Of a stretch of DNA of 64,000 nucleotides, positions 1 through 64,000 are shown one piece after another. The first letter of the stretch is position 1. Each line of letters starts with the position of its first letter. A program made the translations under genes and the position numbers. This DNA comes from Comamonadaceae bacterium (GTDB lineage: Bacteria; Pseudomonadota; Gammaproteobacteria; Burkholderiales; Burkholderiaceae_C): the NCBI GenBank assembly GCA_027490925.1, contig JAIXXF010000001.1, positions 62,001 through 126,000 on the forward strand, in the 5' to 3' direction. Under the pieces are notes generated by a model. The model had not been told where the DNA came from. It searched no databases and saw only the letters and a program-made list of their open reading frames with translations.

Positions 1-8
1 TGACGCCG

Positions 9-1127
9 TCAGATGCGCATGGGCATCACCACGTACTTGAACGTGGGCTGATCGGGAATCGTCACCAGCGCCGAGCTGTTGGAGTCACTCAACTCCACCT
101 TGACCATGTCCTGGTCCATGTTGGCCAGGGCATCGATCAAGTAGGTGACGTTGAAACCAATCTCGATCGTGTCTCCACCGTAATCGATGTCGAGCTCGTC
201 CACTGCTTCTTCCTGCTCAGCGTTGTTGCTGGCCACCCTCAAGGTGCCCGGCTCGATGTTCAGGCGAACGCCCTTGAACTTTTCGCTGGTGAGAATCGCG
301 GTCCGCTGCAGACTGGCCAAGAGCGCTGTGCGGCCCAGCGTGATGCTGTTCTTGTGGTTCTTGGGAATCACCCGGTTGTAGTCGGGGAACTTTCCTTCCA
401 CCAGCTTGGTGACGAACTCCATGCCACCAAAGCTGAATTTGGCTTGGTTGCTGGCAAACTGCATTTCAATGACGGGTTGGTTGTCGCCGCCTGTATCGGA
501 CAGCAAACGCTGCATCTCCAACACCGTCTTGCGCGGCAGGATCACCTCTTGGCGGGGCACCTCCACGTCCAATGTGGCCGACGCAAACGCCAGGCGGTGC
601 CCATCGGTCGCCACGAGGCTGAGCTGTCGGCCTTCGGCCACAAACAAAATCCCATTCAAGTAATAACGGATGTCGTGCACCGCCATTGCAAACGACACCT
701 GACCCAGCAATGCTTTCAGCGTTTTTTGCGGCACGCTGAACGCTGGGCCGAAGCTGGCTGCCTCTTGCACCAAAGGAAAATCTTCAGCGGGCAGGCTCTG
801 CAGTGTGAACTTGCTCTTGCCGCCTTTGAGGATGAGCTTGTTCTGGCTCGACTCCAACGAGACGGTCTGATCCGACGGCATGGTGCGCAAGATGTCAATC
901 AGCTTGCGTGCGCCCACCGTGGTGGTGAAGTCCCCGGCGTCCCCATCCAACTCGGCGGTGGTGCGGATCTGGATTTCAAGGTCGCTGGTGGTCAACTGCA
1001 CCTGACCGTTCGTCTTGCGGATCAACACGTTGGCCAAGATCGGCAGCGTGTGGCGCCGCTCCACGATCCCCGCCACCGACTGCAGGGCCGCGAGCACTTT
1101 GCCTTGGGCCGCTTTCAGAACAATCAT
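9..1127 (-). CDS. dnaN: DNA polymerase III beta sliding clamp
   Basis: Ring-shaped clamp that holds the replicative polymerase on DNA and serves as a docking platform for repair and initiation-control proteins in the cytoplasm. The 372 residues, from ATG at 1127 (start MIVLKAAQ) to TGA at 9-11, are full length for a proteobacterial DnaN and end in the typical MPMRI. The three-domain clamp fold is recognisable throughout. It follows dnaA on the same strand across a 247-bp gap that carries origin-like sequence. gyrB would be expected just beyond the left edge, which is an inference from family gene order. Identification is secure. Confidence 0.98.
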   Translation of the reverse strand: MIVLKAAQGKVLAALQSVAGIVERRHTLPILANVLIRKTNGQVQLTTSDLEIQIRTTAELDGDAGDFTTTVGARKLIDILRTMPSDQTVSLESSQNKLILKGGKSKFTLQSLPAEDFPLVQEAASFGPAFSVPQKTLKALLGQVSFAMAVHDIRYYLNGILFVAEGRQLSLVATDGHRLAFASATLDVEVPRQEVILPRKTVLEMQRLLSDTGGDNQPVIEMQFASNQAKFSFGGMEFVTKLVEGKFPDYNRVIPKNHKNSITLGRTALLASLQRTAILTSEKFKGVRLNIEPGTLRVASNNAEQEEAVDELDIDYGGDTIEIGFNVTYLIDALANMDQDMVKVELSDSNSSALVTIPDQPTFKYVVMPMRI

Positions 1128-1374
1128 GTCAACCTCTTCTTTAATGTCTTTAATTTAAATTAGCAGTAGTAGATAAGGGCCGCACAGCGCTGGGGACATC
1201 CCTATTTTCCCCTTTTTTATCAAGCACTTGCCGCACTTCCAAGCCTGTGGGTGACCGTGTTTTCACAGGCCGCGTCAGCGGGGACAACTTCTTCTTTTCA
1301 GACCCGCCTGTGGACAAGTGCCAACTTGTTCTCGCATTGTCCCCAGGGTTGTGAGTGTGGTTTTGGGGCACCTT
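1128..1374. other. oriC: Candidate replication origin in the dnaA-dnaN gap
   Basis: A 247-bp gap with three origin-like layers in order. There is an AT-rich stretch at 1139-1162. Next come trinucleotides TAG-CAG-TAG-TAG at 1161-1172, which fit the DnaA-trio pattern, and a GC cluster at 1177-1190. DnaA-box-like 9-mers follow: TGGGGACAT 1191-1199 (weak), CGGGGACAA 1279-1287 (weak), TGTGGACAA 1309-1317 (good) and TTGTCCCCA 1337-1345 (one mismatch to TTGTCCACA). The polarity AT-rich, trio, GC cluster, box is the one described for Bacillus subtilis. The origin could instead lie upstream of dnaA at 2767-3174, where two further boxes occur. The motifs are seen; their function is inferred. Confidence 0.55.
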
Positions 1375-2766
1375 TCAGCCTTTAAGGGTCTGCTCCAGCA
1401 CATGAAGTTGCTGGTTGAGGTCGGTCATCTGTTGCCGCTCACCCGCGATCTTGCGCACCGCGTGCAGCACCGTTGTGTGGTCCCGCCCACCAAACAACTC
1501 CCCGATCTCAGGCAAGCTTTTCTGCGTCAGTTCTTTGGCCAGGTACATCGCGATTTGACGCGGCCGAACAATGCTCGCAGGCCGCTTTTTGGAATACATG
1601 TCGGCGACTTTGATCTTGTAGTAGTCGGCCACCGTTTTTTGGATGTTCTCCACGCTGATCTGGCGGTTCTGAATGCTCAGCAAGTCGCGCAGCGCTTCAC
1701 GCGCCAAGGCGATGGAGATTTCTTTCTGGTTGAAGCGCGAATAAGCCAAGATTTTGCGCAGCGCCCCTTCGAGTTCCCGCACGTTGGACCGCACGTTCTT
1801 GGCCACAAAAAACGCCACCTCTTCCGACATCTCGGCCATCTCGGAGCGCGCCTTGCTGATTAAGATCGCTACCCGCATTTCCAGTTCGGGTGGCTCGATC
1901 GCCACCGTCAAGCCGGAATCAAAACGCGACACCAGGCGTTCGTGGATGTCTGGCAAACCCTTTGGGTAGGTGTCGCTGGTCATCACGATGTGAGACTTGC
2001 GGGCCAGCAACGCCTCGAAGGCGTTGAAAAATTCTTCCTGCGTCCGCTCTTTGTTGGCAAAGAACTGCACATCGTCGATCAGCAGCAAATCCAAGGAGTG
2101 GTAACGCTGTTTGAATTCATCAAACGTTTTGCGTTGATAGGCTTTCACCACATCCGACACAAACTGTTCCGCGTGGATGTAGAGAACTTTGGCACCTGGC
2201 CGGTCCGCCAACAGGCGGTTGCCCACCGCGTGCACCAGATGCGTTTTGCCCAACCCCACGCCACCGTAGATGAACAACGGGTTGTACAAGTGCCCAGGCA
2301 TGCCCGAGACGTGCATGGCGGCAGCCCGGGCCATTCGGTTGGCCGTGCCTTCGACCAGCGTGTCAAAGGTCAAGGCGGTGTTCAAGCGCGTTTTGAATGC
2401 CGAGTCGCCGGTTTCTTCTGGCGCCGCCAAGCCGGCGGGTTCTGTCACATCGTCTTCAAACGCTGTGACCGACAATGACCTTTTGAACGTGTCTTCGCGC
2501 GGAGCGAGCGCTAACTCAAAAGTCACGGGCTGGCCTGAGATTCTTTCCAGCATCGCGGTGATCTTGCCTGCATACTGGCCCCGCACCCAGTCCAGCTTGA
2601 AGCGGTTTGCCACCAGCAACGTGACCTTGGTCAAGTCGTCCGACACGTCGGCCACCAGCGGTTTGATCCATGTGTTGAACTGTTGCTCTGGCAGCTCTTG
2701 GGCCAGCTGCTCGACGCACGCCTCCCACAGGCTGTGGCTGGCGCGTTGGGAGGTTCCCTCACTCAT
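1375..2766 (-). CDS. dnaA: Chromosomal replication initiator DnaA
   Basis: AAA+ ATPase that binds 9-bp DnaA boxes, melts the origin and loads the helicase. Starting at ATG 2766 ([10 protein letters not shown]) gives 463 residues, the normal length; a longer reading frame upstream has no family similarity. Walker A GGVGLGKT lies at residues 168-175, Walker B LLLIDD ends at 232, and the C-terminal DNA-binding helix-turn-helix signature GRDHTTV is at 427-433. It heads the dnaA-dnaN pair and is divergent from rpmH. A DnaA-box-like TGTGGATAG lies 15 bp upstream of the start, and a TTGTCCACA box overlaps the probable promoter, consistent with autoregulation (inference). Confidence 0.98.
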
Positions 2767-3006
2767 CGGATGGTCGTTCTTGTGGATAGCATGGCACACG
2801 GGGGCCAGTACATTGTAGTTCGCGAACAGTTTGTCCACACCCTGATGTGCACCGGTGCGGAGCGCCGCGGGGGGCAAAACCGAGGACTTGCAACGTAATG
2901 CAGGCGCGCAACGGTTTGGTTGTTTGTACCTGCACAGGGGTTACCCCGCTGGAATGACGCCCAGAGCACTATGGGATTCATGCCGCCCCAAATTGGGCCG
3001 CATAGA
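2767..3006. promoter_or_regulatory. dnaA upstream region with DnaA boxes and leftward promoter
   Basis: The dnaA-rpmH divergent gap is 408 bp and holds no gene. On its dnaA side are two DnaA-box-like sites, TGTGGATAG at 2781-2789 and TTGTCCACA at 2831-2839. A leftward -10 (TACAAT, reverse complement of 2812-2817) sits between them, so the second box overlaps the -35 position. That layout suits DnaA-controlled transcription of dnaA. The region is a second candidate for origin elements, but it shows no AT-rich unwinding tract comparable to that at 1139-1162. Confidence 0.45.
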
Positions 3007-3034
3007 TCGACAGCTTGGGAAATTTTGCGATAAT
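3007..3034 (+). promoter_or_regulatory. Sigma-70 promoter for rpmH-rnpA
   Basis: TCGACA at 3007-3012 (5/6 to the -35 consensus), a 16-bp spacer and GATAAT at 3029-3034 (5/6 to the -10 consensus). Transcription would begin near 3041, leaving a leader of about 130 nt before the rpmH ATG. A GGGAAA/TTTCCC inverted repeat flanks the -10. Confidence 0.55.
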
Positions 3035-3174
3035 CATGGGTTTCCCTGATCCGTCCAAACCCCACACGGGGGATTTGGACCAACCAAATGGCCTCTGCGA
3101 GCGTGAGGCGTTGAAGCGGCGATCAGGGTGCCTGGCCGGCAATCCGGCCGACCACACCCCACTGAGGACCCACC

Positions 3175-3309
3175 ATGAAACGCACTTACCAGCCCTCCAA
3201 GACACGCCGCGCACGCACCCACGGCTTTCTGGTCCGCATGAAAACCCGCGGTGGCCGCGCCGTGATCAATGCACGCCGCGCCAAAGGCCGCAAGCGCTTG
3301 GCCGCCTGA
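3175..3309 (+). CDS. rpmH: 50S ribosomal protein L34
   Basis: Short, very basic protein of the large ribosomal subunit. The 44 codons start [18 protein letters not shown] and end KGRKRLAA, the standard L34 sequence and length. A GAGGA ribosome-binding site lies 7 bp before the ATG. It is the first gene of the conserved rightward operon rpmH-rnpA-yidD-yidC and sits opposite dnaA, the classical bacterial origin-region order. Confidence 0.98.
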
Positions 3310-3344
3310 GCCCAAACGCCTCACCCACCCACGCTGACAGCACG

Positions 3345-3749
3345 GTGCAGCGGATGACCCGGCGTGCGCAGTTTCAAGCCGTTCTGGCAGGCCAGACGGT
3401 GGCGCGCACAGCCCATTTCGCTTTGCACCGCCAAAGCCTGCCAGCCACGGAGCCGTCCGAGCTGTTTCCGGCCCCGCACGGAGCTGTTGACTGCCAACCG
3501 CCATCCAACGCCTGGATCGGCGCCATGGTTCCCAAACGCTGGGCCCGCCGCGCTGTGACCCGCAACGCGGTCAGGCGCCAGGTGTACAGCCTGGTGGCAA
3601 ACCGGGCAGAGCAACTGGCGGGTGCCGCACATTTGGTGCGCTTGCGTTCGGCATTTGCCAAGACCGACTTCCCCAGCGCCACTTCAGTGGCCCTCAAAGC
3701 GGCCCTGCGCGCCGAGCTGGAGCAACTGTTTGACAGGGCCAAGCCATGA
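3345..3749 (+). CDS. rnpA: Ribonuclease P protein component
   Basis: Basic protein cofactor of RNase P, which trims the 5' leader of pre-tRNAs. The start is taken as GTG 3345, giving MQRMTRRAQFQAVLAG, which resembles the MQR...RAQF start of related proteins; ATG 3354 is the alternative. The RNase P signature is visible as RWARRAVTRNAVRRQV in the second half. The length of 134 residues is slightly above average because of an insert near residues 30-55. It lies 35 bp after rpmH, and its stop overlaps the yidD start (ATGA). Confidence 0.95.
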   Translation: MQRMTRRAQFQAVLAGQTVARTAHFALHRQSLPATEPSELFPAPHGAVDCQPPSNAWIGAMVPKRWARRAVTRNAVRRQVYSLVANRAEQLAGAAHLVRLRSAFAKTDFPSATSVALKAALRAELEQLFDRAKP

Positions 3750-4015
3750 GCCAGTGGTGCCTGGTGACGCTGGTGCGCGCCTACCAGCTGTTGCTGCGCC
3801 CCTGGTTGGGCAGCAACTGCCGTTTCACCCCCAGTTGCTCGGGGTACGCGCTGACGGCCTTGAAGCGACACGGCAGTGTCGATGGCAGTTACTTGGCCGT
3901 GTGCCGCCTGGCGCGTTGCCACCCCTGGTGCGAAGGCGGTGATGACCCAGTGCCCAAGCAACCCCCCCGTTGGTTCAGCCGATGGCTGGACACCCCTACG
4001 AAGAAATCCCTATGA
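3746..4015 (+). CDS. yidD: Membrane protein insertion efficiency factor YidD
   Basis: Small amphipathic membrane-associated protein that assists YidC-dependent insertion of inner-membrane proteins. The 89 residues contain the family motif FTPSCSGYA (residues 27-35), preceded by NCR, with further conserved cysteines in VCRLARCHPWCEGG. The start overlaps the rnpA stop and the stop overlaps the yidC start (both ATGA), so translation is probably coupled along rnpA-yidD-yidC. Confidence 0.96.
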   Translation: MSQWCLVTLVRAYQLLLRPWLGSNCRFTPSCSGYALTALKRHGSVDGSYLAVCRLARCHPWCEGGDDPVPKQPPRWFSRWLDTPTKKSL

Positions 4016-5775
4016 ACGATATCCGCCGCACCATCTTGTGGGTGATCTTTGGCTTCTCCATGATCCTGCTGTGGGACCAATGGCAGGTGCACAACGGCAA
4101 AAAGGCCACCTTCTTTCCCAAGCCAGAGGTGCAGGCGACCCGAGCCGCTGACGCGGCGTCGGCTGCGGGCAGCGGCATTGCGAACGCTGGCGCCACGCCC
4201 GGCGACAGCAAAGGCGGTGGCATTGGCAGCGTGCCCACTGGCGGCAGCACGGCGGTGGGTGCCGCGGTGGTGCCCGCCTCGGGCGGTCCCCAGCCCACCA
4301 AGGAACGGGTGGAGGTCACCACCGACGTGTTGCGCCTCACCTTTGACACCGAAGGCGGCTCGTTGGTGAAGAGCGAATTGCTGCAACACGCTGACACCCT
4401 GAAACCCGGCCAAAACGTGGTGCTGCTGGACAACAGCCAGGAGCGCCTGTACCAGGCCCAGACCGGCCTGATCGCAGGCAGCGCAGGCGGCGCCTTCCCG
4501 ACCCACAAAACCATCATGACCGCGGTGCCAGGCGAGCGCCAACTGAAAGACGGCAGCGACACGTTGACCTTGCGCTTCGAGTCGCCCGAGGTCGGTGGCG
4601 TGAAGCTGGTGAAGACCTACACCGTCAAGCGTGGGCAGTACGACATCGGTGTGGAGCACACGGTGGTGAACCAAGGCTCGGCAGCGGTGGCGCCGCAGCT
4701 CTATTTGCAACTGATCCGTGACGGGAACAAGCCGCCTGGTGAGTCGTCGTTTTATTTCACGTTCACCGGGCCCGCGGTGTACACCGAAGCCAAGAAATTC
4801 CAGAAGTTGGAGTTTTCTGACATCGAGAAAAACAAGGCAGAGTTTGAAAAAACATCCACCAGCGGCTATGTGGCCATGGTGCAGCACTATTTCGCCAGCG
4901 CGTGGTTGTTGCCCAACGGCGTGCCGCGTGAAAACTTTGCACGCAAAGACCCCCAGCAAGCCAACCTGTACTCGGTCGGCATGTTGACCCCGCTCGACAG
5001 CATCGCGCCGGGCGCGAGCCGCACCATCCAAGCCACGCTGTTCGCCGGCCCGCAAGAAGAAAAGCGCTTGGAGGCCTTGGCCCCTGGCTTGGAGCTGGTG
5101 AAAGACTATGGTTGGCTGACCATTCTGGCCAAGCCCCTGTACTGGCTGCTGTTCGCGTTGCACAGCTTCATCGACAACTGGGGCTGGGCCATCGTCGCGC
5201 TGGTGGTGTTGCTCAAAGCCGCTTTCTACTGGTTGAACGCCAAGGCGTATGCCAGCATGGCCAAAATGAAAGCGGTGACGCCGCGCATCACCGCCATGCG
5301 CGAACGCTTGAAAGACAAGCCGCAAGAAATGCAGCAGGAAATGATGAAGATCTACCGCGAGGAAAAGGTCAATCCAATGGGCGGCTGCTTCCCGATCTTG
5401 ATTCAGATCCCGGTGTTCATCGCGCTTTACTGGGTGCTGCTCAGCTCGGTGGAAATGCGCAACGCACCCTGGGTGGGTTGGATCCACGACCTGGCTGCGC
5501 CCGATCCGTTTTTCATCTTGCCGCTGGTGATGACCCTCACCACGCTGCTGCAAACCTGGCTCAACCCCACCCCACCAGACCCGTTGCAAGCCAAGATGAT
5601 GTGGATCATGCCGTTGGCCTTCAGCGTGATGTTCTTCTTCTTCCCGGCCGGTCTGGTGCTGTACTGGATCACCAACAACGTGTTGTCCATTGCCCAGCAG
5701 TGGTTCATCAACAAAAAGCTGGGCGTGTTGCACAAACCAAGCAATCCGCTGGACCTGTTCCGCAAAAAGGCCTGA
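4012..5775 (+). CDS. yidC: Membrane protein insertase YidC
   Basis: Inner-membrane insertase working alone or with SecYEG to integrate and fold membrane proteins. Starting at ATG 4012 ([10 protein letters not shown]), which overlaps the yidD stop, it has 587 residues. It has an N-terminal transmembrane helix (about 7-23), a Gly/Ala-rich linker, a large periplasmic beta-sandwich, and the conserved five-helix insertase core in the last 210 residues, with the cytoplasmic hairpin rich in charged residues. At the position of the E. coli groove arginine the sequence reads [10 protein letters not shown], so a lysine supplies the positive charge. A strong terminator follows. Confidence 0.98.
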
Positions 5776-5822
5776 CGCGCACCGCGTCACATGGCGTCAA
5801 CCAACCAACTGGTGGCGCCCCC

Positions 5823-5857
5823 AGGCCGCACCCCGCCAACGGGGCTGCGGCCTTTTT
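5823..5857 (+). terminator. Rho-independent terminator after yidC
   Basis: Stem AGGCCGCA (5823-5830) plus CCCCG (5831-5835), loop CCAA, then CGGGG (5840-5844), one unpaired base, and TGCGGCCT (5846-5853) running into T5. It lies just before the mnmE start, so mnmE is probably partly insulated from the upstream operon. Confidence 0.85.
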
Positions 5858-5873
5858 GATGGAAGATCGCCTC

Positions 5874-7310
5874 ATGCTGTCGCGCCACACCCAACCCATT
5901 GCCGCCATCGCCACCGCCCCTGGGCGCGGCGCCGTCGGCATTGTCCGGGTGTCTGGGCGCGGTTTAGCCAGCCTGGTGCGTGCGCTGTGCGGCCAGGCGT
6001 TGGTGCCGAGAAAAGCCACTTATCTGCCGTTGTGCGACGCCGAGGGCCAAGCCATCGACCATGGTTTGGCGATCTATTTCCCCGCGCCCCATTCCTACAC
6101 CGGAGAAGACGTGCTGGAGCTGCAAGCGCACGGGGGGCCAGTGTTGCTCCAGCTTTTGCTGGCCCGCTGCCTGGAAGCCGCGGCGGCGCCCGACCCCGCC
6201 ACCGGTGCCCCGGTGTTGGCCGATTTGCGGCTCGCTGACCCGGGTGAATTCACGCAGCGGGCATTTTTGAACAACAAAATGGATTTGGCCCAAGCAGAGG
6301 CCGTGGCCGACCTGATCGACGCCAGCACCGAGGCCGCGGCCCGCAGCGCCAGCCGTTCTCTGTCAGGCGCTTTTTCTCACGAGGTGAACGCCCTGTTGGA
6401 GAAGCTGGTCCACCTGCGGATGCTGGTGGAGGCAACGCTGGACTTTCCGGAAGAGGACATCGATTTCCTGCAACGTGCCGACGCCATCGGCCAGCTCTCG
6501 CGGCTGCGCCAACAGCTGGCCACGGTCCAACAACGCACCCGGCAGGGCGCCTTGTTGCGCGAGGGCATCACCGTGGTGATCGCCGGGCAACCCAACGCGG
6601 GCAAAAGCTCACTGTTGAACGCGCTGGCGGGTGCGGAGTTGGCCATCGTCACCCCGATCGCGGGCACCACCCGTGACAAGCTCACGCAAACCATACAGAT
6701 TGAAGGCGTCCCCCTGCATGTGGTGGACACGGCAGGCTTGCGGCACCATGCCGACGCGACCGATGCGGTGGAACAAATCGGCATCGAGCGCGCGTGGGAC
6801 GCCATTGAACGCGCCGACGCGGTGTTGTTCTTGCACGATCTGACCCGAGCCAACGCTCCTGAATACATAGCAGCTGACCTAGAAATCGCGAGGGCTTTGT
6901 CCGGAAAATTGTCTGAACACGTGCCTGTGATCGAGATTTGGAACAAATCCGACGCTGCGGCCGCAACCGACGCCTCTGAGCTGAACACACGTGAGGCGAC
7001 CGGTCTACGGCTGTCGGCCAAAACCGGCGCGGGTCTGGCGGCGCTCCGCCAGCGGCTGCTGCAGGTGGCGGGATGGCAGTCGGCCAGCGAGGGGCTGTAC
7101 CTGGCGCGCACGCGGCATGTGTCGGCCTTGCGGCAGGTCGGCCAGCATTTGGACACTGCCGACCGGGTGTTGACCGCGGCCTCCCCAGCGCTTGACCTGC
7201 TGGCGGAAGAGCTGCGCCTCGCCCAGAACGCGCTGAACCAGATCACCGGGCATTTCGATGCCGACGACCTGTTGGGTGAAATCTTCTCGCGCTTTTGCAT
7301 CGGCAAGTGA
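5874..7310 (+). CDS. mnmE: tRNA uridine-5-carboxymethylaminomethyl GTPase MnmE
   Basis: With MnmG it modifies the wobble uridine of several tRNAs. The 478 residues start at ATG 5874, with GGAAGA upstream; an in-frame ATG at 5859 is less likely because it abuts the terminator. It has the N-terminal tetrahydrofolate-binding domain, P-loop GQPNAGKSS (238-246), switch DTAGLR (285-290), NKSD (357-360) and the C-terminal catalytic CIGK. Residues about 327-346, between DLTR and NKSD, are translated from a copy of the dispersed repeat at 6854-6911. This in-frame insertion enlarges the loop before the G4 motif. The rest of the domain is intact, so the protein is probably active. Confidence 0.97.
6854..6911 (+). 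repeat. Dispersed GCTAT/ATAGC repeat, copy inside mnmE
   Basis: Head CGCT...ATAGC at 6854-6871, then the tail with CGAGGGCTTTGTCCGG near 6888-6904. It aligns with the copy at 26009 (ATAGCA...CGAGGGCT.TG.CCGG). It is read in frame without stops and adds about 20 residues to MnmE. Base composition is visibly more AT-rich than the flanking gene. Confidence 0.7.
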
Positions 7311-7324
7311 GCGCGCAGCACCGC

Positions 7325-7888
7325 TCAGTGCCCGGGAAAATCCACCAGCGTGAACAGCGGCAGACCCGCCGCTTTCAACTTGGCCGAGCCGCCCAGCTCA
7401 GGCAGGTCGACGATGGCGGTGCCTTCCACCACCACCGCGCCCAAGCGCTGCAGCAAGCGCAGGCCCGCGAGCATGGTGCCGCCGGTGGCGATCAGGTCGT
7501 CCACCAATAGCACGCGCTGGCCAGGCTGAACCGCGTCGGTGTGAAGTTCCACTGTGGCACTGCCGTACTCCAGTGCATAGGTTTCTTCGATGGTCTGGTA
7601 GGGCAGCTTGCCTTTTTTTCGGATCGGCACAAAGCCCAGGCCCAGCTCATGCGCGACCACCGCGCCCAAGATGAAGCCCCGGGCGTCCAGCCCTGCGACC
7701 ACATCAGGACGCCGGTCGGGTGGGCTGTAGCGTTGCACAAAGGCGCTGATCAGGCCGCGGAACACCTCGGCGTCTTGCAACAGCGGCGTGATGTCGCGGA
7801 ACTGAACGCCGGGCGCGGGCCAATCCGGCACGGTTCGGATGTGCTGTTTCAGGCGGTCCGCCAACGGGGCGGTGGGTGCGTCGGTCAT
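7325..7888 (-). CDS. apt: Adenine phosphoribosyltransferase
   Basis: Purine salvage enzyme converting adenine and PRPP to AMP. Starting at ATG 7888 ([17 protein letters not shown]) gives 187 residues, close to the family norm; the upstream in-frame TTG codon is less likely. The PRPP-binding loop [13 protein letters not shown] and the N-terminal FRDITPLL are diagnostic. It lies 30 bp downstream of a histidine phosphatase gene on the same strand and ends 14 bp from the convergent mnmE stop. Function is secure. Confidence 0.97.
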
Positions 7889-7918
7889 GTCGGTCGTCAG
7901 GGGTCGGCTAAACAAGGG

Positions 7919-8509
7919 TCAGGAAAACAGCTTGCGGGCGAGCACGCGGGCTTGGCGGTCCACCACCAGAGCTTCACCCATCGCCGGCACCACGCCAGTG
8001 AGCGCGGTGATGTTGACCTGGTGGGTGACCCATGCCTCGAACGTGCCGCTGGGAATGACCTGCAGGGCGGTGCGCAAGGTGGGCGTGGCGTCGGGCAGGT
8101 CCAGCCGGTCGCCAAACGTGGAGTTGAGTGCGGGCCACACTGCCGCTGCGCCAAACGCCAGCTGGGCCGTGTCGACACAGCGACACCACGCGCTGCTGCG
8201 CACCGCGCTTGGCACCAGTGACCGGTCGCTGAGCCACCGGCCCATCCGCTGCGCCTGCGCGCGGCCCGCATCGCTCAGATTGCGCTGGGTCTCGCAGCGC
8301 CCTATCTGAAACCCGGGCGGGTCGCCCACCCCAGCCACCGTTTGCGCGTGGCGCAGCAACAGCACGCAGCCACCGGCGCGCAGCGGGTCGGCCACATCGT
8401 CCGCAAGCGCAGCATGCCCCCACCACGGCAGCCCGCCCAGGGCCGCCCAGGCCAGCCAGCGGCGGCGGCTGGTCGGGCCAAAAGCCAGGTCGGTATGGGC
8501 AGCGGGCAT
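7919..8509 (-). CDS. Exported histidine phosphatase family protein
   Basis: Branch-1 histidine phosphatase (phosphoglycerate mutase superfamily) of unknown substrate. From ATG 8509 it has 196 residues. An N-terminal SRRRW followed by a hydrophobic segment ending HAALADD looks like a Tat or Sec export signal, so it is likely periplasmic. The phosphohistidine motif is LLLRHAQT (RHA in place of the usual RHG), and a second conserved histidine occurs in WVTHQVNITALTG. It begins 2 bp past the stop of the Kef antiporter gene, so the two are probably cotranscribed, with apt following. Confidence 0.8.
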   Translation of the reverse strand: MPAAHTDLAFGPTSRRRWLAWAALGGLPWWGHAALADDVADPLRAGGCVLLLRHAQTVAGVGDPPGFQIGRCETQRNLSDAGRAQAQRMGRWLSDRSLVPSAVRSSAWCRCVDTAQLAFGAAAVWPALNSTFGDRLDLPDATPTLRTALQVIPSGTFEAWVTHQVNITALTGVVPAMGEALVVDRQARVLARKLFS

Positions 8510-8511
8510 GG

Positions 8512-10497
8512 TCAACCTCTCAGCAGTTTGTCTTCGGCCAAGGCCAGGGTGTCGGTGCGACCGGACAGCACCAATGTGTCGCCCGGTTGCAGCAGCATGG
8601 CGTCGTCGGGCGTTTCGGCTTTGCCATTGTGTCGGCGCAGGCTGAGCACGCGCACACCCACCGCATGCAGGGCGAGCGCGCCCAGTGGCCGGTTCAAGGT
8701 GCGCGCCGTCAACGGCAGGGTGACGCTGCTCAGGCGTTCGTGGTCGCGCTCCAGCACGGTGCCGTCGTCGCTGCCGTGGAAGTAACCACGCAGCAGGCTG
8801 TAGCGCTCGTCGCGTTGGTCTTGCACCACGCGGATCACCCGCCGCATGGGCACGCCGACCAACGCCAGCGCGTGGCTGGCCAGCATCAGCGAGCCCTCGA
8901 TCGCCTCGGGCACGACCTCGGTGGCCCCGGCCAATCGCAGTTTCTCCAAGTCCCGGTCGTCAACGGTGCGAACGATCACCGGCACCTTGTGCGCGTGCTC
9001 CTGGATGTTGGCGATGACCTTGACCGCCGACGGCGTGTCCAGATACGTCACCACCACCGCGCTGGCGCGGGCCAGACCGGCGGCCATCAGCGCTTGCAGA
9101 CGCGCTGCGTCGCCGAACACCACCGAGTCGCCTGCGGCGGCGGCCTGGCGCACCCGGTCGGGGTCGAGGTCCAGCGCCATGTACGGGATGGACTCCCGCT
9201 CCAGCATGCGGGCCAGGTTTTGCCCGCAGCGACCGTAGCCGCAAATGATGACGTGTCGGTTGGCATTGATCGCCTTGCGCGCGATGCTGGTCATCTGCAG
9301 CGATTCCATCATCCAGTCGCTGGACACCACTTTCATCACCAGTTGGTTGCTGTACACGATGATGAACGGCGTGGCCAACATCGACAGCACCATGCTGGCC
9401 AAAATCGGGTTGAGCAATTGCGGCGGCACCAGTGCGTTGCTCTGGGCCAGTGTCAGCAGCACAAAGCCGAACTCCCCTGCCTGTGCCAAATACAAGCCGG
9501 TGCGCAACGACACCCCGGCCGGGGCACCCAGGGCCCGGGCCAGCACCGTGACCACCACCAGCTTGAAGGCCACCGGCAGCACCAGCAAGGTGAGCACCAG
9601 AAGCCAGTGGTCCACCACCTCGCGCCAGTCAAGCAACATGCCGATGGTGATGAAAAACAGGCCCAACAGCACGTCGTGGAACGGCCGGATGTCGGTTTCC
9701 ACCTGGTGCTTGTACTCCGTTTCAGACACCAACATGCCTGCAATGAAGGCGCCCAGTGCCAAGCTCAGGCCAGCCAGCTCCGTCAGCCAAGCCAAGCCCA
9801 GCGTCACCAGCAACAGGTTGAGCATGAACAGCTCGTCGCTCTTGCGGCGAGCCACCAGGGTGAGCCACCACCGCATGCACTTTTGTCCGCCGACCAGCAG
9901 CAGCGTGATCAGCGCGGTGGCTTTCACACCGGCCAGGGCCAGCGCCTGGAACAGGTTTTCACCATCGGTGGCCAAGGCGGGGATCAACACCAACAGCGGC
10001 ACCACCGCCAAATCTTGGAACAGCAGCACCCCCATCACCCGCTTGCCGTGTTCGGACTCCAACTCACCGCGCTCGGTCATCAGCTTGACCAGGATGGCGG
10101 TGCTGCTCATGGCCAGCGCGCCGGACAGCGCCAGCGCAGTTTGCCAGGGCATCTTCCACAGCGTGGGCGCCAGGGTGGCCAGAAAGACCGAGCCCAGGGT
10201 GGCCACCACCATGGTCAGCAGCACCTGCATCAGGCCCAGGCCGAACACGTGTCGGCGCATCGCACGCAATTTGTGGAGATTGAACTCCAGCCCGATCACA
10301 AACATCAAGAAGACCACCCCGAACTCCGCCAAGTGGCGAATGCCGACCGAGTTTTGAGCCAGTGCCAACGCGTGCGGGCCGATCACCACCCCCACCGCCA
10401 GGTAACCCAGCATGGGCGGCAATTTGAGGGAGCGGCAGGTCACCACGCCGAGCACCGCAGCGGCGAGGTACATCAGCGTGAGCTCCAGCGAGGTCAT
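8512..10497 (-). CDS. Monovalent cation:proton antiporter of the Kef/CPA2 type
   Basis: Inner-membrane cation/proton antiporter, KefB/KefC-like. The 661 residues comprise roughly a dozen hydrophobic segments over the first 385 residues. A regulatory RCK_N domain follows, with the nucleotide-binding loop IICGYGRCGQN, and then a TrkA_C domain with a second small domain ending LVLSGRTDTLALAEDKLLRG. In characterised Kef proteins the RCK domain senses glutathione or nucleotide. Here the ligand is unknown, so the specific KefB or KefC name is not assigned. It is divergent from kdsD with only 36 bp between start codons, so the two promoters must overlap. Confidence 0.9.
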   Translation of the reverse strand: MTSLELTLMYLAAAVLGVVTCRSLKLPPMLGYLAVGVVIGPHALALAQNSVGIRHLAEFGVVFLMFVIGLEFNLHKLRAMRRHVFGLGLMQVLLTMVVATLGSVFLATLAPTLWKMPWQTALALSGALAMSSTAILVKLMTERGELESEHGKRVMGVLLFQDLAVVPLLVLIPALATDGENLFQALALAGVKATALITLLLVGGQKCMRWWLTLVARRKSDELFMLNLLLVTLGLAWLTELAGLSLALGAFIAGMLVSETEYKHQVETDIRPFHDVLLGLFFITIGMLLDWREVVDHWLLVLTLLVLPVAFKLVVVTVLARALGAPAGVSLRTGLYLAQAGEFGFVLLTLAQSNALVPPQLLNPILASMVLSMLATPFIIVYSNQLVMKVVSSDWMMESLQMTSIARKAINANRHVIICGYGRCGQNLARMLERESIPYMALDLDPDRVRQAAAAGDSVVFGDAARLQALMAAGLARASAVVVTYLDTPSAVKVIANIQEHAHKVPVIVRTVDDRDLEKLRLAGATEVVPEAIEGSLMLASHALALVGVPMRRVIRVVQDQRDERYSLLRGYFHGSDDGTVLERDHERLSSVTLPLTARTLNRPLGALALHAVGVRVLSLRRHNGKAETPDDAMLLQPGDTLVLSGRTDTLALAEDKLLRG

Positions 10498-10533
10498 GCG
10501 CCCATCGTACCAAGCGTCGATAGAATCCGAGCG

Positions 10534-11535
10534 ATGTGCCCCACCACCGCGTCAACCCCGCCGTTTGACCCCCAGCGCGCCGTGCGGCTGGCGCACGAGA
10601 CCTTTGAAATCGAGGCCAGTGCGGTGTTGGGATTGAAGGCCCGCACCAGCGCCAGTTTTGCGCAGGCGGTGCAGAAAATGCTGTCCTGCGCGGGCCGGGT
10701 GGTTGTCACTGGCATGGGCAAAAGCGGTCATGTGGGCCGAAAGATCGCGGCGACCTTGGCCTCCACCGGCACACCTGCGATGTTCGTTCACCCGGCTGAG
10801 GCCAGCCACGGTGACCTCGGCATGGTGACCCGCCAAGACGTGGTGCTGGCCATTTCCAACAGCGGCGAGAGCGAGGAGCTGAGCGCCATCCTGCCGGTGC
10901 TCAAACGCCAAGGCGTGCCCATCCTGGCCATCACTGGCGGCGCGGCGTCCACGCTGGCGCGCAATGCGACCCTGGTGCTGGACAGCGGCGTGGACAAAGA
11001 AGCCTGCCCGCTCAACCTTGCCCCGACCGCCAGCACCACGGCGCAACTCGCGCTGGGCGACGCCTTGGCCGTGGCGTTGCTGGACGCACGCGGTTTCCGC
11101 GCCGAAGACTTCGCCCGGTCTCACCCCGGCGGCGCCCTGGGCCGCAAGCTCCTGACGCAGATCACCGACGTCATGCGCTCAGGCGACGCCCTGCCGCGTG
11201 TGGGCCCCGATGCTGGGTTGGGCAACCTGATGCGCGAGATGAGCCACAAAGGCCTGGGTGCTTCCGCCGTGGTGGATGGCCAAGACCGCCTGCTCGGCAT
11301 CTTCACCGACGGCGATTTGCGTCGCTTGATCGAGGCGGGAACCGACCTGCGTCAGGCCACCGCGGGTCAGGTCATGTTCACCCAGCCCCGCACCCTGCGC
11401 CCCGATGTGCTCGCGGTGGACGCCGCAGTGCTCATGGAAACCCACCGCATCACCTGCGTGCTGGTGGTGGACGCCGAACAGCGGTTGGTGGGCGCGGTCC
11501 ACATTGGCGATCTGATGCGCGCCAAGGTGATCTGA
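10534..11535 (+). CDS. kdsD: D-arabinose 5-phosphate isomerase (KdsD/KpsF/GutQ family)
   Basis: Converts ribulose 5-phosphate to arabinose 5-phosphate, the first step to Kdo for LPS. The 333 residues contain an SIS sugar-isomerase domain (VVVTGMGKSGHVGRKIA, then ISNSGESEEL) followed by two CBS domains, with the DGDLRRL motif in the second half. The start ATG 10534 is 8 bp after a TAGAAT -10-like element, so the message may be almost leaderless (inference). It heads the rightward kdsD-kdsC-lptC group, whose content supports the Kdo assignment over GutQ. Confidence 0.93.
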   Translation: MCPTTASTPPFDPQRAVRLAHETFEIEASAVLGLKARTSASFAQAVQKMLSCAGRVVVTGMGKSGHVGRKIAATLASTGTPAMFVHPAEASHGDLGMVTRQDVVLAISNSGESEELSAILPVLKRQGVPILAITGGAASTLARNATLVLDSGVDKEACPLNLAPTASTTAQLALGDALAVALLDARGFRAEDFARSHPGGALGRKLLTQITDVMRSGDALPRVGPDAGLGNLMREMSHKGLGASAVVDGQDRLLGIFTDGDLRRLIEAGTDLRQATAGQVMFTQPRTLRPDVLAVDAAVLMETHRITCVLVVDAEQRLVGAVHIGDLMRAKVI

Positions 11536-11638
11536 ATGCCCCCACACGCGCCCCACGTGACCGCTCACACACCGTTGGCGACGGACCGCCCTCTCTTTTG
11601 CGCCGCCTCCAGCCACCCTGCCCGCCGATGACCGCCAC

Positions 11639-12184
11639 ATGACCCCCGCTCTTCACTTTCCTCCGGAGTTGCTGTTGCAAGCCCAAGGCGTGCGTGTGGC
11701 GTTTTTCGACATCGATGGTGTGCTGACCGACGGCGGCCTGTATTTCAGCGCCGAGGGCGAAACGCTCAAGCGCTTCCACACGCTGGACGGCCATGGCCTG
11801 AAGTTGCTGCCCCGCGCGGGCATTACCCCGGTCGTCATCACTGGGCGCGACTCCGCCCCTCTGCGCCGCCGATTGGACGCCCTGGGCATCACCGAAGCGC
11901 ATTTCGGCACCGAAGACAAGCGCCCCGCCGCGGAGGCCAGCCTCGCCAAGCTGGGTTTGGACTGGTCCCAGGCGGCCGCCATCGGCGACGATTGGCCCGA
12001 CCTCCCTGTGATGCGCCGCTGTGCGTTCAGCGCCGCACCGCCACAGGCCCATGCCGAGGCCCTGGCCACCGCACGCTACACCACCCGCGCTGGAGGTGGT
12101 ATGGGCGCTGCGCGCGAATTTTGCGACCTGCTGCTGGTGGCCAGCGGCCGTTATGCGTCCCTGCTGCGCGAGGCGGCCGAATGA
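11639..12184 (+). CDS. kdsC: 3-deoxy-D-manno-octulosonate 8-phosphate phosphatase
   Basis: HAD-family phosphatase producing free Kdo for lipid A-core assembly. The 181 residues show the HAD nucleophile motif FFDIDGVLTDG, the conserved FHTLDGHGLKLL stretch, motif II TGRDS, and GDDWPDLPVM as motif IV. Length and motifs are typical of KdsC. The gene follows kdsD after about 100 bp with no visible features and overlaps lptC by ATGA. Confidence 0.95.
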   Translation: MTPALHFPPELLLQAQGVRVAFFDIDGVLTDGGLYFSAEGETLKRFHTLDGHGLKLLPRAGITPVVITGRDSAPLRRRLDALGITEAHFGTEDKRPAAEASLAKLGLDWSQAAAIGDDWPDLPVMRRCAFSAAPPQAHAEALATARYTTRAGGGMGAAREFCDLLLVASGRYASLLREAAE

Positions 12185-12849
12185 CGGCACCGGTTGCCTC
12201 CGCTTCGCCAACAGGCTTTCCGCGCCTCGCCGCTGCCCGCCCGCCGCGCAGCCTGTGGCAGCGCTTATGGGAGTCGGTGTCGATTTATCTGCCAGTGCTG
12301 TTGATGGGTTTGCTCGCCATGGGCACCTATTGGCTGGTCAAAAACACCCCCTTGCTCGAGGCGCCGGAGCCGCAACGCCCGCTGAGCCACGACCCCGACT
12401 ACACCATGAGCCGCTTTGCGGTGCGCAGTTTTGACCCTGCAGGCCGTCTCAAGACCGAGCTGTTTGGCCAAGAGGGGCGCCATTACCCCGACACCGACAC
12501 GCTGGAGATCGACCAAGTCCGCATGCGCAGCTTCAGCCCACAAGGCCAGCTCACCACCGCCAATGCCGCGCGTGCGGTGAGCAACGGCGATGGCTCCGAA
12601 GTGCAACTCTTCGGCAACGCCGTCGTGGTCCGTGAGGCAGGCGTGAAGGGTTCCCCGCCGACCCGGTTTGAAGGTGAGTTTCTGCACGCGTTCGTGGCGA
12701 CCGAGCGGCTGGTCTCCAGCAAGCCGGTCACGCTCACCCGCGGGGCCGACCGTTTCACCGCCGACAGTCTGCAGTACGACCACACCGAGCGCGTGGCCGA
12801 ACTGCAAGGTCGGGTGCGTGGTGTCTTGACGCCTGGAGGAGCCCGGTGA
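12181..12849 (+). CDS. lptC: LPS export ABC transporter periplasmic protein LptC
   Basis: Bitopic inner-membrane protein that receives LPS from LptBFG and passes it to LptA. The 222 residues have a proline/arginine-rich N-terminus, one transmembrane helix (about 35-55, VSIYLPVLLMGLLAMGTYWL), then a beta-jellyroll periplasmic domain. The start overlaps the kdsC stop and the stop overlaps the next start (GTGA). The usual partners lptA and lptB do not follow; a dehydrogenase occupies that place. Confidence 0.92.
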   Translation: MTAPVASASPTGFPRLAAARPPRSLWQRLWESVSIYLPVLLMGLLAMGTYWLVKNTPLLEAPEPQRPLSHDPDYTMSRFAVRSFDPAGRLKTELFGQEGRHYPDTDTLEIDQVRMRSFSPQGQLTTANAARAVSNGDGSEVQLFGNAVVVREAGVKGSPPTRFEGEFLHAFVATERLVSSKPVTLTRGADRFTADSLQYDHTERVAELQGRVRGVLTPGGAR

Positions 12850-13637
12850 GCCGGCCGCGCCCGCTGGCGTTCATCACTGGCGCGTCCAGTGGCATTGGTC
12901 AGGCCTTGGCCTGGCGTTACCACCAAGCGGGTTTCGATCTGGCGCTGGTGGCACGCCGGACGTCGGAGGTGCAGGCGTGGGCCAGCCAATGCCGCATACC
13001 CCCCGAGCGATGCGGCGTCTACAGCGCAGACGTGTCCGCCATCGACAGCATCGTCGCGGCGGGGCGTGCCTGCTTGGCGGCCCAGGGGGTGCCGGATGTG
13101 GTGGTGGCCAACGCGGGCATCAGCATCGGCATGGACACCTCGGCGCTGGCCGATTTGGAGGTGATGGCCCGGACCCTCGCCACCAACAACGTCGGCATGG
13201 CCGCGACCTTCCACCCGTTCATTGCGGGCATGACCGCGCGTGGCAGTGGGGCCCTGGTGGGGATTGGCAGCGTGGCCGGTGTGCGCGGCCTGCCCGGGCA
13301 CGGGGCTTACTGTGCGAGCAAAGCCGCCGCGATCACCTACTGCGAGAGCCTGCGGGGCGAGCTGCGCGGCAGCGGGGTGCGCGTGGTCACCCTGTGTCCT
13401 GGCTACATCGACACCCCGCTGACGCGGCAAAACCGCTACCGCATGCCTTTCTTGATGTCGGCCGAGGCCTTTGCCGACCGGGCTTTTGCGGCCATTTCGG
13501 CTGGGGTGAGCTACCGCGTCATCCCTTGGCAAATGGGCGTGGTCGCCAAGCTGTTGCGCCTGCTGCCCAACGCCCTGTTCGACCGGCTGCTGGAAGGCCG
13601 GCCTCGCAAGCACCGCCAGACCGACCGGGGCGGCTGA
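12846..13637 (+). CDS. Short-chain dehydrogenase/reductase
   Basis: NAD(P)-dependent oxidoreductase of the classical SDR family, substrate unknown. The GTG start overlaps the lptC stop. The 263 residues hold the cofactor motif TGASSGIG, the NAG motif VVVANAGIS, catalytic Ser in GIGSVAG, the YCASK dyad (Tyr and Lys), and PGYIDTPLT. The C-terminal region with hydrophobic VVAKLLRLLPNALFDRLL suggests membrane association, as in SDRs acting on lipids. Tight coupling to lptC hints at an envelope-lipid role, which is inference only. It is the last gene of the rightward group. Confidence 0.88.
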   Translation: MSRPRPLAFITGASSGIGQALAWRYHQAGFDLALVARRTSEVQAWASQCRIPPERCGVYSADVSAIDSIVAAGRACLAAQGVPDVVVANAGISIGMDTSALADLEVMARTLATNNVGMAATFHPFIAGMTARGSGALVGIGSVAGVRGLPGHGAYCASKAAAITYCESLRGELRGSGVRVVTLCPGYIDTPLTRQNRYRMPFLMSAEAFADRAFAAISAGVSYRVIPWQMGVVAKLLRLLPNALFDRLLEGRPRKHRQTDRGG

Positions 13638-13717
13638 CGTTTGTCATGCCTCCGCCGCGGCGCCGTTGCACCTGCGCGCGTGGGGTGTTAACGGACTGCC
13701 TGCGCGCCCGTCATCCC

Positions 13718-13754
13718 AAAAGAAAAAAGGCTTTCGCGCTCAGCACGAAAGCCT
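13718..13754 (-). terminator. Terminator after the RRM gene
   Basis: Nine-bp stem AGGCTTTCG (13728-13736) / CGAAAGCCT (13746-13754). Read leftward it is followed by a T-rich run (A-rich 13718-13727 on the top strand), so it ends the RRM-protein transcript. Rightward it is weaker but may also stop readthrough from the dehydrogenase gene. Confidence 0.85.
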
Positions 13755-13811
13755 TTGTTGGGTGACCCGAGTCAGCGCGGAGTGGCTGTCGGGTCTGGCG
13801 CAGGGCCGATA

Positions 13812-14309
13812 TCAGTAGCCGTTGCTGCCGCCGCCGTAGCCGCCGCCGCTGCGGCTGCCGCCACCGCGTGGGCCAGCGCCGTAGGGGCTGCGGAAACCGC
13901 CGTCGCCACCACCGCCACCGTAGCCACCGCCGCCACTGCGGCCACCGCCACCGTAGCCACCACCACCACCACCACCGCCGCCGTAGCCGCCGCCACTGCG
14001 GCCACCGCCGCCGTAGCCGCCGCCACCACCACCGAAGCCACCGCTGCGGGGAGGACGCTCTTCCATGGGGCGTGCTTCGTTGACAACCACGCTGCGGCCG
14101 CCCAGGGGCTGACCGTTCATGCCGTTGATGGCGGCTTGCGCTTCAGCGTCGCTGCCCATTTCCACAAAGCCGAAACCTTTGGAACGGCCGGTGTCGCGCT
14201 CCATCATGACCTTGGCGCTGGTCACAGTGCCGAATTGGCCGAACGACTGTTCGAGATCGCTGTCGCGCACCGAGTACGGCAGATTGCCAACGTACAATTT
14301 TTTGCCCAT
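13812..14309 (-). CDS. Glycine-rich RRM RNA-binding protein
   Basis: Single-RRM RNA-binding protein with a long glycine tail, resembling cyanobacterial Rbp and plant GRP7-type cold-inducible proteins. The start at ATG 14309 (MGKKLYVGNL) gives 165 residues; the frame is open further upstream but lacks similarity. RNP2 is LYVGNL (5-10) and RNP1 is KGFGFVEM (44-51). From about residue 90 the protein is low-complexity GGGYGGGGRSGGG repeats, with RS and YGGG units. The ribosome-binding GGAG lies in the 3' arm of a perfect inverted repeat, suggesting translational control. A role as RNA chaperone at low temperature is inferred from the family. Confidence 0.92.
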   Translation of the reverse strand: MGKKLYVGNLPYSVRDSDLEQSFGQFGTVTSAKVMMERDTGRSKGFGFVEMGSDAEAQAAINGMNGQPLGGRSVVVNEARPMEERPPRSGGFGGGGGGYGGGGRSGGGYGGGGGGGGGYGGGGRSGGGGYGGGGGDGGFRSPYGAGPRGGGSRSGGGYGGGSNGY

Positions 14310-14669
14310 GAAGGGACTCCTAATAAACACCAAAACAAAGCGATGGAGTCCCGAAAGCACAACAAACAAAAAACCGCTGTGGCGCGAAACTGACCGATCA
14401 CCGAAACCGCGCCCCGACTGAATTCTCAAAAGGGTCGCTAAACCATTATGCGCGAATTCCTTGGCTTGCGGTAAATACTTGTGGGGCCGATTGAAGCGCG
14501 TCATTCAACGCTTCTTCAGCCCATGGGTGGCCCATTGGCATCATGCTTTCTGCGCCATGGCTTCTCAAGCGTGCCCGCTGGCGGCCTACCGGCTACCATT
14601 GGGTGTGCACCGGCGTTTCAAACGCATTGCCAATAAAGCGCGACAGTGAAACACGGCTGGTCGCCGGGA
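14310..14669 (-). promoter_or_regulatory. RRM gene leader with SD-sequestering hairpin
   Basis: This 360-bp stretch holds no gene; it is the leader and promoter region of the RRM gene. In the leftward RNA, GGGACTCC (complement of 14345-14352) and GGAGTCCC (complement of 14313-14320) form a perfect 8-bp stem around a 24-nt U-rich loop. The Shine-Dalgarno GGAG is the first four bases of the 3' arm, 7 nt before AUG. Pairing would hide the ribosome-binding site, so an RNA thermosensor or autoregulatory site for the RRM protein itself is plausible (inference). I see nothing specific in 14400-14669. Confidence 0.55.
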
Positions 14670-14876
14670 TCACGGTCGGGATGGGGGGTCGTCGGTCGCC
14701 TGGCGCCATTGGCGCAGCGCGTGCCGCATGGTGAGGATCTGGCGTTCGAACACCGGGCAGGCCTGGCAGGCCACCAGATGAAAGCGCAGCGCCACCCGAT
14801 CGGCCAACAGCAGCGCGCGGTCTTCCCGGGCGATCAACAAGGCGGACACTTCTTTGCAGGTGCGGCGCAGCAGCAT
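14670..14876 (-). CDS. Short zinc-finger anti-sigma factor
   Basis: A 68-residue protein carrying the H-x3-C-x2-C zinc motif (HLVACQAC) typical of ZAS anti-sigma factors. It has an upstream Cys-Lys-Glu (TCKEVSALL) and a helical C-terminus with no membrane segment. It starts 12 bp after the stop of an ECF sigma gene, the classical sigma/anti-sigma order. It is at the small end for the family and lacks any sensor domain, like the Neisseria MseR type. Partner binding is inferred from motif and position. Confidence 0.75.
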   Translation of the reverse strand: MLLRRTCKEVSALLIAREDRALLLADRVALRFHLVACQACPVFERQILTMRHALRQWRQATDDPPSRP

Positions 14877-14888
14877 GGTCGGAGCGGG

Positions 14889-15479
14889 TCAGTTGGGCGT
14901 GGGCGATTGGAACCAATTCAGCTCCAGGCATTCGCGCAAGCGGAGCCGGGCGCGGTGGAGCTGGACGTACAAATTGGTCGATGTCAGGTTCAATTCCTTA
15001 CAAATCTCGTCAGACGACAGCTCCAGCCATTCGCGCATCAAAAACACGCGGCCCATCACCGGTGGCAATTTGTCGGTGCAAGCTTCAAGCACCTGAAAAA
15101 ACTGCTGGGTGCGGAGGTCTTGCTCGGGGTTGCCCCAGGCGGCCGGCGGCGATGAGAAATGCCCGTCGGCTTTGAACATCAGTGCGTCGAGTTCCTCGCT
15201 GCCATCGCCGTCGTCGTGCGCGTCCATGCTGACCTCGCGCGAGCGCTGGCGCAGGATGTCCAGCACCTTGTGTTTCAGGATGCCGACCAGCCAGGTCTTG
15301 AGCTGCGACCGTTGGCCAAACGATTGGGGTTTGCTCAGCGCCGCCAACAGCGTTTCAGACACCGCGTCTTCGGCCCAGGCGTCGTTGCGCAACTGAAGCC
15401 GCGCGAAGCGCAGCAGGTAGGGCCGGTGTTCGGCGAGCTGGTGTTCGATCGGCATCTTGGATGAGAGCTTCGGGCCCAT
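14889..15479 (-). CDS. ECF-type RNA polymerase sigma factor
   Basis: Extracytoplasmic-function sigma-70 family protein of 196 residues. Region 2 is visible as LLRFARLQLRNDAWAEDAV (-10 recognition) and region 4 as the segment around LSSDEICKELNLTSTNLYV. Between them is an acidic linker, DDGDGSEELDAL. The start is taken at ATG 15479; ATG 15455 (MPIEHQL) is possible. It is followed by a zinc-finger anti-sigma gene, so it is probably held inactive until an oxidative or metal signal releases it (inference). It lies downstream of recX on the same strand with an 84-bp gap. Confidence 0.9.
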   Translation of the reverse strand: MGPKLSSKMPIEHQLAEHRPYLLRFARLQLRNDAWAEDAVSETLLAALSKPQSFGQRSQLKTWLVGILKHKVLDILRQRSREVSMDAHDDGDGSEELDALMFKADGHFSSPPAAWGNPEQDLRTQQFFQVLEACTDKLPPVMGRVFLMREWLELSSDEICKELNLTSTNLYVQLHRARLRLRECLELNWFQSPTPN

Positions 15480-15563
15480 CGCCTGTTACGCCACACCAAC
15501 GCATGACGGTGGTCAGTGAAAGCTGGTGCCATGGTAGCGGAAGCGGGTTGTTTGGCGCATGCC

Positions 15564-16067
15564 TCAGGCGGGGTCGTCGTCCGGAGCGTTGATCACTTGG
15601 CGAACCACTTCCCCGCTGAACCCGCGGCTGGCCAGAAAGCGCATCTGGCGTGCGCGTTCGGCGGGCTCGGTGGCGCGGGCCGGTGCGTCGTCGCCAGCGC
15701 CGAACTTTTTGCGCCACACCTCACGGGCGCGGGCCAGCTCGGTGGTGGCCAGCGCATGCAGGGCTGCGCCGACCACCTCGCGGCCCAGGCCTTTGCGTTC
15801 CAGCTCTTGCCGCACCCGGCCCAGGCCGAGGCGCGGTGCGCGCCTGTGCACCACGCTGTCCACCACCCGTTGTTCGTTGATGAAGTCTTTGGCCTGCAGG
15901 TCGTCCAAGGCCTGTGCGAGGCTGCCGGGCACCTCTTCGTGCGGTGCGAGCTTGCGCTCCAGTTCCAGCCGCGAATGCTCGCGCTGGGCCAACAAGCGCA
16001 GGGCCCGGCCTTTGAGCGACAGCCCAGTCGCTGGCCGAGCGTTGCGGGCGCGTGATTCGCTACTCAT
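15564..16067 (-). CDS. recX: Regulatory protein RecX
   Basis: Inhibitor and modulator of RecA filaments. The 167 residues contain the three-helix RecX repeats, e.g. LKGRALRLLAQREHSRLELE near the N-terminus and RQMRFLASRGFSGEVVRQVI at the C-terminus. It lies 100 bp downstream of recA on the same strand, the conserved arrangement. The chosen ATG 16067 (MSSESRARN) and its next two codons lie within a dispersed repeat at 16058-16115, so the present start codon may have been brought by the repeat. I see no better upstream start in frame with similarity. Confidence 0.92.
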   Translation of the reverse strand: MSSESRARNARPATGLSLKGRALRLLAQREHSRLELERKLAPHEEVPGSLAQALDDLQAKDFINEQRVVDSVVHRRAPRLGLGRVRQELERKGLGREVVGAALHALATTELARAREVWRKKFGAGDDAPARATEPAERARQMRFLASRGFSGEVVRQVINAPDDDPA

Positions 16068-16115
16068 TTCATAGCGTGGTGGTGAGACGAAACAGGGGCT
16101 GTGGGCATAAAAGGC
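16058..16115 (+). repeat. Dispersed repeat, copy between recA and recX
   Basis: CGCTACTCATTTCATAGC (16058-16075) followed about 20 bp later by AGGGGCTGTGGGC. This is the same head and tail as the copies at 6854 and 26009. It overlaps the recX start codon on the opposite strand. Confidence 0.65.
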
Positions 16116-16167
16116 ATGTGAGACGCGCCTCGGCAGCCCATGCCCCCCATTTTGGCGACTTTTGGTC

Positions 16168-17232
<1,065 letters not shown>

Positions 17233-17292
17233 GAAAAACTCCTTGTGCATCAACGACTTGCCGAACATTCCGCCCATGACCGTGGCCGCAAG

Positions 17293-17308
17293 CTGGATAA
17301 CTGAACAG
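17293..17308. promoter_or_regulatory. LexA-box-like operator of recA
   Basis: CTGG-N8-ACAG at 17293-17308, one mismatch from the CTGT-N8-ACAG SOS box, placed 60 bp before the recA ATG. In the recA direction a TAAACT -10-like hexamer lies just before it. Consistent with SOS control; the mismatch lowers confidence. Confidence 0.5.
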
Positions 17309-17344
17309 TAGTTTATGCCAGCGTCACATCGTAACAATCGATTA

Positions 17345-17367
17345 AATGGTCAGTTTGCCTTACCATT
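17345..17367. promoter_or_regulatory. Inverted repeat before the MarR gene
   Basis: AATGGT (17345-17350) and ACCATT (17362-17367) are a perfect inverted repeat separated by 11 bp, ending 5 bp before the GTG start of the MarR-like gene. The size suits a winged-helix dimer, so autoregulation is possible. Confidence 0.35.
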
Positions 17368-17372
17368 AGTGG

Positions 17373-17927
17373 GTGCCTGACCATCCCCTTTTTTCCGACG
17401 ACGCTGCCACGCCCAACGCGTCCCCAGACTCGGCCCCCGATTGGCGCCAGACGCACCTGGGGCGGCTGCTCGGCCACGCGATGCGCCGTTTTGACGACCG
17501 CGTGCTGCACCTGATGGCGCACAGCGTGGAGGTGCCGCTGGCGCTGTCCAACCTCGCCGCACGCGGCCAGATCAGCGCCGCCCACATCCACATCACCCGG
17601 CACCTGGCGCTCGAAGGCTCGCGCTTGACCGAACTCGCCGCCCAAGCGGGCATGAGCAAGCAGGCCATGGGCGATCTGGTGGACCAGTGCGCCGCCTGGG
17701 GCTTGGTGGAGCGGGTCGCCGGGTTGCACGACCGGCGCGCCCGGCTGGTGGTTTTCACCCCCACCGGCCTGCAATGGCTGCATGCGTTCGAACGGGCGGT
17801 GCGACAGGCCGAAGCCGAGTTCCGCCGCGAGGTGGGCGAAGAGGTCGCCACGGTGGTCGCGCTCGGGCTGGAGGTCTACGCCGATGGCAACCCCACCCGC
17901 ACCCGACAGCGCATGGCCGCGCCCTAA
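17373..17927 (+). CDS. MarR-family transcriptional regulator
   Basis: Winged-helix repressor-like protein of 184 residues with GTG start 17373. A variable N-terminus rich in Asp, Ala and Pro precedes the MarR core. The recognition helix region is GSRLTELAAQAGMSKQAMGDLVDQCAAWGLVE and the wing is HDRRARLVVFTPTG. The ligand is unknown. It is divergent from recA, with 140 bp between start codons, and is followed 64 bp later by a two-component operon that it might or might not belong to. An inverted repeat in front of the gene suggests self-control. Confidence 0.85.
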   Translation: MPDHPLFSDDAATPNASPDSAPDWRQTHLGRLLGHAMRRFDDRVLHLMAHSVEVPLALSNLAARGQISAAHIHITRHLALEGSRLTELAAQAGMSKQAMGDLVDQCAAWGLVERVAGLHDRRARLVVFTPTGLQWLHAFERAVRQAEAEFRREVGEEVATVVALGLEVYADGNPTRTRQRMAAP

Positions 17928-17991
17928 AATGCCACACCGGTCGAACGTCACGGCCAGCACACATCGAACGAGACAACGACGGGAGACCCGC

Positions 17992-18666
17992 ATGCGGATA
18001 CTGATTGCCGAAGACGACCAGGTGTTGGCCGACGGCCTGTTGCGCAGCCTGCGCGCCAGTGGTGCCGCCGTGGACCACGTGCCCGACGGCGCCCAGGCCG
18101 ACGCCGCGCTGATGACCAACACCCAGTTCGATCTGCTCATCTTGGACCTCGGCCTGCCGCGCCTGCATGGCCTGGAGGTCCTCAAGCGCCTGCGATCGCG
18201 CGGCAGCAGTTTGCCGGTGCTGATCCTCACCGCCGCCGACGGCGTGGAAGAACGCGTCAAGGGCCTGGATTATGGGGCCGACGACTACATGGCGAAGCCT
18301 TTCAGCCTGCAAGAGCTCGAAGCGCGGGTGCGTGCCCTCACCCGCCGCGGCATGGGCGGCGCCACCAGCAGCATCAAGCACGGCCCGCTGATTTATGACC
18401 AGGCCGGTCGCGTGGCCACCATCGACGGCAAGATGGTCGAACTCTCCGCCCGCGAACTTGGCCTGCTGGAGGTTTTGCTCCAGCGAGCGGGCCGCCTGGT
18501 CAGCAAAGACCAGTTGGTCGAACGCTTGTGCGAGTGGGGCGAAGAGGTGAGCAACAACGCGATCGAGGTCTACATCCACCGCCTTCGGAAGAAGATCGAG
18601 AAGGGCCCGATCCGCATCGCCACCGTGCGGGGCCTGGGTTACTGCCTAGAAAAGATCTCGCCCTGA
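17992..18666 (+). CDS. OmpR-family response regulator (TctD-like)
   Basis: Two-component response regulator of 224 residues with a GGGAG ribosome-binding site before ATG 17992. The receiver domain has acidic pocket EDD (7-9), phosphoacceptor Asp52 (LILDLGLPRL) and the conserved Lys in YMAKPF. The C-terminal OmpR/PhoB winged helix ends VRGLGYCLEKI. The kinase gene follows after 60 bp. Overall similarity is to TctD/QseB-type regulators. The location next to recA is shared with other Burkholderiales as far as I recall. The regulated genes are not evident here. Confidence 0.9.
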   Translation: MRILIAEDDQVLADGLLRSLRASGAAVDHVPDGAQADAALMTNTQFDLLILDLGLPRLHGLEVLKRLRSRGSSLPVLILTAADGVEERVKGLDYGADDYMAKPFSLQELEARVRALTRRGMGGATSSIKHGPLIYDQAGRVATIDGKMVELSARELGLLEVLLQRAGRLVSKDQLVERLCEWGEEVSNNAIEVYIHRLRKKIEKGPIRIATVRGLGYCLEKISP

Positions 18667-18726
18667 GGCGACCCAGCCACCCGGTCCCCACCGCTCCCGC
18701 CTTCACACTGCCCCCGCAGACGCACC

Positions 18727-20163
18727 ATGAAGCTCTTCCACGGGGAGCAGCGTTCGCTGTTCGGCGAGATCCTCGACTGGATGCTCACCCCGCTGTTGCT
18801 GCTGTGGCCGGTGAGCCTGGCGCTGACCTGGCTGGTGGCCCAGGGCATCGCCGACAAACCCTTTGACCGGGCGCTCGAATACAAGGCCCTCGCCCTGAGC
18901 AAGCTGGCCGCTACCCAGCTGCAGCGCGTGGAACTGCGGCGCTCGGCCGCGGTGCGCGAATTGCTCCGGGTGGACGACTCTGACCTCGTGTACTTCCAGG
19001 TGCAAGGCCCCAAGGGCGAAGTGCTCAGCGGTGAGCGCGACTTCCCGCCCTTTTCGGATGAAGAAAAAGGCCAGCCCGGCGAGGTGCGCCTGCGCGACGG
19101 TGAGATGCGCGGCAACGACATCCGCATCGCCTACACCTGGGTGACGATGTTCGAACCCGAAGGCGGACTCGCGCTGGTGCAGGTGGCGGAAACCCGTGAA
19201 AAACGCGCCACCTTGGCCAGCGAGATCATCAAAGGCGTGATGCTGCCGCAGTTCGCCATATTGCCGCTGGCGGTGCTGCTGGTGTGGCTGGCGCTGGTGC
19301 GTGGCATCAAGCCGCTGAGCGAGTTGGAAGAACACATACGCGAACGCAAGCCCGAAGACCTGAGCCCGCTGGACCCACGGGTGGTGCCGCAGGAGGTGGC
19401 GCCTCTGGTCGTGTCGGTGAACGACTTGCTGCAGCGCCTGCAAGGCTCCATCCAGACCCAGAAGCGGTTTCTGGCCGACGCCGCGCACCAACTGAAAACA
19501 CCGCTGGCCGGGCTGCGCATGCAGGCCGATCTGGCGCAGCGCGAAGGCGGCAGCGCCGACGAGTTGAAGCTGTCGCTCAAACAGATTGGCCGCTCCAGCG
19601 TGCGTGCCACCCACACGGTGAACCAATTGCTGTCGCTGGCCCGTGCCGACGGCATGCCCAACGCCCGCCAGGGAGAGCCAGTGAACCTGGCCCGCGTGAC
19701 CATGGCGGTGGTGCAAGACGCCTACCCGCGCGCGATGGACAAGCGCATCGACCTGGGCTATGAGGGCGCACAGGCCGACACCCCGGGCGTGCTGATCGCG
19801 GGCAACGCCACGCTGCTGCAAGAGATGCTGCGCAACCTGGTCGACAACGCGATCAACTACACCCCGACCGATGGGGTGGTCACGGTGCGACTCCACGCCG
19901 ACACCTTCGGGCAGGTGGCGGTGCTGCAGGTGGAAGATTCGGGCCCAGGCATCCCCGAAAGCGAACGCGCCTTGGTGTTGCAGCCGTTTTACCGCGCGCT
20001 CGGCACCAACGTGGACGGCTCGGGCCTGGGTCTGGCCATCGTCAGCGAGATCGTGCAGGCCCACGGCGCCCGCCTCACGGTGGAAGACGCCCTGCCCGGC
20101 AAACAACCGCCCGGTGCGCTGTTCAGTGTGCGTTTTGACGCCTTGCCCAGCCGCCGCGCCTGA
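18727..20163 (+). CDS. Sensor histidine kinase (TctE-like)
   Basis: Inner-membrane sensor kinase of 478 residues paired with the preceding regulator. It has transmembrane helix 1 at about 18-40, a periplasmic 2CSK_N-like domain of about 130 residues, helix 2 at about 172-192, and a short HAMP-like linker. The H-box is FLADAAHQLKTPLAGL with phosphoacceptor His254. The N-box is NLVDNAINYTP and the G boxes are DSGPGIP and GSGLGLAI. The 2CSK_N domain links it to tricarboxylate-sensing TctE. No tctCBA transporter is present nearby, so the signal is open. Confidence 0.9.
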   Translation: MKLFHGEQRSLFGEILDWMLTPLLLLWPVSLALTWLVAQGIADKPFDRALEYKALALSKLAATQLQRVELRRSAAVRELLRVDDSDLVYFQVQGPKGEVLSGERDFPPFSDEEKGQPGEVRLRDGEMRGNDIRIAYTWVTMFEPEGGLALVQVAETREKRATLASEIIKGVMLPQFAILPLAVLLVWLALVRGIKPLSELEEHIRERKPEDLSPLDPRVVPQEVAPLVVSVNDLLQRLQGSIQTQKRFLADAAHQLKTPLAGLRMQADLAQREGGSADELKLSLKQIGRSSVRATHTVNQLLSLARADGMPNARQGEPVNLARVTMAVVQDAYPRAMDKRIDLGYEGAQADTPGVLIAGNATLLQEMLRNLVDNAINYTPTDGVVTVRLHADTFGQVAVLQVEDSGPGIPESERALVLQPFYRALGTNVDGSGLGLAIVSEIVQAHGARLTVEDALPGKQPPGALFSVRFDALPSRRA

Positions 20164-20184
20164 CGCCGCAGCCCATCCTGGTCC

Positions 20185-20844
20185 TCAGGCCGGGGAAAAC
20201 AGGTTGAGCGGCACCCGCTCCCGTGCCAGCACCCGCGCCACTGGCGGCAGCTCCGCCACCCGCTGCACATGGGCCCACAGCACCGGGTAACGGGCCGGGT
20301 CGATGCCCGACATCGAGCCCCAACGCAGCAACGTGAGCGCGTAGGCATCCAGCGGGCCGAAGTGGGCACCTCCCAGGAACGCGTCCCCCCGGTCTTGGGC
20401 TTGCGCAACCAGTGCTTGCAGTTCGGAGAGTGACTCGGCGTACACCGTGGTGTTGTGGCGGCGCAGCGGTGCGTGCAGCGCCGGGTCGTCGGTGAATTTG
20501 TGGGGCAAGAAGATGTGGGCGAACGTCGGGTGGACCGCGCTGTTCATCCACCCCAGTGTTTCCAGCACCCGGGCCTTGGCCAGCGGGTCGCTGGGCAGGA
20601 AACGCTGCTCAGGGAAGCGCTCGTGCAGGTAAGTCACGATGGCGACGATCTGTGTGATGACCGCGCCGCCGTCCACCAACACCGGCACCTGCCCGCGCGG
20701 GTTCAGCGCTCGAAAGGCCTCGCCGAGATGCTCTTGCTTGTGCAGCTTCACCAGCACGGGCTCGTACGGGGCACCGGTCGCTTCCAGCAGGGTGTGGGGG
20801 ACAAAAGAACAGGCGCCGGGGCCGAAGTGGAGTTGCAGGGACAT
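20185..20844 (-). CDS. Glutathione S-transferase family protein
   Basis: Cytosolic GST of 219 residues from ATG 20844 (MSLQLHFGPGACSFVPH). The N-terminal thioredoxin-like domain has a CSF motif near the catalytic position and the cis-proline segment GQVPVL. An all-helical C-terminal domain follows, with FGPLDAYAL as the N-capping region. It most resembles beta/theta-class bacterial GSTs. The substrate is unknown. It is convergent with the kinase gene (21 bp apart) and lies downstream of topB. Confidence 0.88.
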   Translation of the reverse strand: MSLQLHFGPGACSFVPHTLLEATGAPYEPVLVKLHKQEHLGEAFRALNPRGQVPVLVDGGAVITQIVAIVTYLHERFPEQRFLPSDPLAKARVLETLGWMNSAVHPTFAHIFLPHKFTDDPALHAPLRRHNTTVYAESLSELQALVAQAQDRGDAFLGGAHFGPLDAYALTLLRWGSMSGIDPARYPVLWAHVQRVAELPPVARVLARERVPLNLFSPA

Positions 20845-20910
20845 GGTTAGGGACAAGGTGGCGGGTGACCAGGGTGGCGGCGCGCAAGCGACGCAAAGGG
20901 TTCGTGGCGT

Positions 20911-23814
20911 TTACGTCAGGTGTTTGCCGACGATTCCCGCGAGCTCGAACATGGTCACCTGTGGTTTGCCAAACACTGGCAGCAGTTTGTCGTCGGCGTT
21001 GATCGCGCGCTTGTTGGTCGCGTCTTGCAGGCCCTGCGCCTTGATGTAGTCCCACAGTTTCTTGACCACCTGTGCACGTGCCACCGGCTCCGCGCCGATC
21101 ACCGCTGCCAGGGCCGCGCTGGGCGTTGACCCACCGCTGGGCGCCTTGCGCGGGGCTTTGGGCTGGGCAGAAGACTTAGGCACGGCTTTTTTGGCCGCCA
21201 CCTTCTTGGCCGCTGCCTTCTTGCCCGGGGTTTTTTTGGCGGCCGCCGGTGTGGCTGCGGTGTCGGCTTTGGCGGCGGTCTTGCGCGGCGGGAACTTGGA
21301 CGGCGCGAACTCGAAGTTCACCTTGCCCGCCTCCTTGTCCCAGGCGAGGTGGGCCTTGAAGCCGCGGCGGGTGCGCATCGACACGAACTTGTCGAGCAGG
21401 TCGGTTTTGCCTTCGCTCAGCAGCTTGGCCATTTGCTCGCGCACCACCGGCTGCTGCAGGATGACCTGACCGCTTTTGAAGTCGCAGCTGGGCGTGGCCT
21501 GCTGGTGGGTGGGCACCGATTTTTCGCAGACGTAGCTCTTGCCGTGCTCATGCACCGCGCTGCCGCATTTGGGGCAGGCGCCCAGGGACTCGTCGGTGAA
21601 CTCGACCAGCTCCCCGGTGTCATCGGCGTTTTTGTCATCGCCGAAGTCAAATTCCAGCTTGTGGTTCTTCGTCTCTTCGTCGAACTTGATCACCATCTCG
21701 GCGGTGAAAGGCCAGCCGGCCTTGGAGCGAAAACCATCCAGCGGACCAATCTTGCGGTCGCGCAGGAACTGCTCCACCTCGGCCACCTCAAAGGTGCGGC
21801 CTGCGGGCGACTTGCCGAAGGAAAAGCCACAGCCTTCTTCGGACGCGCCGCGTCCGATGCAGGTGTAACGGCGGTAGTTCTCTTTCACCACGCCAGCGCA
21901 ATTGGGGCATGGCGCGGCCAGCGTCACATAGTCACCGGGGATGGTGTCGCGGTCGTACTCCTTGGCCTTCTTCACCATGCGTTCGGTCATGGCGCCGATC
22001 TCGGCCATGAACGCGTCGCGGCTGAGCTTGCCTTGCTCCATTTGCGCGAGCTTGTATTCCCACTCGCCGGTCAGTTCGGCTTTTGAAAGTTCCTCCACAC
22101 CCAGGCCGCGCAGCAGCGTCATGAGCTGGAAGGCCTTGGCGGTGGGGATCAGCTCGCGGCCTTCGCGCAGCATGTACTTCTCAGCGATCAGGCCTTCGAT
22201 GATGGAGGAGCGGGTGGCCGGGGTGCCCAGGCCTTTTTCCTGCATGGCTTCGCGCAGCTCGTCGTCTTCCACCGTCTTGCCTGCGCCTTCCATCGCGCCC
22301 AGCAGCGTGGCTTCAGAGTAGCGGGCCGGTGGCCGTGTCTTGAGGCCCTTGGGCTCGACCGACTCGGTGCCCACGGTTTCACCCGGCGCCACCGCCACCA
22401 GGGTTTTGTTGTTCTCGTCGCCGTCGTCCAGCACCTCTTTGCCGTAGATGGCCAACCAGCCTGGCTTGACCAGCACCTTGCCCTCGGTTTTGAAGCTGTG
22501 ACCCGCTGCGGTGCTGACCCGGGTGGTGACTTGGTATTCGGCGCTGGGGAAGAACACCGCCATGAAGCGGCGCACCACCAGGTCGTAGAGTTTTTGTTCG
22601 GCTTCAGACAGCCCGCTGGGCGCCTGCAGCGTGGGGATGATGGCGAAGTGGTCGCTAACTTTGGCGTTGTCGAAAATCCGCTTGCTGGGCTTGATGTACT
22701 GGCCGTTCAGCGCGGTGAGCGCGTGTGGCGCGAGGTGGCGCATGCCACTGTCGGCCAGCATCTCGAAGGTTTGCCTCACCACTGGCAGGTAGTCTTCGGG
22801 CAGCGCGCGTGAGTCGGTCCGCGGATAGGTCAGGGCTTTGTGGCGCTCGTACAAACTCTGTGCGATGGCCAACGTGGTCTTGGCAGAAAAGCCGAACTTG
22901 CCGTTGGCCTCCCGCTGCAGCGAGGTCAGGTCGAACAGCGCGGGCGAGGCCTGGGTGGTGGGTTTGCTCTCTTCGGTGACGGTGGCGCGTTGCCCCCGCA
23001 CTGCGTCGGCGATCGCCTGGGCCTCTCGGGCGCTCCAGACGCGGTCGGCGCGCCTCTCGGCATCGTCGGCGTCTTTCTTCCACTTGGGGTCGAACCACTT
23101 GCCGGGGTAGACGCCTGCGGCCGCAGCAAACTGCGCGTGGATTTCCCAGTAGTCGCGACTGATGAATTTGCGGATCTGTTCTTCACGTTCCACCACCACG
23201 CTCAGCGTGGGCGTTTGGACCCGGCCCACGGTGGTGAGGAAAAAGCCCCCGTCGCGCGAGTTGAACGCGGTCATGGCGCGGGTGCCGTTGATGCCCACCA
23301 GCCAGTCGGCCTCGGAGCGGCAGCGTGCGGCGTCGGCCAAGGGGAGCATTTGCTGGTCGCTGCGCAGGCTGTCAAAACCGTCGCGGATGGCCTGCGGCGT
23401 CATCGATTGCAGCCACAGCCGTTTGACCGGGTGCTTGGTTTTGGCGTACTGCTGAATCAGCCGGAAGATCAGCTCGCCTTCGCGCCCCGCGTCGCACGCG
23501 TTGATGAGTGCGCCCACGTCTTTGCGCTTGGCGAGTTTGACGATGGCGTTGAGCCGCGTCTTGGTTTTGTCGATCGGCTTGAGTTCAAAGTGCGGCGGGA
23601 TCACCGGCAGGTGGGCAAAGCTCCACTTGCCGCGCTTGACGTCGTAGGCCTCCGGTGCCTGGATTTCCACCAGGTGACCCACCGCGCTCGTCACGACGTA
23701 TTGGTCGTTCTCAAAGTGTTCGTCGGCCTTGTCGAACTTGCCCGCCACGGGCGTCAGCGCACGAACGATGTCTTGCGCCACGGATGGCTTCTCGGCAATT
23801 ACCAGGGTTTTCAT
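20911..23814 (-). CDS. topB: DNA topoisomerase III with C-terminal SWIB domain
   Basis: Type IA topoisomerase that decatenates DNA. Starting at ATG 23814 (MKTLVIAEKPSVAQD), it has 967 residues, much longer than E. coli TopB (about 650). The TOPRIM domain shows ACDAGREGE with Asp108 and Glu112, and the catalytic Tyr330 lies in LTYPRTDSRALP. Zinc-finger segments follow (CPNCAGVV, CPKCGSAV). Residues about 845-892 form a Lys/Ala/Pro tail like histone H1. About 897-966 form a SWIB/MDM2-like domain (VVKKLWDYIKAQGLQD to MFELAGIVGKHL). It is divergent from a SET-domain gene. Confidence 0.93.
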   Translation of the reverse strand: MKTLVIAEKPSVAQDIVRALTPVAGKFDKADEHFENDQYVVTSAVGHLVEIQAPEAYDVKRGKWSFAHLPVIPPHFELKPIDKTKTRLNAIVKLAKRKDVGALINACDAGREGELIFRLIQQYAKTKHPVKRLWLQSMTPQAIRDGFDSLRSDQQMLPLADAARCRSEADWLVGINGTRAMTAFNSRDGGFFLTTVGRVQTPTLSVVVEREEQIRKFISRDYWEIHAQFAAAAGVYPGKWFDPKWKKDADDAERRADRVWSAREAQAIADAVRGQRATVTEESKPTTQASPALFDLTSLQREANGKFGFSAKTTLAIAQSLYERHKALTYPRTDSRALPEDYLPVVRQTFEMLADSGMRHLAPHALTALNGQYIKPSKRIFDNAKVSDHFAIIPTLQAPSGLSEAEQKLYDLVVRRFMAVFFPSAEYQVTTRVSTAAGHSFKTEGKVLVKPGWLAIYGKEVLDDGDENNKTLVAVAPGETVGTESVEPKGLKTRPPARYSEATLLGAMEGAGKTVEDDELREAMQEKGLGTPATRSSIIEGLIAEKYMLREGRELIPTAKAFQLMTLLRGLGVEELSKAELTGEWEYKLAQMEQGKLSRDAFMAEIGAMTERMVKKAKEYDRDTIPGDYVTLAAPCPNCAGVVKENYRRYTCIGRGASEEGCGFSFGKSPAGRTFEVAEVEQFLRDRKIGPLDGFRSKAGWPFTAEMVIKFDEETKNHKLEFDFGDDKNADDTGELVEFTDESLGACPKCGSAVHEHGKSYVCEKSVPTHQQATPSCDFKSGQVILQQPVVREQMAKLLSEGKTDLLDKFVSMRTRRGFKAHLAWDKEAGKVNFEFAPSKFPPRKTAAKADTAATPAAAKKTPGKKAAAKKVAAKKAVPKSSAQPKAPRKAPSGGSTPSAALAAVIGAEPVARAQVVKKLWDYIKAQGLQDATNKRAINADDKLLPVFGKPQVTMFELAGIVGKHLT

Positions 23815-23835
23815 CTCATTACAATCCGGTTTCCT

Positions 23836-23882
23836 CGCGCGCACCTGCGCACGCCTGCACGTGCACACGCGCACATGCATGC
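23836..23882. other. Alternating purine-pyrimidine tract (Z-DNA candidate)
   Basis: Three strictly alternating blocks, at 23836-23844, 23846-23854 and 23856-23882, the last 27 bp long and mostly CA/CG/TG steps. They fill the space between the topB start and the SET gene start. Such tracts can flip to Z-DNA under negative supercoiling, which would suit a topoisomerase promoter region; this is inference. Confidence 0.5.
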
Positions 23883-24412
23883 TTTCAACATACCAAATTT
23901 TCCCCACCGTGCCGAAAAACCCCTCGCCCCCGGCTGACGCGGCCACCCCGTCCAAAGGCGGTCGCCGCATCCAGGTCCGGCGCTCAGGTGTGCACGGCAA
24001 AGGGGTGTTTGCGCTGGTCGACATCGCCGAGGGCGAGTGGGTCATCGAGTACACCGGCGAGGTCATCGATTGGCCCGAGGCATTGCGCCGCCACCCGCAC
24101 GACCCGGCCAACCCCAACCACACGTTCTACTTCCACATCAATGACCAGCATGTGATCGACGGCGGCGTCAACGGCAACAGCGCACGCTGGATCAACCACA
24201 GCTGCGAGCCCAACCTCGAACCGCTGGAACAAGACGGCCGCATCTTCCTGCACGCGCTGCGCGACATCCACCCCGGTGAGGAATTGAGCTTCGACTATGG
24301 TCTGGTGATCGACCTGCGCTACACGCCCAAGCTCAAAGCCGAATACCCGTGCTGGTGCGGCGCCTCCAGCTGCCGCGGCACCCTGCTCGCACCCAAACGC
24401 GGCAAACGATGA
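23879..24412 (+). CDS. SET-domain protein (putative lysine methyltransferase)
   Basis: Eukaryote-like SET protein of 177 residues from ATG 23879, or 167 from GTG 23909. The SET core has GVHGKGVFA near the SAM-binding site, ARWINHSCEPN (the NHSCxPN active-site motif) and ELSFDYG with the catalytic-pocket Tyr. A post-SET cysteine cluster CWCGASSCRG follows. Residues just after the start are Pro/Lys-rich. In bacteria such proteins may methylate chromatin-like or ribosomal proteins; no target is known here. The stop overlaps the birA start (ATGA), so it is cotranscribed with birA, and it faces topB. Confidence 0.88.
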   Translation: MLSTYQIFPTVPKNPSPPADAATPSKGGRRIQVRRSGVHGKGVFALVDIAEGEWVIEYTGEVIDWPEALRRHPHDPANPNHTFYFHINDQHVIDGGVNGNSARWINHSCEPNLEPLEQDGRIFLHALRDIHPGEELSFDYGLVIDLRYTPKLKAEYPCWCGASSCRGTLLAPKRGKR

Positions 24413-25263
24413 GCCCCGCCCACGCCGTGGCGCCCATGGTGTGGCCCGCCGAAGCGATCTGGGAGGCGGTCTCGCCCCACCTGCCCGACTTCACCGTGGA
24501 GGTGTTGCCAGAAATCGACTCCACCAACGCCGAACTGATGCGCCGGGCCCGTGTGGGGCACACCGCGCCCGTGCTGCTGGTGGCCGAACGCCAGACCGCG
24601 GGCCGTGGTCGCCTGGGCCGCCAGTGGCTGAGCGGTGCCGAGGACAGTGCCCCAGGCGCTCCCAGTGCCCCCGCGCCCGCCCTGCCTGCGCTCACCTGCT
24701 CGTTCGCGCTGACGATGTCGCCGCCCGACTGGTCGGGCCTGTCGCTCGCGGTGGGGCTGAGCGTGGCCGACAGCCTGCACCCAGACATCCGCCTCAAGTG
24801 GCCCAACGACCTGTGGTTGACCGGTGATCCCGCTGGGCCCGCGGGCGGCGACCGCAAGCTCGGCGGCATCTTGATCGAAACCACCGCCGTCGGCGACCAG
24901 CGCGTGGTGGTGGTGGGTGTCGGCTTGAACATCGCGCCCCGGTCGGCGGCAGGCCTGTCTTTGCCACCGGCATGCCTCGGCGAACTGCTCCCCGGCGCCA
25001 CCGCGGCCAACGCACTGGGCCAGCTCGCCGCGCCGCTGGTGCAAACGCTGTTGCGCTTCGACCGGGTGGGCTTTGCCCCGTTCCGCAGCGGCTTCGAGGC
25101 CCGCGACGCGCTGCGCGGACGCCGTGTCCGCGTGATGGGTGGCACCGACACCGCGCTCGACGGCCTGGCCTGCGGCGTGGGCCCGCTGGGCGCGCTGCTG
25201 GTGCGCACCGATGCCGGGTTGCAAGAGGTCACCAGCGCCGAGGTCAGCGTCCGCCCCGCCTGA
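24409..25263 (+). CDS. birA: Biotin--[acetyl-CoA-carboxylase] ligase
   Basis: Attaches biotin to the carrier protein of acetyl-CoA carboxylase. The 284 residues start at ATG 24409 and overlap the SET gene stop. It contains the DSTN motif, the biotin/AMP loop GRGRLGRQW and KWPNDLWL. No N-terminal helix-turn-helix is present, so it is a monofunctional class I ligase without the repressor role of E. coli BirA. A ~12-residue Pro/Ala insertion (SAPGAPSAPAPA) sits after the loop. The coaX gene that often follows birA in Burkholderiales is absent here. Confidence 0.94.
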   Translation: MSPAHAVAPMVWPAEAIWEAVSPHLPDFTVEVLPEIDSTNAELMRRARVGHTAPVLLVAERQTAGRGRLGRQWLSGAEDSAPGAPSAPAPALPALTCSFALTMSPPDWSGLSLAVGLSVADSLHPDIRLKWPNDLWLTGDPAGPAGGDRKLGGILIETTAVGDQRVVVVGVGLNIAPRSAAGLSLPPACLGELLPGATAANALGQLAAPLVQTLLRFDRVGFAPFRSGFEARDALRGRRVRVMGGTDTALDGLACGVGPLGALLVRTDAGLQEVTSAEVSVRPA

Positions 25264-25348
25264 CCGGGCTATGGCGCGCTGTGTGCGTGCCGTGCCAGCC
25301 ACTGGAAAGCCGTCGGTTGGCGGTGACCCAGCCGTTACCATGTTGGCC

Positions 25349-25996
25349 ATGTTGCGCAAGATCCTGCTCACGCTGCTGTTGGCCAACCTCGCATACTTCA
25401 GCTGGTCCCAAGGCCTGCTGGTGCCTTATGGCTTGACCCCGACCCCGGCGGGCGAGCCCGAGCACCTGGCCCGGCAAATCGCGCCCGAGCGCGTAAGGGT
25501 GCTGACCGCCGAGGAAGTGGCCCAGCTCGACGCCACGCCCGCGCCCGCCGCCTGCCTGCAAGCGGGCCTGTACGACGCCACCGAGGCGCAGGCCCTGCGC
25601 GCCGCCCTGACCCTGTGGCCCGAGGGCAGTTGGCAACTGGTCGAAGGCAGCGAACCCGCCCGCTGGATGGTCTACATGGGCAAGTACGCCGACGCCGAGA
25701 CACTGGCGCGAAAAAAAGCCGAACTTGGCCGCCGCAACGTGAAGTTCGACCCGCTGCCGCCGCCCGAATTCCAGCCCGGTTTGTCGCTGGGCCGATTCAC
25801 CTCCGAGGCCGACGCCGTGGCCGCGCTCAAGCAGGTGGAAACACGCGGGGTGGTCAGCGCCCGGGTGGTGCGTGAACGCGCCGAGCAGCGCGGCCAGGTG
25901 CTGCGCTTCCCCCGCGTGGACGACGCCTTGCGCCCCCGGTTGGACGGCCTGTCCGCCCTGCTCGCGGGCCGCACCCTGCGGCCGTGCAGTGGGTGA
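25349..25996 (+). CDS. SPOR-domain-like membrane-anchored protein
   Basis: Protein of 215 residues from ATG 25349 (MLRKILLTLLLANLAYFSW); ATG 25340 is an alternative. One N-terminal transmembrane helix anchors a periplasmic domain. The segment WQLVEGSEPARWMVYMGKYADAETLARKKAELGRRNV has the SPOR beta-alpha pattern (WMVYMG.Y......A....AEL). A second half-repeat SLGRFTSEADAVAALKQV follows. SPOR domains bind denuded septal glycan, so a cell-division or wall-associated role is possible. It lies 85 bp after birA. Confidence 0.7.
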   Translation: MLRKILLTLLLANLAYFSWSQGLLVPYGLTPTPAGEPEHLARQIAPERVRVLTAEEVAQLDATPAPAACLQAGLYDATEAQALRAALTLWPEGSWQLVEGSEPARWMVYMGKYADAETLARKKAELGRRNVKFDPLPPPEFQPGLSLGRFTSEADAVAALKQVETRGVVSARVVRERAEQRGQVLRFPRVDDALRPRLDGLSALLAGRTLRPCSG

Positions 25997-26008
25997 GCGG
26001 CCTGCAAA

Positions 26009-26070
26009 CGCTACTTATTTGATAGCAAAGAACAGACTATCGACGAGGGCTGTGGCCGGATTTGCCTTGT
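26009..26070 (+). repeat. Dispersed repeat, intergenic copy after the SPOR gene
   Basis: Reference copy of the family: head CGCTACTTATTTGATAGC (26009-26026), spacer, tail ATCGACGAGGGCTGTGGCC from 26039, then GGATTTGCCTTGT. It lies between the convergent SPOR-like and subtilase genes. Confidence 0.7.
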
Positions 26071-26103
26071 GGAACGCTGAAATCACCAGGTATTGGCGGA
26101 CAT

Positions 26104-28035
26104 TCACGGAAATCGGCTGAGGCGGGCCAAAACTCCCAAAAAGGCCCGCAGGCGGGTCCGCCGCCCCGCCGCACGGTGCCAAGCCGCAGCCAACGCCAAC
26201 GCCCACAGCCCGACCCCCCAGGCCCCTGACCACGCACCCCCCCCACCCCCGCTGCCACCCCCAGTGCCGGAGCCCACGCCGGGGTCCGTAGCCGGTGGGG
26301 TTGTGCCCCCCGAGCCGTTTTCCACCACCACGGTTTGTTCTGCACTGCGGCCCGTGCTGTCGCTCACTTGCAGGCGGAACACCAAGGTGCCTGCGGCGGC
26401 GGGCAGGGTGGCGCTGGCCACCGCTTGGTCGGCGTTGCGCAGCGCGGCGGTGGGGCCGCTGAGCTGCGTCCAGGTGAAGGCCACCAGCGTCTGGCCGTTG
26501 GCGGCCGCGCTGGCGCGCCCGTCCAGCGTGACCTGGGCACCGGGTTGGCCGCCACCCGGCGGGGCAATGGCCGCCACCGGGTTGAGGGCTTGCTGCAACG
26601 CCAGCGCACCGTCCAGCAGGCCCGCGCCACAGGTGCTGGTGGTGCAGTTGCACAGCCCTGCGAACAAAGCGCTGCAGTTGGGCAGCTGCGGGTCAACCGG
26701 GAAGGGGCGGCTCCCGGCGCGCAAGCGGGCCACCAGCTGTGCCGGTGTGAGCGCCGGGTTGACCGACAGCATCAGCGAGGCCACACCGGCGGCCAGCGGC
26801 GCGGAAAAACTGGTACCCGCGCGCTCGCCATAGCCTTCGGTCGTGGGGCTGGTGAAGCCGTCGTTCACCAGCGAGAACAACGGCCTTGTGCTGGTGCCAC
26901 CGGGGGCGCTCAGGCCCAGGTTGGGGCCCACGTTGCTGTAGCTGGTTTTGCTGCCGCCCGCACCCACAGCGCCCACGGCGAGCACGCCTGCGCAGTCGGC
27001 TGGGCGCAGGGCCGGGCCCGACTGGTTGCCTGCGGCCACCACCAGCAGCGCACCCGCGGCGGTGATTTCGTCGATCACGTCCTGGTAGCTGGCGGTGCAG
27101 GGCTGGTCGCCGCCAAAACTCAGGTTGATGAGGCGTGCGGGATGGGGGTTGTTGGGCACGCCGTCCACGGGCAGGCCTGCGGCCCAGCGGATGCCGTCGA
27201 GGATGTCGCTCAGCATCGCGCCGCACTTGCCCGAAATTCGCACCGGCAACACGCTACCGTTCCAGTTCAGCCCCGCCACACCGACGCCGTTGTTGGTCAG
27301 CGCGGCGAGTTGCCCGGCGATGAAGGTGCCGTGCCAGGAGCTGTTTTCCGCCAGGCAGCCCTGGTACAGCGGCGTCAAGGCTTCGGCGGCGGTGACCCAG
27401 TCGCCTGGGTCGGTGGGGTCGGCGTCGCGGCCGTCGCCGTCATTGGCGGGGTCCACCTCGGCCACGAAGTCGTAACCCGGCAGCAACCGGCCTTGCAACT
27501 CGGGGTGGTTGGGCCGCACCCCGGTGTCCAGCACCGCCACGGTGACCGGCGCCCCGGTCGCGATATCCCACGCCGCAGGCATGTTGACCGCGCCTTGCAA
27601 TCCCGCACCCGGCGCCTGCAAGTGGAACTGGGCGGAGGCGAAGTCGGGGTCGTTGGGCACCGCCTGGCGCCGGATGCGCACATCGGGCTCGACCGACAGC
27701 ACGTCGGCCTGCCGCTGCAACTGCGCAATGGCTTGCGTCAAAGCGTCGCCCCGCAGACCCTGGCGCAAGCGCAGCACCTGGTGGTTGCGCCCCAGCGGGC
27801 GGCTGCTCTCGGCCGCCAGGTTGGCGCCCTGCGCCGCGGCCGCCAGCCGCTCACGCACCGCCTGCGCCGATTCGCGCGGCACCGTGCCCGTCGGCGCGGG
27901 CTTCAAACGCACGATCAGCTGCCGCACTTCGGGCGTGCCGGTGGCGACAACTTGTGCCCAGGCGGGACGAGCCGCGGCAAGTGCCAGCCAGGTGATCAAG
28001 GCCAGGCGGCAAAGCGTCAAAAAAGGCGTAGGCAT
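26104..28035 (-). CDS. Secreted S8 subtilisin-like peptidase
   Basis: Extracellular or surface serine protease of 643 residues from ATG 28035. A signal peptide ends near AWAQ (28), followed by an inhibitor-like prodomain of about 95 residues. The catalytic triad is Asp170 (VAVLDTGV), His235 (SSWHGTFIAG) and Ser409 (GTSFSAP), with oxyanion Asn337 (AAGNQSG). After the catalytic domain is a PKD/Ig-like module, then TPPATDPGVGSGTGGGSGGG, a hydrophobic helix and an Arg-rich end. That tail resembles GlyGly-CTERM sorting signals. Several cysteine pairs suggest disulfides. It is monocistronic as far as seen. Confidence 0.92.
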   Translation of the reverse strand: MPTPFLTLCRLALITWLALAAARPAWAQVVATGTPEVRQLIVRLKPAPTGTVPRESAQAVRERLAAAAQGANLAAESSRPLGRNHQVLRLRQGLRGDALTQAIAQLQRQADVLSVEPDVRIRRQAVPNDPDFASAQFHLQAPGAGLQGAVNMPAAWDIATGAPVTVAVLDTGVRPNHPELQGRLLPGYDFVAEVDPANDGDGRDADPTDPGDWVTAAEALTPLYQGCLAENSSWHGTFIAGQLAALTNNGVGVAGLNWNGSVLPVRISGKCGAMLSDILDGIRWAAGLPVDGVPNNPHPARLINLSFGGDQPCTASYQDVIDEITAAGALLVVAAGNQSGPALRPADCAGVLAVGAVGAGGSKTSYSNVGPNLGLSAPGGTSTRPLFSLVNDGFTSPTTEGYGERAGTSFSAPLAAGVASLMLSVNPALTPAQLVARLRAGSRPFPVDPQLPNCSALFAGLCNCTTSTCGAGLLDGALALQQALNPVAAIAPPGGGQPGAQVTLDGRASAAANGQTLVAFTWTQLSGPTAALRNADQAVASATLPAAAGTLVFRLQVSDSTGRSAEQTVVVENGSGGTTPPATDPGVGSGTGGGSGGGGGAWSGAWGVGLWALALAAAWHRAAGRRTRLRAFLGVLARLSRFP

Positions 28036-28406
28036 GGCGGGGTGTTGGGTGGGTGGATGGGTGCGCGCGCGGGGCAGACCGGTGGGGGCGCAGATGCCCG
28101 CTGGACCCTGGCCTGGCCCCTCAACGCTTGGCCGGATTATTCCCGCACTCGGCCGACCCGGATGCATGGAACAAGTGGTGGAGCACACCCCAAACCAACC
28201 GCGCTGAACATTGCCTGTTGCCGCCCCAGTCCAAACCACTCTGCTTGCACCGGCCCGGTATCTGGCGTGAAGGCGCACCGGCCGCCGTGGCACGGTGTTC
28301 ATGTCCGGTTCATCGGAAATTCTGGCGACGCTCATGTTGGGTGACGGTGGTGTTCAGTTTGGGCCTTTGGAATAGAGGCTCCTTTAACCAACCACGGAGT
28401 TCAACC
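28036..28406. promoter_or_regulatory. Divergent intergenic region with phased TTCAT repeats
   Basis: This 371-bp gap has no gene. Upstream of the NTF2-like gene, TTCAT occurs at 28298 and 28309, with degenerate copies in the same 11-bp phase at 28320 (TTCTG), 28331 (CTCAT) and 28353 (TTCAG). One repeat per DNA turn is the pattern bound by OmpR/PhoB regulators. It is the same element (reverse complement TGAA) seen at the DUF4148 genes. The subtilase side shows nothing specific. Confidence 0.4.
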
Positions 28407-28973
28407 ATGAAATCACTGTCTACCCAAGTCAAATCGGCTGTTGGCATCACCCTGCTGGGCATGGCTGCTGCCGCGTCCGCCAACACCGCGGTGCTTAACA
28501 CCAACGTGACAGAAGCCGAAGTCATCCAGGCGCAAAAGGCCTGGGGCGACGCCTTGGTGAAAATCTCAAAGGACTTTGAAGACGGCGGCTTGCCCAAGGC
28601 CCGCGCCACTGCCGAGGCCGTGCTGAACGCCGCCTACGGCTACAACCTCGGTCCCGTGCTCTTCAAGCCCACCTTGACTGTTGCACCACAAACCTTCCGC
28701 ACCACCAAAGACGGTGCGCTGGCCTACTTCGTGGGTGGCAACCCCGCCTTTCCGAAAGACAACGGTTTTGCGCTGAAAGGCTGGCGCGCGGTAGAGGTGA
28801 AGAACAGCGCCATCCTGATCGATGGCGACATGGCCACCACCATGGGCAACGTGACGTTGACCGACAAGACAGGCAAGAAGACCACGGTTGACAAGACCTG
28901 GACCTTCAAGAAAGACGCCAATGGCGCACTGCGCATCGTGGTGCACCACTCGTCTCTGCCATTCAACTCCTGA
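28407..28973 (+). CDS. Exported NTF2/SnoaL-like protein
   Basis: Secreted protein of 188 residues from ATG 28407, with a CGGAG ribosome-binding site. The signal peptide is MKSLSTQVKSAVGITLLGMA, cleaved near ASA-NT. The mature part resembles small NTF2/CaMKII-association-like domains (KAWGDALVKISKDFEDGG at the start, IVVHHSSLPF at the end). Such proteins are often automatically labelled phosphoribosyl-AMP cyclohydrolase, but no catalytic motif of that enzyme is visible. It is the first gene of an exported three-gene cluster with a DUF3034 protein and a truncated haemoglobin; gaps of 80 and 32 bp suggest one transcript. Confidence 0.72.
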   Translation: MKSLSTQVKSAVGITLLGMAAAASANTAVLNTNVTEAEVIQAQKAWGDALVKISKDFEDGGLPKARATAEAVLNAAYGYNLGPVLFKPTLTVAPQTFRTTKDGALAYFVGGNPAFPKDNGFALKGWRAVEVKNSAILIDGDMATTMGNVTLTDKTGKKTTVDKTWTFKKDANGALRIVVHHSSLPFNS

Positions 28974-29053
28974 TGGCCCACTGAACCGGCCGCCCAACCC
29001 GCCCGAGACACCGGGTTGGGCTGGCTTGTTGTCCACCCAACCACTTCACACCC

Positions 29054-29986
29054 ATGACCAAAAAAATTCTACAAATCGCGGCCGCTGCATCGGTGGCATT
29101 GTGTGCGGCCACCGCTCAAGCGGCGACCAACAAGCTCGTGCTGACGGGCGGCGTCAGTTCGGTGGACGGTGCCGCCGGCGGCGGCATCACGCCCTGGGCG
29201 GTGATCGGCACCAACGCCACCGCCGGTGAGACAGGTTTGTCTGCCCACGTGTCTCGCGCGGTGCTGCGCGACTATTCGTTGACCACTTATGGCGCGGCTG
29301 TCGGCATCAACGAACGTGTTGAACTGTCTTTGGCGCAACAGAACTTCAACGCTGGGCCGGTGGTCGGCGTCAACGGGCTTGGTTTCGCGGTCACGCCCGG
29401 GCAAAAAATCAAGATGGACATCTACGGCCTGAAGGTTCGATTGGCCGGTGACGCCATCTTGGACAGCGACACCTGGGTGCCGCAAATCTCCGCAGGCTTG
29501 CTGCACAAACGCACCAACGCGGGCAGCATCGACCCTGTGTTGACGGCCTTGGGTGCCAAAGACAGCGGCACGGACCTGTATGTCAGTGCCACCAAGCTGT
29601 TCCTGGCGCCCGGTGTGTTGGTGAACGGCACGCTGCGCTACACCAAAGCCAACCAGAATGGCCTGCTGGGCTTTGGCGGTGCCTTGGGCGAGAACAAGGC
29701 CAGTTTGCAGCCTGAGTTCTCGGTCGCCTACTTGCTGAGCAAGAACCTGGCCGTTGGCGCGGAATACCGCTTCAAGCCCAACAACCTGGAGAAGGTGGGC
29801 AACACCCTGCCAATTCCCCGTGGCGGCTTGCGCGAAGACGACTGGATGGATTTGTTTGTCGCCTGGGCACCGTCCAAGAACCTGTCGCTGACGGCCGCTT
29901 ACCTCGACCTTGGCCGCATCGGCCCTGCCTTGGTGAATGACCGCAAGCAGCGCGGCGTGTACTTGTCTGCGCAAGTCGCTTTCTGA
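29054..29986 (+). CDS. DUF3034 outer-membrane barrel-like protein
   Basis: Protein of 310 residues with a clear signal peptide (MTKKILQIAAAASVALCAAT, cleavage after AQA). The mature sequence alternates short amphipathic beta strands with aromatic residues and ends YLSAQVAF, the C-terminal phenylalanine typical of outer-membrane barrels. This matches DUF3034, whose function is not established. It lies between the NTF2-like gene and the truncated haemoglobin. A role as channel or scaffold for the periplasmic haem protein is speculation from context. Confidence 0.8.
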   Translation: MTKKILQIAAAASVALCAATAQAATNKLVLTGGVSSVDGAAGGGITPWAVIGTNATAGETGLSAHVSRAVLRDYSLTTYGAAVGINERVELSLAQQNFNAGPVVGVNGLGFAVTPGQKIKMDIYGLKVRLAGDAILDSDTWVPQISAGLLHKRTNAGSIDPVLTALGAKDSGTDLYVSATKLFLAPGVLVNGTLRYTKANQNGLLGFGGALGENKASLQPEFSVAYLLSKNLAVGAEYRFKPNNLEKVGNTLPIPRGGLREDDWMDLFVAWAPSKNLSLTAAYLDLGRIGPALVNDRKQRGVYLSAQVAF

Positions 29987-30018
29987 AGCCTGCCCCGAAA
30001 CCAACGAAAGGATGTGAG

Positions 30019-30465
30019 ATGAAAAAACTGACGCTGTCGGGCTTGTTGCTCGCTTCTGTGGTGTGGAGCGGGGCCGCCTGGTCTGCGCCCACCATGCCGC
30101 CCGCCGATCCCTCGGTCTACAAGGCGTTCGGCGAGAAGCCCGGACTGGTCAAGCTGGTGAACGAATTCGCTGGCGCGCTGGTGGCCGATCCCCGGACACG
30201 CGACTTCTTCGTCAACGCCAACGCCGAACGCCTGACCACGCAACTGGTCGACCAGTTCTGCGAAGTCACCGGTGGCCCCTGCAAATACCAGGGCTTGGAC
30301 ATGAAATCGTCCCATGCCCGATTCAAGATCAACAAAGGCCACTATAACGCCTTGGTTGAGGCTCTGCAGACGGCCATGGACAAGCAAAACGTGCCTTTCT
30401 CCGCCCAGCGCGAGTTGCTGGCCCAGCTGGCATTCATGTACCGGGACATCATCACGGACAAATGA
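30019..30465 (+). CDS. Periplasmic group 1 truncated haemoglobin
   Basis: Small haem protein of 148 residues with an N-terminal Sec signal peptide (MKKLTLSGLLLASVVWSGAA, cleaved near WSA), unusual for this mostly cytoplasmic family. The truncated-globin core shows DPRTRDFF in the B/C region, CEVTGGPCKYQG before the E/F region, and MKSSH with His99 as proximal haem ligand, followed by INKGHYNALV. Two cysteines (81, 88) could form a disulfide in the periplasm. It probably binds O2 or NO, or takes part in electron transfer. A strong terminator follows. Confidence 0.85.
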   Translation: MKKLTLSGLLLASVVWSGAAWSAPTMPPADPSVYKAFGEKPGLVKLVNEFAGALVADPRTRDFFVNANAERLTTQLVDQFCEVTGGPCKYQGLDMKSSHARFKINKGHYNALVEALQTAMDKQNVPFSAQRELLAQLAFMYRDIITDK

Positions 30466-30489
30466 TTCTTCAAGGGTGACTCCCTCCTT

Positions 30490-30516
30490 GGCCAGTGCTT
30501 GCACTGGCCTTTTTTT
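30490..30516 (+). terminator. Terminator after the truncated-haemoglobin gene
   Basis: GGCCAGTGC (30490-30498), then GCACTGGCC (30501-30509), followed by T7. It closes the 28407-30465 operon. Confidence 0.92.
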
Positions 30517-30580
30517 GTCGATGGGTGGGTGGTTGATTGGTGTGGGTACCGGTCACAGCGGTTGAAGCACCGAGCGACAC

Positions 30581-30624
30581 AAAAAACGCCGGGTGCGAGG
30601 GGCATGGCCCTTCAGCACCCGGCG
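30581..30624 (-). terminator. Terminator after the first DUF4148 gene
   Basis: Ten-bp stem CGCCGGGTGC (30587-30596) / GCACCCGGCG (30615-30624) with an 18-nt loop. Leftward it is followed by T6 (A6 at 30581-30586 on top). Confidence 0.88.
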
Positions 30625-30670
30625 CTACGTACCCTTTTCCTGGCTGCCGCCAGGGCTTGGGCTCACGGCG

Positions 30671-31087
30671 TCAGATCAACGACGCGGCTTTCTTGACCCA
30701 AGCCACCACCGTTTCTTGCACCTGTTTGATGGTCTTGGCCACGTCCGGTGCTTTCACCGGCGCTGTGGCGACTTGGGTGGCCGGCGGGTAGTTCACGTCG
30801 CTGAAGTACACCTCGCCCTGGGCCGTGGCCAGCGCCAACTCCTGCTTGACCTGCTCTCGGGTTTTGGTCGATTTGAACTCGGGCCATTTGGGGTAGTCGA
30901 CGTCGCTGATGTGAACCTCGCCCTTGGCCAAAGCCACGGCCAGCTCGGCCTTCACCTGCTCGCGTGTCAGACCCTTGTCTGCCGCCAATGCAGGCGCGCC
31001 CAGGCACAGGGCGGATGCGCCCGCCGTCGCGGCAGCCAACCGTTTCATGGTTCGAAGTGCTGACGAGGATGTCGATGTGGATGTCAT
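30671..31087 (-). CDS. DUF4148 domain-containing exported protein 1
   Basis: Small exported protein of 138 residues; start ATG 31087 has AAGGAG 11 bp upstream, with ATG 31048 (MKRLAAATAG) the alternative. The signal peptide ends near ALAA. The mature part has two tandem DUF4148 units, LTREQVKAELAVALAKGEV...DYP and KTREQVKQELALATAQGEV...NYPP, then a helical tail. DUF4148 function is unknown. It is one of three related genes here, each monocistronic with its own terminator, and it has 11-bp-phased TGAA repeats upstream. Confidence 0.88.
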   Translation of the reverse strand: MTSTSTSSSALRTMKRLAAATAGASALCLGAPALAADKGLTREQVKAELAVALAKGEVHISDVDYPKWPEFKSTKTREQVKQELALATAQGEVYFSDVNYPPATQVATAPVKAPDVAKTIKQVQETVVAWVKKAASLI

Positions 31088-31156
31088 TGGAAAGTCTCCT
31101 TGGTTTTGGTTGCGGATCCATGCCCAGGCATGGCTCGCCTATGCTGGCGGTCAGTC

Positions 31157-31216
31157 ATGAACCTGTCCGCTGAAAACCGTGACAGGTCGCTGAAAGCAGG
31201 GTGAATGCTGGATGAA
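31157..31216. promoter_or_regulatory. Phased TGAA array upstream of DUF4148 gene 1
   Basis: ATGAA 31157, CTGAA 31190, GTGAA 31201 and ATGAA 31212: spacings 33, 11 and 11 bp, all multiples of 11. One more CTGAA at 31170 is out of phase. The pattern matches the arrays at 31998 and 34092 and suggests a common direct-repeat-binding regulator. Confidence 0.5.
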
Positions 31217-31251
31217 CCACGCCCTGCGTTCGCTTTGAGCGGCGGGCGAAG

Positions 31252-31284
31252 AAAAAGCCACCGGGCGGTTATGCCCGGTGGCCT
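31252..31284 (-). terminator. Terminator after the second DUF4148 gene
   Basis: GCCACCGGGC (31257-31266), loop GGTTAT, GCCCGGTGGC (31273-31282). Leftward it is followed by T5CTT. Strong. Confidence 0.9.
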
Positions 31285-31303
31285 TTGCGCGAGCAGTTCA
31301 GGC

Positions 31304-31912
31304 TCAGTTGTCGCTACTGGTCGTCTCAATGCTGTCGGCCGCGTTGGCCGTTTCCACTGGGCTGCCCACAGGCGCGGTGGCGCTCGCTGCCCCCAGTGGC
31401 GCGCCAATGGGGGTGGTGTCCACCACTGCCGTAGCGACCGCCGGCACGGCTGGCGGAACCACTGCCACAGCCGGGGCGGCGGAGCGTTTGTTGGCCAGCT
31501 GCGTACCAAACAAAGTGTTGCGGTGGTCGGGGTAGTACACCTCGTCAATCTGCAGCGTGCCGTTGCGCTTGGCTTCCATCATTTCCGCCACCACCTCGGC
31601 TCGCGAGCGGCCTGGGCCAGTGCTGACAGGCGTCGGTGGGTAATCGATTTCGTCGACCAGAATGTCTCCGCGCGCCACCGCTTGCCGCACTTCATTGCGC
31701 ACCTGCTCGCGCGACTTGGACGACTTGAACACCGGTGTGGGTGGGTAGTCCACATCGTTGAAATACACCTGGCCGCGTGCCAACGCCTCTTTCAGTTCGG
31801 CCTTGACCTGGGCGCGCGTTTTGCTGCCATCGTTGGCTTGAGCGGTGACGGCGCCAAAGCCCATCAGCAGGCCAGTGAGCACCACGGTGAGCTTCAACTT
31901 GGAACGTTTCAT
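31304..31912 (-). CDS. DUF4148 domain-containing exported protein 2
   Basis: Exported protein of 202 residues from ATG 31912 (MKRSKLKLTVVLTGLLMG), with AAGGAG upstream and a signal peptide ending near TAQA. Three tandem units: KTRAQVKAELKEALARG...DYPPTPV, KSREQVRNEVRQAVARG...DYPPTPV, and the more divergent RSRAEVVAEMMEAKRNG...YYPD. The remainder is a low-complexity Ala/Pro/Val/Thr tail with no cysteine. The periplasmic role is unknown. It is divergent from a porin gene, and its upstream region is duplicated in front of DUF4148 gene 3. Confidence 0.88.
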   Translation of the reverse strand: MKRSKLKLTVVLTGLLMGFGAVTAQANDGSKTRAQVKAELKEALARGQVYFNDVDYPPTPVFKSSKSREQVRNEVRQAVARGDILVDEIDYPPTPVSTGPGRSRAEVVAEMMEAKRNGTLQIDEVYYPDHRNTLFGTQLANKRSAAPAVAVVPPAVPAVATAVVDTTPIGAPLGAASATAPVGSPVETANAADSIETTSSDN

Positions 31913-31946
31913 CACAAACTCCTTTTCAATCGGTGTGAATCGGTTG

Positions 31947-32057
31947 CTTTCACGGAACTGTGAAGTTGCAACGTGGAAACGAGTGTGATGACCCCCCATG
32001 AACCGGTGTCGTGGTTCCTGTGAACGGCGGTTTATTTCTCTATGAATCGCAAATGAA
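31947..32057. promoter_or_regulatory. Shared promoter block and TGAA array, copy A
   Basis: Aligns without gaps to 34041-34151. Identical blocks are CTTTCA, TGAAGTTGCAACGTG and GAGTGTG, in the same register. They are followed by ATGAA 31998, GTGAA 32020, ATGAA 32042 and ATGAA 32053 (spacing 22, 22, 11). The first repeat is 86 bp from the DUF4148 gene 2 start codon. The array could also act on the porin to the right. This 317-bp gap has no gene. Confidence 0.7.
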
Positions 32058-32229
32058 CAAATGGGTGTTCGCTGCCACCTCATCCACCGGCTTTGGTGGG
32101 CCTGTGTCGGAAAAATTAATCTGAAGGTCACCCGTCCTTCACAGGGGAAAGCGAGATTAAAGGGTCCGTTTCACCCCGTTCACCCAGCCCGCGCGGGCTG
32201 GTCTTGAACAACAACACATGGAGTACCCA

Positions 32230-33444
32230 ATGAAGCAATTCGCGGTCACGGCGGTGGCCCTCACCGCCGCGGGATTTGCCCACGCACAGTCCAGCGTGGC
32301 GATCTACGGCGTCGTGGACAACAGCTATTCAGTCAATACAGGTTCGGTGGCCGATGTCTCTGGACTGGCCTGGGGCAATCTCAGTGCCAGCCGCTTGGGC
32401 GTTCGTGGCGTCGAAGATCTGGGCGATGGCCTGAAGGCCCATTTCAATTTCGAAGCGGGCATCGGAACCGAGTCGGGCGCTGGCGTCGACGGGCCCAGCC
32501 TGGACAACGTTGGCCCTGCTGTGGGCGCTGGTGGGCTGACCTTTGCCCGGCGTGCCACAGTTGGTCTGTCTGGGTCGCTGGGTGAAGTGAGGTTCGGGCG
32601 TGACTTTGTGCCCGCTTTCTACAACGAGGCCCAGTTCGCACCGCTCGGCCGCAACGGCGCGGGGTCCAGCATCATCACGCAAGTGAATGTGGTGGGGGTG
32701 ACCCGCTCCCGCACATCCAATGGCATCAAGTACCTGTTGCCCAAACTGGGTGGCTGGTACGGTGAAGCCATGCTGGCTTTCGGTGAACAACCCAGCAACG
32801 CCGGGACGCCCGAGGGCTCGACGAACGACAGCGGCGACTACCTCGGCGCACGCCTGGGCTATGCCGCAGGTCCGTTTGACATTGCTGCCGCCTTTGGAAA
32901 AACCCGCGGCACGAGAAGCGTGGCTTCTCCGGTGACTGCCGCTTCGGCCGACAACGACCGGATGGTGCATAACCTGGGGGCGACCTATGCGATCGGCCCA
33001 GTGAAGTTGTTTGGCCTTTACTCGCTACAGACCCAAGAGAACACGGTGGGTTCGGCAGCGAGTGGCCTGAATTTGGCCGGGCTGGTGGCCAGCGCGGGCA
33101 ACGATCTGGAGGCCAAAGCGCTGTCGCTCGGGGCGACGTGGCAGTCGGGTCGGCACGAGTACAAGATCGGTTACAGCACCTTGAAGCTGGAGAACGGGCA
33201 AGGCGTGGGCACTGCACCCGCAGCCGACAAGTGGGCCGTCGGTTACCAATACAACCTGTCTCGGCGCACGGCGCTGTACGCCACTTATGCCACGCTCAAG
33301 AACAAGGACGCGACCCAAGCCGCCGGTCCCAACGCCGGCCTGACCGCCGGTGCCAACCGCCAGCGCGGTTTGGCGGGCACAGCCCTCACAGGCCCGTTGG
33401 CCTCGTCCACCGCGGTGGACTTGGGCATCCGGCACAGTTTTTGA
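32230..33444 (+). CDS. Gram-negative porin
   Basis: General-diffusion type trimeric porin, 404 residues from ATG 32230, with GGAG upstream; the in-frame ATG 32218 is less likely. The signal peptide MKQFAVTAVALTAAGFAHAQ is followed by SSVAIYGVVDNSYSV, the typical Burkholderiales porin start. Other marks are SRLGVRGVEDLGDGLKA, the loop-3 region FGRDFVPAFYN, and the final strand VDLGIRHSF ending in Phe. Substrate selectivity cannot be read. It is divergent from DUF4148 gene 2 across the phased array, so it may share the same regulator, and it ends at a bidirectional terminator. Confidence 0.93.
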   Translation: MKQFAVTAVALTAAGFAHAQSSVAIYGVVDNSYSVNTGSVADVSGLAWGNLSASRLGVRGVEDLGDGLKAHFNFEAGIGTESGAGVDGPSLDNVGPAVGAGGLTFARRATVGLSGSLGEVRFGRDFVPAFYNEAQFAPLGRNGAGSSIITQVNVVGVTRSRTSNGIKYLLPKLGGWYGEAMLAFGEQPSNAGTPEGSTNDSGDYLGARLGYAAGPFDIAAAFGKTRGTRSVASPVTAASADNDRMVHNLGATYAIGPVKLFGLYSLQTQENTVGSAASGLNLAGLVASAGNDLEAKALSLGATWQSGRHEYKIGYSTLKLENGQGVGTAPAADKWAVGYQYNLSRRTALYATYATLKNKDATQAAGPNAGLTAGANRQRGLAGTALTGPLASSTAVDLGIRHSF

Positions 33445-33462
33445 AGGCAGTGCGTACCCCAT

Positions 33463-33500
33463 AAAAAACCCCTCCCGGCTTGCGCTGGGAGGGTTTGTTG
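33463..33500. terminator. Bidirectional terminator between porin and DUF4148 gene 3
   Basis: CCCTCCC (33470-33476) and GGGAGGG (33487-33493) around a 10-nt loop, flanked by A6 on the left and TTTGTT on the right. It serves the leftward DUF4148 gene better than the porin. Confidence 0.82.
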
Positions 33501-33517
33501 TGGGGTGATCGCGTTGA

Positions 33518-34006
33518 TCAGTTCTGCGTGGTACTGGGTAACACCGCCGAGCTGGCGTTCGCGGTGTCCACCTTCGACTTGGATTTTGCGGTCACGATGT
33601 TGGGACGCACATCCCGGTTGTCGGGGTACTGAACCTCGTTGATGTACAGGCTGCCATTGCGCTTGGCAGTCATCATCTCCGCCACCACCTCAGCACGTGA
33701 GCGGCTGGGTCCCGAGGCCACCGGGGTCGGTGGGTAATCGACCTCGCTCACCAGCGTGTCACCAGCCGCAGTCGCTTGACGCACTTCGGCCCGTGCCTGT
33801 TCGCGTGACTTGATCGACTTCAAGACCGGCATGGGAGGGTAATCCACCTCGCTGACGAGAACTTCCCCGCGTGCCAGCGCCTGCCGCAATTCCGCCTTGA
33901 CTTGCTCACGGGTTTTGCCGATATCACTGGCCTGGGCGCTGGCCGCACCCAAACCCACCAATACACCTGCCATCACCAGGCCGAGAGAGAACTTGCCACT
34001 TGTCAT
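33518..34006 (-). CDS. DUF4148 domain-containing exported protein 3
   Basis: Exported protein of 162 residues from ATG 34006 (MTSGKFSLGLVMAGVLVGLG), with AAAGGAG upstream. It has three tandem units as in protein 2: KTREQVKAELRQALARG...DYPP, KSREQARAEVRQATAAG...DYPPTPV and RSRAEVVAEMMTAKRNG...QYPD, then a short Ser/Lys/Thr tail. The close match to protein 2 in both coding and promoter sequence indicates a local duplication. It is divergent from a sensor-kinase operon. Confidence 0.88.
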   Translation of the reverse strand: MTSGKFSLGLVMAGVLVGLGAASAQASDIGKTREQVKAELRQALARGEVLVSEVDYPPMPVLKSIKSREQARAEVRQATAAGDTLVSEVDYPPTPVASGPSRSRAEVVAEMMTAKRNGSLYINEVQYPDNRDVRPNIVTAKSKSKVDTANASSAVLPSTTQN

Positions 34007-34040
34007 CACAGACTCCTTTACATGTTGGATGAACCAGCTG

Positions 34041-34151
34041 CTTTCATGAACTTATGAAGTTGCAACGTGAGAGGGAGTGTGCAGAGGCGGCATGAATACC
34101 CGCGTGCAAGCGAATGAAGCCAAGGTGTTGGTTGTGTGAACCGAAAATGAA
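34041..34151. promoter_or_regulatory. Shared promoter block and TGAA array, copy B
   Basis: Gap-free match to 31947-32057. Repeats ATGAA 34092, ATGAA 34114, GTGAA 34136 and ATGAA 34147 again have spacings 22, 22 and 11. The first is again 86 bp from the DUF4148 start codon. An extra ATGAA at 34153 is out of phase. The array also lies about 95 bp upstream of the kinase start, so the kinase/regulator operon could autoregulate here. Confidence 0.7.
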
Positions 34152-34242
34152 AATGAAGCGGGTCATCCCCTGTTCATGGATTGTTAACTTGGAAACCACG
34201 GTGCACGCAGCAATATGGATATGCCAAGCCACACAATGCACC

Positions 34243-35847
34243 ATGTTCAGAAAACGCCTTCAGTACGCGCTCTACTTGCTGGCCATCGCCGTCACCGCGC
34301 AGGGCACCATCTCCTGGTGGGCGCTCGACGTGGCAACTACCCAGGTGATGCGCGGCCGGGTCGCCAGCGATCTGCAGATCAACTTCGAAAAGCTCTCGGA
34401 GACCAAACAGCGGCTCAAGACTTGGGCGTCCCAAGCGGTCACGGGCCTGGCCAACGACCCGCAGACCAAAGACCGGTATCTGGACGACATGGGGCTGTTG
34501 CTGGCCCGGTTGAAAGAGCTGGATGCCAAGTGGAAACGCGTGTCCAACGAGTCGCCGTCAGACATACCAGCCGACATGCTGGCCCGATCCGAAGCGCTGA
34601 CCCTGCTCGAGTCCAGCTTGAGCACGCTGCGCACTGAAATGTCGAATCTGTTGCCCGCCGTTCCTGGCCAAGATGTCCAGGTGTCATGGCGCCGATTGGC
34701 GAACGCTTTTGACTTGTCGGAAGGTCGGGATCTCCGCACGGTGCTGTCTCAGAGCATCGCCAGGGAGGAGCTTGCCGTGGTGAGAGAAAGGACCGCCGCA
34801 GACGATTCTCTGGCGCTGGTGCGCGGCCTCGCCTTGGGCGCCACGCTGACGTTGGGGCTGGCTGCCTGCCTGTTCGCGCTTTATTTTTCCAACGCATTGC
34901 GGCGCCCGTTGGACGAGCTGCAAGCCGGTACCGAGGCGCTGCAAAAGGGCGATCTCAGCTACCAGATACCCGTGCTCCGGCGCGACGAATTCGGCAAGAT
35001 CGCCATGACGCTGAACGAGCTGGCGACGGAGCTGGCGCGCCACGAAAAACGCGAGGGCGAGGTGCGGCAGCAACTGCAAGACCAAGTGCTGGCCCGTACC
35101 AATGAACTGCAAAACGCACTGCACAAGCTGCAGTTGATGGACGCGCGCCGCCGACAGCTGTTTGCCGACATCAGCCACGAACTCCGCACCCCCACAACGG
35201 CCATTCGTGGCGAGGCCGAAGTCACCCTGCGTGGCAAAGACAAGCCGGTGGAAGAGTACAAAGCCACGTTGGTGCGCATCACGGAAATTTCGCAGCATTT
35301 GGGTTCGGTGATCAAAGACTTGCTGGACCTCGCGCGCAACGACATCGAGGCGCTTTCCATTCAGCATGAAGCGGTGGACGTTCAAGAGGTGTTGCGGGAA
35401 GCGGTGGCGCAGGTCCAAGCGCCCGCTAGCCAACGCCAGATCACGGTGCAGACCGAATTGTTGGCGGAACAGCCCAAAGTCAGCGGCGACCCGCAGCGTC
35501 TGCGCCAGCTGTTCACGCTGGTGCTGGACAACGCGGTCCAGTATTCAAACGTCGGTGGCCGCGTCGTGGTCTCGACCCGCAAACACACCAACAGCGAGGG
35601 GTATGGCGTCTGGCAACTAGAAGTGCAAGACGAGGGCGTTGGCATCGAGCCGCACGAACTGCCGCGCGTGTTTGAGCGCAAGTTCAGGGGCGAACGGGCC
35701 AAGGCACAGCGGGAAGACGGCTCCGGTCTGGGATTGAACATCGCCCAGACACTGGCGCGGGCGCACGACGGTACCATTTTGCTGAAGAGCCAAGTCGGCC
35801 AAGGCACCCAAGTGACGATTGATTTACCAACGATGGAAGCGGCATGA
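34243..35847 (+). CDS. Sensor histidine kinase of the DUF4148/porin locus
   Basis: Membrane sensor kinase of 534 residues from ATG 34243 (MFRKRLQYALYLLAIAV). Helix 1 is at about 7-27, followed by a mostly helical periplasmic domain of about 160 residues and helix 2 at about 192-216. A HAMP domain follows (RRPLDELQAGTEALQKGDLS). The H-box FADISHELRTPTTAIRGE has His312, the N-box is VLDNAVQYSN, and G boxes DEGVGIE and GSGLGLNIA are present. The periplasmic sensor matches no family I recognise. It overlaps the regulator gene by ATGA and starts 236 bp from DUF4148 gene 3, sharing the phased array. Confidence 0.92.
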   Translation: MFRKRLQYALYLLAIAVTAQGTISWWALDVATTQVMRGRVASDLQINFEKLSETKQRLKTWASQAVTGLANDPQTKDRYLDDMGLLLARLKELDAKWKRVSNESPSDIPADMLARSEALTLLESSLSTLRTEMSNLLPAVPGQDVQVSWRRLANAFDLSEGRDLRTVLSQSIAREELAVVRERTAADDSLALVRGLALGATLTLGLAACLFALYFSNALRRPLDELQAGTEALQKGDLSYQIPVLRRDEFGKIAMTLNELATELARHEKREGEVRQQLQDQVLARTNELQNALHKLQLMDARRRQLFADISHELRTPTTAIRGEAEVTLRGKDKPVEEYKATLVRITEISQHLGSVIKDLLDLARNDIEALSIQHEAVDVQEVLREAVAQVQAPASQRQITVQTELLAEQPKVSGDPQRLRQLFTLVLDNAVQYSNVGGRVVVSTRKHTNSEGYGVWQLEVQDEGVGIEPHELPRVFERKFRGERAKAQREDGSGLGLNIAQTLARAHDGTILLKSQVGQGTQVTIDLPTMEAA

Positions 35848-36572
35848 AGGTACTGATAGTTGAAGACGACCAGCGGGTCGCTGATTTTCTGGAGCGAGGG
35901 CTGCGCGCAGAGGGCTACACCGTGGAGCTGGCCCGCAACGGCACCGAAGGCCTCGCTGCAGCGAAAGACCTGTGGAAGAGCGCACGCGAAGACCATACGC
36001 GGGCCATCGTCATCCTTGATCTGATGCTGCCCGGCATGCCGGGCTTGGAGGTCTGCCAAAGCCTGCGCGCCAGTGGCTGTGCCCTGCCGATATTGATTTT
36101 GACGGCCATGGGCGCCCTGGAAGACCGGGTGAACGGCTTGCGCCTCGGCGCGGACGACTATCTGACCAAACCCTTTGCGTTCGACGAATTGCTCGCGCGC
36201 CTAGAGGCCTTGGCGCGGCGGTCGCAAGACATCACCTCGAACCAACCGCAAGAACTTCGGTTTGGCGACCTTGTCTTGGACCGGCAGTCAATGCGTGTGA
36301 CGCGCGCCGGGCGACCCATCTCGCTCACCGCCAAAGAGCTGGCGCTGCTGGAACTGCTGATGTCGTCCCCTGGCCGTCTGCACAGCCGCGAGCGCATCCT
36401 GGCCAACGTCTGGGGCACTTACGAAGACCCGCTCACCAACGTGGTGGATGTGTACATTCGTCGGCTGCGCAAGAAAATTGACGAAGAATTCGCCTACCCG
36501 ATGATCCACACCCAACGCGGTCTTGGCTACCGCCTGGAAATGCCGTCACAACCCCATAACAACACCCCTTGA
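35844..36572 (+). CDS. OmpR-family response regulator of the DUF4148/porin locus
   Basis: Response regulator of 242 residues. The receiver has EDD at 7-9, phosphoacceptor Asp59 (VILDLMLPGMPG) and Lys in YLTKPF. The OmpR/PhoB winged helix covers the last 100 residues (LTAKELALLELLMSSPGRL, VVDVYIRRLRKKID, TQRGLGYRLEM). It overlaps the kinase gene and is followed 3 bp later by a TerC-family gene. OmpR-type proteins bind direct repeats about one turn apart, so the phased TGAA arrays nearby are its best candidate targets (inference). Confidence 0.93.
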   Translation: MKVLIVEDDQRVADFLERGLRAEGYTVELARNGTEGLAAAKDLWKSAREDHTRAIVILDLMLPGMPGLEVCQSLRASGCALPILILTAMGALEDRVNGLRLGADDYLTKPFAFDELLARLEALARRSQDITSNQPQELRFGDLVLDRQSMRVTRAGRPISLTAKELALLELLMSSPGRLHSRERILANVWGTYEDPLTNVVDVYIRRLRKKIDEEFAYPMIHTQRGLGYRLEMPSQPHNNTP

Positions 36573-36575
36573 GTC

Positions 36576-37538
36576 ATGTTCACCCACACCCCCGACTGGT
36601 TGCTCTACACCTTCGTCGCGATCGTTCTGTTCGCGCTGTTCGTTGACTTTGTCTTGCTCAAAAAACAAGGCGCCCACGACGTGGGCGTCAAAGAGGCGCT
36701 GAACTGGTCGCTGGTGTGGATCGCCATCAGTTTGGCGTTCAACGCCCTGCTGTGGTGGGCCGTGCGCGACGCCAGCGGTTCGTCCGAGCTCGCGACCCAG
36801 AAGGCGCTGGAGTTCCTGACCGGCTACTTGATCGAGAAGAGCCTGGCGGTGGACAACGTGTTCGTCTTCCTGATCATCTTCAGCTACTTTGCCGTGCCCA
36901 GTGCCTACCAAAAGCGGGTGCTGATGATCGGCATCATCGGCGCCATTGTGCTGCGCACGGTCATGATCTTGATTGGTGCGTGGCTGCTCGCCAAGTTCCA
37001 CTGGATCTTGTATGTCTTCGGCGCGTTCCTGATCGTCACCGGCGTCAAGATGTGGTGGGCCGCCGGACAAGAACCCAACCTGGACGACAACCCCGCGCTG
37101 CGCTGGTTGCGCAAGTTGCTGCCAGTCAGCAAGGACTACGACGGCGAGCGCTTTTTCACCATCGAGAACGGCAAGAAGATCGCCACCCCGTTGGTCATGG
37201 TGATCTGCCTGATCGGCATCACCGACGTCATTTTTGCAGTGGACTCCATCCCCGCAATTTTTGCCATCACCAGCGACCCGTTCATCGTGTTGACCAGCAA
37301 CGTGTTCGCCATCCTGGGCCTGCGCGCGATGTTCTTTTTGCTGCAAGCCACCGCCAAGAGCTTCCACCTGTTGAACTACGGTCTGGCGGTGATCTTGGCT
37401 TTCATCGGCACCAAGATGCTGCTGATCGATATCTACAAGATCCCGGTGTTGGTGTCGCTCAGCGTGGTGATCGGCATCCTGGTGTTGACCATGGTGCTGA
37501 GCAAGAAATTTCCGCCCAAGGAACAAGCGGCGCACTGA
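36576..37538 (+). CDS. TerC/Alx-family integral membrane protein
   Basis: Membrane protein of 320 residues with about nine hydrophobic helices. TerC marks are EKSLAVDNVFVFLIIFSYF and GITDVIFAVDSIPAIFAIT, whose buried acidic residues probably bind a metal ion. E. coli Alx of this family exports manganese and responds to alkaline pH. The gene starts 3 bp after the regulator stop, so it is the third gene of the kinase-regulator operon. No yybP-ykoY riboswitch can fit ahead of it. A strong terminator follows 85 bp downstream. Confidence 0.92.
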   Translation: MFTHTPDWLLYTFVAIVLFALFVDFVLLKKQGAHDVGVKEALNWSLVWIAISLAFNALLWWAVRDASGSSELATQKALEFLTGYLIEKSLAVDNVFVFLIIFSYFAVPSAYQKRVLMIGIIGAIVLRTVMILIGAWLLAKFHWILYVFGAFLIVTGVKMWWAAGQEPNLDDNPALRWLRKLLPVSKDYDGERFFTIENGKKIATPLVMVICLIGITDVIFAVDSIPAIFAITSDPFIVLTSNVFAILGLRAMFFLLQATAKSFHLLNYGLAVILAFIGTKMLLIDIYKIPVLVSLSVVIGILVLTMVLSKKFPPKEQAAH

Positions 37539-37623
37539 GCGCCGCCCCGCGCCCACCCACCGCCCAGCCCGGCTGGTTCCTGCAGATGCCGGCATGGGCG
37601 TCAGGGTGTGCGTTAATGCCATG

Positions 37624-37650
37624 AAAAAAGCCGCCCTGGGGCGGCTTTTT
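37624..37650. terminator. Bidirectional terminator between terC-like gene and gap
   Basis: AAAAAGCCGCC (37625-37635), loop CTGG, GGCGGCTTTTT (37640-37650). Symmetrical A and T runs let it work for both convergent genes. Confidence 0.92.
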
Positions 37651-37679
37651 GTTGCAGGGGTGGGGTGCCCGCTCAGGGC

Positions 37680-38720
<1,041 letters not shown>

Positions 38721-40790
38721 TCAGCGCGCGGCTTTGAGTGCGGCTTGCACCGTGTCGGCCACGTTCTTGGGCGTGAAGCCAAAGTGCTCGAAAAGCACCG
38801 GGGCCGGTGCGCTCTCACCGTAGGTGTCCAGGCCCACGACGGCGGCGCAGCCGTATTTCCACCAGCCGTCGGTCGAACCCATTTCCACCGCGACGCGTGG
38901 CAGCCCTGCGGGCAGCACGGCCTTCTTGTATTTCACGTCCTGGCGGTCGAAGGTGGTGGTGCTGGGCATGGAGACCACGCGCACCGGGATCTTGCGCTGG
39001 GCCAGCTCGGCCTGTGCCTTCAATGCCAGTTGCACTTCCGAGCCGGTGGCGATGATCACCGCCTGGGCCTTTTTCTTCAGGCCCACGTCGGCGGGTTCGG
39101 ACAGCACGTAGGCGCCTTTGCGGATGTCGCTCAGGTCGCGCTTTGGCGCGTAAGGCAGGTTTTGGCGCGACAGCAGCAGCGCGGTGGGTTTGTTGGCGTT
39201 TTGCAGTGCCACCGCCCAGGCGATCACGGTTTCGGCGGTGTCCGCGGGGCGCCACACGTCCAGGTTGGGAATCAGGCGCAGGCTGGCCGCGTGTTCCACC
39301 GACTGGTGGGTGGGGCCGTCTTCACCCAGCCCAATGCTGTCGTGCGTGAACACATGCACGACGCGCAGCTTCATCAGCGCGGCCATGCGGATGGCGTTGC
39401 GCGAGTAGTCGCTGAAGGTCAGGAAGGTGCCGCCGTAGGGGATGAAGCCGCCATGCAGCGCCACGCCGTTCATGATCGCGGCCATGCCGAATTCGCGCAC
39501 GCCGTAGTTGATGTGGCGGCCGCCCACGCCTTGGTCGTTTTGCACCACGTCGCCTGCCAGGTCGAAGCGGAGGTTGGGGGTGCTGGGGGTGTTGGTGAGG
39601 TTGGAGCCCGTCAGGTCGGCGGAGCCGCCCAGCAGCTCGGGCAACGCGGCGGTGAAGGTGGTCAGCGCGAGCTGGGACGCCTTGCGCGAGGCCACCGTCT
39701 CGGCCTTGGTGTGGGCCGCCACGGCGGCGTCAAACACCACTTGGTCGAAGTGCTTGGGCAAGGCCCCTGCGGTGCGGCGCAAGAACTCGGCGGCCAGCTC
39801 GGGGTGGGCGGTTTGGTAGGCACCAAAGGCGGTGTTCCAGTCGGCTTCGGCGTGGGCGCCAGCGGCCTTGGAGTCCCAGGCGGCGTAGACCTCGGCCGGG
39901 ATCTCGAATGGCGCGTGCGGCCAGCCGATGGCGGCGCGGGTCAGCGCGATTTCGTCGGCACCCAACGGTTCGCCGTGGGCTTTGGCGGTGTCGGCGCGGT
40001 TGGGGCTGCCCTTGCCGATGTGCGTCTTGCAGACGACCAGCGTGGGGCCGCTCTTGGCCTGTTTGGCCTCTGCGATAGCCTGGGACACGGCGGCCACATC
40101 GTGCCCGTCGATCGGGCCGATCACGTTCCAGCCATACGCGGCGAAGCGCGCCGGGGTGTTGTCCACAAACCAGGGCAAAACCCGCCCGTCGATCGAAATG
40201 CCGTTGTCGTCGTACAGCGCCACCAGCTTGTTCAGCTTCCAGGCTCCGGCCAGCGCGCAGGCCTCGTGGCTGATGCCTTCCATCAGACAGCCGTCGCCCA
40301 AAAAGACGTAGGTGTGGTGGTCCACCACCGTGTGGCCGGGGCGGTTGAATTCCTTGGCCAGCAGCTTCTCGGCCAGTGCCATGCCCACCGCGTTGGTGAT
40401 GCCCTGGCCCAGCGGGCCGGTGGTGGTTTCCACGCCGGGGGTGATGCCCACTTCCGGGTGACCTGCGGTCTTGCTGTGCAGCTGGCGGAAGTTCTTCAAC
40501 TCCTGCATCGGCAGGTCGTAGCCTGTCAGGTGCAGCAGCGCGTAAATCAGCATCGAGCCGTGGCCGTTGGACAGCACAAAGCGGTCGCGGTTGGCCCAAT
40601 GCGGGTTGGTGGGGTTGTGCCGGAGGTGCTGGCCCCACAAGGCCACCGCGATGTCTGCCATGCCCATGGGGGCGCCGGGGTGGCCGGAATTGGCCTGCTG
40701 CACCGCGTCCATGGCCAGGGCACGGATCGCGTTGGCCATGTCGGCATGGACGGCCTGGGGTTGGCCGACCAGGGAGGGGGTTGTTGCCAT
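38721..40790 (-). CDS. tkt: Transketolase
   Basis: Thiamine-diphosphate enzyme moving two-carbon units in the pentose phosphate pathway. Starting at ATG 40790 ([20 protein letters not shown]) gives 689 residues. Motifs: substrate-binding [11 protein letters not shown], the ThDP/Mg site [13 protein letters not shown] with DDNGISIDG, and the pyrimidine-domain [13 protein letters not shown]. It is followed by gap. The 295-bp gap upstream, towards murU, holds hairpin-forming GC-rich sequence and a TTACAGT -10-like element for the rightward gene. Confidence 0.98.
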
Positions 40791-41085
40791 CGGGCAGCTC
40801 CGAAAAGGGTGGGAAATGACGCGGAACGGGCGCGGGTTAACACGCGATTTTAACCGCCGCCCTAACACCCAAAGCCGACGCCGCGGCCCGGGGCCGTGGC
40901 CTTGGCGTCGAGGGGCAGCACCCTTTTGTGCGCTTACAGTGGCGGCATGAACGGCACATTTTCACCACTGCGCGCGCCCCACCGCTGCGCGCCCGGCGTC
41001 CCGCTGTTTCCCACCTTTGGCGGCGGCACACACGGCCCGGTGGCGCCGTCCCCCGCCACCAGCCGCGTGAACGGGCGAGGCGCCC

Positions 41086-41829
41086 GTGGTTAAGCCCGTG
41101 CAGGCCACAGCCGACGGGCCCAGGGTGACGGCGCTGATCTTGGCTGCGGGCCGTGGCGAGCGCATGCGGCCACTGACCGACCACACGCCCAAACCCCTGT
41201 TGAAAGTGCGGGGCAAACCGCTGATCGAGTGGCACATCGAGGCACTGGCCCAGGCGGGTGTGCGCGACATCGTGGTCAACACCGCGTGGCTGGAAGACCA
41301 GTTCCCCACTGCGCTGGGCGACGGTAGCCGCTGGGGCGTGCGCCTGACTTACTCCCACGAGGGTCGCGACTTCGGTGGCGCACTGGAGACGCTGGGCGGC
41401 ATTTCGCGGGCCCTGCCGCTGTTGGGGGACACTTTTTGGGTCATTGCAGGGGACATTAATGCCCCAGCCCTTGAATTTCCTCAGAGTAAAGCTATCAATT
41501 TAAAAGCGTCTGGCCACCTTGCCCATCTCCTGCTGGTGCCCAACCCGTCCCACAACCTGCGTGGCGACTTTGGTTTGTCCGACAGCGGTCTGGCGCTGAA
41601 CCAGGCCGAGCAGCGCCACACCTACTCCACCGTCGGTCTGTACCGCGCCGCACTGTTCGCCCCGCCGCTGTGTGACATTCCCCCGGGAAACCCAGCGGGC
41701 GTCAAGGCCCCACTGGCGCCGTTGTTGCGTGCGGCAATGGACAATCAACGCATCACCGCCGAGCTGTTCAACGGGGCCTGGACCGACGTGGGCACCCCTG
41801 AGCGGCTGGCCCAACTGAACACCCTATGA
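41086..41829 (+). CDS. murU: N-acetylmuramate 1-phosphate uridylyltransferase (MurU-like)
   Basis: Nucleotidyltransferase of the peptidoglycan recycling route that bypasses de novo UDP-MurNAc synthesis. GTG 41086, with GAGG 5 bp upstream, gives 247 residues; GTG 41125 (VTALILAAG) would remove a 13-residue extension. The signature LILAAGRGERMRPLTDHTPKPLL... spans residues about 16-40, and GDIN is the metal-binding region. Residues about 122-141 are encoded by an AT-rich dispersed repeat (41449-41508, opposite orientation), an in-frame insertion just after the GDIN loop. It overlaps pepP by ATGA. Its usual partner amgK lies 20 kb away at 61771. Confidence 0.85.
   Translation: MVKPVQATADGPRVTALILAAGRGERMRPLTDHTPKPLLKVRGKPLIEWHIEALAQAGVRDIVVNTAWLEDQFPTALGDGSRWGVRLTYSHEGRDFGGALETLGGISRALPLLGDTFWVIAGDINAPALEFPQSKAINLKASGHLAHLLLVPNPSHNLRGDFGLSDSGLALNQAEQRHTYSTVGLYRAALFAPPLCDIPPGNPAGVKAPLAPLLRAAMDNQRITAELFNGAWTDVGTPERLAQLNTL
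41449..41508 (-). repeat. Dispersed repeat, copy inside murU
   Basis: Read on the minus strand: head CGCTTTTAAATTGATAGC (41508 down to 41491), tail CAAGGGCTGGGGC about 20 bp further. The match to the copy at 26009 is clear. It is translated through in the murU frame and is distinctly AT-richer than its surroundings. Confidence 0.68.
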
Positions 41830-43226
41830 ACACCGCTGTCCCCGCCTCCGTCTACGCCCAACGCCGCGCCCGCGTGGCCGCCGAACTCGCCAAAGAAGCC
41901 GCGTCGGTCGCCATTGTGCCCACCGCGCCCGAGCGCGCCCGCAACCGCGACAGCGACTTCTTATACCGGCACGACAGCTACTTCTACTACCTCACTGGCT
42001 TCACCGAGCCCAACGCCTGGCTGGTCATCACCAGCGACGGCCAGAGCACTTTGTTCTGCCAGCCCAAAGACCTGGAACGCGAGATCTGGGACGGCTTTCG
42101 CCTTGGCCCAGACGCTGCCCCTGCCGCCCTGGGGGTGGACGCCGCCCACTCGGTCGCCACACTGGACACCCAACTCCCCAAGCTGCTGGAAAACCGCCAC
42201 ACCGTGTGCTACCCCTTTGCCATCCACAAGGGGCTGGAGTCCCAGGTGGATGGCTGGCTGCAGGCGGTGCGTGCCCGGGTGCGCTTTGGGGCGCAGTGCC
42301 CCGAGCGCCAGCGCGACCTGTGCGGCGTCCTCGACGAGATGCGCCTGATCAAAGACGCAACGGAGCAGGCCACCATGCGCCGCGCCGCGCAGATCAGCGC
42401 CGAGGCACACATCCGCGCGATGCAGCTCAGCGCCCGCATGCTGCGTGCGGGCCAGGACGTGCGCGAGTACCACCTGGACGCCGAGCTGTTGCACGAATTC
42501 CGCCGCCAGGGCTCCCAGTACCCAGCCTACAGTTCCATCGTCGCCGCCGGGGGCAACGCGTGTGTGCTGCACTACCGCGCCGACACCGCGCCCGTGCGCA
42601 GCGGCGAACTGGTGCTGATCGACGCCGGTTGCGAGCTGGACGGGTACGCCAGCGACATCACCCGCACCTTCCCCGCCAACGGCCAATTCACCGGCCCCCA
42701 GCGCGCGCTGTACGACCTGGTGCTGGCCAGTCAAGACGCCGCCGTGGCTGCCACCAAAGCAGGTGCCCGCTTTGTGGACCCGCACGACGCCACGGTGAAG
42801 GTGCTGGCCCAAGGCCTGCTGGACCTGGGCCTGGTGGACAAAAACAAGCACGGTAACGCGCAGGACGTGATCGAGCAGCGCGCTTACTTTCAGTTCTACA
42901 TGCACCGCACCGGCCACTGGCTGGGCATGGACGTGCACGATTGCGGCAGCTACGTGGAGCCGGGCGAACAAGGCACCAGCGAACGCAAAGACCCGCTCAG
43001 CGGCGAAACCATCGTCAACCGCCCCAGCCGCATCCTGCGCCCCGGCATGGTGCTGACCATCGAGCCCGGCCTTTATGTTCGCCCTGCCGAGGGCGTGCCA
43101 GAGCAGTTCCACCACATCGGTATCCGCATCGAAGACGACGCCATCGTCACCGAGACAGGGTGCGAGTTGATCAGCCGGGGCGTGCCTGTGAAGGCCGATG
43201 AGATTGAGGCGTTGATGCGGGCTTGA
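41826..43226 (+). CDS. pepP: Xaa-Pro aminopeptidase (aminopeptidase P)
   Basis: Dinuclear-metal peptidase removing N-terminal residues before proline. The 466 residues comprise an N-terminal AMP_N domain (YYLTGFTEPNAWLVI) and the pitta-bread domain. Metal ligands are Asp in LIDAGCELDGYASDITRTF, His in TGHWLGMDVHDCG, Glu in TIEPGLY and Glu in IVTETGCEL. The start overlaps the murU stop (ATGA). It is convergent with tamB, 18 bp apart, with no obvious terminator. Confidence 0.96.
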   Translation: MNTAVPASVYAQRRARVAAELAKEAASVAIVPTAPERARNRDSDFLYRHDSYFYYLTGFTEPNAWLVITSDGQSTLFCQPKDLEREIWDGFRLGPDAAPAALGVDAAHSVATLDTQLPKLLENRHTVCYPFAIHKGLESQVDGWLQAVRARVRFGAQCPERQRDLCGVLDEMRLIKDATEQATMRRAAQISAEAHIRAMQLSARMLRAGQDVREYHLDAELLHEFRRQGSQYPAYSSIVAAGGNACVLHYRADTAPVRSGELVLIDAGCELDGYASDITRTFPANGQFTGPQRALYDLVLASQDAAVAATKAGARFVDPHDATVKVLAQGLLDLGLVDKNKHGNAQDVIEQRAYFQFYMHRTGHWLGMDVHDCGSYVEPGEQGTSERKDPLSGETIVNRPSRILRPGMVLTIEPGLYVRPAEGVPEQFHHIGIRIEDDAIVTETGCELISRGVPVKADEIEALMRA

Positions 43227-43244
43227 GCGCCCGGGCTGTGCTGC

Positions 43245-46200
43245 TCATTGCCACCGCCATGTGAAGATGAAATCCACCGCGTTATCCAAACCGGTCTGCC
43301 CACGCAGCGTGAAGCGTTGGGCAATGCGGTAGAGCAGCTGGAAGTTGCCAGCTGTGCTGTTGAGGCCGCGCTCATAGCCCACATACAGCCGCTCTGACAA
43401 TTGCTTGCCGAGCGTGACGATGGTCTCACGCACTTCGCCGTCGGTCTGGCGCAGCGAGATTTCGTCCAAGCCAATCGAGCGGGTCAGTTTGGTGACCACG
43501 CCTTCTTCTTCGCCAGCAAACAGCGCCACGGCGGCGCGTTGCAGCAGCGCGGTGTCGGTCCGGCCCAGGCCGCTGCTGGCGCGGCCGAGCACCAGCCAGG
43601 AGAGTTTGTCCACGTCTGGCAGATCGGGTTCAGAGAACAGTCGCACGCGCGGGCTTTGCGCCGTGCCACCCACGGTCACACCGACGCGGATGTCGGTTTT
43701 GGGCCGGGTGGCCTCGATGTCCAGGCGTGGGTTGTCGATCGGGCCGACGAACGTGACCACACCGCGGTCGATCGTGAGCTTTTGGCCATAGGCGTCGTAG
43801 TTGCCGCCTTCGGTGCGCACCGCGCCGGTGAGCGCGAGTTTGCCGCCAGGCGAGGTGAGCTTCAGGTCGCCGCGCAAGCGGGTGCTCAGGCCGCGCCCTT
43901 TGAGTCGCAACTGCTCGCCCAAGCCGATCCCCAGGTTGAGCGCCAACACCCGCTGGGTGCCGCCAGGCGCGCCCCGGGCAACCGGTTTGGGGGTGGTCCC
44001 CGGGCCGCCGGGTGTGGGGCTGGCGCGCTTGACGACCACGTCGTTGGCCAGGCTGGGGGCGTCGCTGCGGCTGAAGTCAAACAGGCCTTCGTCCACCGTG
44101 AAACCACCATCCAACACCACCCGGTTGGCGGCCAGTTTGAGCTGCGCTTGGCCACTGGCCACCACCCGCTGGTCGACCCGGCCGAGCACCTGGAACTTCT
44201 CGGCCACCAGTTGCAGGTTGGCGCTGGGGGCGGCGCCCAGCGAGGCGTCGCCGGTGAGCCTGAGCGTGCCGTTGCCCGCACGGGCGCTGAAGCGCTCGAT
44301 TCGCGCGGTCTCGCCGCGCAGGCTGATGGCCACGTCACCGTCGGTCACGTTCACGCCTTGCAGCACGTTGCGCACCGCCACTTGCTGGCCCTTGAGCTGA
44401 CCCGTGAACTCGGGCGCGCCCAGGGTGCCCGCCAGGCTGGCGCTGGTTTGCAACGCGCCGCCCAGGCGCCAGCCGGGGGGCACCCAGGTGGCCAGGCTGG
44501 CGAGGTTTTTGACCTGCAGTTCCAGCACGCCTTGCAACGGCGTGGTGGCGTCGGGCAGCGCTTGGCCGGGTGGGGTGCGGGCCACGAAAGCGCCCACCAC
44601 CACGCCCAGCGCCTCGCCCGCCACCGCCTGGGTGAAGTTCCACACCCCATTGGCGGCACTCAAGGCCAGGCGGAGGTCGGTCAGGCCCAGGGTCTGGGTG
44701 TCGTTTTCGTCGCTGATCTGCAGGTCACCACTGAGCCGTTCCAGCACCACGTCGGCCACCGGGCGGGGGTCGCTTTGCATCGCCACCCGCCCGCCCACCA
44801 CCAGGTCGCCGCCCCAGCCAAAGTCGGGCTGCAGCGCCGCCAACAACGGCGACACCGCCAGGGGGTCAAGCGTGGCCTGCACTTGGTAACGGGTGGTGCC
44901 AGGGCCGCCGTCGGCCGCTGGGCTGTGCTGCCACTGCGCCTGGGTCCAGCGCAGAGCAGAACGGGTGCTGCCCAAGCGCAGGTCAAGCTGGCCGGGCTGC
45001 AGCGCCACGCTGTGGGCATGCGCGCCCCACTGCAACGCCACGCCGAGGTCGCGGGTGGTGACCCAGGGGGTGTTGGGCGGGCTGGCGTCGCTCAGGGTCA
45101 GTTGTTGCACCGTGCCGCGCCACGCGGTGGGCAGCGCGCCGGTGTCCAGCGCGGTGGCCTGGTCCAGGCCGCCTTGCAACTGCAGCACCGCGCTGACCCG
45201 GCGGGCCGCCAATGGGTTGGCGGGTTGGGTGTCTGCTCGGGCTTGGCGCACCTCGCTCTGCAGCGACAAGGTGTGGGCGCGGGCGTTGCCCTCCAGCGTG
45301 AGTTGCAGACGGTCGAGCGAGGGCCCGGGCAGTGTGAGCTGTGCGAGCTTGGCCTGCAACTGCAGCGGTGCATCGAGCGTGGTGCCCAGACGCCAGCTCA
45401 GGTCGCCCTGCTGCAACTGGGCTGGCCCCAGCGCCACGCCACGCAGCGTGAACTGGCCTTGGGTGTTGAGCACCGCGCCTTCGCCCTGCCACTGCGCCTG
45501 TCCTTGCACCGCGCCCGAGACCCGCAGGGGCGGTGGGATGGCGGCCGAGCGGGTGGATGCATTGTTGGACGCGTTCGCGGGCGGTGGCGTGTTGGCGTGG
45601 GGTAGCCATGCCATCAGCGGTTGCAAGCGCTGGAGCGCAGGCGCGTCCACCGTCGCGTCGCCCCGGTAGGCGGTGGCGCCTTGTGCGGGCGTGAGGTGGG
45701 CGCTGGCCTGGAGGCGGTTGCCTGCCAGTTGGAGCTGGACCTCGGCGCTGGCGGGTTGGCGCGTCGAGGCCCGCAGCGCCAGCGTGCCGTTCACCGGCAG
45801 GTCGGCCAGCCGGCTGTCGCGCAGCGCCAGTTGGGCCTGCCCGGCCAGGCGGGCGATGTGCGCCTGCCAGTCGGCCTGCTTCACGGGGCTGGCCGCGGCC
45901 GTGTCCGTGGTGGTGGCGGGGGCAATGCTGAGGTCGATGCTGGCACTGGCGTTGAGCAGGGTGGTGCCGGTGCGCCGGGCGGCGGGTGACGCGCCGGGCC
46001 ACCAGACCAGCGGATCGAAAGCCTGGAGTTCGGCCTGGGCCTGGGCCTGCCAGGGCGTGCGTTCATTGGTGCGCTGCAACAGACCACTCAGCCGGGCCTG
46101 GGCCAGGCCGGCATGCAACACCGCCTGGGCGACTTGCGCGTGGACACCGCCGTCCTCGCCGGTGCGGGCGTTCGCTTCCAGCTGGATGTGCACCGGTGCG

Positions 46201-47642
46201 GCGTGCCGTTCGGTGGGCGCACCTGGGCCCGTGGCCAGCTCGCCGCGCAGGTCGGTGCTGAATGACACGGCGTGGGTGTTGGGGCCGCGCAGGGTCAGCG
46301 GGCCGCTGAGCCGCATCGCCGGGGCGCGGGCGTCCAAGGCAGCGGGTTGCACCGCGTCCAGTGTGGTGTTGAGCGCCCAGCCATCGGCCCGGTGTTGGCC
46401 GGTGGCGCGCCACCGGCCCGCGCTGGCTTGGGTGCCGCCCAGCTCGGCGTCGAACTGCGTCAGGGTGGCGAACTGGGGTTGGTCCAGCGGGGCTTGCAGC
46501 GCCACTTGCAGTTGCCGCAATGGCAGCAGGCCGTCATTCCAGCGCCCGGCGCGGGCGTTGTTGAGCGTGGCGCGCAGCGCGGCTGGCTGGCTGGGGCCCG
46601 GCGTGTCGATGCTGGCAGTGCCAGTGAGTTGGGTGCGTGGCGCGGCCGCGCTGAAGGCCGACAAGTCCAACGCCTGCCAGCGCGCCTGCAGCGCCGCCAC
46701 CGGCCAAGCGTCGAACGGCCGCAGCCCGGCCTGCAGGTGGAAGCGGGTGGTTGGGTCGGCCGCGCCACCTGTGGGCCATGCGCCCTTTTTTGACGCCCGG
46801 GACGGCGACGCCGCCGCAGGCTGCGCCGATGCGTCCACCACCACCGCGAGCTGCGACAGCGGCCCGGTGGCGTTCAACCGCGCCTGCACCTGCGGCCAGC
46901 GCCCGGACGCTTCGCTCGGGCCGGGCTCCGACAGGTCCAGCCGCAGGTCGGTGGCCAGGTCGCCGTCAGCGGCCAGCTGCGCGTGGCCGCTCAGCCGAAA
47001 CCGGTCCCAATCCAGGCGCTGCAGGTCGATGCGGTGCTGCGCCCCGGCTTGGCCCCCGACCGCGACGCTGGCGCTCAGCCCGCGCAGCGGCCGTTCGCCC
47101 AACGCGGGGTGGTGGAGCGTGCCGACCTCGATCAGCGGCCATTGAACGGTGACAGGCAACCGAAGGTGGCGGGGCACTTGTCGGGGCGTGGGGGCGGTCG
47201 GCGGCGTGGCCGCGCCGGGCGTGACGGTGACCCGGCCGATGGTCAGCGCTTGGCCCGCCACGGCCAGCCAGGCCCCACGGTCGGGCGACAGCCCCACTTG
47301 CAGCCCGCGCGAGGCCAGATCGTCGATCACCACCATTGGCCCCTGGTCGGGCAATTGCAGCGAGATCTGTGCGGCGCTGAAGTCGCCCAACAGCGCGCCC
47401 TGCGCGCCGCTGACGCTGAGCCCGGGCACCCGTGCCAGCCACCAGGCGGTGCCACCGGTCGTGTGCAGGCTGGCCACGGCCGCCGCCACGCCGCCACCGG
47501 CAAGCGCGACCAAACCGGTGCCTGCGAGCAGCGCCCACCATGTGGCGCGGCGCGCGGGTCCGGGCGGGACACCACGCGTGCCTTGGCGTCCATCGTTCTG
47601 AGGTGGTCGCGGCGGTCGGGACGGGGTGGTGGGCGCGTCCAT
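43245..47642 (-). CDS. tamB: Translocation and assembly module protein TamB
   Basis: Large AsmA-like bridge protein linking the inner membrane to the TamA barrel, implicated in phospholipid transport and autotransporter assembly. The 1465 residues contain one N-terminal transmembrane helix (about 34-58), a very long beta-rich periplasmic groove, and the conserved C-terminal DUF490 domain ending NAVDFIFTWRWQ. Ala/Gln-rich composition in the middle suggests many repeated strands. The ATG at 47642 overlaps the tamA stop by one base (TGATG), so translation is coupled. E. coli TamB is about 1260 residues, so this one is longer. Confidence 0.94.
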   Translation of the reverse strand: MDAPTTPSRPPRPPQNDGRQGTRGVPPGPARRATWWALLAGTGLVALAGGGVAAAVASLHTTGGTAWWLARVPGLSVSGAQGALLGDFSAAQISLQLPDQGPMVVIDDLASRGLQVGLSPDRGAWLAVAGQALTIGRVTVTPGAATPPTAPTPRQVPRHLRLPVTVQWPLIEVGTLHHPALGERPLRGLSASVAVGGQAGAQHRIDLQRLDWDRFRLSGHAQLAADGDLATDLRLDLSEPGPSEASGRWPQVQARLNATGPLSQLAVVVDASAQPAAASPSRASKKGAWPTGGAADPTTRFHLQAGLRPFDAWPVAALQARWQALDLSAFSAAAPRTQLTGTASIDTPGPSQPAALRATLNNARAGRWNDGLLPLRQLQVALQAPLDQPQFATLTQFDAELGGTQASAGRWRATGQHRADGWALNTTLDAVQPAALDARAPAMRLSGPLTLRGPNTHAVSFSTDLRGELATGPGAPTERHAAPVHIQLEANARTGEDGGVHAQVAQAVLHAGLAQARLSGLLQRTNERTPWQAQAQAELQAFDPLVWWPGASPAARRTGTTLLNASASIDLSIAPATTTDTAAASPVKQADWQAHIARLAGQAQLALRDSRLADLPVNGTLALRASTRQPASAEVQLQLAGNRLQASAHLTPAQGATAYRGDATVDAPALQRLQPLMAWLPHANTPPPANASNNASTRSAAIPPPLRVSGAVQGQAQWQGEGAVLNTQGQFTLRGVALGPAQLQQGDLSWRLGTTLDAPLQLQAKLAQLTLPGPSLDRLQLTLEGNARAHTLSLQSEVRQARADTQPANPLAARRVSAVLQLQGGLDQATALDTGALPTAWRGTVQQLTLSDASPPNTPWVTTRDLGVALQWGAHAHSVALQPGQLDLRLGSTRSALRWTQAQWQHSPAADGGPGTTRYQVQATLDPLAVSPLLAALQPDFGWGGDLVVGGRVAMQSDPRPVADVVLERLSGDLQISDENDTQTLGLTDLRLALSAANGVWNFTQAVAGEALGVVVGAFVARTPPGQALPDATTPLQGVLELQVKNLASLATWVPPGWRLGGALQTSASLAGTLGAPEFTGQLKGQQVAVRNVLQGVNVTDGDVAISLRGETARIERFSARAGNGTLRLTGDASLGAAPSANLQLVAEKFQVLGRVDQRVVASGQAQLKLAANRVVLDGGFTVDEGLFDFSRSDAPSLANDVVVKRASPTPGGPGTTPKPVARGAPGGTQRVLALNLGIGLGEQLRLKGRGLSTRLRGDLKLTSPGGKLALTGAVRTEGGNYDAYGQKLTIDRGVVTFVGPIDNPRLDIEATRPKTDIRVGVTVGGTAQSPRVRLFSEPDLPDVDKLSWLVLGRASSGLGRTDTALLQRAAVALFAGEEEGVVTKLTRSIGLDEISLRQTDGEVRETIVTLGKQLSERLYVGYERGLNSTAGNFQLLYRIAQRFTLRGQTGLDNAVDFIFTWRWQ

Positions 47643-49591
47643 CAGAAGGTCACCCCCACGCCAAAATGCAGCCGGAACTGCTGCAGCTCGTTGGCATATG
47701 CCAGGTCGAGCCGCAGCGGGCCAACCGGGCTGCGAAAACGCACGCCCACCCCATACCCCAGCACCGGGTTCAGTTGGCCAAAGTCTTGTGCGGCGGCGCC
47801 TGCGTCAACGAACACTGCGCCCAACAGCGCAGGCACGCTGGGCAGCAGTGGGTGGGCCGCTTCCACGCTGGCGGTGAGCAGCGCCCGCCCGCTGGTGACC
47901 GTGCCGTTGACCACTGGCCCCAGCGATTGGTAAGCGTAGCCGCGCACCGACTCGTCGCCCCCGGCGCGGAACAGCAAGGTGTCGGGCACACCGATGTTGC
48001 TCCGTGCGAAGACCTGGCCGGCTTCCAGCCGGGCGCTGCCCAGCCAGCCGCTGCCGAGCGGGCGGTAGGCATTGAGGCGGCCAAAGGCGCGGGTGAACGG
48101 GCCGTTGCCCGACACGTTGGAAAACGCATAGCCGCTGCCGAGCTCGCCGTGCAGCGCGTAGCCCTGGGTCGGCAGCAGCACGCTGTCCAGGCGGCGCAGC
48201 GTGACGTGCACGTTGGCGGTGACCGCGCGGTCCAGCCGGTCGGCCACGCTCGCGTCGGTGCTTTGGGTGGCGGCGCTGGTGCCCTCGACGAAAAACAGGC
48301 GGTCGACCCGCTCGCTTTCGATCGCCCGGCCCGCCCGCAGCCGGGCGGATCGCACCGTGCTGCCTTCACGCACCTCGCGTTGCAGCCGGGCCGCGACCAA
48401 GTTGCGCCATCCCCCTGCCAGCGGGTGGGTGGTGAGGTCGGTTTCCAGCGACTGGCGGTCTCGGCCGAGCTCGAGTTTGTTGCGGGCGGTGAGGTCGGTG
48501 CCAAAAAACGAGCGGTCGAACAGGCGCCGGTTGGTGTGTTCGATGGAGATGCGCTGGCCGGTGCTGTCGCTGTAGCCCACACCCAGCTCCGCCTGATTTT
48601 TTGGCAGCTCGCGCACCCGCACCGTGACCGGAGTGGCGTCGGCCACAGCGGGGTCGGGGGTGATTTCCAGCACCGCGCTTTCAAACAGGTTGGCGCGTTG
48701 CAGCCGCTCCTGGAAGTCCAGCATGCGCTTTTCGGTGTAGGGCGTGCCGGGTTGGTAAGTGGCCAGGTTTTGTACCGCACGCGCTTGGTAGCGTTGCAGC
48801 CCCTCGACGGTGGTGGCGCCAAACCGGAACAGCGGCCCGCTGTCCAGCGTGAGGGTGAGCTTAGCCCGGTTGGCGGGGGCGTCGACTTCGGCCCGGGTGT
48901 CGGCCCAGCTGGCGGCGGGGTAGCCGTCGGCGCGCACGGCGCCGAGCGTGCTGGTTTTGGCCTCGCCCCACGCGGCTTGGCGAAAGGTGGTGCCGGGGTC
49001 GAGCGGCCATTTCTGGCGCAGCCGTTGGGCCAGATCGCTGGCGCGGGGCTCACCGGCTTGGACCGCCTGCTGCAGGGGGCCCGTCAGGATGAGGTCGGTC
49101 TCGGCCACCCGTGTGCGCGGGCCGGGCTCGACCGTGACGGTGACCGACGGCAGGCCCCCACCCGTGGCGGCTTGCTTGGTCACGCTGACCTTAGGGTTGA
49201 AGTGGCCCTCGGTTTCCAGCAGCGCCTTGGCTTGGGCGGGGGCCGCTTGCACCAGGCGGTTCAGGTCGGTCGGGTTGATGGCGTCGGCCGCCGGGAGCTT
49301 TTGGAACCGGGCGAGGTCAAGGTGGGTGGCCAACAGCCGGGTCAGGTCGCTTGGCGCGTCGATCTCCAGGTCGTAGGCGGCGGGGCCGGTGGTGGGGTCG
49401 GCGGCGGTGTCCGCTTCGGGCGTGGGGTTCAGCAACGCGCAGCCCGCCAGCACGGGCACCAGGCCGCACAAAAGTCCCTGCGACAGCCCCCGCAGCAACC
49501 AGCGACCCACCACCGCCTGCCCACGGGCCCCCGGGCGTGGCCGAATGGGCGGATGGCGAAGCGTGGGCGGGTGGCTGGGCGCAACTGGCAT
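47642..49591 (-). CDS. tamA: Autotransporter assembly complex protein TamA
   Basis: Omp85-family outer-membrane barrel with N-terminal POTRA domains, partner of TamB. The 649 residues start MPVAPSHPPT at 49591. A stretch of about 30 Pro/Arg-rich residues precedes a signal sequence ending VPVLAGC, a perfect lipobox with Cys51, so the protein could be lipidated or Cys51 could be incidental. The C-terminal half is a 16-strand barrel (GGDESVRGYAYQSLGP is the VRGY loop region) ending LQQFRLHFGVGVTF. Confidence 0.93.
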   Translation of the reverse strand: MPVAPSHPPTLRHPPIRPRPGARGQAVVGRWLLRGLSQGLLCGLVPVLAGCALLNPTPEADTAADPTTGPAAYDLEIDAPSDLTRLLATHLDLARFQKLPAADAINPTDLNRLVQAAPAQAKALLETEGHFNPKVSVTKQAATGGGLPSVTVTVEPGPRTRVAETDLILTGPLQQAVQAGEPRASDLAQRLRQKWPLDPGTTFRQAAWGEAKTSTLGAVRADGYPAASWADTRAEVDAPANRAKLTLTLDSGPLFRFGATTVEGLQRYQARAVQNLATYQPGTPYTEKRMLDFQERLQRANLFESAVLEITPDPAVADATPVTVRVRELPKNQAELGVGYSDSTGQRISIEHTNRRLFDRSFFGTDLTARNKLELGRDRQSLETDLTTHPLAGGWRNLVAARLQREVREGSTVRSARLRAGRAIESERVDRLFFVEGTSAATQSTDASVADRLDRAVTANVHVTLRRLDSVLLPTQGYALHGELGSGYAFSNVSGNGPFTRAFGRLNAYRPLGSGWLGSARLEAGQVFARSNIGVPDTLLFRAGGDESVRGYAYQSLGPVVNGTVTSGRALLTASVEAAHPLLPSVPALLGAVFVDAGAAAQDFGQLNPVLGYGVGVRFRSPVGPLRLDLAYANELQQFRLHFGVGVTF

Positions 49592-49969
49592 GCGGCGATC
49601 TTAATTTGCGCGCACCGCGGCGTCTGGCAGGGACGCCTGTGCAGCGGTGCATCGGCGCGGGCCGGGGGTGTTGTTGGCGACAACAGATAGTTTCAATCAA
49701 TTGAATTTGAAATACCAATTGTCTTTAGCAACTGCGAATCACTACCATTTGGGTTGTCTGAGGGGTTGGACGGTGCGGGGTGGGTGACCGCTCGGTGGCA
49801 CCACCAGCTTGCCGAAGCGCCGCGCGCCAAGGCACCCTGCATCGAGCGAGCGTTTGCTATTGAAAAAATAGCAAACAACCCAATCGGAGCGGGGGCTGAG
49901 ACCCAAAAACTTTTGAAAACAACCCGTTCTGGCTGAAAAACAGTCAAAAACGCCTTGAGGAGCGCCGCC
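49592..49969. promoter_or_regulatory. tamA-DUF2061 gap with palindromic operator-like site and repeat
   Basis: No gene in these 378 bp. At 49687-49724 an AT-rich island contains ATAG, TTTCAA (49691-49696), the palindrome TCAATTGA (49697-49704) and TTGAAA (49707-49712), flanked by GACAA and TTGTC. It looks like a LysR-type operator, but the ATAG/CTAT spacing of an OxyR site is only partly met. A dispersed repeat occupies 49851-49910. Confidence 0.35.
49851..49910 (+). repeat. Dispersed repeat, copy upstream of DUF2061
   Basis: Head GTTTGCTATT (49852-49861) / AATAGCAAAC (49867-49876) is a perfect 10-bp stem with a GAAAA loop. The tail ATCGGAGCGGGGGCTGAGA follows from 49883. It lies in the leader of the DUF2061 gene. 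Confidence 0.65.
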
Positions 49970-50227
49970 ATGGCCCAATTCGCCCGCGCCAATTTGTTGA
50001 CCTTGAAGAAGACCGGCAGCTATTACATGGTGCACATCACCGTGGCGGCGTGCGTGGCATACGCCGTCACTGGCGACCTGCTGGCCTCGGTGACCTTGAG
50101 CTTGCTGGAACCCACGGTGCAGGCGTTTGCGTTCTTCGCCCACGAAACCTGGTGGCAACGTTTGGCCAAGCGCCGCGCCAGCGGGTCGGTCTTGGAAGAC
50201 CCGGCGCCCGCCAGCGTCGCCGCGTGA
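49970..50227 (+). CDS. DUF2061 small membrane protein
   Basis: Protein of 85 residues from ATG 49970 (MAQFARANLLTLKKTGSYYM), with a TTGAGGAG ribosome-binding site. Two predicted transmembrane helices (about 20-38 and 43-60) contain HITVAACVAYAVTGD and SLLEPTVQAFAFFAHE, the DUF2061 pattern including the conserved H-E. The function of the family is unknown. It stands alone between the divergent tamA operon and the convergent glycosyltransferase pair. Its leader carries a dispersed repeat and an operator-like palindrome. Confidence 0.82.
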   Translation: MAQFARANLLTLKKTGSYYMVHITVAACVAYAVTGDLLASVTLSLLEPTVQAFAFFAHETWWQRLAKRRASGSVLEDPAPASVAA

Positions 50228-50396
50228 GGTGGCGGCCGGCAGGGGCAGCCCGGCTTGCCGGGTTGATGGGGCGCGATGGGCTGGCGGCCGTGGATCGGCA
50301 CGCTTGTGAAAGACCTGTCAAGACCTGAGAAAGACCTGAGAGAGGCCTGTGAGAGCGCGGCCTCGCCGCCGTGCCCGGCCGCCAGCGTGCGGCCAG

Positions 50397-51050
50397 TCAG
50401 GCGCCTGCTTCGGCCCACCCGGTCAGCGCGCGCAGCCGTGGCAGGTCGGCGGGCAGGTCCACGTCCCACAGCGTGGGGGCCTCCCAAAGCGTGAGCCCTT
50501 GGTGCGCGACGCGCTCGCGGGTCTGTGCCATGACCTGGTCAGTGCTCCAGGACACGCCGTCGAACACCGCCCAGCACGGCGCGCGCAGTCCGATCAGCAC
50601 GTAGCCACCGTCTTCGGCGGGTTGCACCACCACGTCGGTGCCCAGCCGCAGGCGGTCGGCGGCGGCGCGCAGGTCGTCGGGGCTCAGGGCAGGGCAGTCG
50701 GTGCCCACCACAATGACCGGGCCCGCCTGGCCCGGCGCACACACCGCCGCGTGCATGCGCTGACCCAGGTCGCCCGCGTGCTGAGGCAGCAGCGGCACGC
50801 CAGTGCACGCCTGCACGGCGCGGAAGAAGCGGTGGCGCGTGTCGGGCGCGCCGTGCAGCACCACCGGGCCAAGCCCCGCTTGCTGCGCTGTTCGGAGCAC
50901 TTGCCGGGTCAGCCGCCGCTGGAGACGCGCCGCGCCGCCCGCGCCCAGGGCAGGAATGAGCCGGGTTTTGGCCAACCCGGCGACCGGCGCTTTGGCCATG
51001 ATGGCCACGGTGACCGGTGCGGGGTTGGGCGGGTGTGCGGGCGGTGTCAT
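50397..51050 (-). CDS. TIGR04282-type glycosyltransferase (DUF2064)
   Basis: Sugar-nucleotide transferase-like protein of 217 residues from ATG 51050, overlapping the upstream gene by ATGA. Family marks are VAIMAKAPVAGLAKTRLIP (nucleotide loop), VVGTDCPALSPDDL (metal-binding DCP) and QPAEDGGYVLIGL. TIGR04282 proteins are linked by context to arsenosugar biosynthesis, but no arsM or radical-SAM partner is in this window. It pairs with the TIGR04283 gene, so the two probably act in succession on an unknown sugar. Confidence 0.85.
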   Translation of the reverse strand: MTPPAHPPNPAPVTVAIMAKAPVAGLAKTRLIPALGAGGAARLQRRLTRQVLRTAQQAGLGPVVLHGAPDTRHRFFRAVQACTGVPLLPQHAGDLGQRMHAAVCAPGQAGPVIVVGTDCPALSPDDLRAAADRLRLGTDVVVQPAEDGGYVLIGLRAPCWAVFDGVSWSTDQVMAQTRERVAHQGLTLWEAPTLWDVDLPADLPRLRALTGWAEAGA

Positions 51051-51862
51051 GGGGGGGGAGGCGTGTCGCTTGTCGCGTGTCGGTGCGGGGGGCGGTAGCC
51101 ATAGCGCCGTGCGAGCCGGGTGGGATCGGCCCCGAAGAAGTAGGCCAGCCGCAGCCGCCACATCAATACGATGGTCCGCCACAGGCCGTGCTGTTCCCAG
51201 CGCCGCCCGGACGTGACCACCCGCGCGCGCAGGCAGGCCGGGCGGCCCAATGCCAGCAGCCGGCGGCTCATGGCGATGTCTTCCATCAAGGCGATGGGCG
51301 GGAAGCCCCCCACCGCGTCGAAGACGGCCCGGGTCATGAACAGGCCCTGGTCCCCGGTGGCAATGCCCGTGAGCCGGGACCGGGCGTTCATGAACGCCGC
51401 CACCATGCGCAGGCCCGCCAGGCGGCCGTCGATCTGCACATCAAAGCGGCCCCAGCGGGCGGGTGGGTCCGCGTGGGTCAGGGCGTGGCGGATCAGGGTG
51501 TCTGCGTCGGGCGGCAGGCGGGTGTCGGCGTGCAAGAACAGCAGCAGTTCGCCCCGGCTGGCCTGGGCCCCGGCGTTCATTTGCGACGCACGACCGCGGG
51601 GTGCGATGACCACCCGGTCCGCCAAGCCGTGGGCCAGGTCGGCGGTGCGGTCACTGCTGCCGCCATCGGCCACCACCACCTCGGCACCACGTTCGCGCAG
51701 CGGTGCGAGCGCGGCCAAGCGCGCCGAGATCTGGTCCGCCTCGTTGAGGACCGGCAACACAATGGACAACTGGGGTTTGATCAACGGGTGGGTGCCGGTC
51801 GGGGGGGCCAAGGGTGGTGACGGGTGTTGTGAAGAGTGCGGCCGCGGTCGGTGCGGCGGCAC
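51047..51862 (-). CDS. TIGR04283-type family 2 glycosyltransferase
   Basis: GT-A fold glycosyltransferase of 271 residues. After a Pro/His-rich N-terminus comes LSIVLPVLNEADQISARLAA, then VVVADGGSSDRTADLA with the DGGS motif. LLLFLHADTRLP carries the metal-binding DxD equivalent (HADT), and MEDIAMSRRLLALG carries ED. Start choice is uncertain, since the N-terminal 30 residues are low complexity. It is cotranscribed with the following TIGR04282 gene. Confidence 0.84.
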   Translation of the reverse strand: MPPHRPRPHSSQHPSPPLAPPTGTHPLIKPQLSIVLPVLNEADQISARLAALAPLRERGAEVVVADGGSSDRTADLAHGLADRVVIAPRGRASQMNAGAQASRGELLLFLHADTRLPPDADTLIRHALTHADPPARWGRFDVQIDGRLAGLRMVAAFMNARSRLTGIATGDQGLFMTRAVFDAVGGFPPIALMEDIAMSRRLLALGRPACLRARVVTSGRRWEQHGLWRTIVLMWRLRLAYFFGADPTRLARRYGYRPPHRHATSDTPPPP

Positions 51863-51976
51863 CCTGGGCCGTGTCAGGGTCGCGGCATACTAGCGCACCG
51901 GCGGGCGTGGGCCCTCTGGCGAACCCCGGTCCGGCGTCGCCGCGCTGGGTCGGCGCGAATTCAACGGGAGCGAACG

Positions 51977-52852
51977 GTGAGCGAAGTCATGGCGATCGGG
52001 GTGATGGGCGGCAGCGGCTTGTACGCCATGGAAGGGCTGACAGACGTGCAGGAGCGGGTGATCGACACGCCGTTCGGTGCACCGTCGGACGCGGTGCTGA
52101 CCGGCAAACTCGACGGCGTGCCAGTGGCTTTTCTGGCCCGGCATGGCCGCAGCCACAGCCTGATTCCGAGCGAGATTCCTTTTCGCGCCAACATCTACGC
52201 GCTCAAAACCCTGGGCGTGCGGTACCTGATGTCGGTCTCGGCGGTGGGCTCGATGAAGGAGCACATCGCGCCGCTGGACATGGTCTTGCCCGACCAGTTC
52301 ATTGACCAAACCCGCCAGCGCAGCAACACCTTCTTCGGACAGGGCGCTGTGGCCCACGTGTCCATGGCCGACCCCATCTGCACCGTGCTCAGCGGTGTCA
52401 TGGCCGCCGCCTTTGCAGACGCGGCGCTGACCGGCGTCCACCTGCACCAGGGCGGTACCTATGTGTGCATTGAAGGCCCGGCGTTTTCGCCGCGTGCCGA
52501 GTCACAAGTGTTCCGCAGCATGGGCGCCAGCGTGATCGGCATGACCAACATGCCGGAAGCGCGGCTCGCCCGAGAGGCCGAAATGGCCTACGCCACGCTG
52601 GCCCTGGTCACCGACTACGACTGCTGGCATCCTCACCAAGCCTGTGTGACCGCCGACATGGCGATTGCCAACCTCAAGGTCAACGCCGAGCGCGCGCAAC
52701 AGGTGCTGCGCGGCGCCATCGCCCGGCTGGCGCGCGACAACCCGACGTCGCCCGCGCACAACGCGCTGGCCTCGGCCCTGGTGACGCCACCCGCGGCCAT
52801 GGCGCCCGCGGTGCAGGCCCGCTTGCAGGCCTTGATCGGCCGCTACCTTTGA
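51977..52852 (+). CDS. mtnP: S-methyl-5'-thioadenosine phosphorylase
   Basis: Phosphorylytic enzyme of methionine salvage, cleaving methylthioadenosine from polyamine synthesis. GTG 51977 with GGGAG upstream gives 291 residues; ATG 51989 is possible. Marks: GVMGGSGLYAMEG, phosphate site RHGRSH, EGPAFSPRAESQ and NMPEARLARE. The TDYDCWH segment corresponds to the adenine-recognising loop of MTA phosphorylases, arguing against the inosine-specific type. Other salvage genes are not adjacent. Confidence 0.92.
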   Translation: MSEVMAIGVMGGSGLYAMEGLTDVQERVIDTPFGAPSDAVLTGKLDGVPVAFLARHGRSHSLIPSEIPFRANIYALKTLGVRYLMSVSAVGSMKEHIAPLDMVLPDQFIDQTRQRSNTFFGQGAVAHVSMADPICTVLSGVMAAAFADAALTGVHLHQGGTYVCIEGPAFSPRAESQVFRSMGASVIGMTNMPEARLAREAEMAYATLALVTDYDCWHPHQACVTADMAIANLKVNAERAQQVLRGAIARLARDNPTSPAHNALASALVTPPAAMAPAVQARLQALIGRYL

Positions 52853-53010
52853 GAGGCTGTACGCAGCTTCCCGCATCGGGCTGGCCAAGGGGTCGGCCTA
52901 CAATGGTTCGGCAGTGAACCCCGCTGTTCCACACCCCCCCGCCCAACGCCCTGGGCCGACCCAGTGGCCACAGGCCAGCGCCGCAGCCCGCCCGTGCCAG
53001 GAGACCCCAC

Positions 53011-55335
53011 ATGCCGCTCAATGACCCGGCCAGCGCCGACGACAAACGCCTGAAGAAACTCGAAGAACTGCGCACGGCCGCGCTTGACTACCACGAGTTC
53101 CCGACGCCGGGCAAACTCGCCATCGCCGCGACCAAGCAGCTGGTGAACCAGCACGACTTGGCACTGGCCTACTCCCCTGGGGTGGCCGCGCCGTGCGAGG
53201 AAATCGTCAAAGACCCGAACAACGCGTTCAAGTACACCAGCCGCGGTAACTTGGTCGCGGTCATCACCAATGGCACCGCAGTGCTCGGTCTTGGCGACAT
53301 TGGCCCGCTGGCCGCCAAGCCGGTGATGGAAGGCAAGGGCGTGCTGTTCAAGAAGTTCGCGGGCATTGATGTGTTCGACATCGAGATCAACGAAAAGCAG
53401 GACCTCGACAAGCTGGTGGACATCATCGCGTCGCTCGAGCCGACCTTCGGTGGCGTGAACCTGGAAGACATCAAGGCGCCCGACTGCTTCTACGTCGAGC
53501 GCAGACTGCGCGAGCGGATGAAGATCCCGGTCTTTCACGACGACCAGCACGGCACGGCCATCGTGGTGGGCGCGGCCATTTTGAACGGCCTGAAGGTGGT
53601 CGGCAAAGACCCCACCAAAGTCAAACTCGTCACTTCAGGCGCGGGCGCGGCGGCGCTGGCTTGCCTGAGCCTGCTGGTCAAGCTCGGCATCCCGCGTGAG
53701 AACATTTACGTCACCGACCTCGCCGGGGTGGTCTATGAAGGCCGCACCGAATTGATGGACGAGGACAAGGTCCAGTTCGCTCAAAAGACCGACGCACGCA
53801 CCCTGCGCGACGTCATCCAAGGCGCCGACATCTTTTTGGGCCTGTCGGCAGGCGGTGTGCTCAAGCCCGACATGGTTGCCGCCATGGCGGCCAAACCGCT
53901 GATCTTTGCGCTCGCCAACCCCACGCCTGAAATCCTGCCGGAAGAAGTCAAGGCAGTGCGCAGCGACGCGATCATGGCCACCGGCCGCACCGATTACCCG
54001 AACCAGGTCAACAACGTCCTGTGCTTTCCGTACATCTTCCGCGGTGCGCTCGACAGCGGCGCCACCACCATCACGGTGGAGATGGAGATCGCGGCGGTTC
54101 ACGCCATCGCGGCATTGGCCCAGGCCGAGCAGAGCGAGGTGGTGGCCGCTGCTTATGTGGGGGAGCAACTCGCTTTCGGGCCGGAGTACCTGATTCCCAA
54201 ACCCTTTGACCCGCGTCTGATGATGAAGATCGCGCCCGCTGTCGCGCAGGCCGCCGCCGACAGCGGCGTGGCCTTGCGCCCGGTGGCCGACATGGACGCC
54301 TACATCGAGCGCCTGCAAAGCTTTGTGTACGCCTCGGGCACGACGATGAAGCCCATCTTCACCGCCGCCAAAAAGGCTGAGAGAAAGCGCGTGTGCTACG
54401 CCGAGGGCGAAGAGGAGCGGGTGCTGCGCGCCTGCCAGATCGTGGTGGACGAAGGCCTGGCCCGCCCTGTACTGATCGGCCGCCCCTTGATCATCGCGCA
54501 GCGCATCAAGAACTTCGGTCTGCGGCTGCGCGAGGGGGCAGACTACGACATCGTCAACGTCGAGCAGGACCACCGCTACCGCGATTTCTGGCAAACCTAC
54601 CACCGCATGACCGATCGCAAGGGCATCACCGAGCCCATGGCCAAGATCGAGATGCGCCGACGCCTGACGCTGATCGCGTCGATGATGCTGCACAAGGGCG
54701 AAGCCGATGGCGTCATCTGCGGCACCTGGGGCACCACGCCGATGCACCTGCACTACGTGGACCAGGTCATTGGCAAACGCGCGGGGGTGACCACGTACGC
54801 GTGCATGAACGGACTGCTGCTGCCGGGTCGGCAGGTGTTCTTGGTGGACACCCATGTCAACTACGACCCCACCGCCGAGCAGCTGGCCGAGATCACCGTC
54901 ATGGCGGCCGAGGAAATGGTGCGCTTCGGCCTCAAGCCCAAGGCCGCGCTGCTGAGCCACTCCAACTTTGGCAGCAGCAACCAGCCCAGCGCGGTCAAGA
55001 TGCGGCAGACGCTGGAACTTTTGCGCAGCATCGCGCCCTGGCTTGAGGCCGACGGTGAAATGCACGGCGACATCGGTCTGGACGCGGTCGCCCGCCGGGC
55101 CGTGATGCCCAACAGCACCCTGACCGGCGAGGCCAACCTGTTGGTCATGCCCAACATCGACGCCGCCAACATCGCTTACAACCTGCTGAAAACGGTGGCG
55201 GGCGGCAACATCGCCATCGGCCCGGTGCTTCTGGGCGCGGCCCAGCCGATCCACATCCTGACGGCCAGCACCACGGTGCGGCGCATTGTGAACATGACCG
55301 CCCTGACCGTGGCGGACGCCAACGCCGCCCGCTGA
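53011..55335 (+). CDS. maeB: NADP-dependent malic enzyme with phosphotransacetylase-like domain
   Basis: Oxidatively decarboxylates malate to pyruvate, supplying NADPH. The 774 residues begin [20 protein letters not shown]. The N-terminal malic domain ([15 protein letters not shown]), metal site FHDDQHGTA and NADP domain [13 protein letters not shown] take up about 430 residues. The C-terminal phosphate acetyl/butyryltransferase-like domain, the hallmark of MaeB, regulates rather than catalyses in studied members. A TACAAT -10-like hexamer near 52899 may be its promoter. It is monocistronic. Confidence 0.96.
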
Positions 55336-55548
55336 GCCTGGCCGAGCAGCCACAGGGGCTTTGGGACGGTATTCGGTGTGGTCAGCGCGTCGATTAAGTC
55401 CTGCCGATAGCAAGCACTGACTAGACTGCGGCATGCGTCACGCCCCCACCGTTCGTGTGGTGGGCGCAGGCTTGCGTTTTGGGTGCGCTTCGGTCACACT
55501 ACCGACTTGAAATTTTCGGGTTAACCCGTGGTTTTCGAGAGGTTGCAG

Positions 55549-55965
55549 ATGTCGCGGGCTCACAACAACAAGACCAAACTGGCCAAGCTCGCGTGGGTTT
55601 TGTGTGGCGTTTTATGGGCGAGCACCTCGGTGGTGCATGCCCGATCAGACGCCCCAACGGCCCCATCGGCCGAGATTGCTTTGGCGGATTTGCCCCCACA
55701 GGGGCGCGAAACTTACAAACTGATCTTGCAAGGCGGCCCGTTTCCTTACGAGAAAGACGGCACGGTGTTTGGCAACCGTGAACGCCTGTTGCCCAAGCAG
55801 CCGCGGGGCCACTACCGGGAGTACACGGTGAAGACCCCAGGTGTGCGCCACCGGGGAGCGCGCCGCATCGTGTGCGGTGGACAGCACCCTCGGCAGCCCG
55901 AAGCCTGCTACTACACCAGCGACCACTATGCGAGTTTTCGCCGGGTCGCCTCGAACGCCCCATGA
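55549..55965 (+). CDS. Secreted guanyl-specific ribonuclease (RNase Sa/barnase family)
   Basis: Exported endoribonuclease of 138 residues from ATG 55549, with GAGAGG 6 bp upstream; GTG 55528 is an alternative. A signal peptide (KLAWVLCGVLWASTSVVHA) is followed by the microbial RNase fold. Active-site residues match RNase Sa: Glu91 in REYTVKTPG, Arg102 and Arg106 in HRGARRIVCGG, and His126 in YYTSDHYASF. FPYEKDGTVFGNRERLLP is the guanine-binding region. Two cysteines (109, 120) can form a disulfide. The downstream barstar overlaps by ATGA. Confidence 0.9.
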   Translation: MSRAHNNKTKLAKLAWVLCGVLWASTSVVHARSDAPTAPSAEIALADLPPQGRETYKLILQGGPFPYEKDGTVFGNRERLLPKQPRGHYREYTVKTPGVRHRGARRIVCGGQHPRQPEACYYTSDHYASFRRVASNAP

Positions 55966-56426
55966 CGACGGCTTGCCTAATGGCAAGCGTCAACGATTTT
56001 TTGACTATGGAAAGAGACGCGGAGATGGACACACCACTTCGTAATGTGAGAACCAACATCGTGCAGTCGATCCGTGCCTTTCGGGTGTCGGATCTGCAAG
56101 GCGCTGCACAGCATTTGGGTCAGCATTTTTTGTACGCCAACCTGGCCAACGCGCAGTCGAAACAAGACGTGCTGGACCTGATCGCCGATCAGTTCACCTT
56201 CCCGTCCCAGTTTGGCAAAAACTTCGATGCCCTGTACGACTGTCTGACCGACCCGCTGCACAAGTCGGGCCCGCAGCCCGGTTTTGTGGTGGTGCTGGAG
56301 CAGATCCCGGCCAACGCCAAGTTCGACAAAGAAGCGCGTGAACAGCTGCTCGACATCTTCCGCGACGCCGCCGACTATTGGGGGGACCGAAAGATACCCT
56401 TCAGGTGTTTCTATTCTTTTCTGTAG
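55962..56426 (+). CDS. Barstar-family ribonuclease inhibitor
   Basis: Cytoplasmic inhibitor of the preceding RNase. ATG 55962 overlaps the RNase stop and gives 154 residues; ATG 56025 (MDTPLRNVRTN) would give a more usual length. The barstar fold is visible in KQDVLDLIADQFTFPSQFGK, then NFDALYDCLTD with the acidic residues that plug the RNase active site, then VVVLEQIPAN. It ends IPFRCFYSFL. Coupled translation ensures inhibitor is made with the toxin. Pairing with RNase is strongly supported by family and overlap. Confidence 0.93.
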   Translation: MTTACLMASVNDFLTMERDAEMDTPLRNVRTNIVQSIRAFRVSDLQGAAQHLGQHFLYANLANAQSKQDVLDLIADQFTFPSQFGKNFDALYDCLTDPLHKSGPQPGFVVVLEQIPANAKFDKEAREQLLDIFRDAADYWGDRKIPFRCFYSFL

Positions 56427-56765
56427 CCCGTTCTGCACAAGCCAGCCAAGCAGAACGGGCGAACGAGGCTAACCCGGACCAGCCGACCGCCGAGGCGGTG
56501 GCAAGCGCCGCACCGACCACCGAAACCGGCGAGAAAATGCCCACCGACAAATTGGTGGACGTGTCGCCCCTGGCGCTGCGCATGAGCAGCCCCTTCAACG
56601 CTGGTTACTGGCTCGCTGCCGCGTAAACAGATGCCCCTGCGACGGGGCTCGCCGCGCGCAGCGGTATGTTCCTGAGGAGCGCCGTATGGTGACGGCGCGC
56701 AACCCGGTAGGGGTGCGTGAGCCATTGAGAGTCCCCCCGCACAAAGCCCGCTTCGGCGGGCTTTG
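56426..56765. other. Gene-poor region with inverted repeat after barstar
   Basis: A perfect 11-bp inverted repeat, GCCCGTTCTGC (56426-56436) / GCAGAACGGGC (56450-56460), begins at the last base of the barstar stop codon; no T run follows. A 29-codon open stretch (56538-56627, MPTDKLVDVSPLALR...) has no recognisable similarity or ribosome-binding site and I do not call it. The region ends with the ksgA terminator hairpin. Confidence 0.5.
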
Positions 56766-56766
56766 T
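56741..56766. terminator. Hairpin at the ksgA 3' end
   Basis: ACAAAGCCCGC (56741-56751), TTCG tetraloop, GCGGGCTTTGT (56756-56766). It adjoins the ksgA stop; the T-run is short in both directions, so termination may be partial. Confidence 0.65.
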
Positions 56767-57527
56767 CACGTCTGCGTGGCCAGAGCGAGGTCGAGGTACT
56801 CGTGCACCGGCACCTCTTCGGCGCGCCGCTGCAGGTCGAACACACCGGAAAAGTCTTGTTGTGCCAGCCAGTGGCCCAAGGTGTGGCGCAACAGCTTGCG
56901 GCGTTGGCTGAAGGCCACTTGCACCAGCGCGCTGAGGTGTGCTGGATGCACCGGGGCGAATTGCGCGCGCGGCACCATGCGCACGACCGCGCTGTCCACC
57001 CGCGGCGGCGGGTCGAACGATTCGGGCGGCACAAACAGCACGTTGGCCATGTCGTAGCGCCATTGCAGCATCACGCTCAAGCGCCCGTAGTCGCTGGTGG
57101 CGGGCTGCGCCACCATGCGGTCCACCACTTCTTTTTGCAGCATGAAGTGCTGGTCTTCCACCACCGCCACGTGGTCGAGCATGTGGAACAAGATCGGTGT
57201 GGAGATGTTGTACGGCAGGTTGCCCACCACCCGCAGCTTGGCGCCCACCGGTCTTGGGAGGTTCGAGAAGTCCACACGCAGCACGTCGGACTCGACCACG
57301 TCGAGCTGGGGGTGGTCGCGCAGGCGCTGCGCGAGGTCACGGTCCAGCTCGATCACGGTGAGTCGACCCAGGCGTTCCACCAGCGGCTGCGTCAGGGCCG
57401 CCAGGCCGGGCCCGATCTCCACCATGGCTTGGCCAGGCTGGGGCCCGATCTCTCGGACGATGCCATCGATGATGCCAGCGTCGGACAGGAAGTGCTGCCC
57501 AAAGCGCTTGCGGGCGACGTGCTTCAT
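56766..57527 (-). CDS. rsmA: 16S rRNA (adenine1518/1519-N6)-dimethyltransferase
   Basis: KsgA methylase modifying two adjacent adenines late in 30S assembly. The 253 residues start [20 protein letters not shown]. The SAM-binding site is [12 protein letters not shown], and motif IV NLPYNIS is diagnostic for m6,2A enzymes. It follows surA and lptD on the same strand in the conserved lptD-surA-(pdxA)-ksgA order; pdxA is missing here. The gap to surA is 39 bp. Confidence 0.97.
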
Positions 57528-57566
57528 GCCCAGGCGTGGCGTTGGCAGGGTGGGCCCGTCAGGGCG

Positions 57567-58946
57567 TCACTGCGGCGGTTCACGAAACTCCACGTAGGCC
57601 CGGCCACGCACCTCTTGGGCCCATTGCGAGTAAGCCTCGTCTTGCTTCTTCTCGCGCAGCGCGGCCCGTGCGAGGTCGCGTTGCTGGTTCTGGGTCAGCT
57701 TGGCCTGGCGGCGCTCCACCACCTGGATCAGGTGCACCCCGAAGCGCGAGGTCACCGGCTCGGCGATCTGGCCTGGCGCGAGCGCGTTCATCGCGCTTTC
57801 GAACTCGGGCACGAACTGGCCAGGGCTGGCCCAGCCGAGGTCGCCGCCGTTGGGCGCCGACCCGTCGGCCGACAGCTCTCTGGCGACCGCCGCGAAATCG
57901 GCTTTGCCGTCCAGCACTTGTTTGCGCACCTGTGACAACCGGGTGCGGGCGGCCGCCTCACTTTGGTTGGGGCCGACCCGCAACAGGATGTGGCGGGCCC
58001 GGGTTTGCGTCACGGTGTCGGACACCGTGCTGCCTTGTTTTTTGTCCAAGACCTTGAGGATGTGGAAACCCGCGCCGCTGCGCACCGGACCAGCCACACC
58101 GCCCACGGGCAGGTTGCGAACGGCGTCGATGAACAACTCGGGGTAGCGCTCTGTGGGCCTCAAGCCGAGCTGCCCGCCCTGCCGCTTGTCGGGGGAGTCG
58201 GAGAGTTCAGCGGCCAGACTGGCGAAGTCGTCGCCTTTCTGGGCACGTTCAAACGCCCGCTGGGCGCGCGCCCGCAGGGTGGCGACTTGCGACTCGCTCG
58301 CCTTCTCAGGCACCGCGATCAAAATTTGCCCTAAGTTGATGCCGACCGTGGGGCTGCTGCTGCTTTGCTCGCTGAGAAACTGGTCGGCCTCTCGGTCGCT
58401 CACGCGGGTGCGGGATTCGACCTCGCGCTCGCGGATGCGGGCGAGCATGAGCTGGTCGCGCAGGTCGTTGCGGAACTGTTGCAAGCTCAGGCCTTCGGCC
58501 TGCAAGCGCCGACGCAGCCCCTCGACCGACACCTGATTTTGCTGGGCCACGGTTTGCATCGCCATGTCCACCTGTGCGTCGTCCACCTTGATCCCGCTGT
58601 CGCGCGCCACCTGCAACTGCGCGCGCTCGTTGATCATGAGGTCGATCATGCGGTTGGCGACATCGCTGCGTGGTGGCACCGCCACCCCTTGCTGCGTGAG
58701 CTGTTGCTCGGCGCGCAGCACTCGGGCCCGCAGCTCGTTGTTGGTGATGGGCTCGGAGTTGACCACCACCACGATGAAGTCGGCCGGTTGGGGGCCACTT
58801 TGCGCAATGCGCTGGGTGGGCACCGTGACCGCCGCGCCGGGCAACGCGCTGGGGCGGTTGGCGGGGCGCAGCGACTGCGCTGCCACGCTGGCACTCAGCA
58901 ACCACAGGCAGCAGACCAGCAGCGGTCGGGAGAAATGGGTGTTCAT
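57567..58946 (-). CDS. surA: Periplasmic chaperone/peptidyl-prolyl isomerase SurA
   Basis: Escorts outer-membrane proteins such as LptD to the BAM complex. ATG 58946 (MNTHFSRPLLVCCLWLLSA) gives 459 residues with a signal peptide cleaved near VAAQ. An N-terminal chaperone domain (about 60-220) is followed by two parvulin domains, seen as RARHILLRVG and the earlier LGQILIAVPEK, with GDLGWASPGQFVPEFE in the second. It starts 5 bp past the lptD stop, so the two are cotranscribed. Confidence 0.96.
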   Translation of the reverse strand: MNTHFSRPLLVCCLWLLSASVAAQSLRPANRPSALPGAAVTVPTQRIAQSGPQPADFIVVVVNSEPITNNELRARVLRAEQQLTQQGVAVPPRSDVANRMIDLMINERAQLQVARDSGIKVDDAQVDMAMQTVAQQNQVSVEGLRRRLQAEGLSLQQFRNDLRDQLMLARIREREVESRTRVSDREADQFLSEQSSSSPTVGINLGQILIAVPEKASESQVATLRARAQRAFERAQKGDDFASLAAELSDSPDKRQGGQLGLRPTERYPELFIDAVRNLPVGGVAGPVRSGAGFHILKVLDKKQGSTVSDTVTQTRARHILLRVGPNQSEAAARTRLSQVRKQVLDGKADFAAVARELSADGSAPNGGDLGWASPGQFVPEFESAMNALAPGQIAEPVTSRFGVHLIQVVERRQAKLTQNQQRDLARAALREKKQDEAYSQWAQEVRGRAYVEFREPPQ

Positions 58947-58951
58947 GGGGC

Positions 58952-61486
58952 TCAGTCGTAACGTGAAAAGCGGCTCGGCGTGGTGGTCTGTTCGCGCAGG
59001 TACTGGTAGCGTGGGATGTTGTCCCGCAGGGTCCGCAGCGGGTTGGAGCCGAGCCGTGAGAAACCGACGAATTCCAGCTGGAACAGGACACGCTGGTTGG
59101 CCGAATTGACGCTGCGTTGCAGCCGCTCCAGCACGATGCGGCCGAGCCAGCAACCGCCGTCATATTCGAGGCCGACGATGGAGTCCACCAGCTTGCTGTC
59201 TTTGAGGCTGTAGTTCAAGCGCCCCACGCCGTACCAACGCCCGTCACCCAGGCCTCTGCCGTAGCCTAGGTCGGTGCCGCGGTCACCGAAGAGGTCGTTG
59301 ATCGGCCATTGAAAACCGACGTCGACCTGTTCGCTGCCAGGGTCCAGCGTGCTGGTGGGGCGCTGCAGCCGGTAGGCGGCACTGACCACCCGGTAGTTGG
59401 TGGGCGCGTAACGCACGCTGGCGGTGGAGCGCACCACGCGGCTGGCTTTCTGGTTGAACTGCACCGTCCCTTCGGTGGACCACTGTGGTGTCCAGTTCAT
59501 CGCCGCGCCCGCCAGCACGTCGCTGATGCGATCGACCTGTGGCAGCCCCCCCGGGAGGGTCACATTCTGGTCGTTGAAGCGCAAGCGTTGGGCCACGCCA
59601 AAGCGCACCGCCTCAGCCCCGGTGGTGGGGTCCAGAAGGCGGGTGGTGACGCCCAGCGTCAACAGGTTGTTGTCGGAAATGCGGTCGTTGCCACCGAAGT
59701 TGTTCTCGGTGTAGGCGGTGGCGAAGTTGAAGTCGTTCGCGCCCGAGTCGTAGTTGGGCAGGAAACTTTGGTCCCGGAACGGGGTGTAGGTGTAGAACGC
59801 GCGGGGCTCCAGCGTTTGGGTGAAGCCGCGCCCGAAAAAACTGGCCTGCCGCTCGAACACCAAGCCGCTGTCGAGGCTGAAGGTCGGCAGAGCCCGGCTG
59901 GCGCTGGATTTGCCGTTGGCCAGCGGGCCGTCGAAGGTGTACTGCGTGGCGTGGAACTGCGCCTTGGGCACCACGAAATAGCCCGGTGTGACCCACGGCA
60001 GGCTGACCTGGCCGATGGCGTAGCTGCGGTTGCCGTTGGGTTGCAGGGCGGCGAAGTTGCGGTCGGTGACGAAGCGGGTGAAGTCGCCTTCAAACGAGAA
60101 GTCCAGCCCCGCAAGACCGCTCCGGGTGTAGCGGGTGTTGACCTGCGGCAAGCGGTCGTACGGCGGCACGATGGGCGCGGTCACGTCTTGCAGCGTTTGC
60201 CATTTCAGGGTGCGCACGCTGTTGGTGAAGTCGCCGATGGCGAAGCTGGCCGACGCGTCGGCCGCCAGCAACCGCTGGGTGAGTGAGCCAGTCGCGCGTG
60301 GGAAGTCGCGCCAGTAGTTGTCGTCGCTTACCCGGTTGATGTTGAGGTTCACGCCCACTGGGCCCACGCCGGGCAGACCGGTGTCGAACCCGCCACTGTG
60401 CTGCGCCACCAGGCCCCAGCGCGAACGCCCGCGCAGTTGGTCGTTGGGCATGAAGTCGCCACGCAAGCTGCCGCGGTAGTCGTCTTCGAGGTAGCGGAAC
60501 TCGGCCCCACCCGCCACGCCACGGCGGCTGAGCAGCTCCGGGTAGAGGGTCAGGTCGCGGTTGGGTGCGATGTTCCAGTAGTACGGCAGCACCACGTCCA
60601 GGCCGCTGAGGTTGTCCAGCGCGATGGTGGGCGGCAGCACACCCGACTTGCGCTGGTCGCTGAGCGGAAAGCTCATGTTGGGGATCGGCAGGATGGGCAC
60701 GTCTTGGAAGCGCAGCACCGCACCCTCGGCCGAGCCCACGTCGGCCTCGGTGTCGAAATTGATGCGGGTGGCATTCAACACCCAGGCGGGCATCCAGTCT
60801 GGACCCGGTTGGCGTTTGCACGTGGTCAGGCTGGCGTTGCGCACGATGCTGCGCTTGTCGTCCACGAACTCGATGTCCGACGCCTGGCCGTAGCTGTCGT
60901 TCTGGATGAACTGGTAGCTCGGTTGCTTGAAAAAGCCCTCAAAGGTCTCCAGCCGCAGCTGCAATTCGGGGCCTTGGTAGATGTTGCCACCGCGGTTGAC
61001 GTAGACGTTGCCCACCGCGCGGGCCGTGTCTTCGGTCTGGTTGTATTCGATGCGGTCGGCGCGGATCACGGTGTCGGCCTGGCGCAGCTCGGCGTTGCCT
61101 TCGATCACCGTGTTGAGTTCGGTTTGGCCCGACAGCACGTTGCCCGAAATGAAGGTGGGCCGTTGGCCGCGCACGGTGCCAGGCAAGGCCTCTTGCAGCA
61201 TCAGGCTGCGCTTGAGCCGCAGCGGCAGCTGGTCGGGATCGCCGTCGCCTTCCGCAGCGCGTTCTTGCGACAGCGCCGCACCCGCCCACAAGGCGACGGC
61301 GGCCACTGCGGCCACAGCCGACAGCTTGTACAGGCCCGCCGGAGGCGCAGCGGCGATGCGGAACGGGCGAAGCGGTGGGTGTCGCAAGGTGGAACGCAGC
61401 GGCAGTGGATGGGACAAGGGCGGTTCGAACGAGGGCGGTTCGGGCGGCGCACCGGGCCGGGCGCGTTTGTAGAATGGATTATCCAT
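58952..61486 (-). CDS. lptD: LPS-assembly protein LptD
   Basis: Outer-membrane barrel that, with LptE, inserts LPS in the outer leaflet. The 844 residues start MDNPFYKRARPGAPPEPP at 61486. A long Pro-rich N-terminus precedes a hydrophobic segment that ends ALSQERA, so the signal is internal or the true start is later. An N-terminal OstA beta-jellyroll (SGNVLSGQTELNTVIEGNAE) is followed by the 26-strand barrel. Two cysteines (TTCKR near residue 218 and GGCWLG near the C-terminus) are available for the disulfide typical of LptD. It is divergent from amgK. Confidence 0.95.
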   Translation of the reverse strand: MDNPFYKRARPGAPPEPPSFEPPLSHPLPLRSTLRHPPLRPFRIAAAPPAGLYKLSAVAAVAAVALWAGAALSQERAAEGDGDPDQLPLRLKRSLMLQEALPGTVRGQRPTFISGNVLSGQTELNTVIEGNAELRQADTVIRADRIEYNQTEDTARAVGNVYVNRGGNIYQGPELQLRLETFEGFFKQPSYQFIQNDSYGQASDIEFVDDKRSIVRNASLTTCKRQPGPDWMPAWVLNATRINFDTEADVGSAEGAVLRFQDVPILPIPNMSFPLSDQRKSGVLPPTIALDNLSGLDVVLPYYWNIAPNRDLTLYPELLSRRGVAGGAEFRYLEDDYRGSLRGDFMPNDQLRGRSRWGLVAQHSGGFDTGLPGVGPVGVNLNINRVSDDNYWRDFPRATGSLTQRLLAADASASFAIGDFTNSVRTLKWQTLQDVTAPIVPPYDRLPQVNTRYTRSGLAGLDFSFEGDFTRFVTDRNFAALQPNGNRSYAIGQVSLPWVTPGYFVVPKAQFHATQYTFDGPLANGKSSASRALPTFSLDSGLVFERQASFFGRGFTQTLEPRAFYTYTPFRDQSFLPNYDSGANDFNFATAYTENNFGGNDRISDNNLLTLGVTTRLLDPTTGAEAVRFGVAQRLRFNDQNVTLPGGLPQVDRISDVLAGAAMNWTPQWSTEGTVQFNQKASRVVRSTASVRYAPTNYRVVSAAYRLQRPTSTLDPGSEQVDVGFQWPINDLFGDRGTDLGYGRGLGDGRWYGVGRLNYSLKDSKLVDSIVGLEYDGGCWLGRIVLERLQRSVNSANQRVLFQLEFVGFSRLGSNPLRTLRDNIPRYQYLREQTTTPSRFSRYD

Positions 61487-61770
61487 GAGTCAAACCCAGG
61501 CCCAGGCTGTGCCCTGGCGCCGGTTGAGACCGCTGCGCAGCCACCACACAACGACCCAGCGACTACCACAACCCCCCACGACACGGCTCTCGGGCAATCG
61601 AAGGGTGACGGCAGGGTGCCTCTTTTGGTGCCCCCCTGGGGCCCCCTAGTCCCCCGCTAGTGCCCTTGGGTCACCGCTGTGCGTGACCGGTTCTCGCCCG
61701 GTCATGGCTTCGCATGCGGCTGCACCACCCCACCAGCTTGCTCCCACCCACTGACACCATCTGCCCCGCC

Positions 61771-62859
61771 ATGAACGAGCCCCATCCGACCCGACCCGCG
61801 CCGATTGCTTGGTCCGACCCCGCGCGCGGGCAGGCGTTTTCCGTTTGGTTGACCGCGCTCGCCCCGCGCCACCAGCTGCGCCCCGAAACGCTGCGGTCGG
61901 CATCGGCCGACGCCAGCTTCCGCCGCTATTTCCGCGTCGACAGCGCGGCGCCCGGGGTGGGCAGCTGCATCGTGATGGACGCGCCGCCCGCGCAAGAAGA
62001 CTGCCGCCCTTTCGTGAAGGTGGCCGGGTTGATGGCCGCCGCCCAGCTGCGGGTGCCTGAAGTGCTGGCCTGGGACGAGGGCCAAGGCTTCATGCTGCTG
62101 ACCGACTTGGGCCACCAGACCCTGCTGGACGTGATCGACCCCGCCCGCCCCAGCGCCAACCTGCCGCGCTACCTGCAAGCCATCGACGCCCTGGTGGCTT
62201 GGCAACTGGCGTCCCGACCGGGGGTGTTGCCTGCCTACGACCAGACCCTGCTGCAGAGGGAATTGCGGCTGTTTCCCGACTGGTACCTCGGCCAATACCG
62301 TGGCCTCACGCTCACAGCCGACCAGCAGACGCTGATGGACAGCACCTTCGAGCAATTGGTGGCCCACAACCTGAGCGCGCCCAGCGTGTTCGTGCACCGC
62401 GACTTCATGCCGCGCAACCTCATGGTCCACCCCGACGGGCCTGGCCAGCCGCTGGGCGTGCTCGATTTCCAAGACGCCGTCTACGGCCCCATCAGTTACG
62501 ACATCGCCAGCCTGATGCGCGACGCGTTCCTGAGCTGGGAAGAAGACGTCGTGCTCGACATCACCGTGCGTTACTGGCAGAAAGCCAGCAAAGCGGGCCT
62601 GCCGGTGGACAGCGACTTCGGCGAGTTCTACCGCCGGGTGGAGTGGATGGGGCTGCAGCGCCACCTCAAGGTCGCGGGCATCTTCGCCCGCCTCAGCCTG
62701 CGCGACGGCAAGCCCAAGTACCTGGCCGACACGCCACGTTTCATCGGCTACATCCGCGCCACCGCTGGGCGCTACCGCGAGCTGCTCCCCTTCATGCGCC
62801 TGCTCGACACGCTGGAAGGCGTGCCCACCGAAAGCGGCTACGTTTTTGGCCGGATTTGA
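61771..62859 (+). CDS. amgK: N-acetylmuramate/N-acetylglucosamine kinase AmgK
   Basis: Anomeric sugar kinase of the cell-wall recycling bypass, giving MurNAc 1-phosphate for MurU. The 362 residues start MNEPHPTRPAPI at ATG 61771. Aminoglycoside phosphotransferase-type kinase fold: SFRRYFRV in the N-lobe, catalytic loop VHRDFMPRNLMV, metal motif LGVLDFQDAVYGP. Its position opposite lptD-surA is the one seen in Pseudomonas, where murU follows directly. Here a repeat and rsmE follow instead, and murU is at 41086. A TGACCGG/CCGGTCA hairpin lies in the 284-bp upstream gap. Confidence 0.88.
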   Translation: MNEPHPTRPAPIAWSDPARGQAFSVWLTALAPRHQLRPETLRSASADASFRRYFRVDSAAPGVGSCIVMDAPPAQEDCRPFVKVAGLMAAAQLRVPEVLAWDEGQGFMLLTDLGHQTLLDVIDPARPSANLPRYLQAIDALVAWQLASRPGVLPAYDQTLLQRELRLFPDWYLGQYRGLTLTADQQTLMDSTFEQLVAHNLSAPSVFVHRDFMPRNLMVHPDGPGQPLGVLDFQDAVYGPISYDIASLMRDAFLSWEEDVVLDITVRYWQKASKAGLPVDSDFGEFYRRVEWMGLQRHLKVAGIFARLSLRDGKPKYLADTPRFIGYIRATAGRYRELLPFMRLLDTLEGVPTESGYVFGRI

Positions 62860-62879
62860 CCCATGGCACGCATTTCAAG

Positions 62880-62940
62880 GTCAATTCGGCAGCTGGCCCC
62901 CGAAATCGCTTGCTAAACAGCTATTGAATTCATAGCAAAC
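62880..62940 (-). repeat. Dispersed repeat, copy before rsmE
   Basis: On the minus strand: head GTTTGCTATGAATTCAATAGC (62940 to 62920), tail with GGGGGCCAGCTGCC near 62905-62890. The head is a near-perfect palindrome. It occupies the whole amgK-rsmE gap and supplies the rsmE leader. Confidence 0.66.
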
Positions 62941-62946
62941 CATGCC

Positions 62947-63693
62947 ATGAGCTTGCCCCGCATCCACTGTGCATTGCGACTGTCCCCCGGGGCGGTGGTC
63001 GACCTGCCGCCCGGCGCGGCGCGCCACGTGCAGGTGCTGCGCCTGCAACCGGGCGACGCCATCGCGTTGTTTGGCGACCCCACCCTGGGCGGTGAACACC
63101 GCGCCACGGTGCAGCACATGGGCCGCAGCGAGGTGCGCGTGGCGGTGGGTGAACACCATGCCATCGAGCGCGAGGCGGCGCGCGCCGTCCACCTGGTGCT
63201 CGGCATGCCCGCCAACGACCGCATGGACTGGCTGGTGGAAAAAGCCACCGAACTCGGCGTCGCCAGCCTGCAGCCGGTGGTGACCGAGCGCAGCGTGTTG
63301 CGCCTGAGCGGTGAGCGGGCGCAGAAAAAGCGCGACCACTGGCAGGCCGTGGCCGTGGCGGCGTGCGAGCAGTCGGGCCGCAACCGGGTGCCCACCGTCC
63401 ACCCGGTGCGCGCCTTGGCGGACTGGCTGGCCGCGTCGGCCGCAGACAAAGCCACCCCCGCCCTGAGCGGGCCGCGCTGGCTGCTGTCGCTGCGCCCCGA
63501 CGCGCTGCCGCTGCGCGCCGCTGGCGACGCGGTGGCCGGGCCCGTCACTTTCTTGTCCGGGCCCGAAGGCGGGTTGAGCCCCGGGGAAGAGGCCGCGGCC
63601 CTGGCCGCTGGTTTTGTGCCGGTCACGCTCGGCCCGCGCGTGTTGCGCGCCGAAACCGCCCCGCTGGCCGCGTTGGCCGTGCTGACCGTTTGA
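62947..63693 (+). CDS. rsmE: 16S rRNA (uracil1498-N3)-methyltransferase
   Basis: SPOUT-class methylase of the small-subunit rRNA. The 248 residues start MSLPRIHCALRLSPG and have a PUA-like N-terminal domain (HVQVLRLQPGDAIALF) followed by the trefoil-knot domain: VEKATELGVASLQPVVTERS, FLSGPEGGLSPGEE and LGPRVLRAETAP, the SAM-binding knot motif. The ATG lies 6 bp after a dispersed repeat, so its ribosome-binding site is weak or repeat-derived. Confidence 0.96.
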   Translation: MSLPRIHCALRLSPGAVVDLPPGAARHVQVLRLQPGDAIALFGDPTLGGEHRATVQHMGRSEVRVAVGEHHAIEREAARAVHLVLGMPANDRMDWLVEKATELGVASLQPVVTERSVLRLSGERAQKKRDHWQAVAVAACEQSGRNRVPTVHPVRALADWLAASAADKATPALSGPRWLLSLRPDALPLRAAGDAVAGPVTFLSGPEGGLSPGEEAAALAAGFVPVTLGPRVLRAETAPLAALAVLTV

Positions 63694-63709
63694 AGGGCAG
63701 CGCCCGGGC

Positions 63710-64000
63710 TCAGGCCTGGGCGTTCAGCCAATCGCGCAGCCGCGCCAACACCTGTGCCCGCTCGGGTTCATGGAAGACCTCGTGGTACATCGCCTCGAAC
63801 GCGGCGGTGGTGACGACCTTGGGCGGCGCGGCGGCGGCAAAACGGCGGCTGCCGTCGGGGTTCACCAAACGGTCGGCGCCCGCGTACAGCAGCAGCGTGG
63901 GCACCACCCAGCCCGGCGCGGCCGCCAGCGTGGCTTCCCCGTCTTCGGCCAGAAAACGGGCCAGGGCCACGCCGATGCGGTTGTGCACCAGCGGGTCGCG
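63710..64000 (-). CDS. Alpha/beta hydrolase (lysophospholipase-like), C-terminal part
   Basis: The gene runs off the right edge, so only about 97 C-terminal residues are visible and the nucleophile serine is outside the window. What remains shows VVPTLLLYAGADRLVNPDGSRRF, the acid-residue strand (GADRLV), and the catalytic histidine region FEAMYHEVFHEPER, typical of monoacylglycerol lipase/lysophospholipase (Hydrolase_4) proteins. It ends DWLNAQA. It is convergent with rsmE, 16 bp apart. Confidence 0.75.
   Translation of the reverse strand, partial: RDPLVHNRIGVALARFLAEDGEATLAAAPGWVVPTLLLYAGADRLVNPDGSRRFAAAAPPKVVTTAAFEAMYHEVFHEPERAQVLARLRDWLNAQA

Follow-up and report, generated by a model that had tools for sequence, protein, structure and literature searches.

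The window, a 64,000-nucleotide stretch of DNA from a Comamonadaceae bacterium, contains a cluster in which a gene for a carbonic anhydrase (CA), three DUF4148 genes and a kinase-regulator pair occur together with arrays of short repeats. The features of the cluster are as follows.

28298-28373, plus strand: putative operator and promoter of the CA operon; TTCA at 28298, 28309 and 28353; best motif match in the window (40.6)
28407-28973, plus strand: predicted secreted iota-class CA (COG4337-type, metal-independent), 188 aa; 7c5v 226 bits, 7c5x 258 bits
29054-29986, plus strand: DUF3034 protein (PF11231, 314 bits); CA operon member by position
30019-30465, plus strand: bacterial globin (PF01152, 48 bits); CA operon member by position
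30671-31087, minus strand: DUF4148 gene a (PF13663, 58.9 bits); an internal ATG at 31048 may be the start
31157-31216, minus strand: putative operator of DUF4148 gene a; TTCA from 31216, 31205, 31194 and 31161 (steps of 11, 11 and 33); score 34.6
31304-31912, minus strand: DUF4148 gene b (PF13663, 72.3 bits)
31982-32057, minus strand: putative operator of gene b; four TTCA in steps of 11, 22 and 22; -10-like CACACT at 31987-31982; score 37.5
32218-33444, plus strand: porin (PF13609, 183 bits); neighbour gene
33518-34006, minus strand: DUF4148 gene c (PF13663, 61.3 bits)
34076-34151, minus strand: putative operator of gene c; four TTCA in steps of 11, 22 and 22; -10-like CACACT at 34081-34076; score 32.0
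34162-34187, plus strand: weak, kinase-directed candidate autoregulatory site; GTCA at 34162, TTCA at 34173 and TTAA at 34184 (11-bp steps)
34243-35847, plus strand: sensor histidine kinase of 534 aa, with HAMP, HisKA and HATPase domains and a predicted four-helix periplasmic sensor
35844-36572, plus strand: OmpR-family response regulator, 242 aa (PF00072, PF00486); proposed binder of all arrays
36576-37538, plus strand: TerC/Alx membrane protein (TIGR03718, 402 bits); its position suggests co-transcription with the kinase-regulator pair

Repeat arrays of the cluster

An earlier note on this DNA had described the stretches 31947-32057 and 34041-34151 as duplicated promoters with RTGAA elements in a 22-22-11 register. 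The gapless alignment of the two stretches checks out (65 of 111 positions identical), and we located the same identical blocks and the same elements at 31998/32020/32042/32053 and 34092/34114/34136/34147. The last TTCA lies 87 bp from the GTG and ATG starts by our measurement, rather than the 86 bp given previously. Both promoters are genuine and the register is real, but its basic unit is 11 bp, and the 6-kb cluster holds four such promoters, those at 31157-31216 and 28298-28373 having been overlooked. With TTCA reading towards the gene, the operator unit can be written TTCAT-N6-TTCA and is directly repeated in steps of 11 bp (and also of 22, 33 and 44 bp). The array of the CA operon has TTCT at 28320 and CTCA at 28331 in the same register, followed by a -10-like TGGAAT at 28368-28373, which places AAT at +18 to +20 from the last TTCA.

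In promoter b, the -10-like CACACT (31987-31982) falls within the GAGTGTG block of the earlier note, at the offset that is preferred in CA promoters of relatives. TTGCAAC was considered as a -35 element and was unconvincing; the preferred offset favours CACACT instead. The RTGAA elements of the two promoters are identical at 18 of 20 positions, compared with 15 of 48 distal non-element bases in the pairwise alignment, indicating that elements and spacing have outlasted the divergence of the intervening DNA. DUF4148 genes b and c encode paralogous proteins that are 65% identical across 133 residues, so the promoter identity comes partly from descent. The proteins of all three DUF4148 genes exceed the PF13663 gathering score of 27.

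We ranked matches in the window using a motif model that excludes the window's own genome and still contains a duplicate locus (L110, see below). The four arrays were the top four matches (40.6-32.0), and the next match scored 18.6; with the same model, the best of 200 random first-order Markov strands reached 21.5, with a mean maximum of 12.3. Against that mean, the kinase-directed site at 34162-34187 scored 13.2 and is not significant by itself. RTGAA-N6-RTGAA occurs 14 times in the 2.76-Mb genome (backwards control, 8), and 4 of these 14 occurrences are in C4:90298-96151. Outside the cluster, the 10 occurrences are near background (whole-genome control, 8), and this search therefore revealed no wider regulon in the genome. 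The three-element pattern TTCA at 0/11/33 was found just twice in the genome, in the promoters of DUF4148 genes b and c (control, 0).

Based on its sequence, 28407-28973 is an iota-class COG4337 carbonic anhydrase, with predicted activity. Alignment to 7c5v identified the Thr of KPTL, the Tyr of AYF 18 residues on, and HHSS near the C-terminal end; the protein thus has the catalytic Thr, Tyr, His and Ser along with the HHSS of COG4337, with residue numbers assigned by spacing. In the cited passages, the catalytic residues are numbered Thr106 and Tyr124 (PMC8132391), and bacterial COG4337 proteins are described as mostly carrying a signal peptide (PMC8132391, PMC8425729). The NF047901 model scores 267.6 bits, under its equivalog cut-off of 350; no genome among 399, and none among 369, reached this cut-off, so it shuts out every match found. 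The gene order CA-DUF3034-globin recurs in Limnobacter (locus L064), and globin relatives are present at loci L064 and L236.

Arrays at carbonic anhydrase genes of relatives

We compared 56 distinct loci that each carry this kinase-regulator pair, taken from 49 genomes, 5 more of the same order and 2 named records. L110, a Pelomonas record, and L238 (genome G544) are one locus, and counts exclude L110 except in the background rate and the motif models. Rows for the distant beta-CA matches L217 and L224 were left out, as was L234, whose contig ends in the kinase, for kinase-directed sites.

A CA gene was found within the examined stretch at 50 of the 56 loci. The exact 11-bp TTCA pair occurred in 43 of these 50 CA promoters, representing 30 of 35 genera; a pair at 11, 22 or 33 bp occurred in 46, and a pair at any of 11-55 bp in 49 (34 of 35 genera), whereas single neighbouring distances (7-10 and 12-16) were seen in 0-5 of the 50. 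Same-strand TTCA distances in the CA promoters numbered 65 at 11, 38 at 22, 42 at 33 and 30 at 44, with at most 7 off register; a register one base longer also recurs (13 at 23, 15 at 45 and 14 at 56). The density of pairs was 4.2/kb in CA promoters versus 0.02/kb elsewhere in the same loci. In 15 of 33 genera, AAT follows the last TTCA at +18 to +20. The arrays, with their phasing and preferred -10 distance, are attached to secreted CA genes in four gene orders relative to the pair: 19 of the CA genes are divergent, 19 follow on the same strand, 6 lie upstream and 6 follow on the opposite strand. The attachment also holds for three CA families that are unrelated to one another (COG4337, 37; COG4875-like, 10; beta, 3).

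Seven of the 50 linked CA promoters are without the exact 11-bp pair. L226, L232 and L233 qualify solely by a 44-bp pair, which is obtainable by chance, and L219 has no pair of any kind. As controls, we used 16 COG4337 genes with no kinase-regulator pair nearby. Most of these CA genes are more distant, and two (L330, L332) contain stops; one of the 16 had a single 11-bp pair. L146 (no upstream DNA), L153 (no CA by TBLASTN) and L325 (another kinase-regulator pair adjoins) were left out before this count, as were L145, L147 and L150 (system present).

In the six genomes with no CA gene near the pair, both distant COG4337 genes have arrays (44.9 and 38.0). Of nine beta-CA genes, one also has an array (48.2), and by eye this is the gene that encodes a secretion signal. 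A pattern search had already revealed the arrays of both distant COG4337 genes, so this scoring test was not blind; its motif model, which was also used for the DUF4148 loci described below, includes the window's genome and L110. The array at the beta-CA gene of G022 points away from that gene. Array-bearing CA genes were looked for and not found in G619, G771 and G074, and a search of the six genomes for COG4875-like CA, run without a positive control, found none. In G655 (L221), an array lies alongside the kinase but is directed away from it, and there is no CA gene behind this array.

DUF4148, porin, TerC and kinase genes as candidate targets

In the earlier note, the regulator was proposed to control itself and an envelope regulon of DUF4148, porin and TerC genes; the conserved target is instead the secreted CA, which had gone unnoticed. 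All three DUF4148 genes of the cluster have putative operators, so that part of the proposal stands here, but it does not extend to the relatives sampled: 29 DUF4148 loci of other system-bearing genomes, taken from a much longer match list, all scored below 20 bits, and we rejected DUF4148 as a conserved target. At 4 of these loci, a TTCA pair at 11 bp does occur within 1.5 kb. At Limnobacter locus L064, two genes that appear to be targets are called DUF4148-like, as their PF13663 scores are just 18.0 and 24.7.

The porin and TerC genes drop out of the proposed regulon. The array adjoining the porin is oriented away from that gene, and the top motif matches include no porin-directed array; in Limnobacter, a different porin has its own array. 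The TerC gene has no site of its own, starts 3 bp past the regulator stop codon, and lies beside the pair in this genome only, TBLASTN having identified no TerC relative at the other examined loci. Autoregulation holds in part: exact 11-bp kinase-directed pairs are present at 13 of the 56 loci (L234, with its kinase start cut off, is not counted as positive), whereas the window has just the weak site at 34162-34187.

Proposed mechanism and alternatives

The regulator has a receiver domain (PF00072, 87.3 bits) and a winged-helix Trans_reg_C domain (PF00486, 90.3 bits), as in the OmpR/PhoB family; with arrays beside the pair, these matches bear out the earlier suggestion that an OmpR-family regulator would be tied to phased direct repeats. 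We consider it highly probable, judging from sequence comparisons, that the neighbouring two-component system uses the repeats as operators and that its core target is a secreted CA in the sampled Burkholderiales and a few other lineages. Most likely, the repeats are landing sites of a sensor-regulator that appears to switch on a cell-envelope CA in many related bacteria. In the best reading, the regulator at 35844-36572 would activate a periplasmic CA regulon and, here and in Limnobacter, DUF4148 or DUF4148-like genes as well. Direct binding of the arrays by the regulator is what we infer from co-occurrence, and activation seems the likelier mode than repression. The last element lies 10 bp before the -10 hexamer, which fits the expectation for a PhoB-type class II activator. 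The pho box of PhoB consists of 11-bp direct repeats, the last of which lies about 10 bp before the -10; the spacing is alike, but the half-site is unlike that of the arrays here, and the regulator scores 189.1 bits against the PhoB equivalog (cut-off 296.2). Besides the CA and the three DUF4148 genes, the regulon in this genome would take in DUF3034 and the globin through their place in the CA operon, and the kinase gene may be a second target in some lineages.

As for the signal, our guess is that it reports periplasmic inorganic carbon or pH. Foldseek matched the kinase model best to the nitrate sensor NarQ (E 2.4e-4, 14% identity), a likeness of fold only, in the all-helical periplasmic sensor; the kinase part here is of the HisKA type. 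In an alignment of eight kinases, the sensor residues K55, Q56, D157, D163, R165 and R174 do not vary. It is conceivable, though we would not count on it, that this NarQ-like sensor directly binds bicarbonate, or some other cue to inorganic carbon or pH, in a dedicated inorganic-carbon system that holds the lineage's secreted CA, whether COG4337, COG4875-like or beta, under one 11-bp operator. PhoPR of Mycobacterium tuberculosis is reported to show CO2-dependent signalling that is blocked by a carbonic anhydrase inhibitor; the likeness is in the reported CO2 response, and CA genes are not named as its targets in the cited passages (PMC11895460).

The arrays might instead serve another OmpR-family regulator of the same cell, such as a CreB- or QseB-like one, and lie near this system by chance. 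The cre/blr tag of CreBC/BlrAB is TTCACN6TTCAC, with an OmpR-family regulator, a near-identical half-site and equal 11-bp direct-repeat spacing, and in Stenotrophomonas maltophilia it lies ~65-80 bp before creD (PMC4689548). Similar arrays adjoin another regulator in G015 and G511, and those of L335 and L336 adjoin a different regulator, suggesting that other OmpR-type regulators may use similar sites. However, the cited passages describe a single pair with creD as target (PMC4689548), whereas the arrays here usually have at least three elements and a CA target; TTCA-N7-TTCA is common to both, but T occupies the fifth position in 72% of elements here and C in 5% (n=107), so the sites are alike without implying membership. 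The regulator was rejected as CreB (170.5 bits; equivalog cut-off 273), and the kinase scores 126.1 bits against the CreC model (cut-off 356). The arrays accompany the pair in nearly all CA-bearing genera and in all four gene orders, 15 of the 16 COG4337 genes away from the pair are without an 11-bp pair, and both distant COG4337 genes in pair-bearing genomes have arrays, which makes this alternative improbable.

Slightly less probable still is a metal-stress system, in which a CopR/AgrR-type regulator targets small periplasmic proteins and porins and the CA is a bystander. The top NCBIfam model for the regulator is the heavy-metal regulator subfamily (TIGR01387) at 221.9 bits, the TerC/Alx gene is directly 3' of the regulator, and AgrR of Cupriavidus metallidurans, also of the OmpR family, regulates its own production along with that of a CopQ-like periplasmic protein and an OmpC-family porin (PMC7380067). 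That score is below the cut-off of 279.2, and we rejected a CopR/CusR/CzcR assignment; moreover, the CA is the conserved target, whereas TerC and DUF4148 beside the pair are not conserved. The AgrR box, ATKACANNNNTGTMAT, is built as an inverted repeat, and AgrRS serves silver resistance, with no carbonic anhydrase named in the cited passages (PMC7380067). That the DUF4148 promoter identity is a mere remnant of tandem gene duplication is very hard to credit: genes b and c are paralogues whose proximal promoters and ribosome-binding regions are alike too, but their distal spacers have decayed while the elements hold, the same 11-bp unit recurs with other spacings at the third paralogue and at the CA gene, which is unrelated, and the motif ranking and the conservation in other genera contradict duplication alone.

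Under the preferred reading, that of operators of the neighbouring two-component system, the enzyme families of the main target are the iota-CAs COG4337 and COG4875 (PMC8132391, PMC8425729). No regulator of bacterial iota-CAs is named in the cited passages of those papers, whereas here both types and beta share an operator; in the part of the open-access literature covered, we found no report of a two-component system linked to iota-CA genes. Suggested roles of bacterial iota-CAs are pH homeostasis or metabolic needs (PMC8132391). A dedicated regulator with a readable operator would make iota-CA function testable via its signal. It would also give a handle on why COG4337 and COG4875 rarely co-occur in one genome (PMC8132391): here both fill one slot behind one operator, as if exchanged. 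DUF4148 proteins, whose Pfam name denotes unknown function, gain a regulatory context.

Repeat arrays in the window

Two promoter stretches before DUF4148 genes, described in an earlier note as duplicates, align without gaps, and the four RTGAA elements of each lie at the positions reported there. Identity between the stretches is 65/111 overall, 18/20 inside the elements and 15/48 in the distal spacers, indicating that the elements were held while the intervening DNA drifted. The pattern RTGAA-N6-RTGAA has 14 matches in the 2.76-Mb genome versus 8 for the control, and 4 of the 14 fall within 6 kb. The original observation is right and understated. Two of these four clustered promoters were absent from it: those of a third DUF4148 gene and of the gene at 28407-28973. 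Read along the coding strand, the repeat unit before these genes is TTCAT-N6-TTCA.

28407-28973, + strand: predicted carbonic anhydrase (CA) gene
Array before 28407-28973: TTCA at 28298, 28309 and 28353; TTCT and CTCA occupy intermediate positions of the same register
Array before the third DUF4148 gene: TTCA in steps of 11, 11 and 33 bp
34243-35847, + strand: sensor histidine kinase
35844-36572, + strand: OmpR-family response regulator

Based on a motif model of 152 elements from which the window's genome was left out, the window's four promoters rank first (40.6, 37.5, 34.6 and 32.0; next site, 18.6); the maximum in 200 first-order Markov strands under the same model was 21.5.

The product of 28407-28973 is a putative secreted iota-class CA of the metal-independent COG4337 type, with the signal peptide judged by eye. 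Against the solved structures 7c5v and 7c5x, the protein scores 226 and 258 bits; it contains HHSS, and its catalytic Thr and Tyr are spaced as published (PMC8132391). Its score of 267.6 bits is under the NCBIfam cut-off of 350, which no match reaches in 399 and 369 genomes either. Downstream lie DUF3034 and then globin genes.

Carbonic anhydrase promoters near the kinase-regulator pair

The kinase sensor alignment matched 49 of 399 sampled family genomes at E 1e-20. Searched against 399 genomes from the order, the regulator alignment gave 8 matches of at least 356 bits, and the next drops to 264. Two other genomes of the window's own genus (G001 and G002) had no kinase-alignment match; thus, by this alignment, the system is patchy even within this genus (G000 versus G001 and G002). 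We collected 56 distinct loci: the 49 family genomes, five from the order (G051, G074, G288, G391 and G262), plus the named records of Limnobacter sp. CACIAM 66H1 (L064) and a Lysobacteraceae MAG (L065). Pelomonas sp. BJYL3 (L110) was left out as the same locus as L238.

Of the 56 fetched stretches, 50 contain a CA gene. Within 306 bp around and before the CA start, TTCA-TTCA distances on the same strand numbered 65 at 11 bp, 38 at 22, 42 at 33 and 30 at 44, and off-register distances numbered ≤7 each, except in a one-base-longer register. That register (13 at 23, 15 at 45 and 14 at 56 bp) often marks the last element in promoters of COG4875-like CAs. An exact 11-bp pair occurs in 43/50 CA promoters (30/35 genera), a pair at 11, 22 or 33 bp in 46/50, and a pair at 11-55 bp in 49/50 (34/35 genera). 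Single control distances of 7-10 and 12-16 bp were found in 0-5 of 50, and 11-bp multiples offset by -4 to +5 bp gave 3, 2, 4, 1, 16, 4, 8, 9 and 3 of 50, the value of 16 being the one-base-longer register. The density of 11-bp pairs is 4.2 per kb at CA promoters versus 0.02 elsewhere in the same loci, and one such pair was found among 16 control COG4337 genes without the kinase-regulator pair nearby (1/16).

Seven of the 50 CA promoters lack an exact 11-bp pair. Five (L219, L226, L232, L237 and L254) have degenerate arrays ahead of the CA gene scoring 18.7 to 40.1, L257 has three TTCA in 22-bp steps, and L233 has no array above 18 directed at the CA.

In 19 loci the CA gene lies downstream of the pair and shares its strand, and in another 19 it is divergent; it is upstream in 6 and downstream on the opposite strand in 6. 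The array accompanies it through all four arrangements. The enzymes behind these 50 loci are COG4337 (37), COG4875-like (10; CaMKII_AD, HHHSS) and beta-type (3, each with a secretion signal by eye). Because arrangement and enzyme family vary while the array accompanies the CA, the array belongs to the CA rather than to its surroundings.

For six genomes that carry the pair, the fetched stretch contains no CA gene. Both COG4337 genes found elsewhere in these six (G655 and G769) bear an array (44.9 and 38.0), although these arrays were first met by pattern search and the test was not blind. One of nine beta-CA genes (a split match in G771 counted once) has an array, in G022 (48.2), pointing away from the gene; among the nine, a secretion signal is evident in this one only. 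All of the remaining eight score ≤8.1; seven of them show no clear signal, and the N-terminus of one was unreadable. No array-bearing CA was found in G619, G771 or G074. G655 has an additional array beside the kinase, pointing away, with no CA behind it (L221, oriented 6449-6482).

Promoter geometry, sensor and related systems

AAT occurs at +18 to +20 after the last TTCA in 15/33 genera, including the window's CA promoter; the next-best offset is +29 (5/33), every other offset is ≤1, and T occupies +20 in 23/33. This offset would start the -10 hexamer 15 bp past the last TTCA and 10 bp past TTCAT. PhoB-type class II activators have the same spacing from last repeat to -10. In the two DUF4148 promoters of the earlier note, the corresponding position is covered by the GAGTGTG block listed there. 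The arrays are probably bound by the pair's regulator, which would activate these promoters, with phosphorylation by the kinase presumably part of the mechanism. Kinase-directed 11-bp pairs occur in 13/56 loci, at roughly 61/50/39 bp upstream of the kinase start; the window's kinase has a weak site only (34162-34187).

The kinase sensor is a predicted four-helix bundle (mean pLDDT 84, eight sequences), whose closest PDB match is the nitrate sensor NarQ (E 2.4e-4, 14% identity). Because the CA is the constant target, the simplest guess, and nothing more, is that the signal is an inorganic-carbon or pH cue. Dependence on CO2 has a precedent among two-component systems: PhoPR of M. tuberculosis reportedly responds to CO2 (PMC11895460). 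Among the papers listed in an open-access literature search, we found no report of the present system.

The array unit closely resembles the cre/blr tag (TTCACN6TTCAC; PMC4689548), with T as the usual fifth base where the tag has C. The regulator scores below the thresholds of the CreB model (170.5 of 273 bits) and the heavy-metal regulator model (221.9 of 279.2), and the kinase below that of the CreC model (126.1 of 356). AgrRS of C. metallidurans offers a parallel in controlling a small periplasmic protein, a porin and itself, but its operator differs from the TTCA arrays (PMC7380067).

Similar TTCA arrays, at L335:1899-1946 (G015; steps 11, 22, 11) and L336:2016-2052 (G511; steps 11, 11, 11), precede genes judged by eye to be of envelope type. 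These genes diverge from a response regulator other than the pair's, so one half-site may serve several related regulators. At L325 (G810, distantly related but within the class), a kinase-regulator pair lies directly 5' of a COG4337 gene; its regulator is 49% identical, with the same DPLTNVVDVYI stretch by eye, and the locus has a degenerate array at most.

DUF4148 and envelope genes

The earlier note proposed that the regulator controls DUF4148, porin and TerC genes and itself. Its choice of regulator and the DUF4148 genes hold up and autoregulation is plausible, whereas TerC and porin are unproven and the conserved target, the CA, was missed. Arrays precede all three window DUF4148 genes. 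In Limnobacter, they precede the genes of two DUF4148-like proteins, both small and secreted (24.7 and 18.0 bits, under the cut-off of 27), a Porin_O_P gene, and the CA of a CA-DUF3034-globin set. The arrays thus outline an envelope regulon in two lineages, but no strong array was found at 29 examined DUF4148 loci from other genomes with the pair.

In L236 (G477), two divergent TTCA arrays near the pair (oriented 12530-12615) sit between a DUF2490 gene and a gene whose small secreted product has an internal repeat, both possible further regulon members. DUF4148 genes also lie ~0.2-4 kb from other OmpR-type regulators (contigs G013:C18, G013:C20, G007:C38, G411:C1 and G262:C1), which suggests that their placement beside OmpR-type systems is a wider habit. 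Control of DUF4148 by the present system looks like a local extension of the CA regulon.
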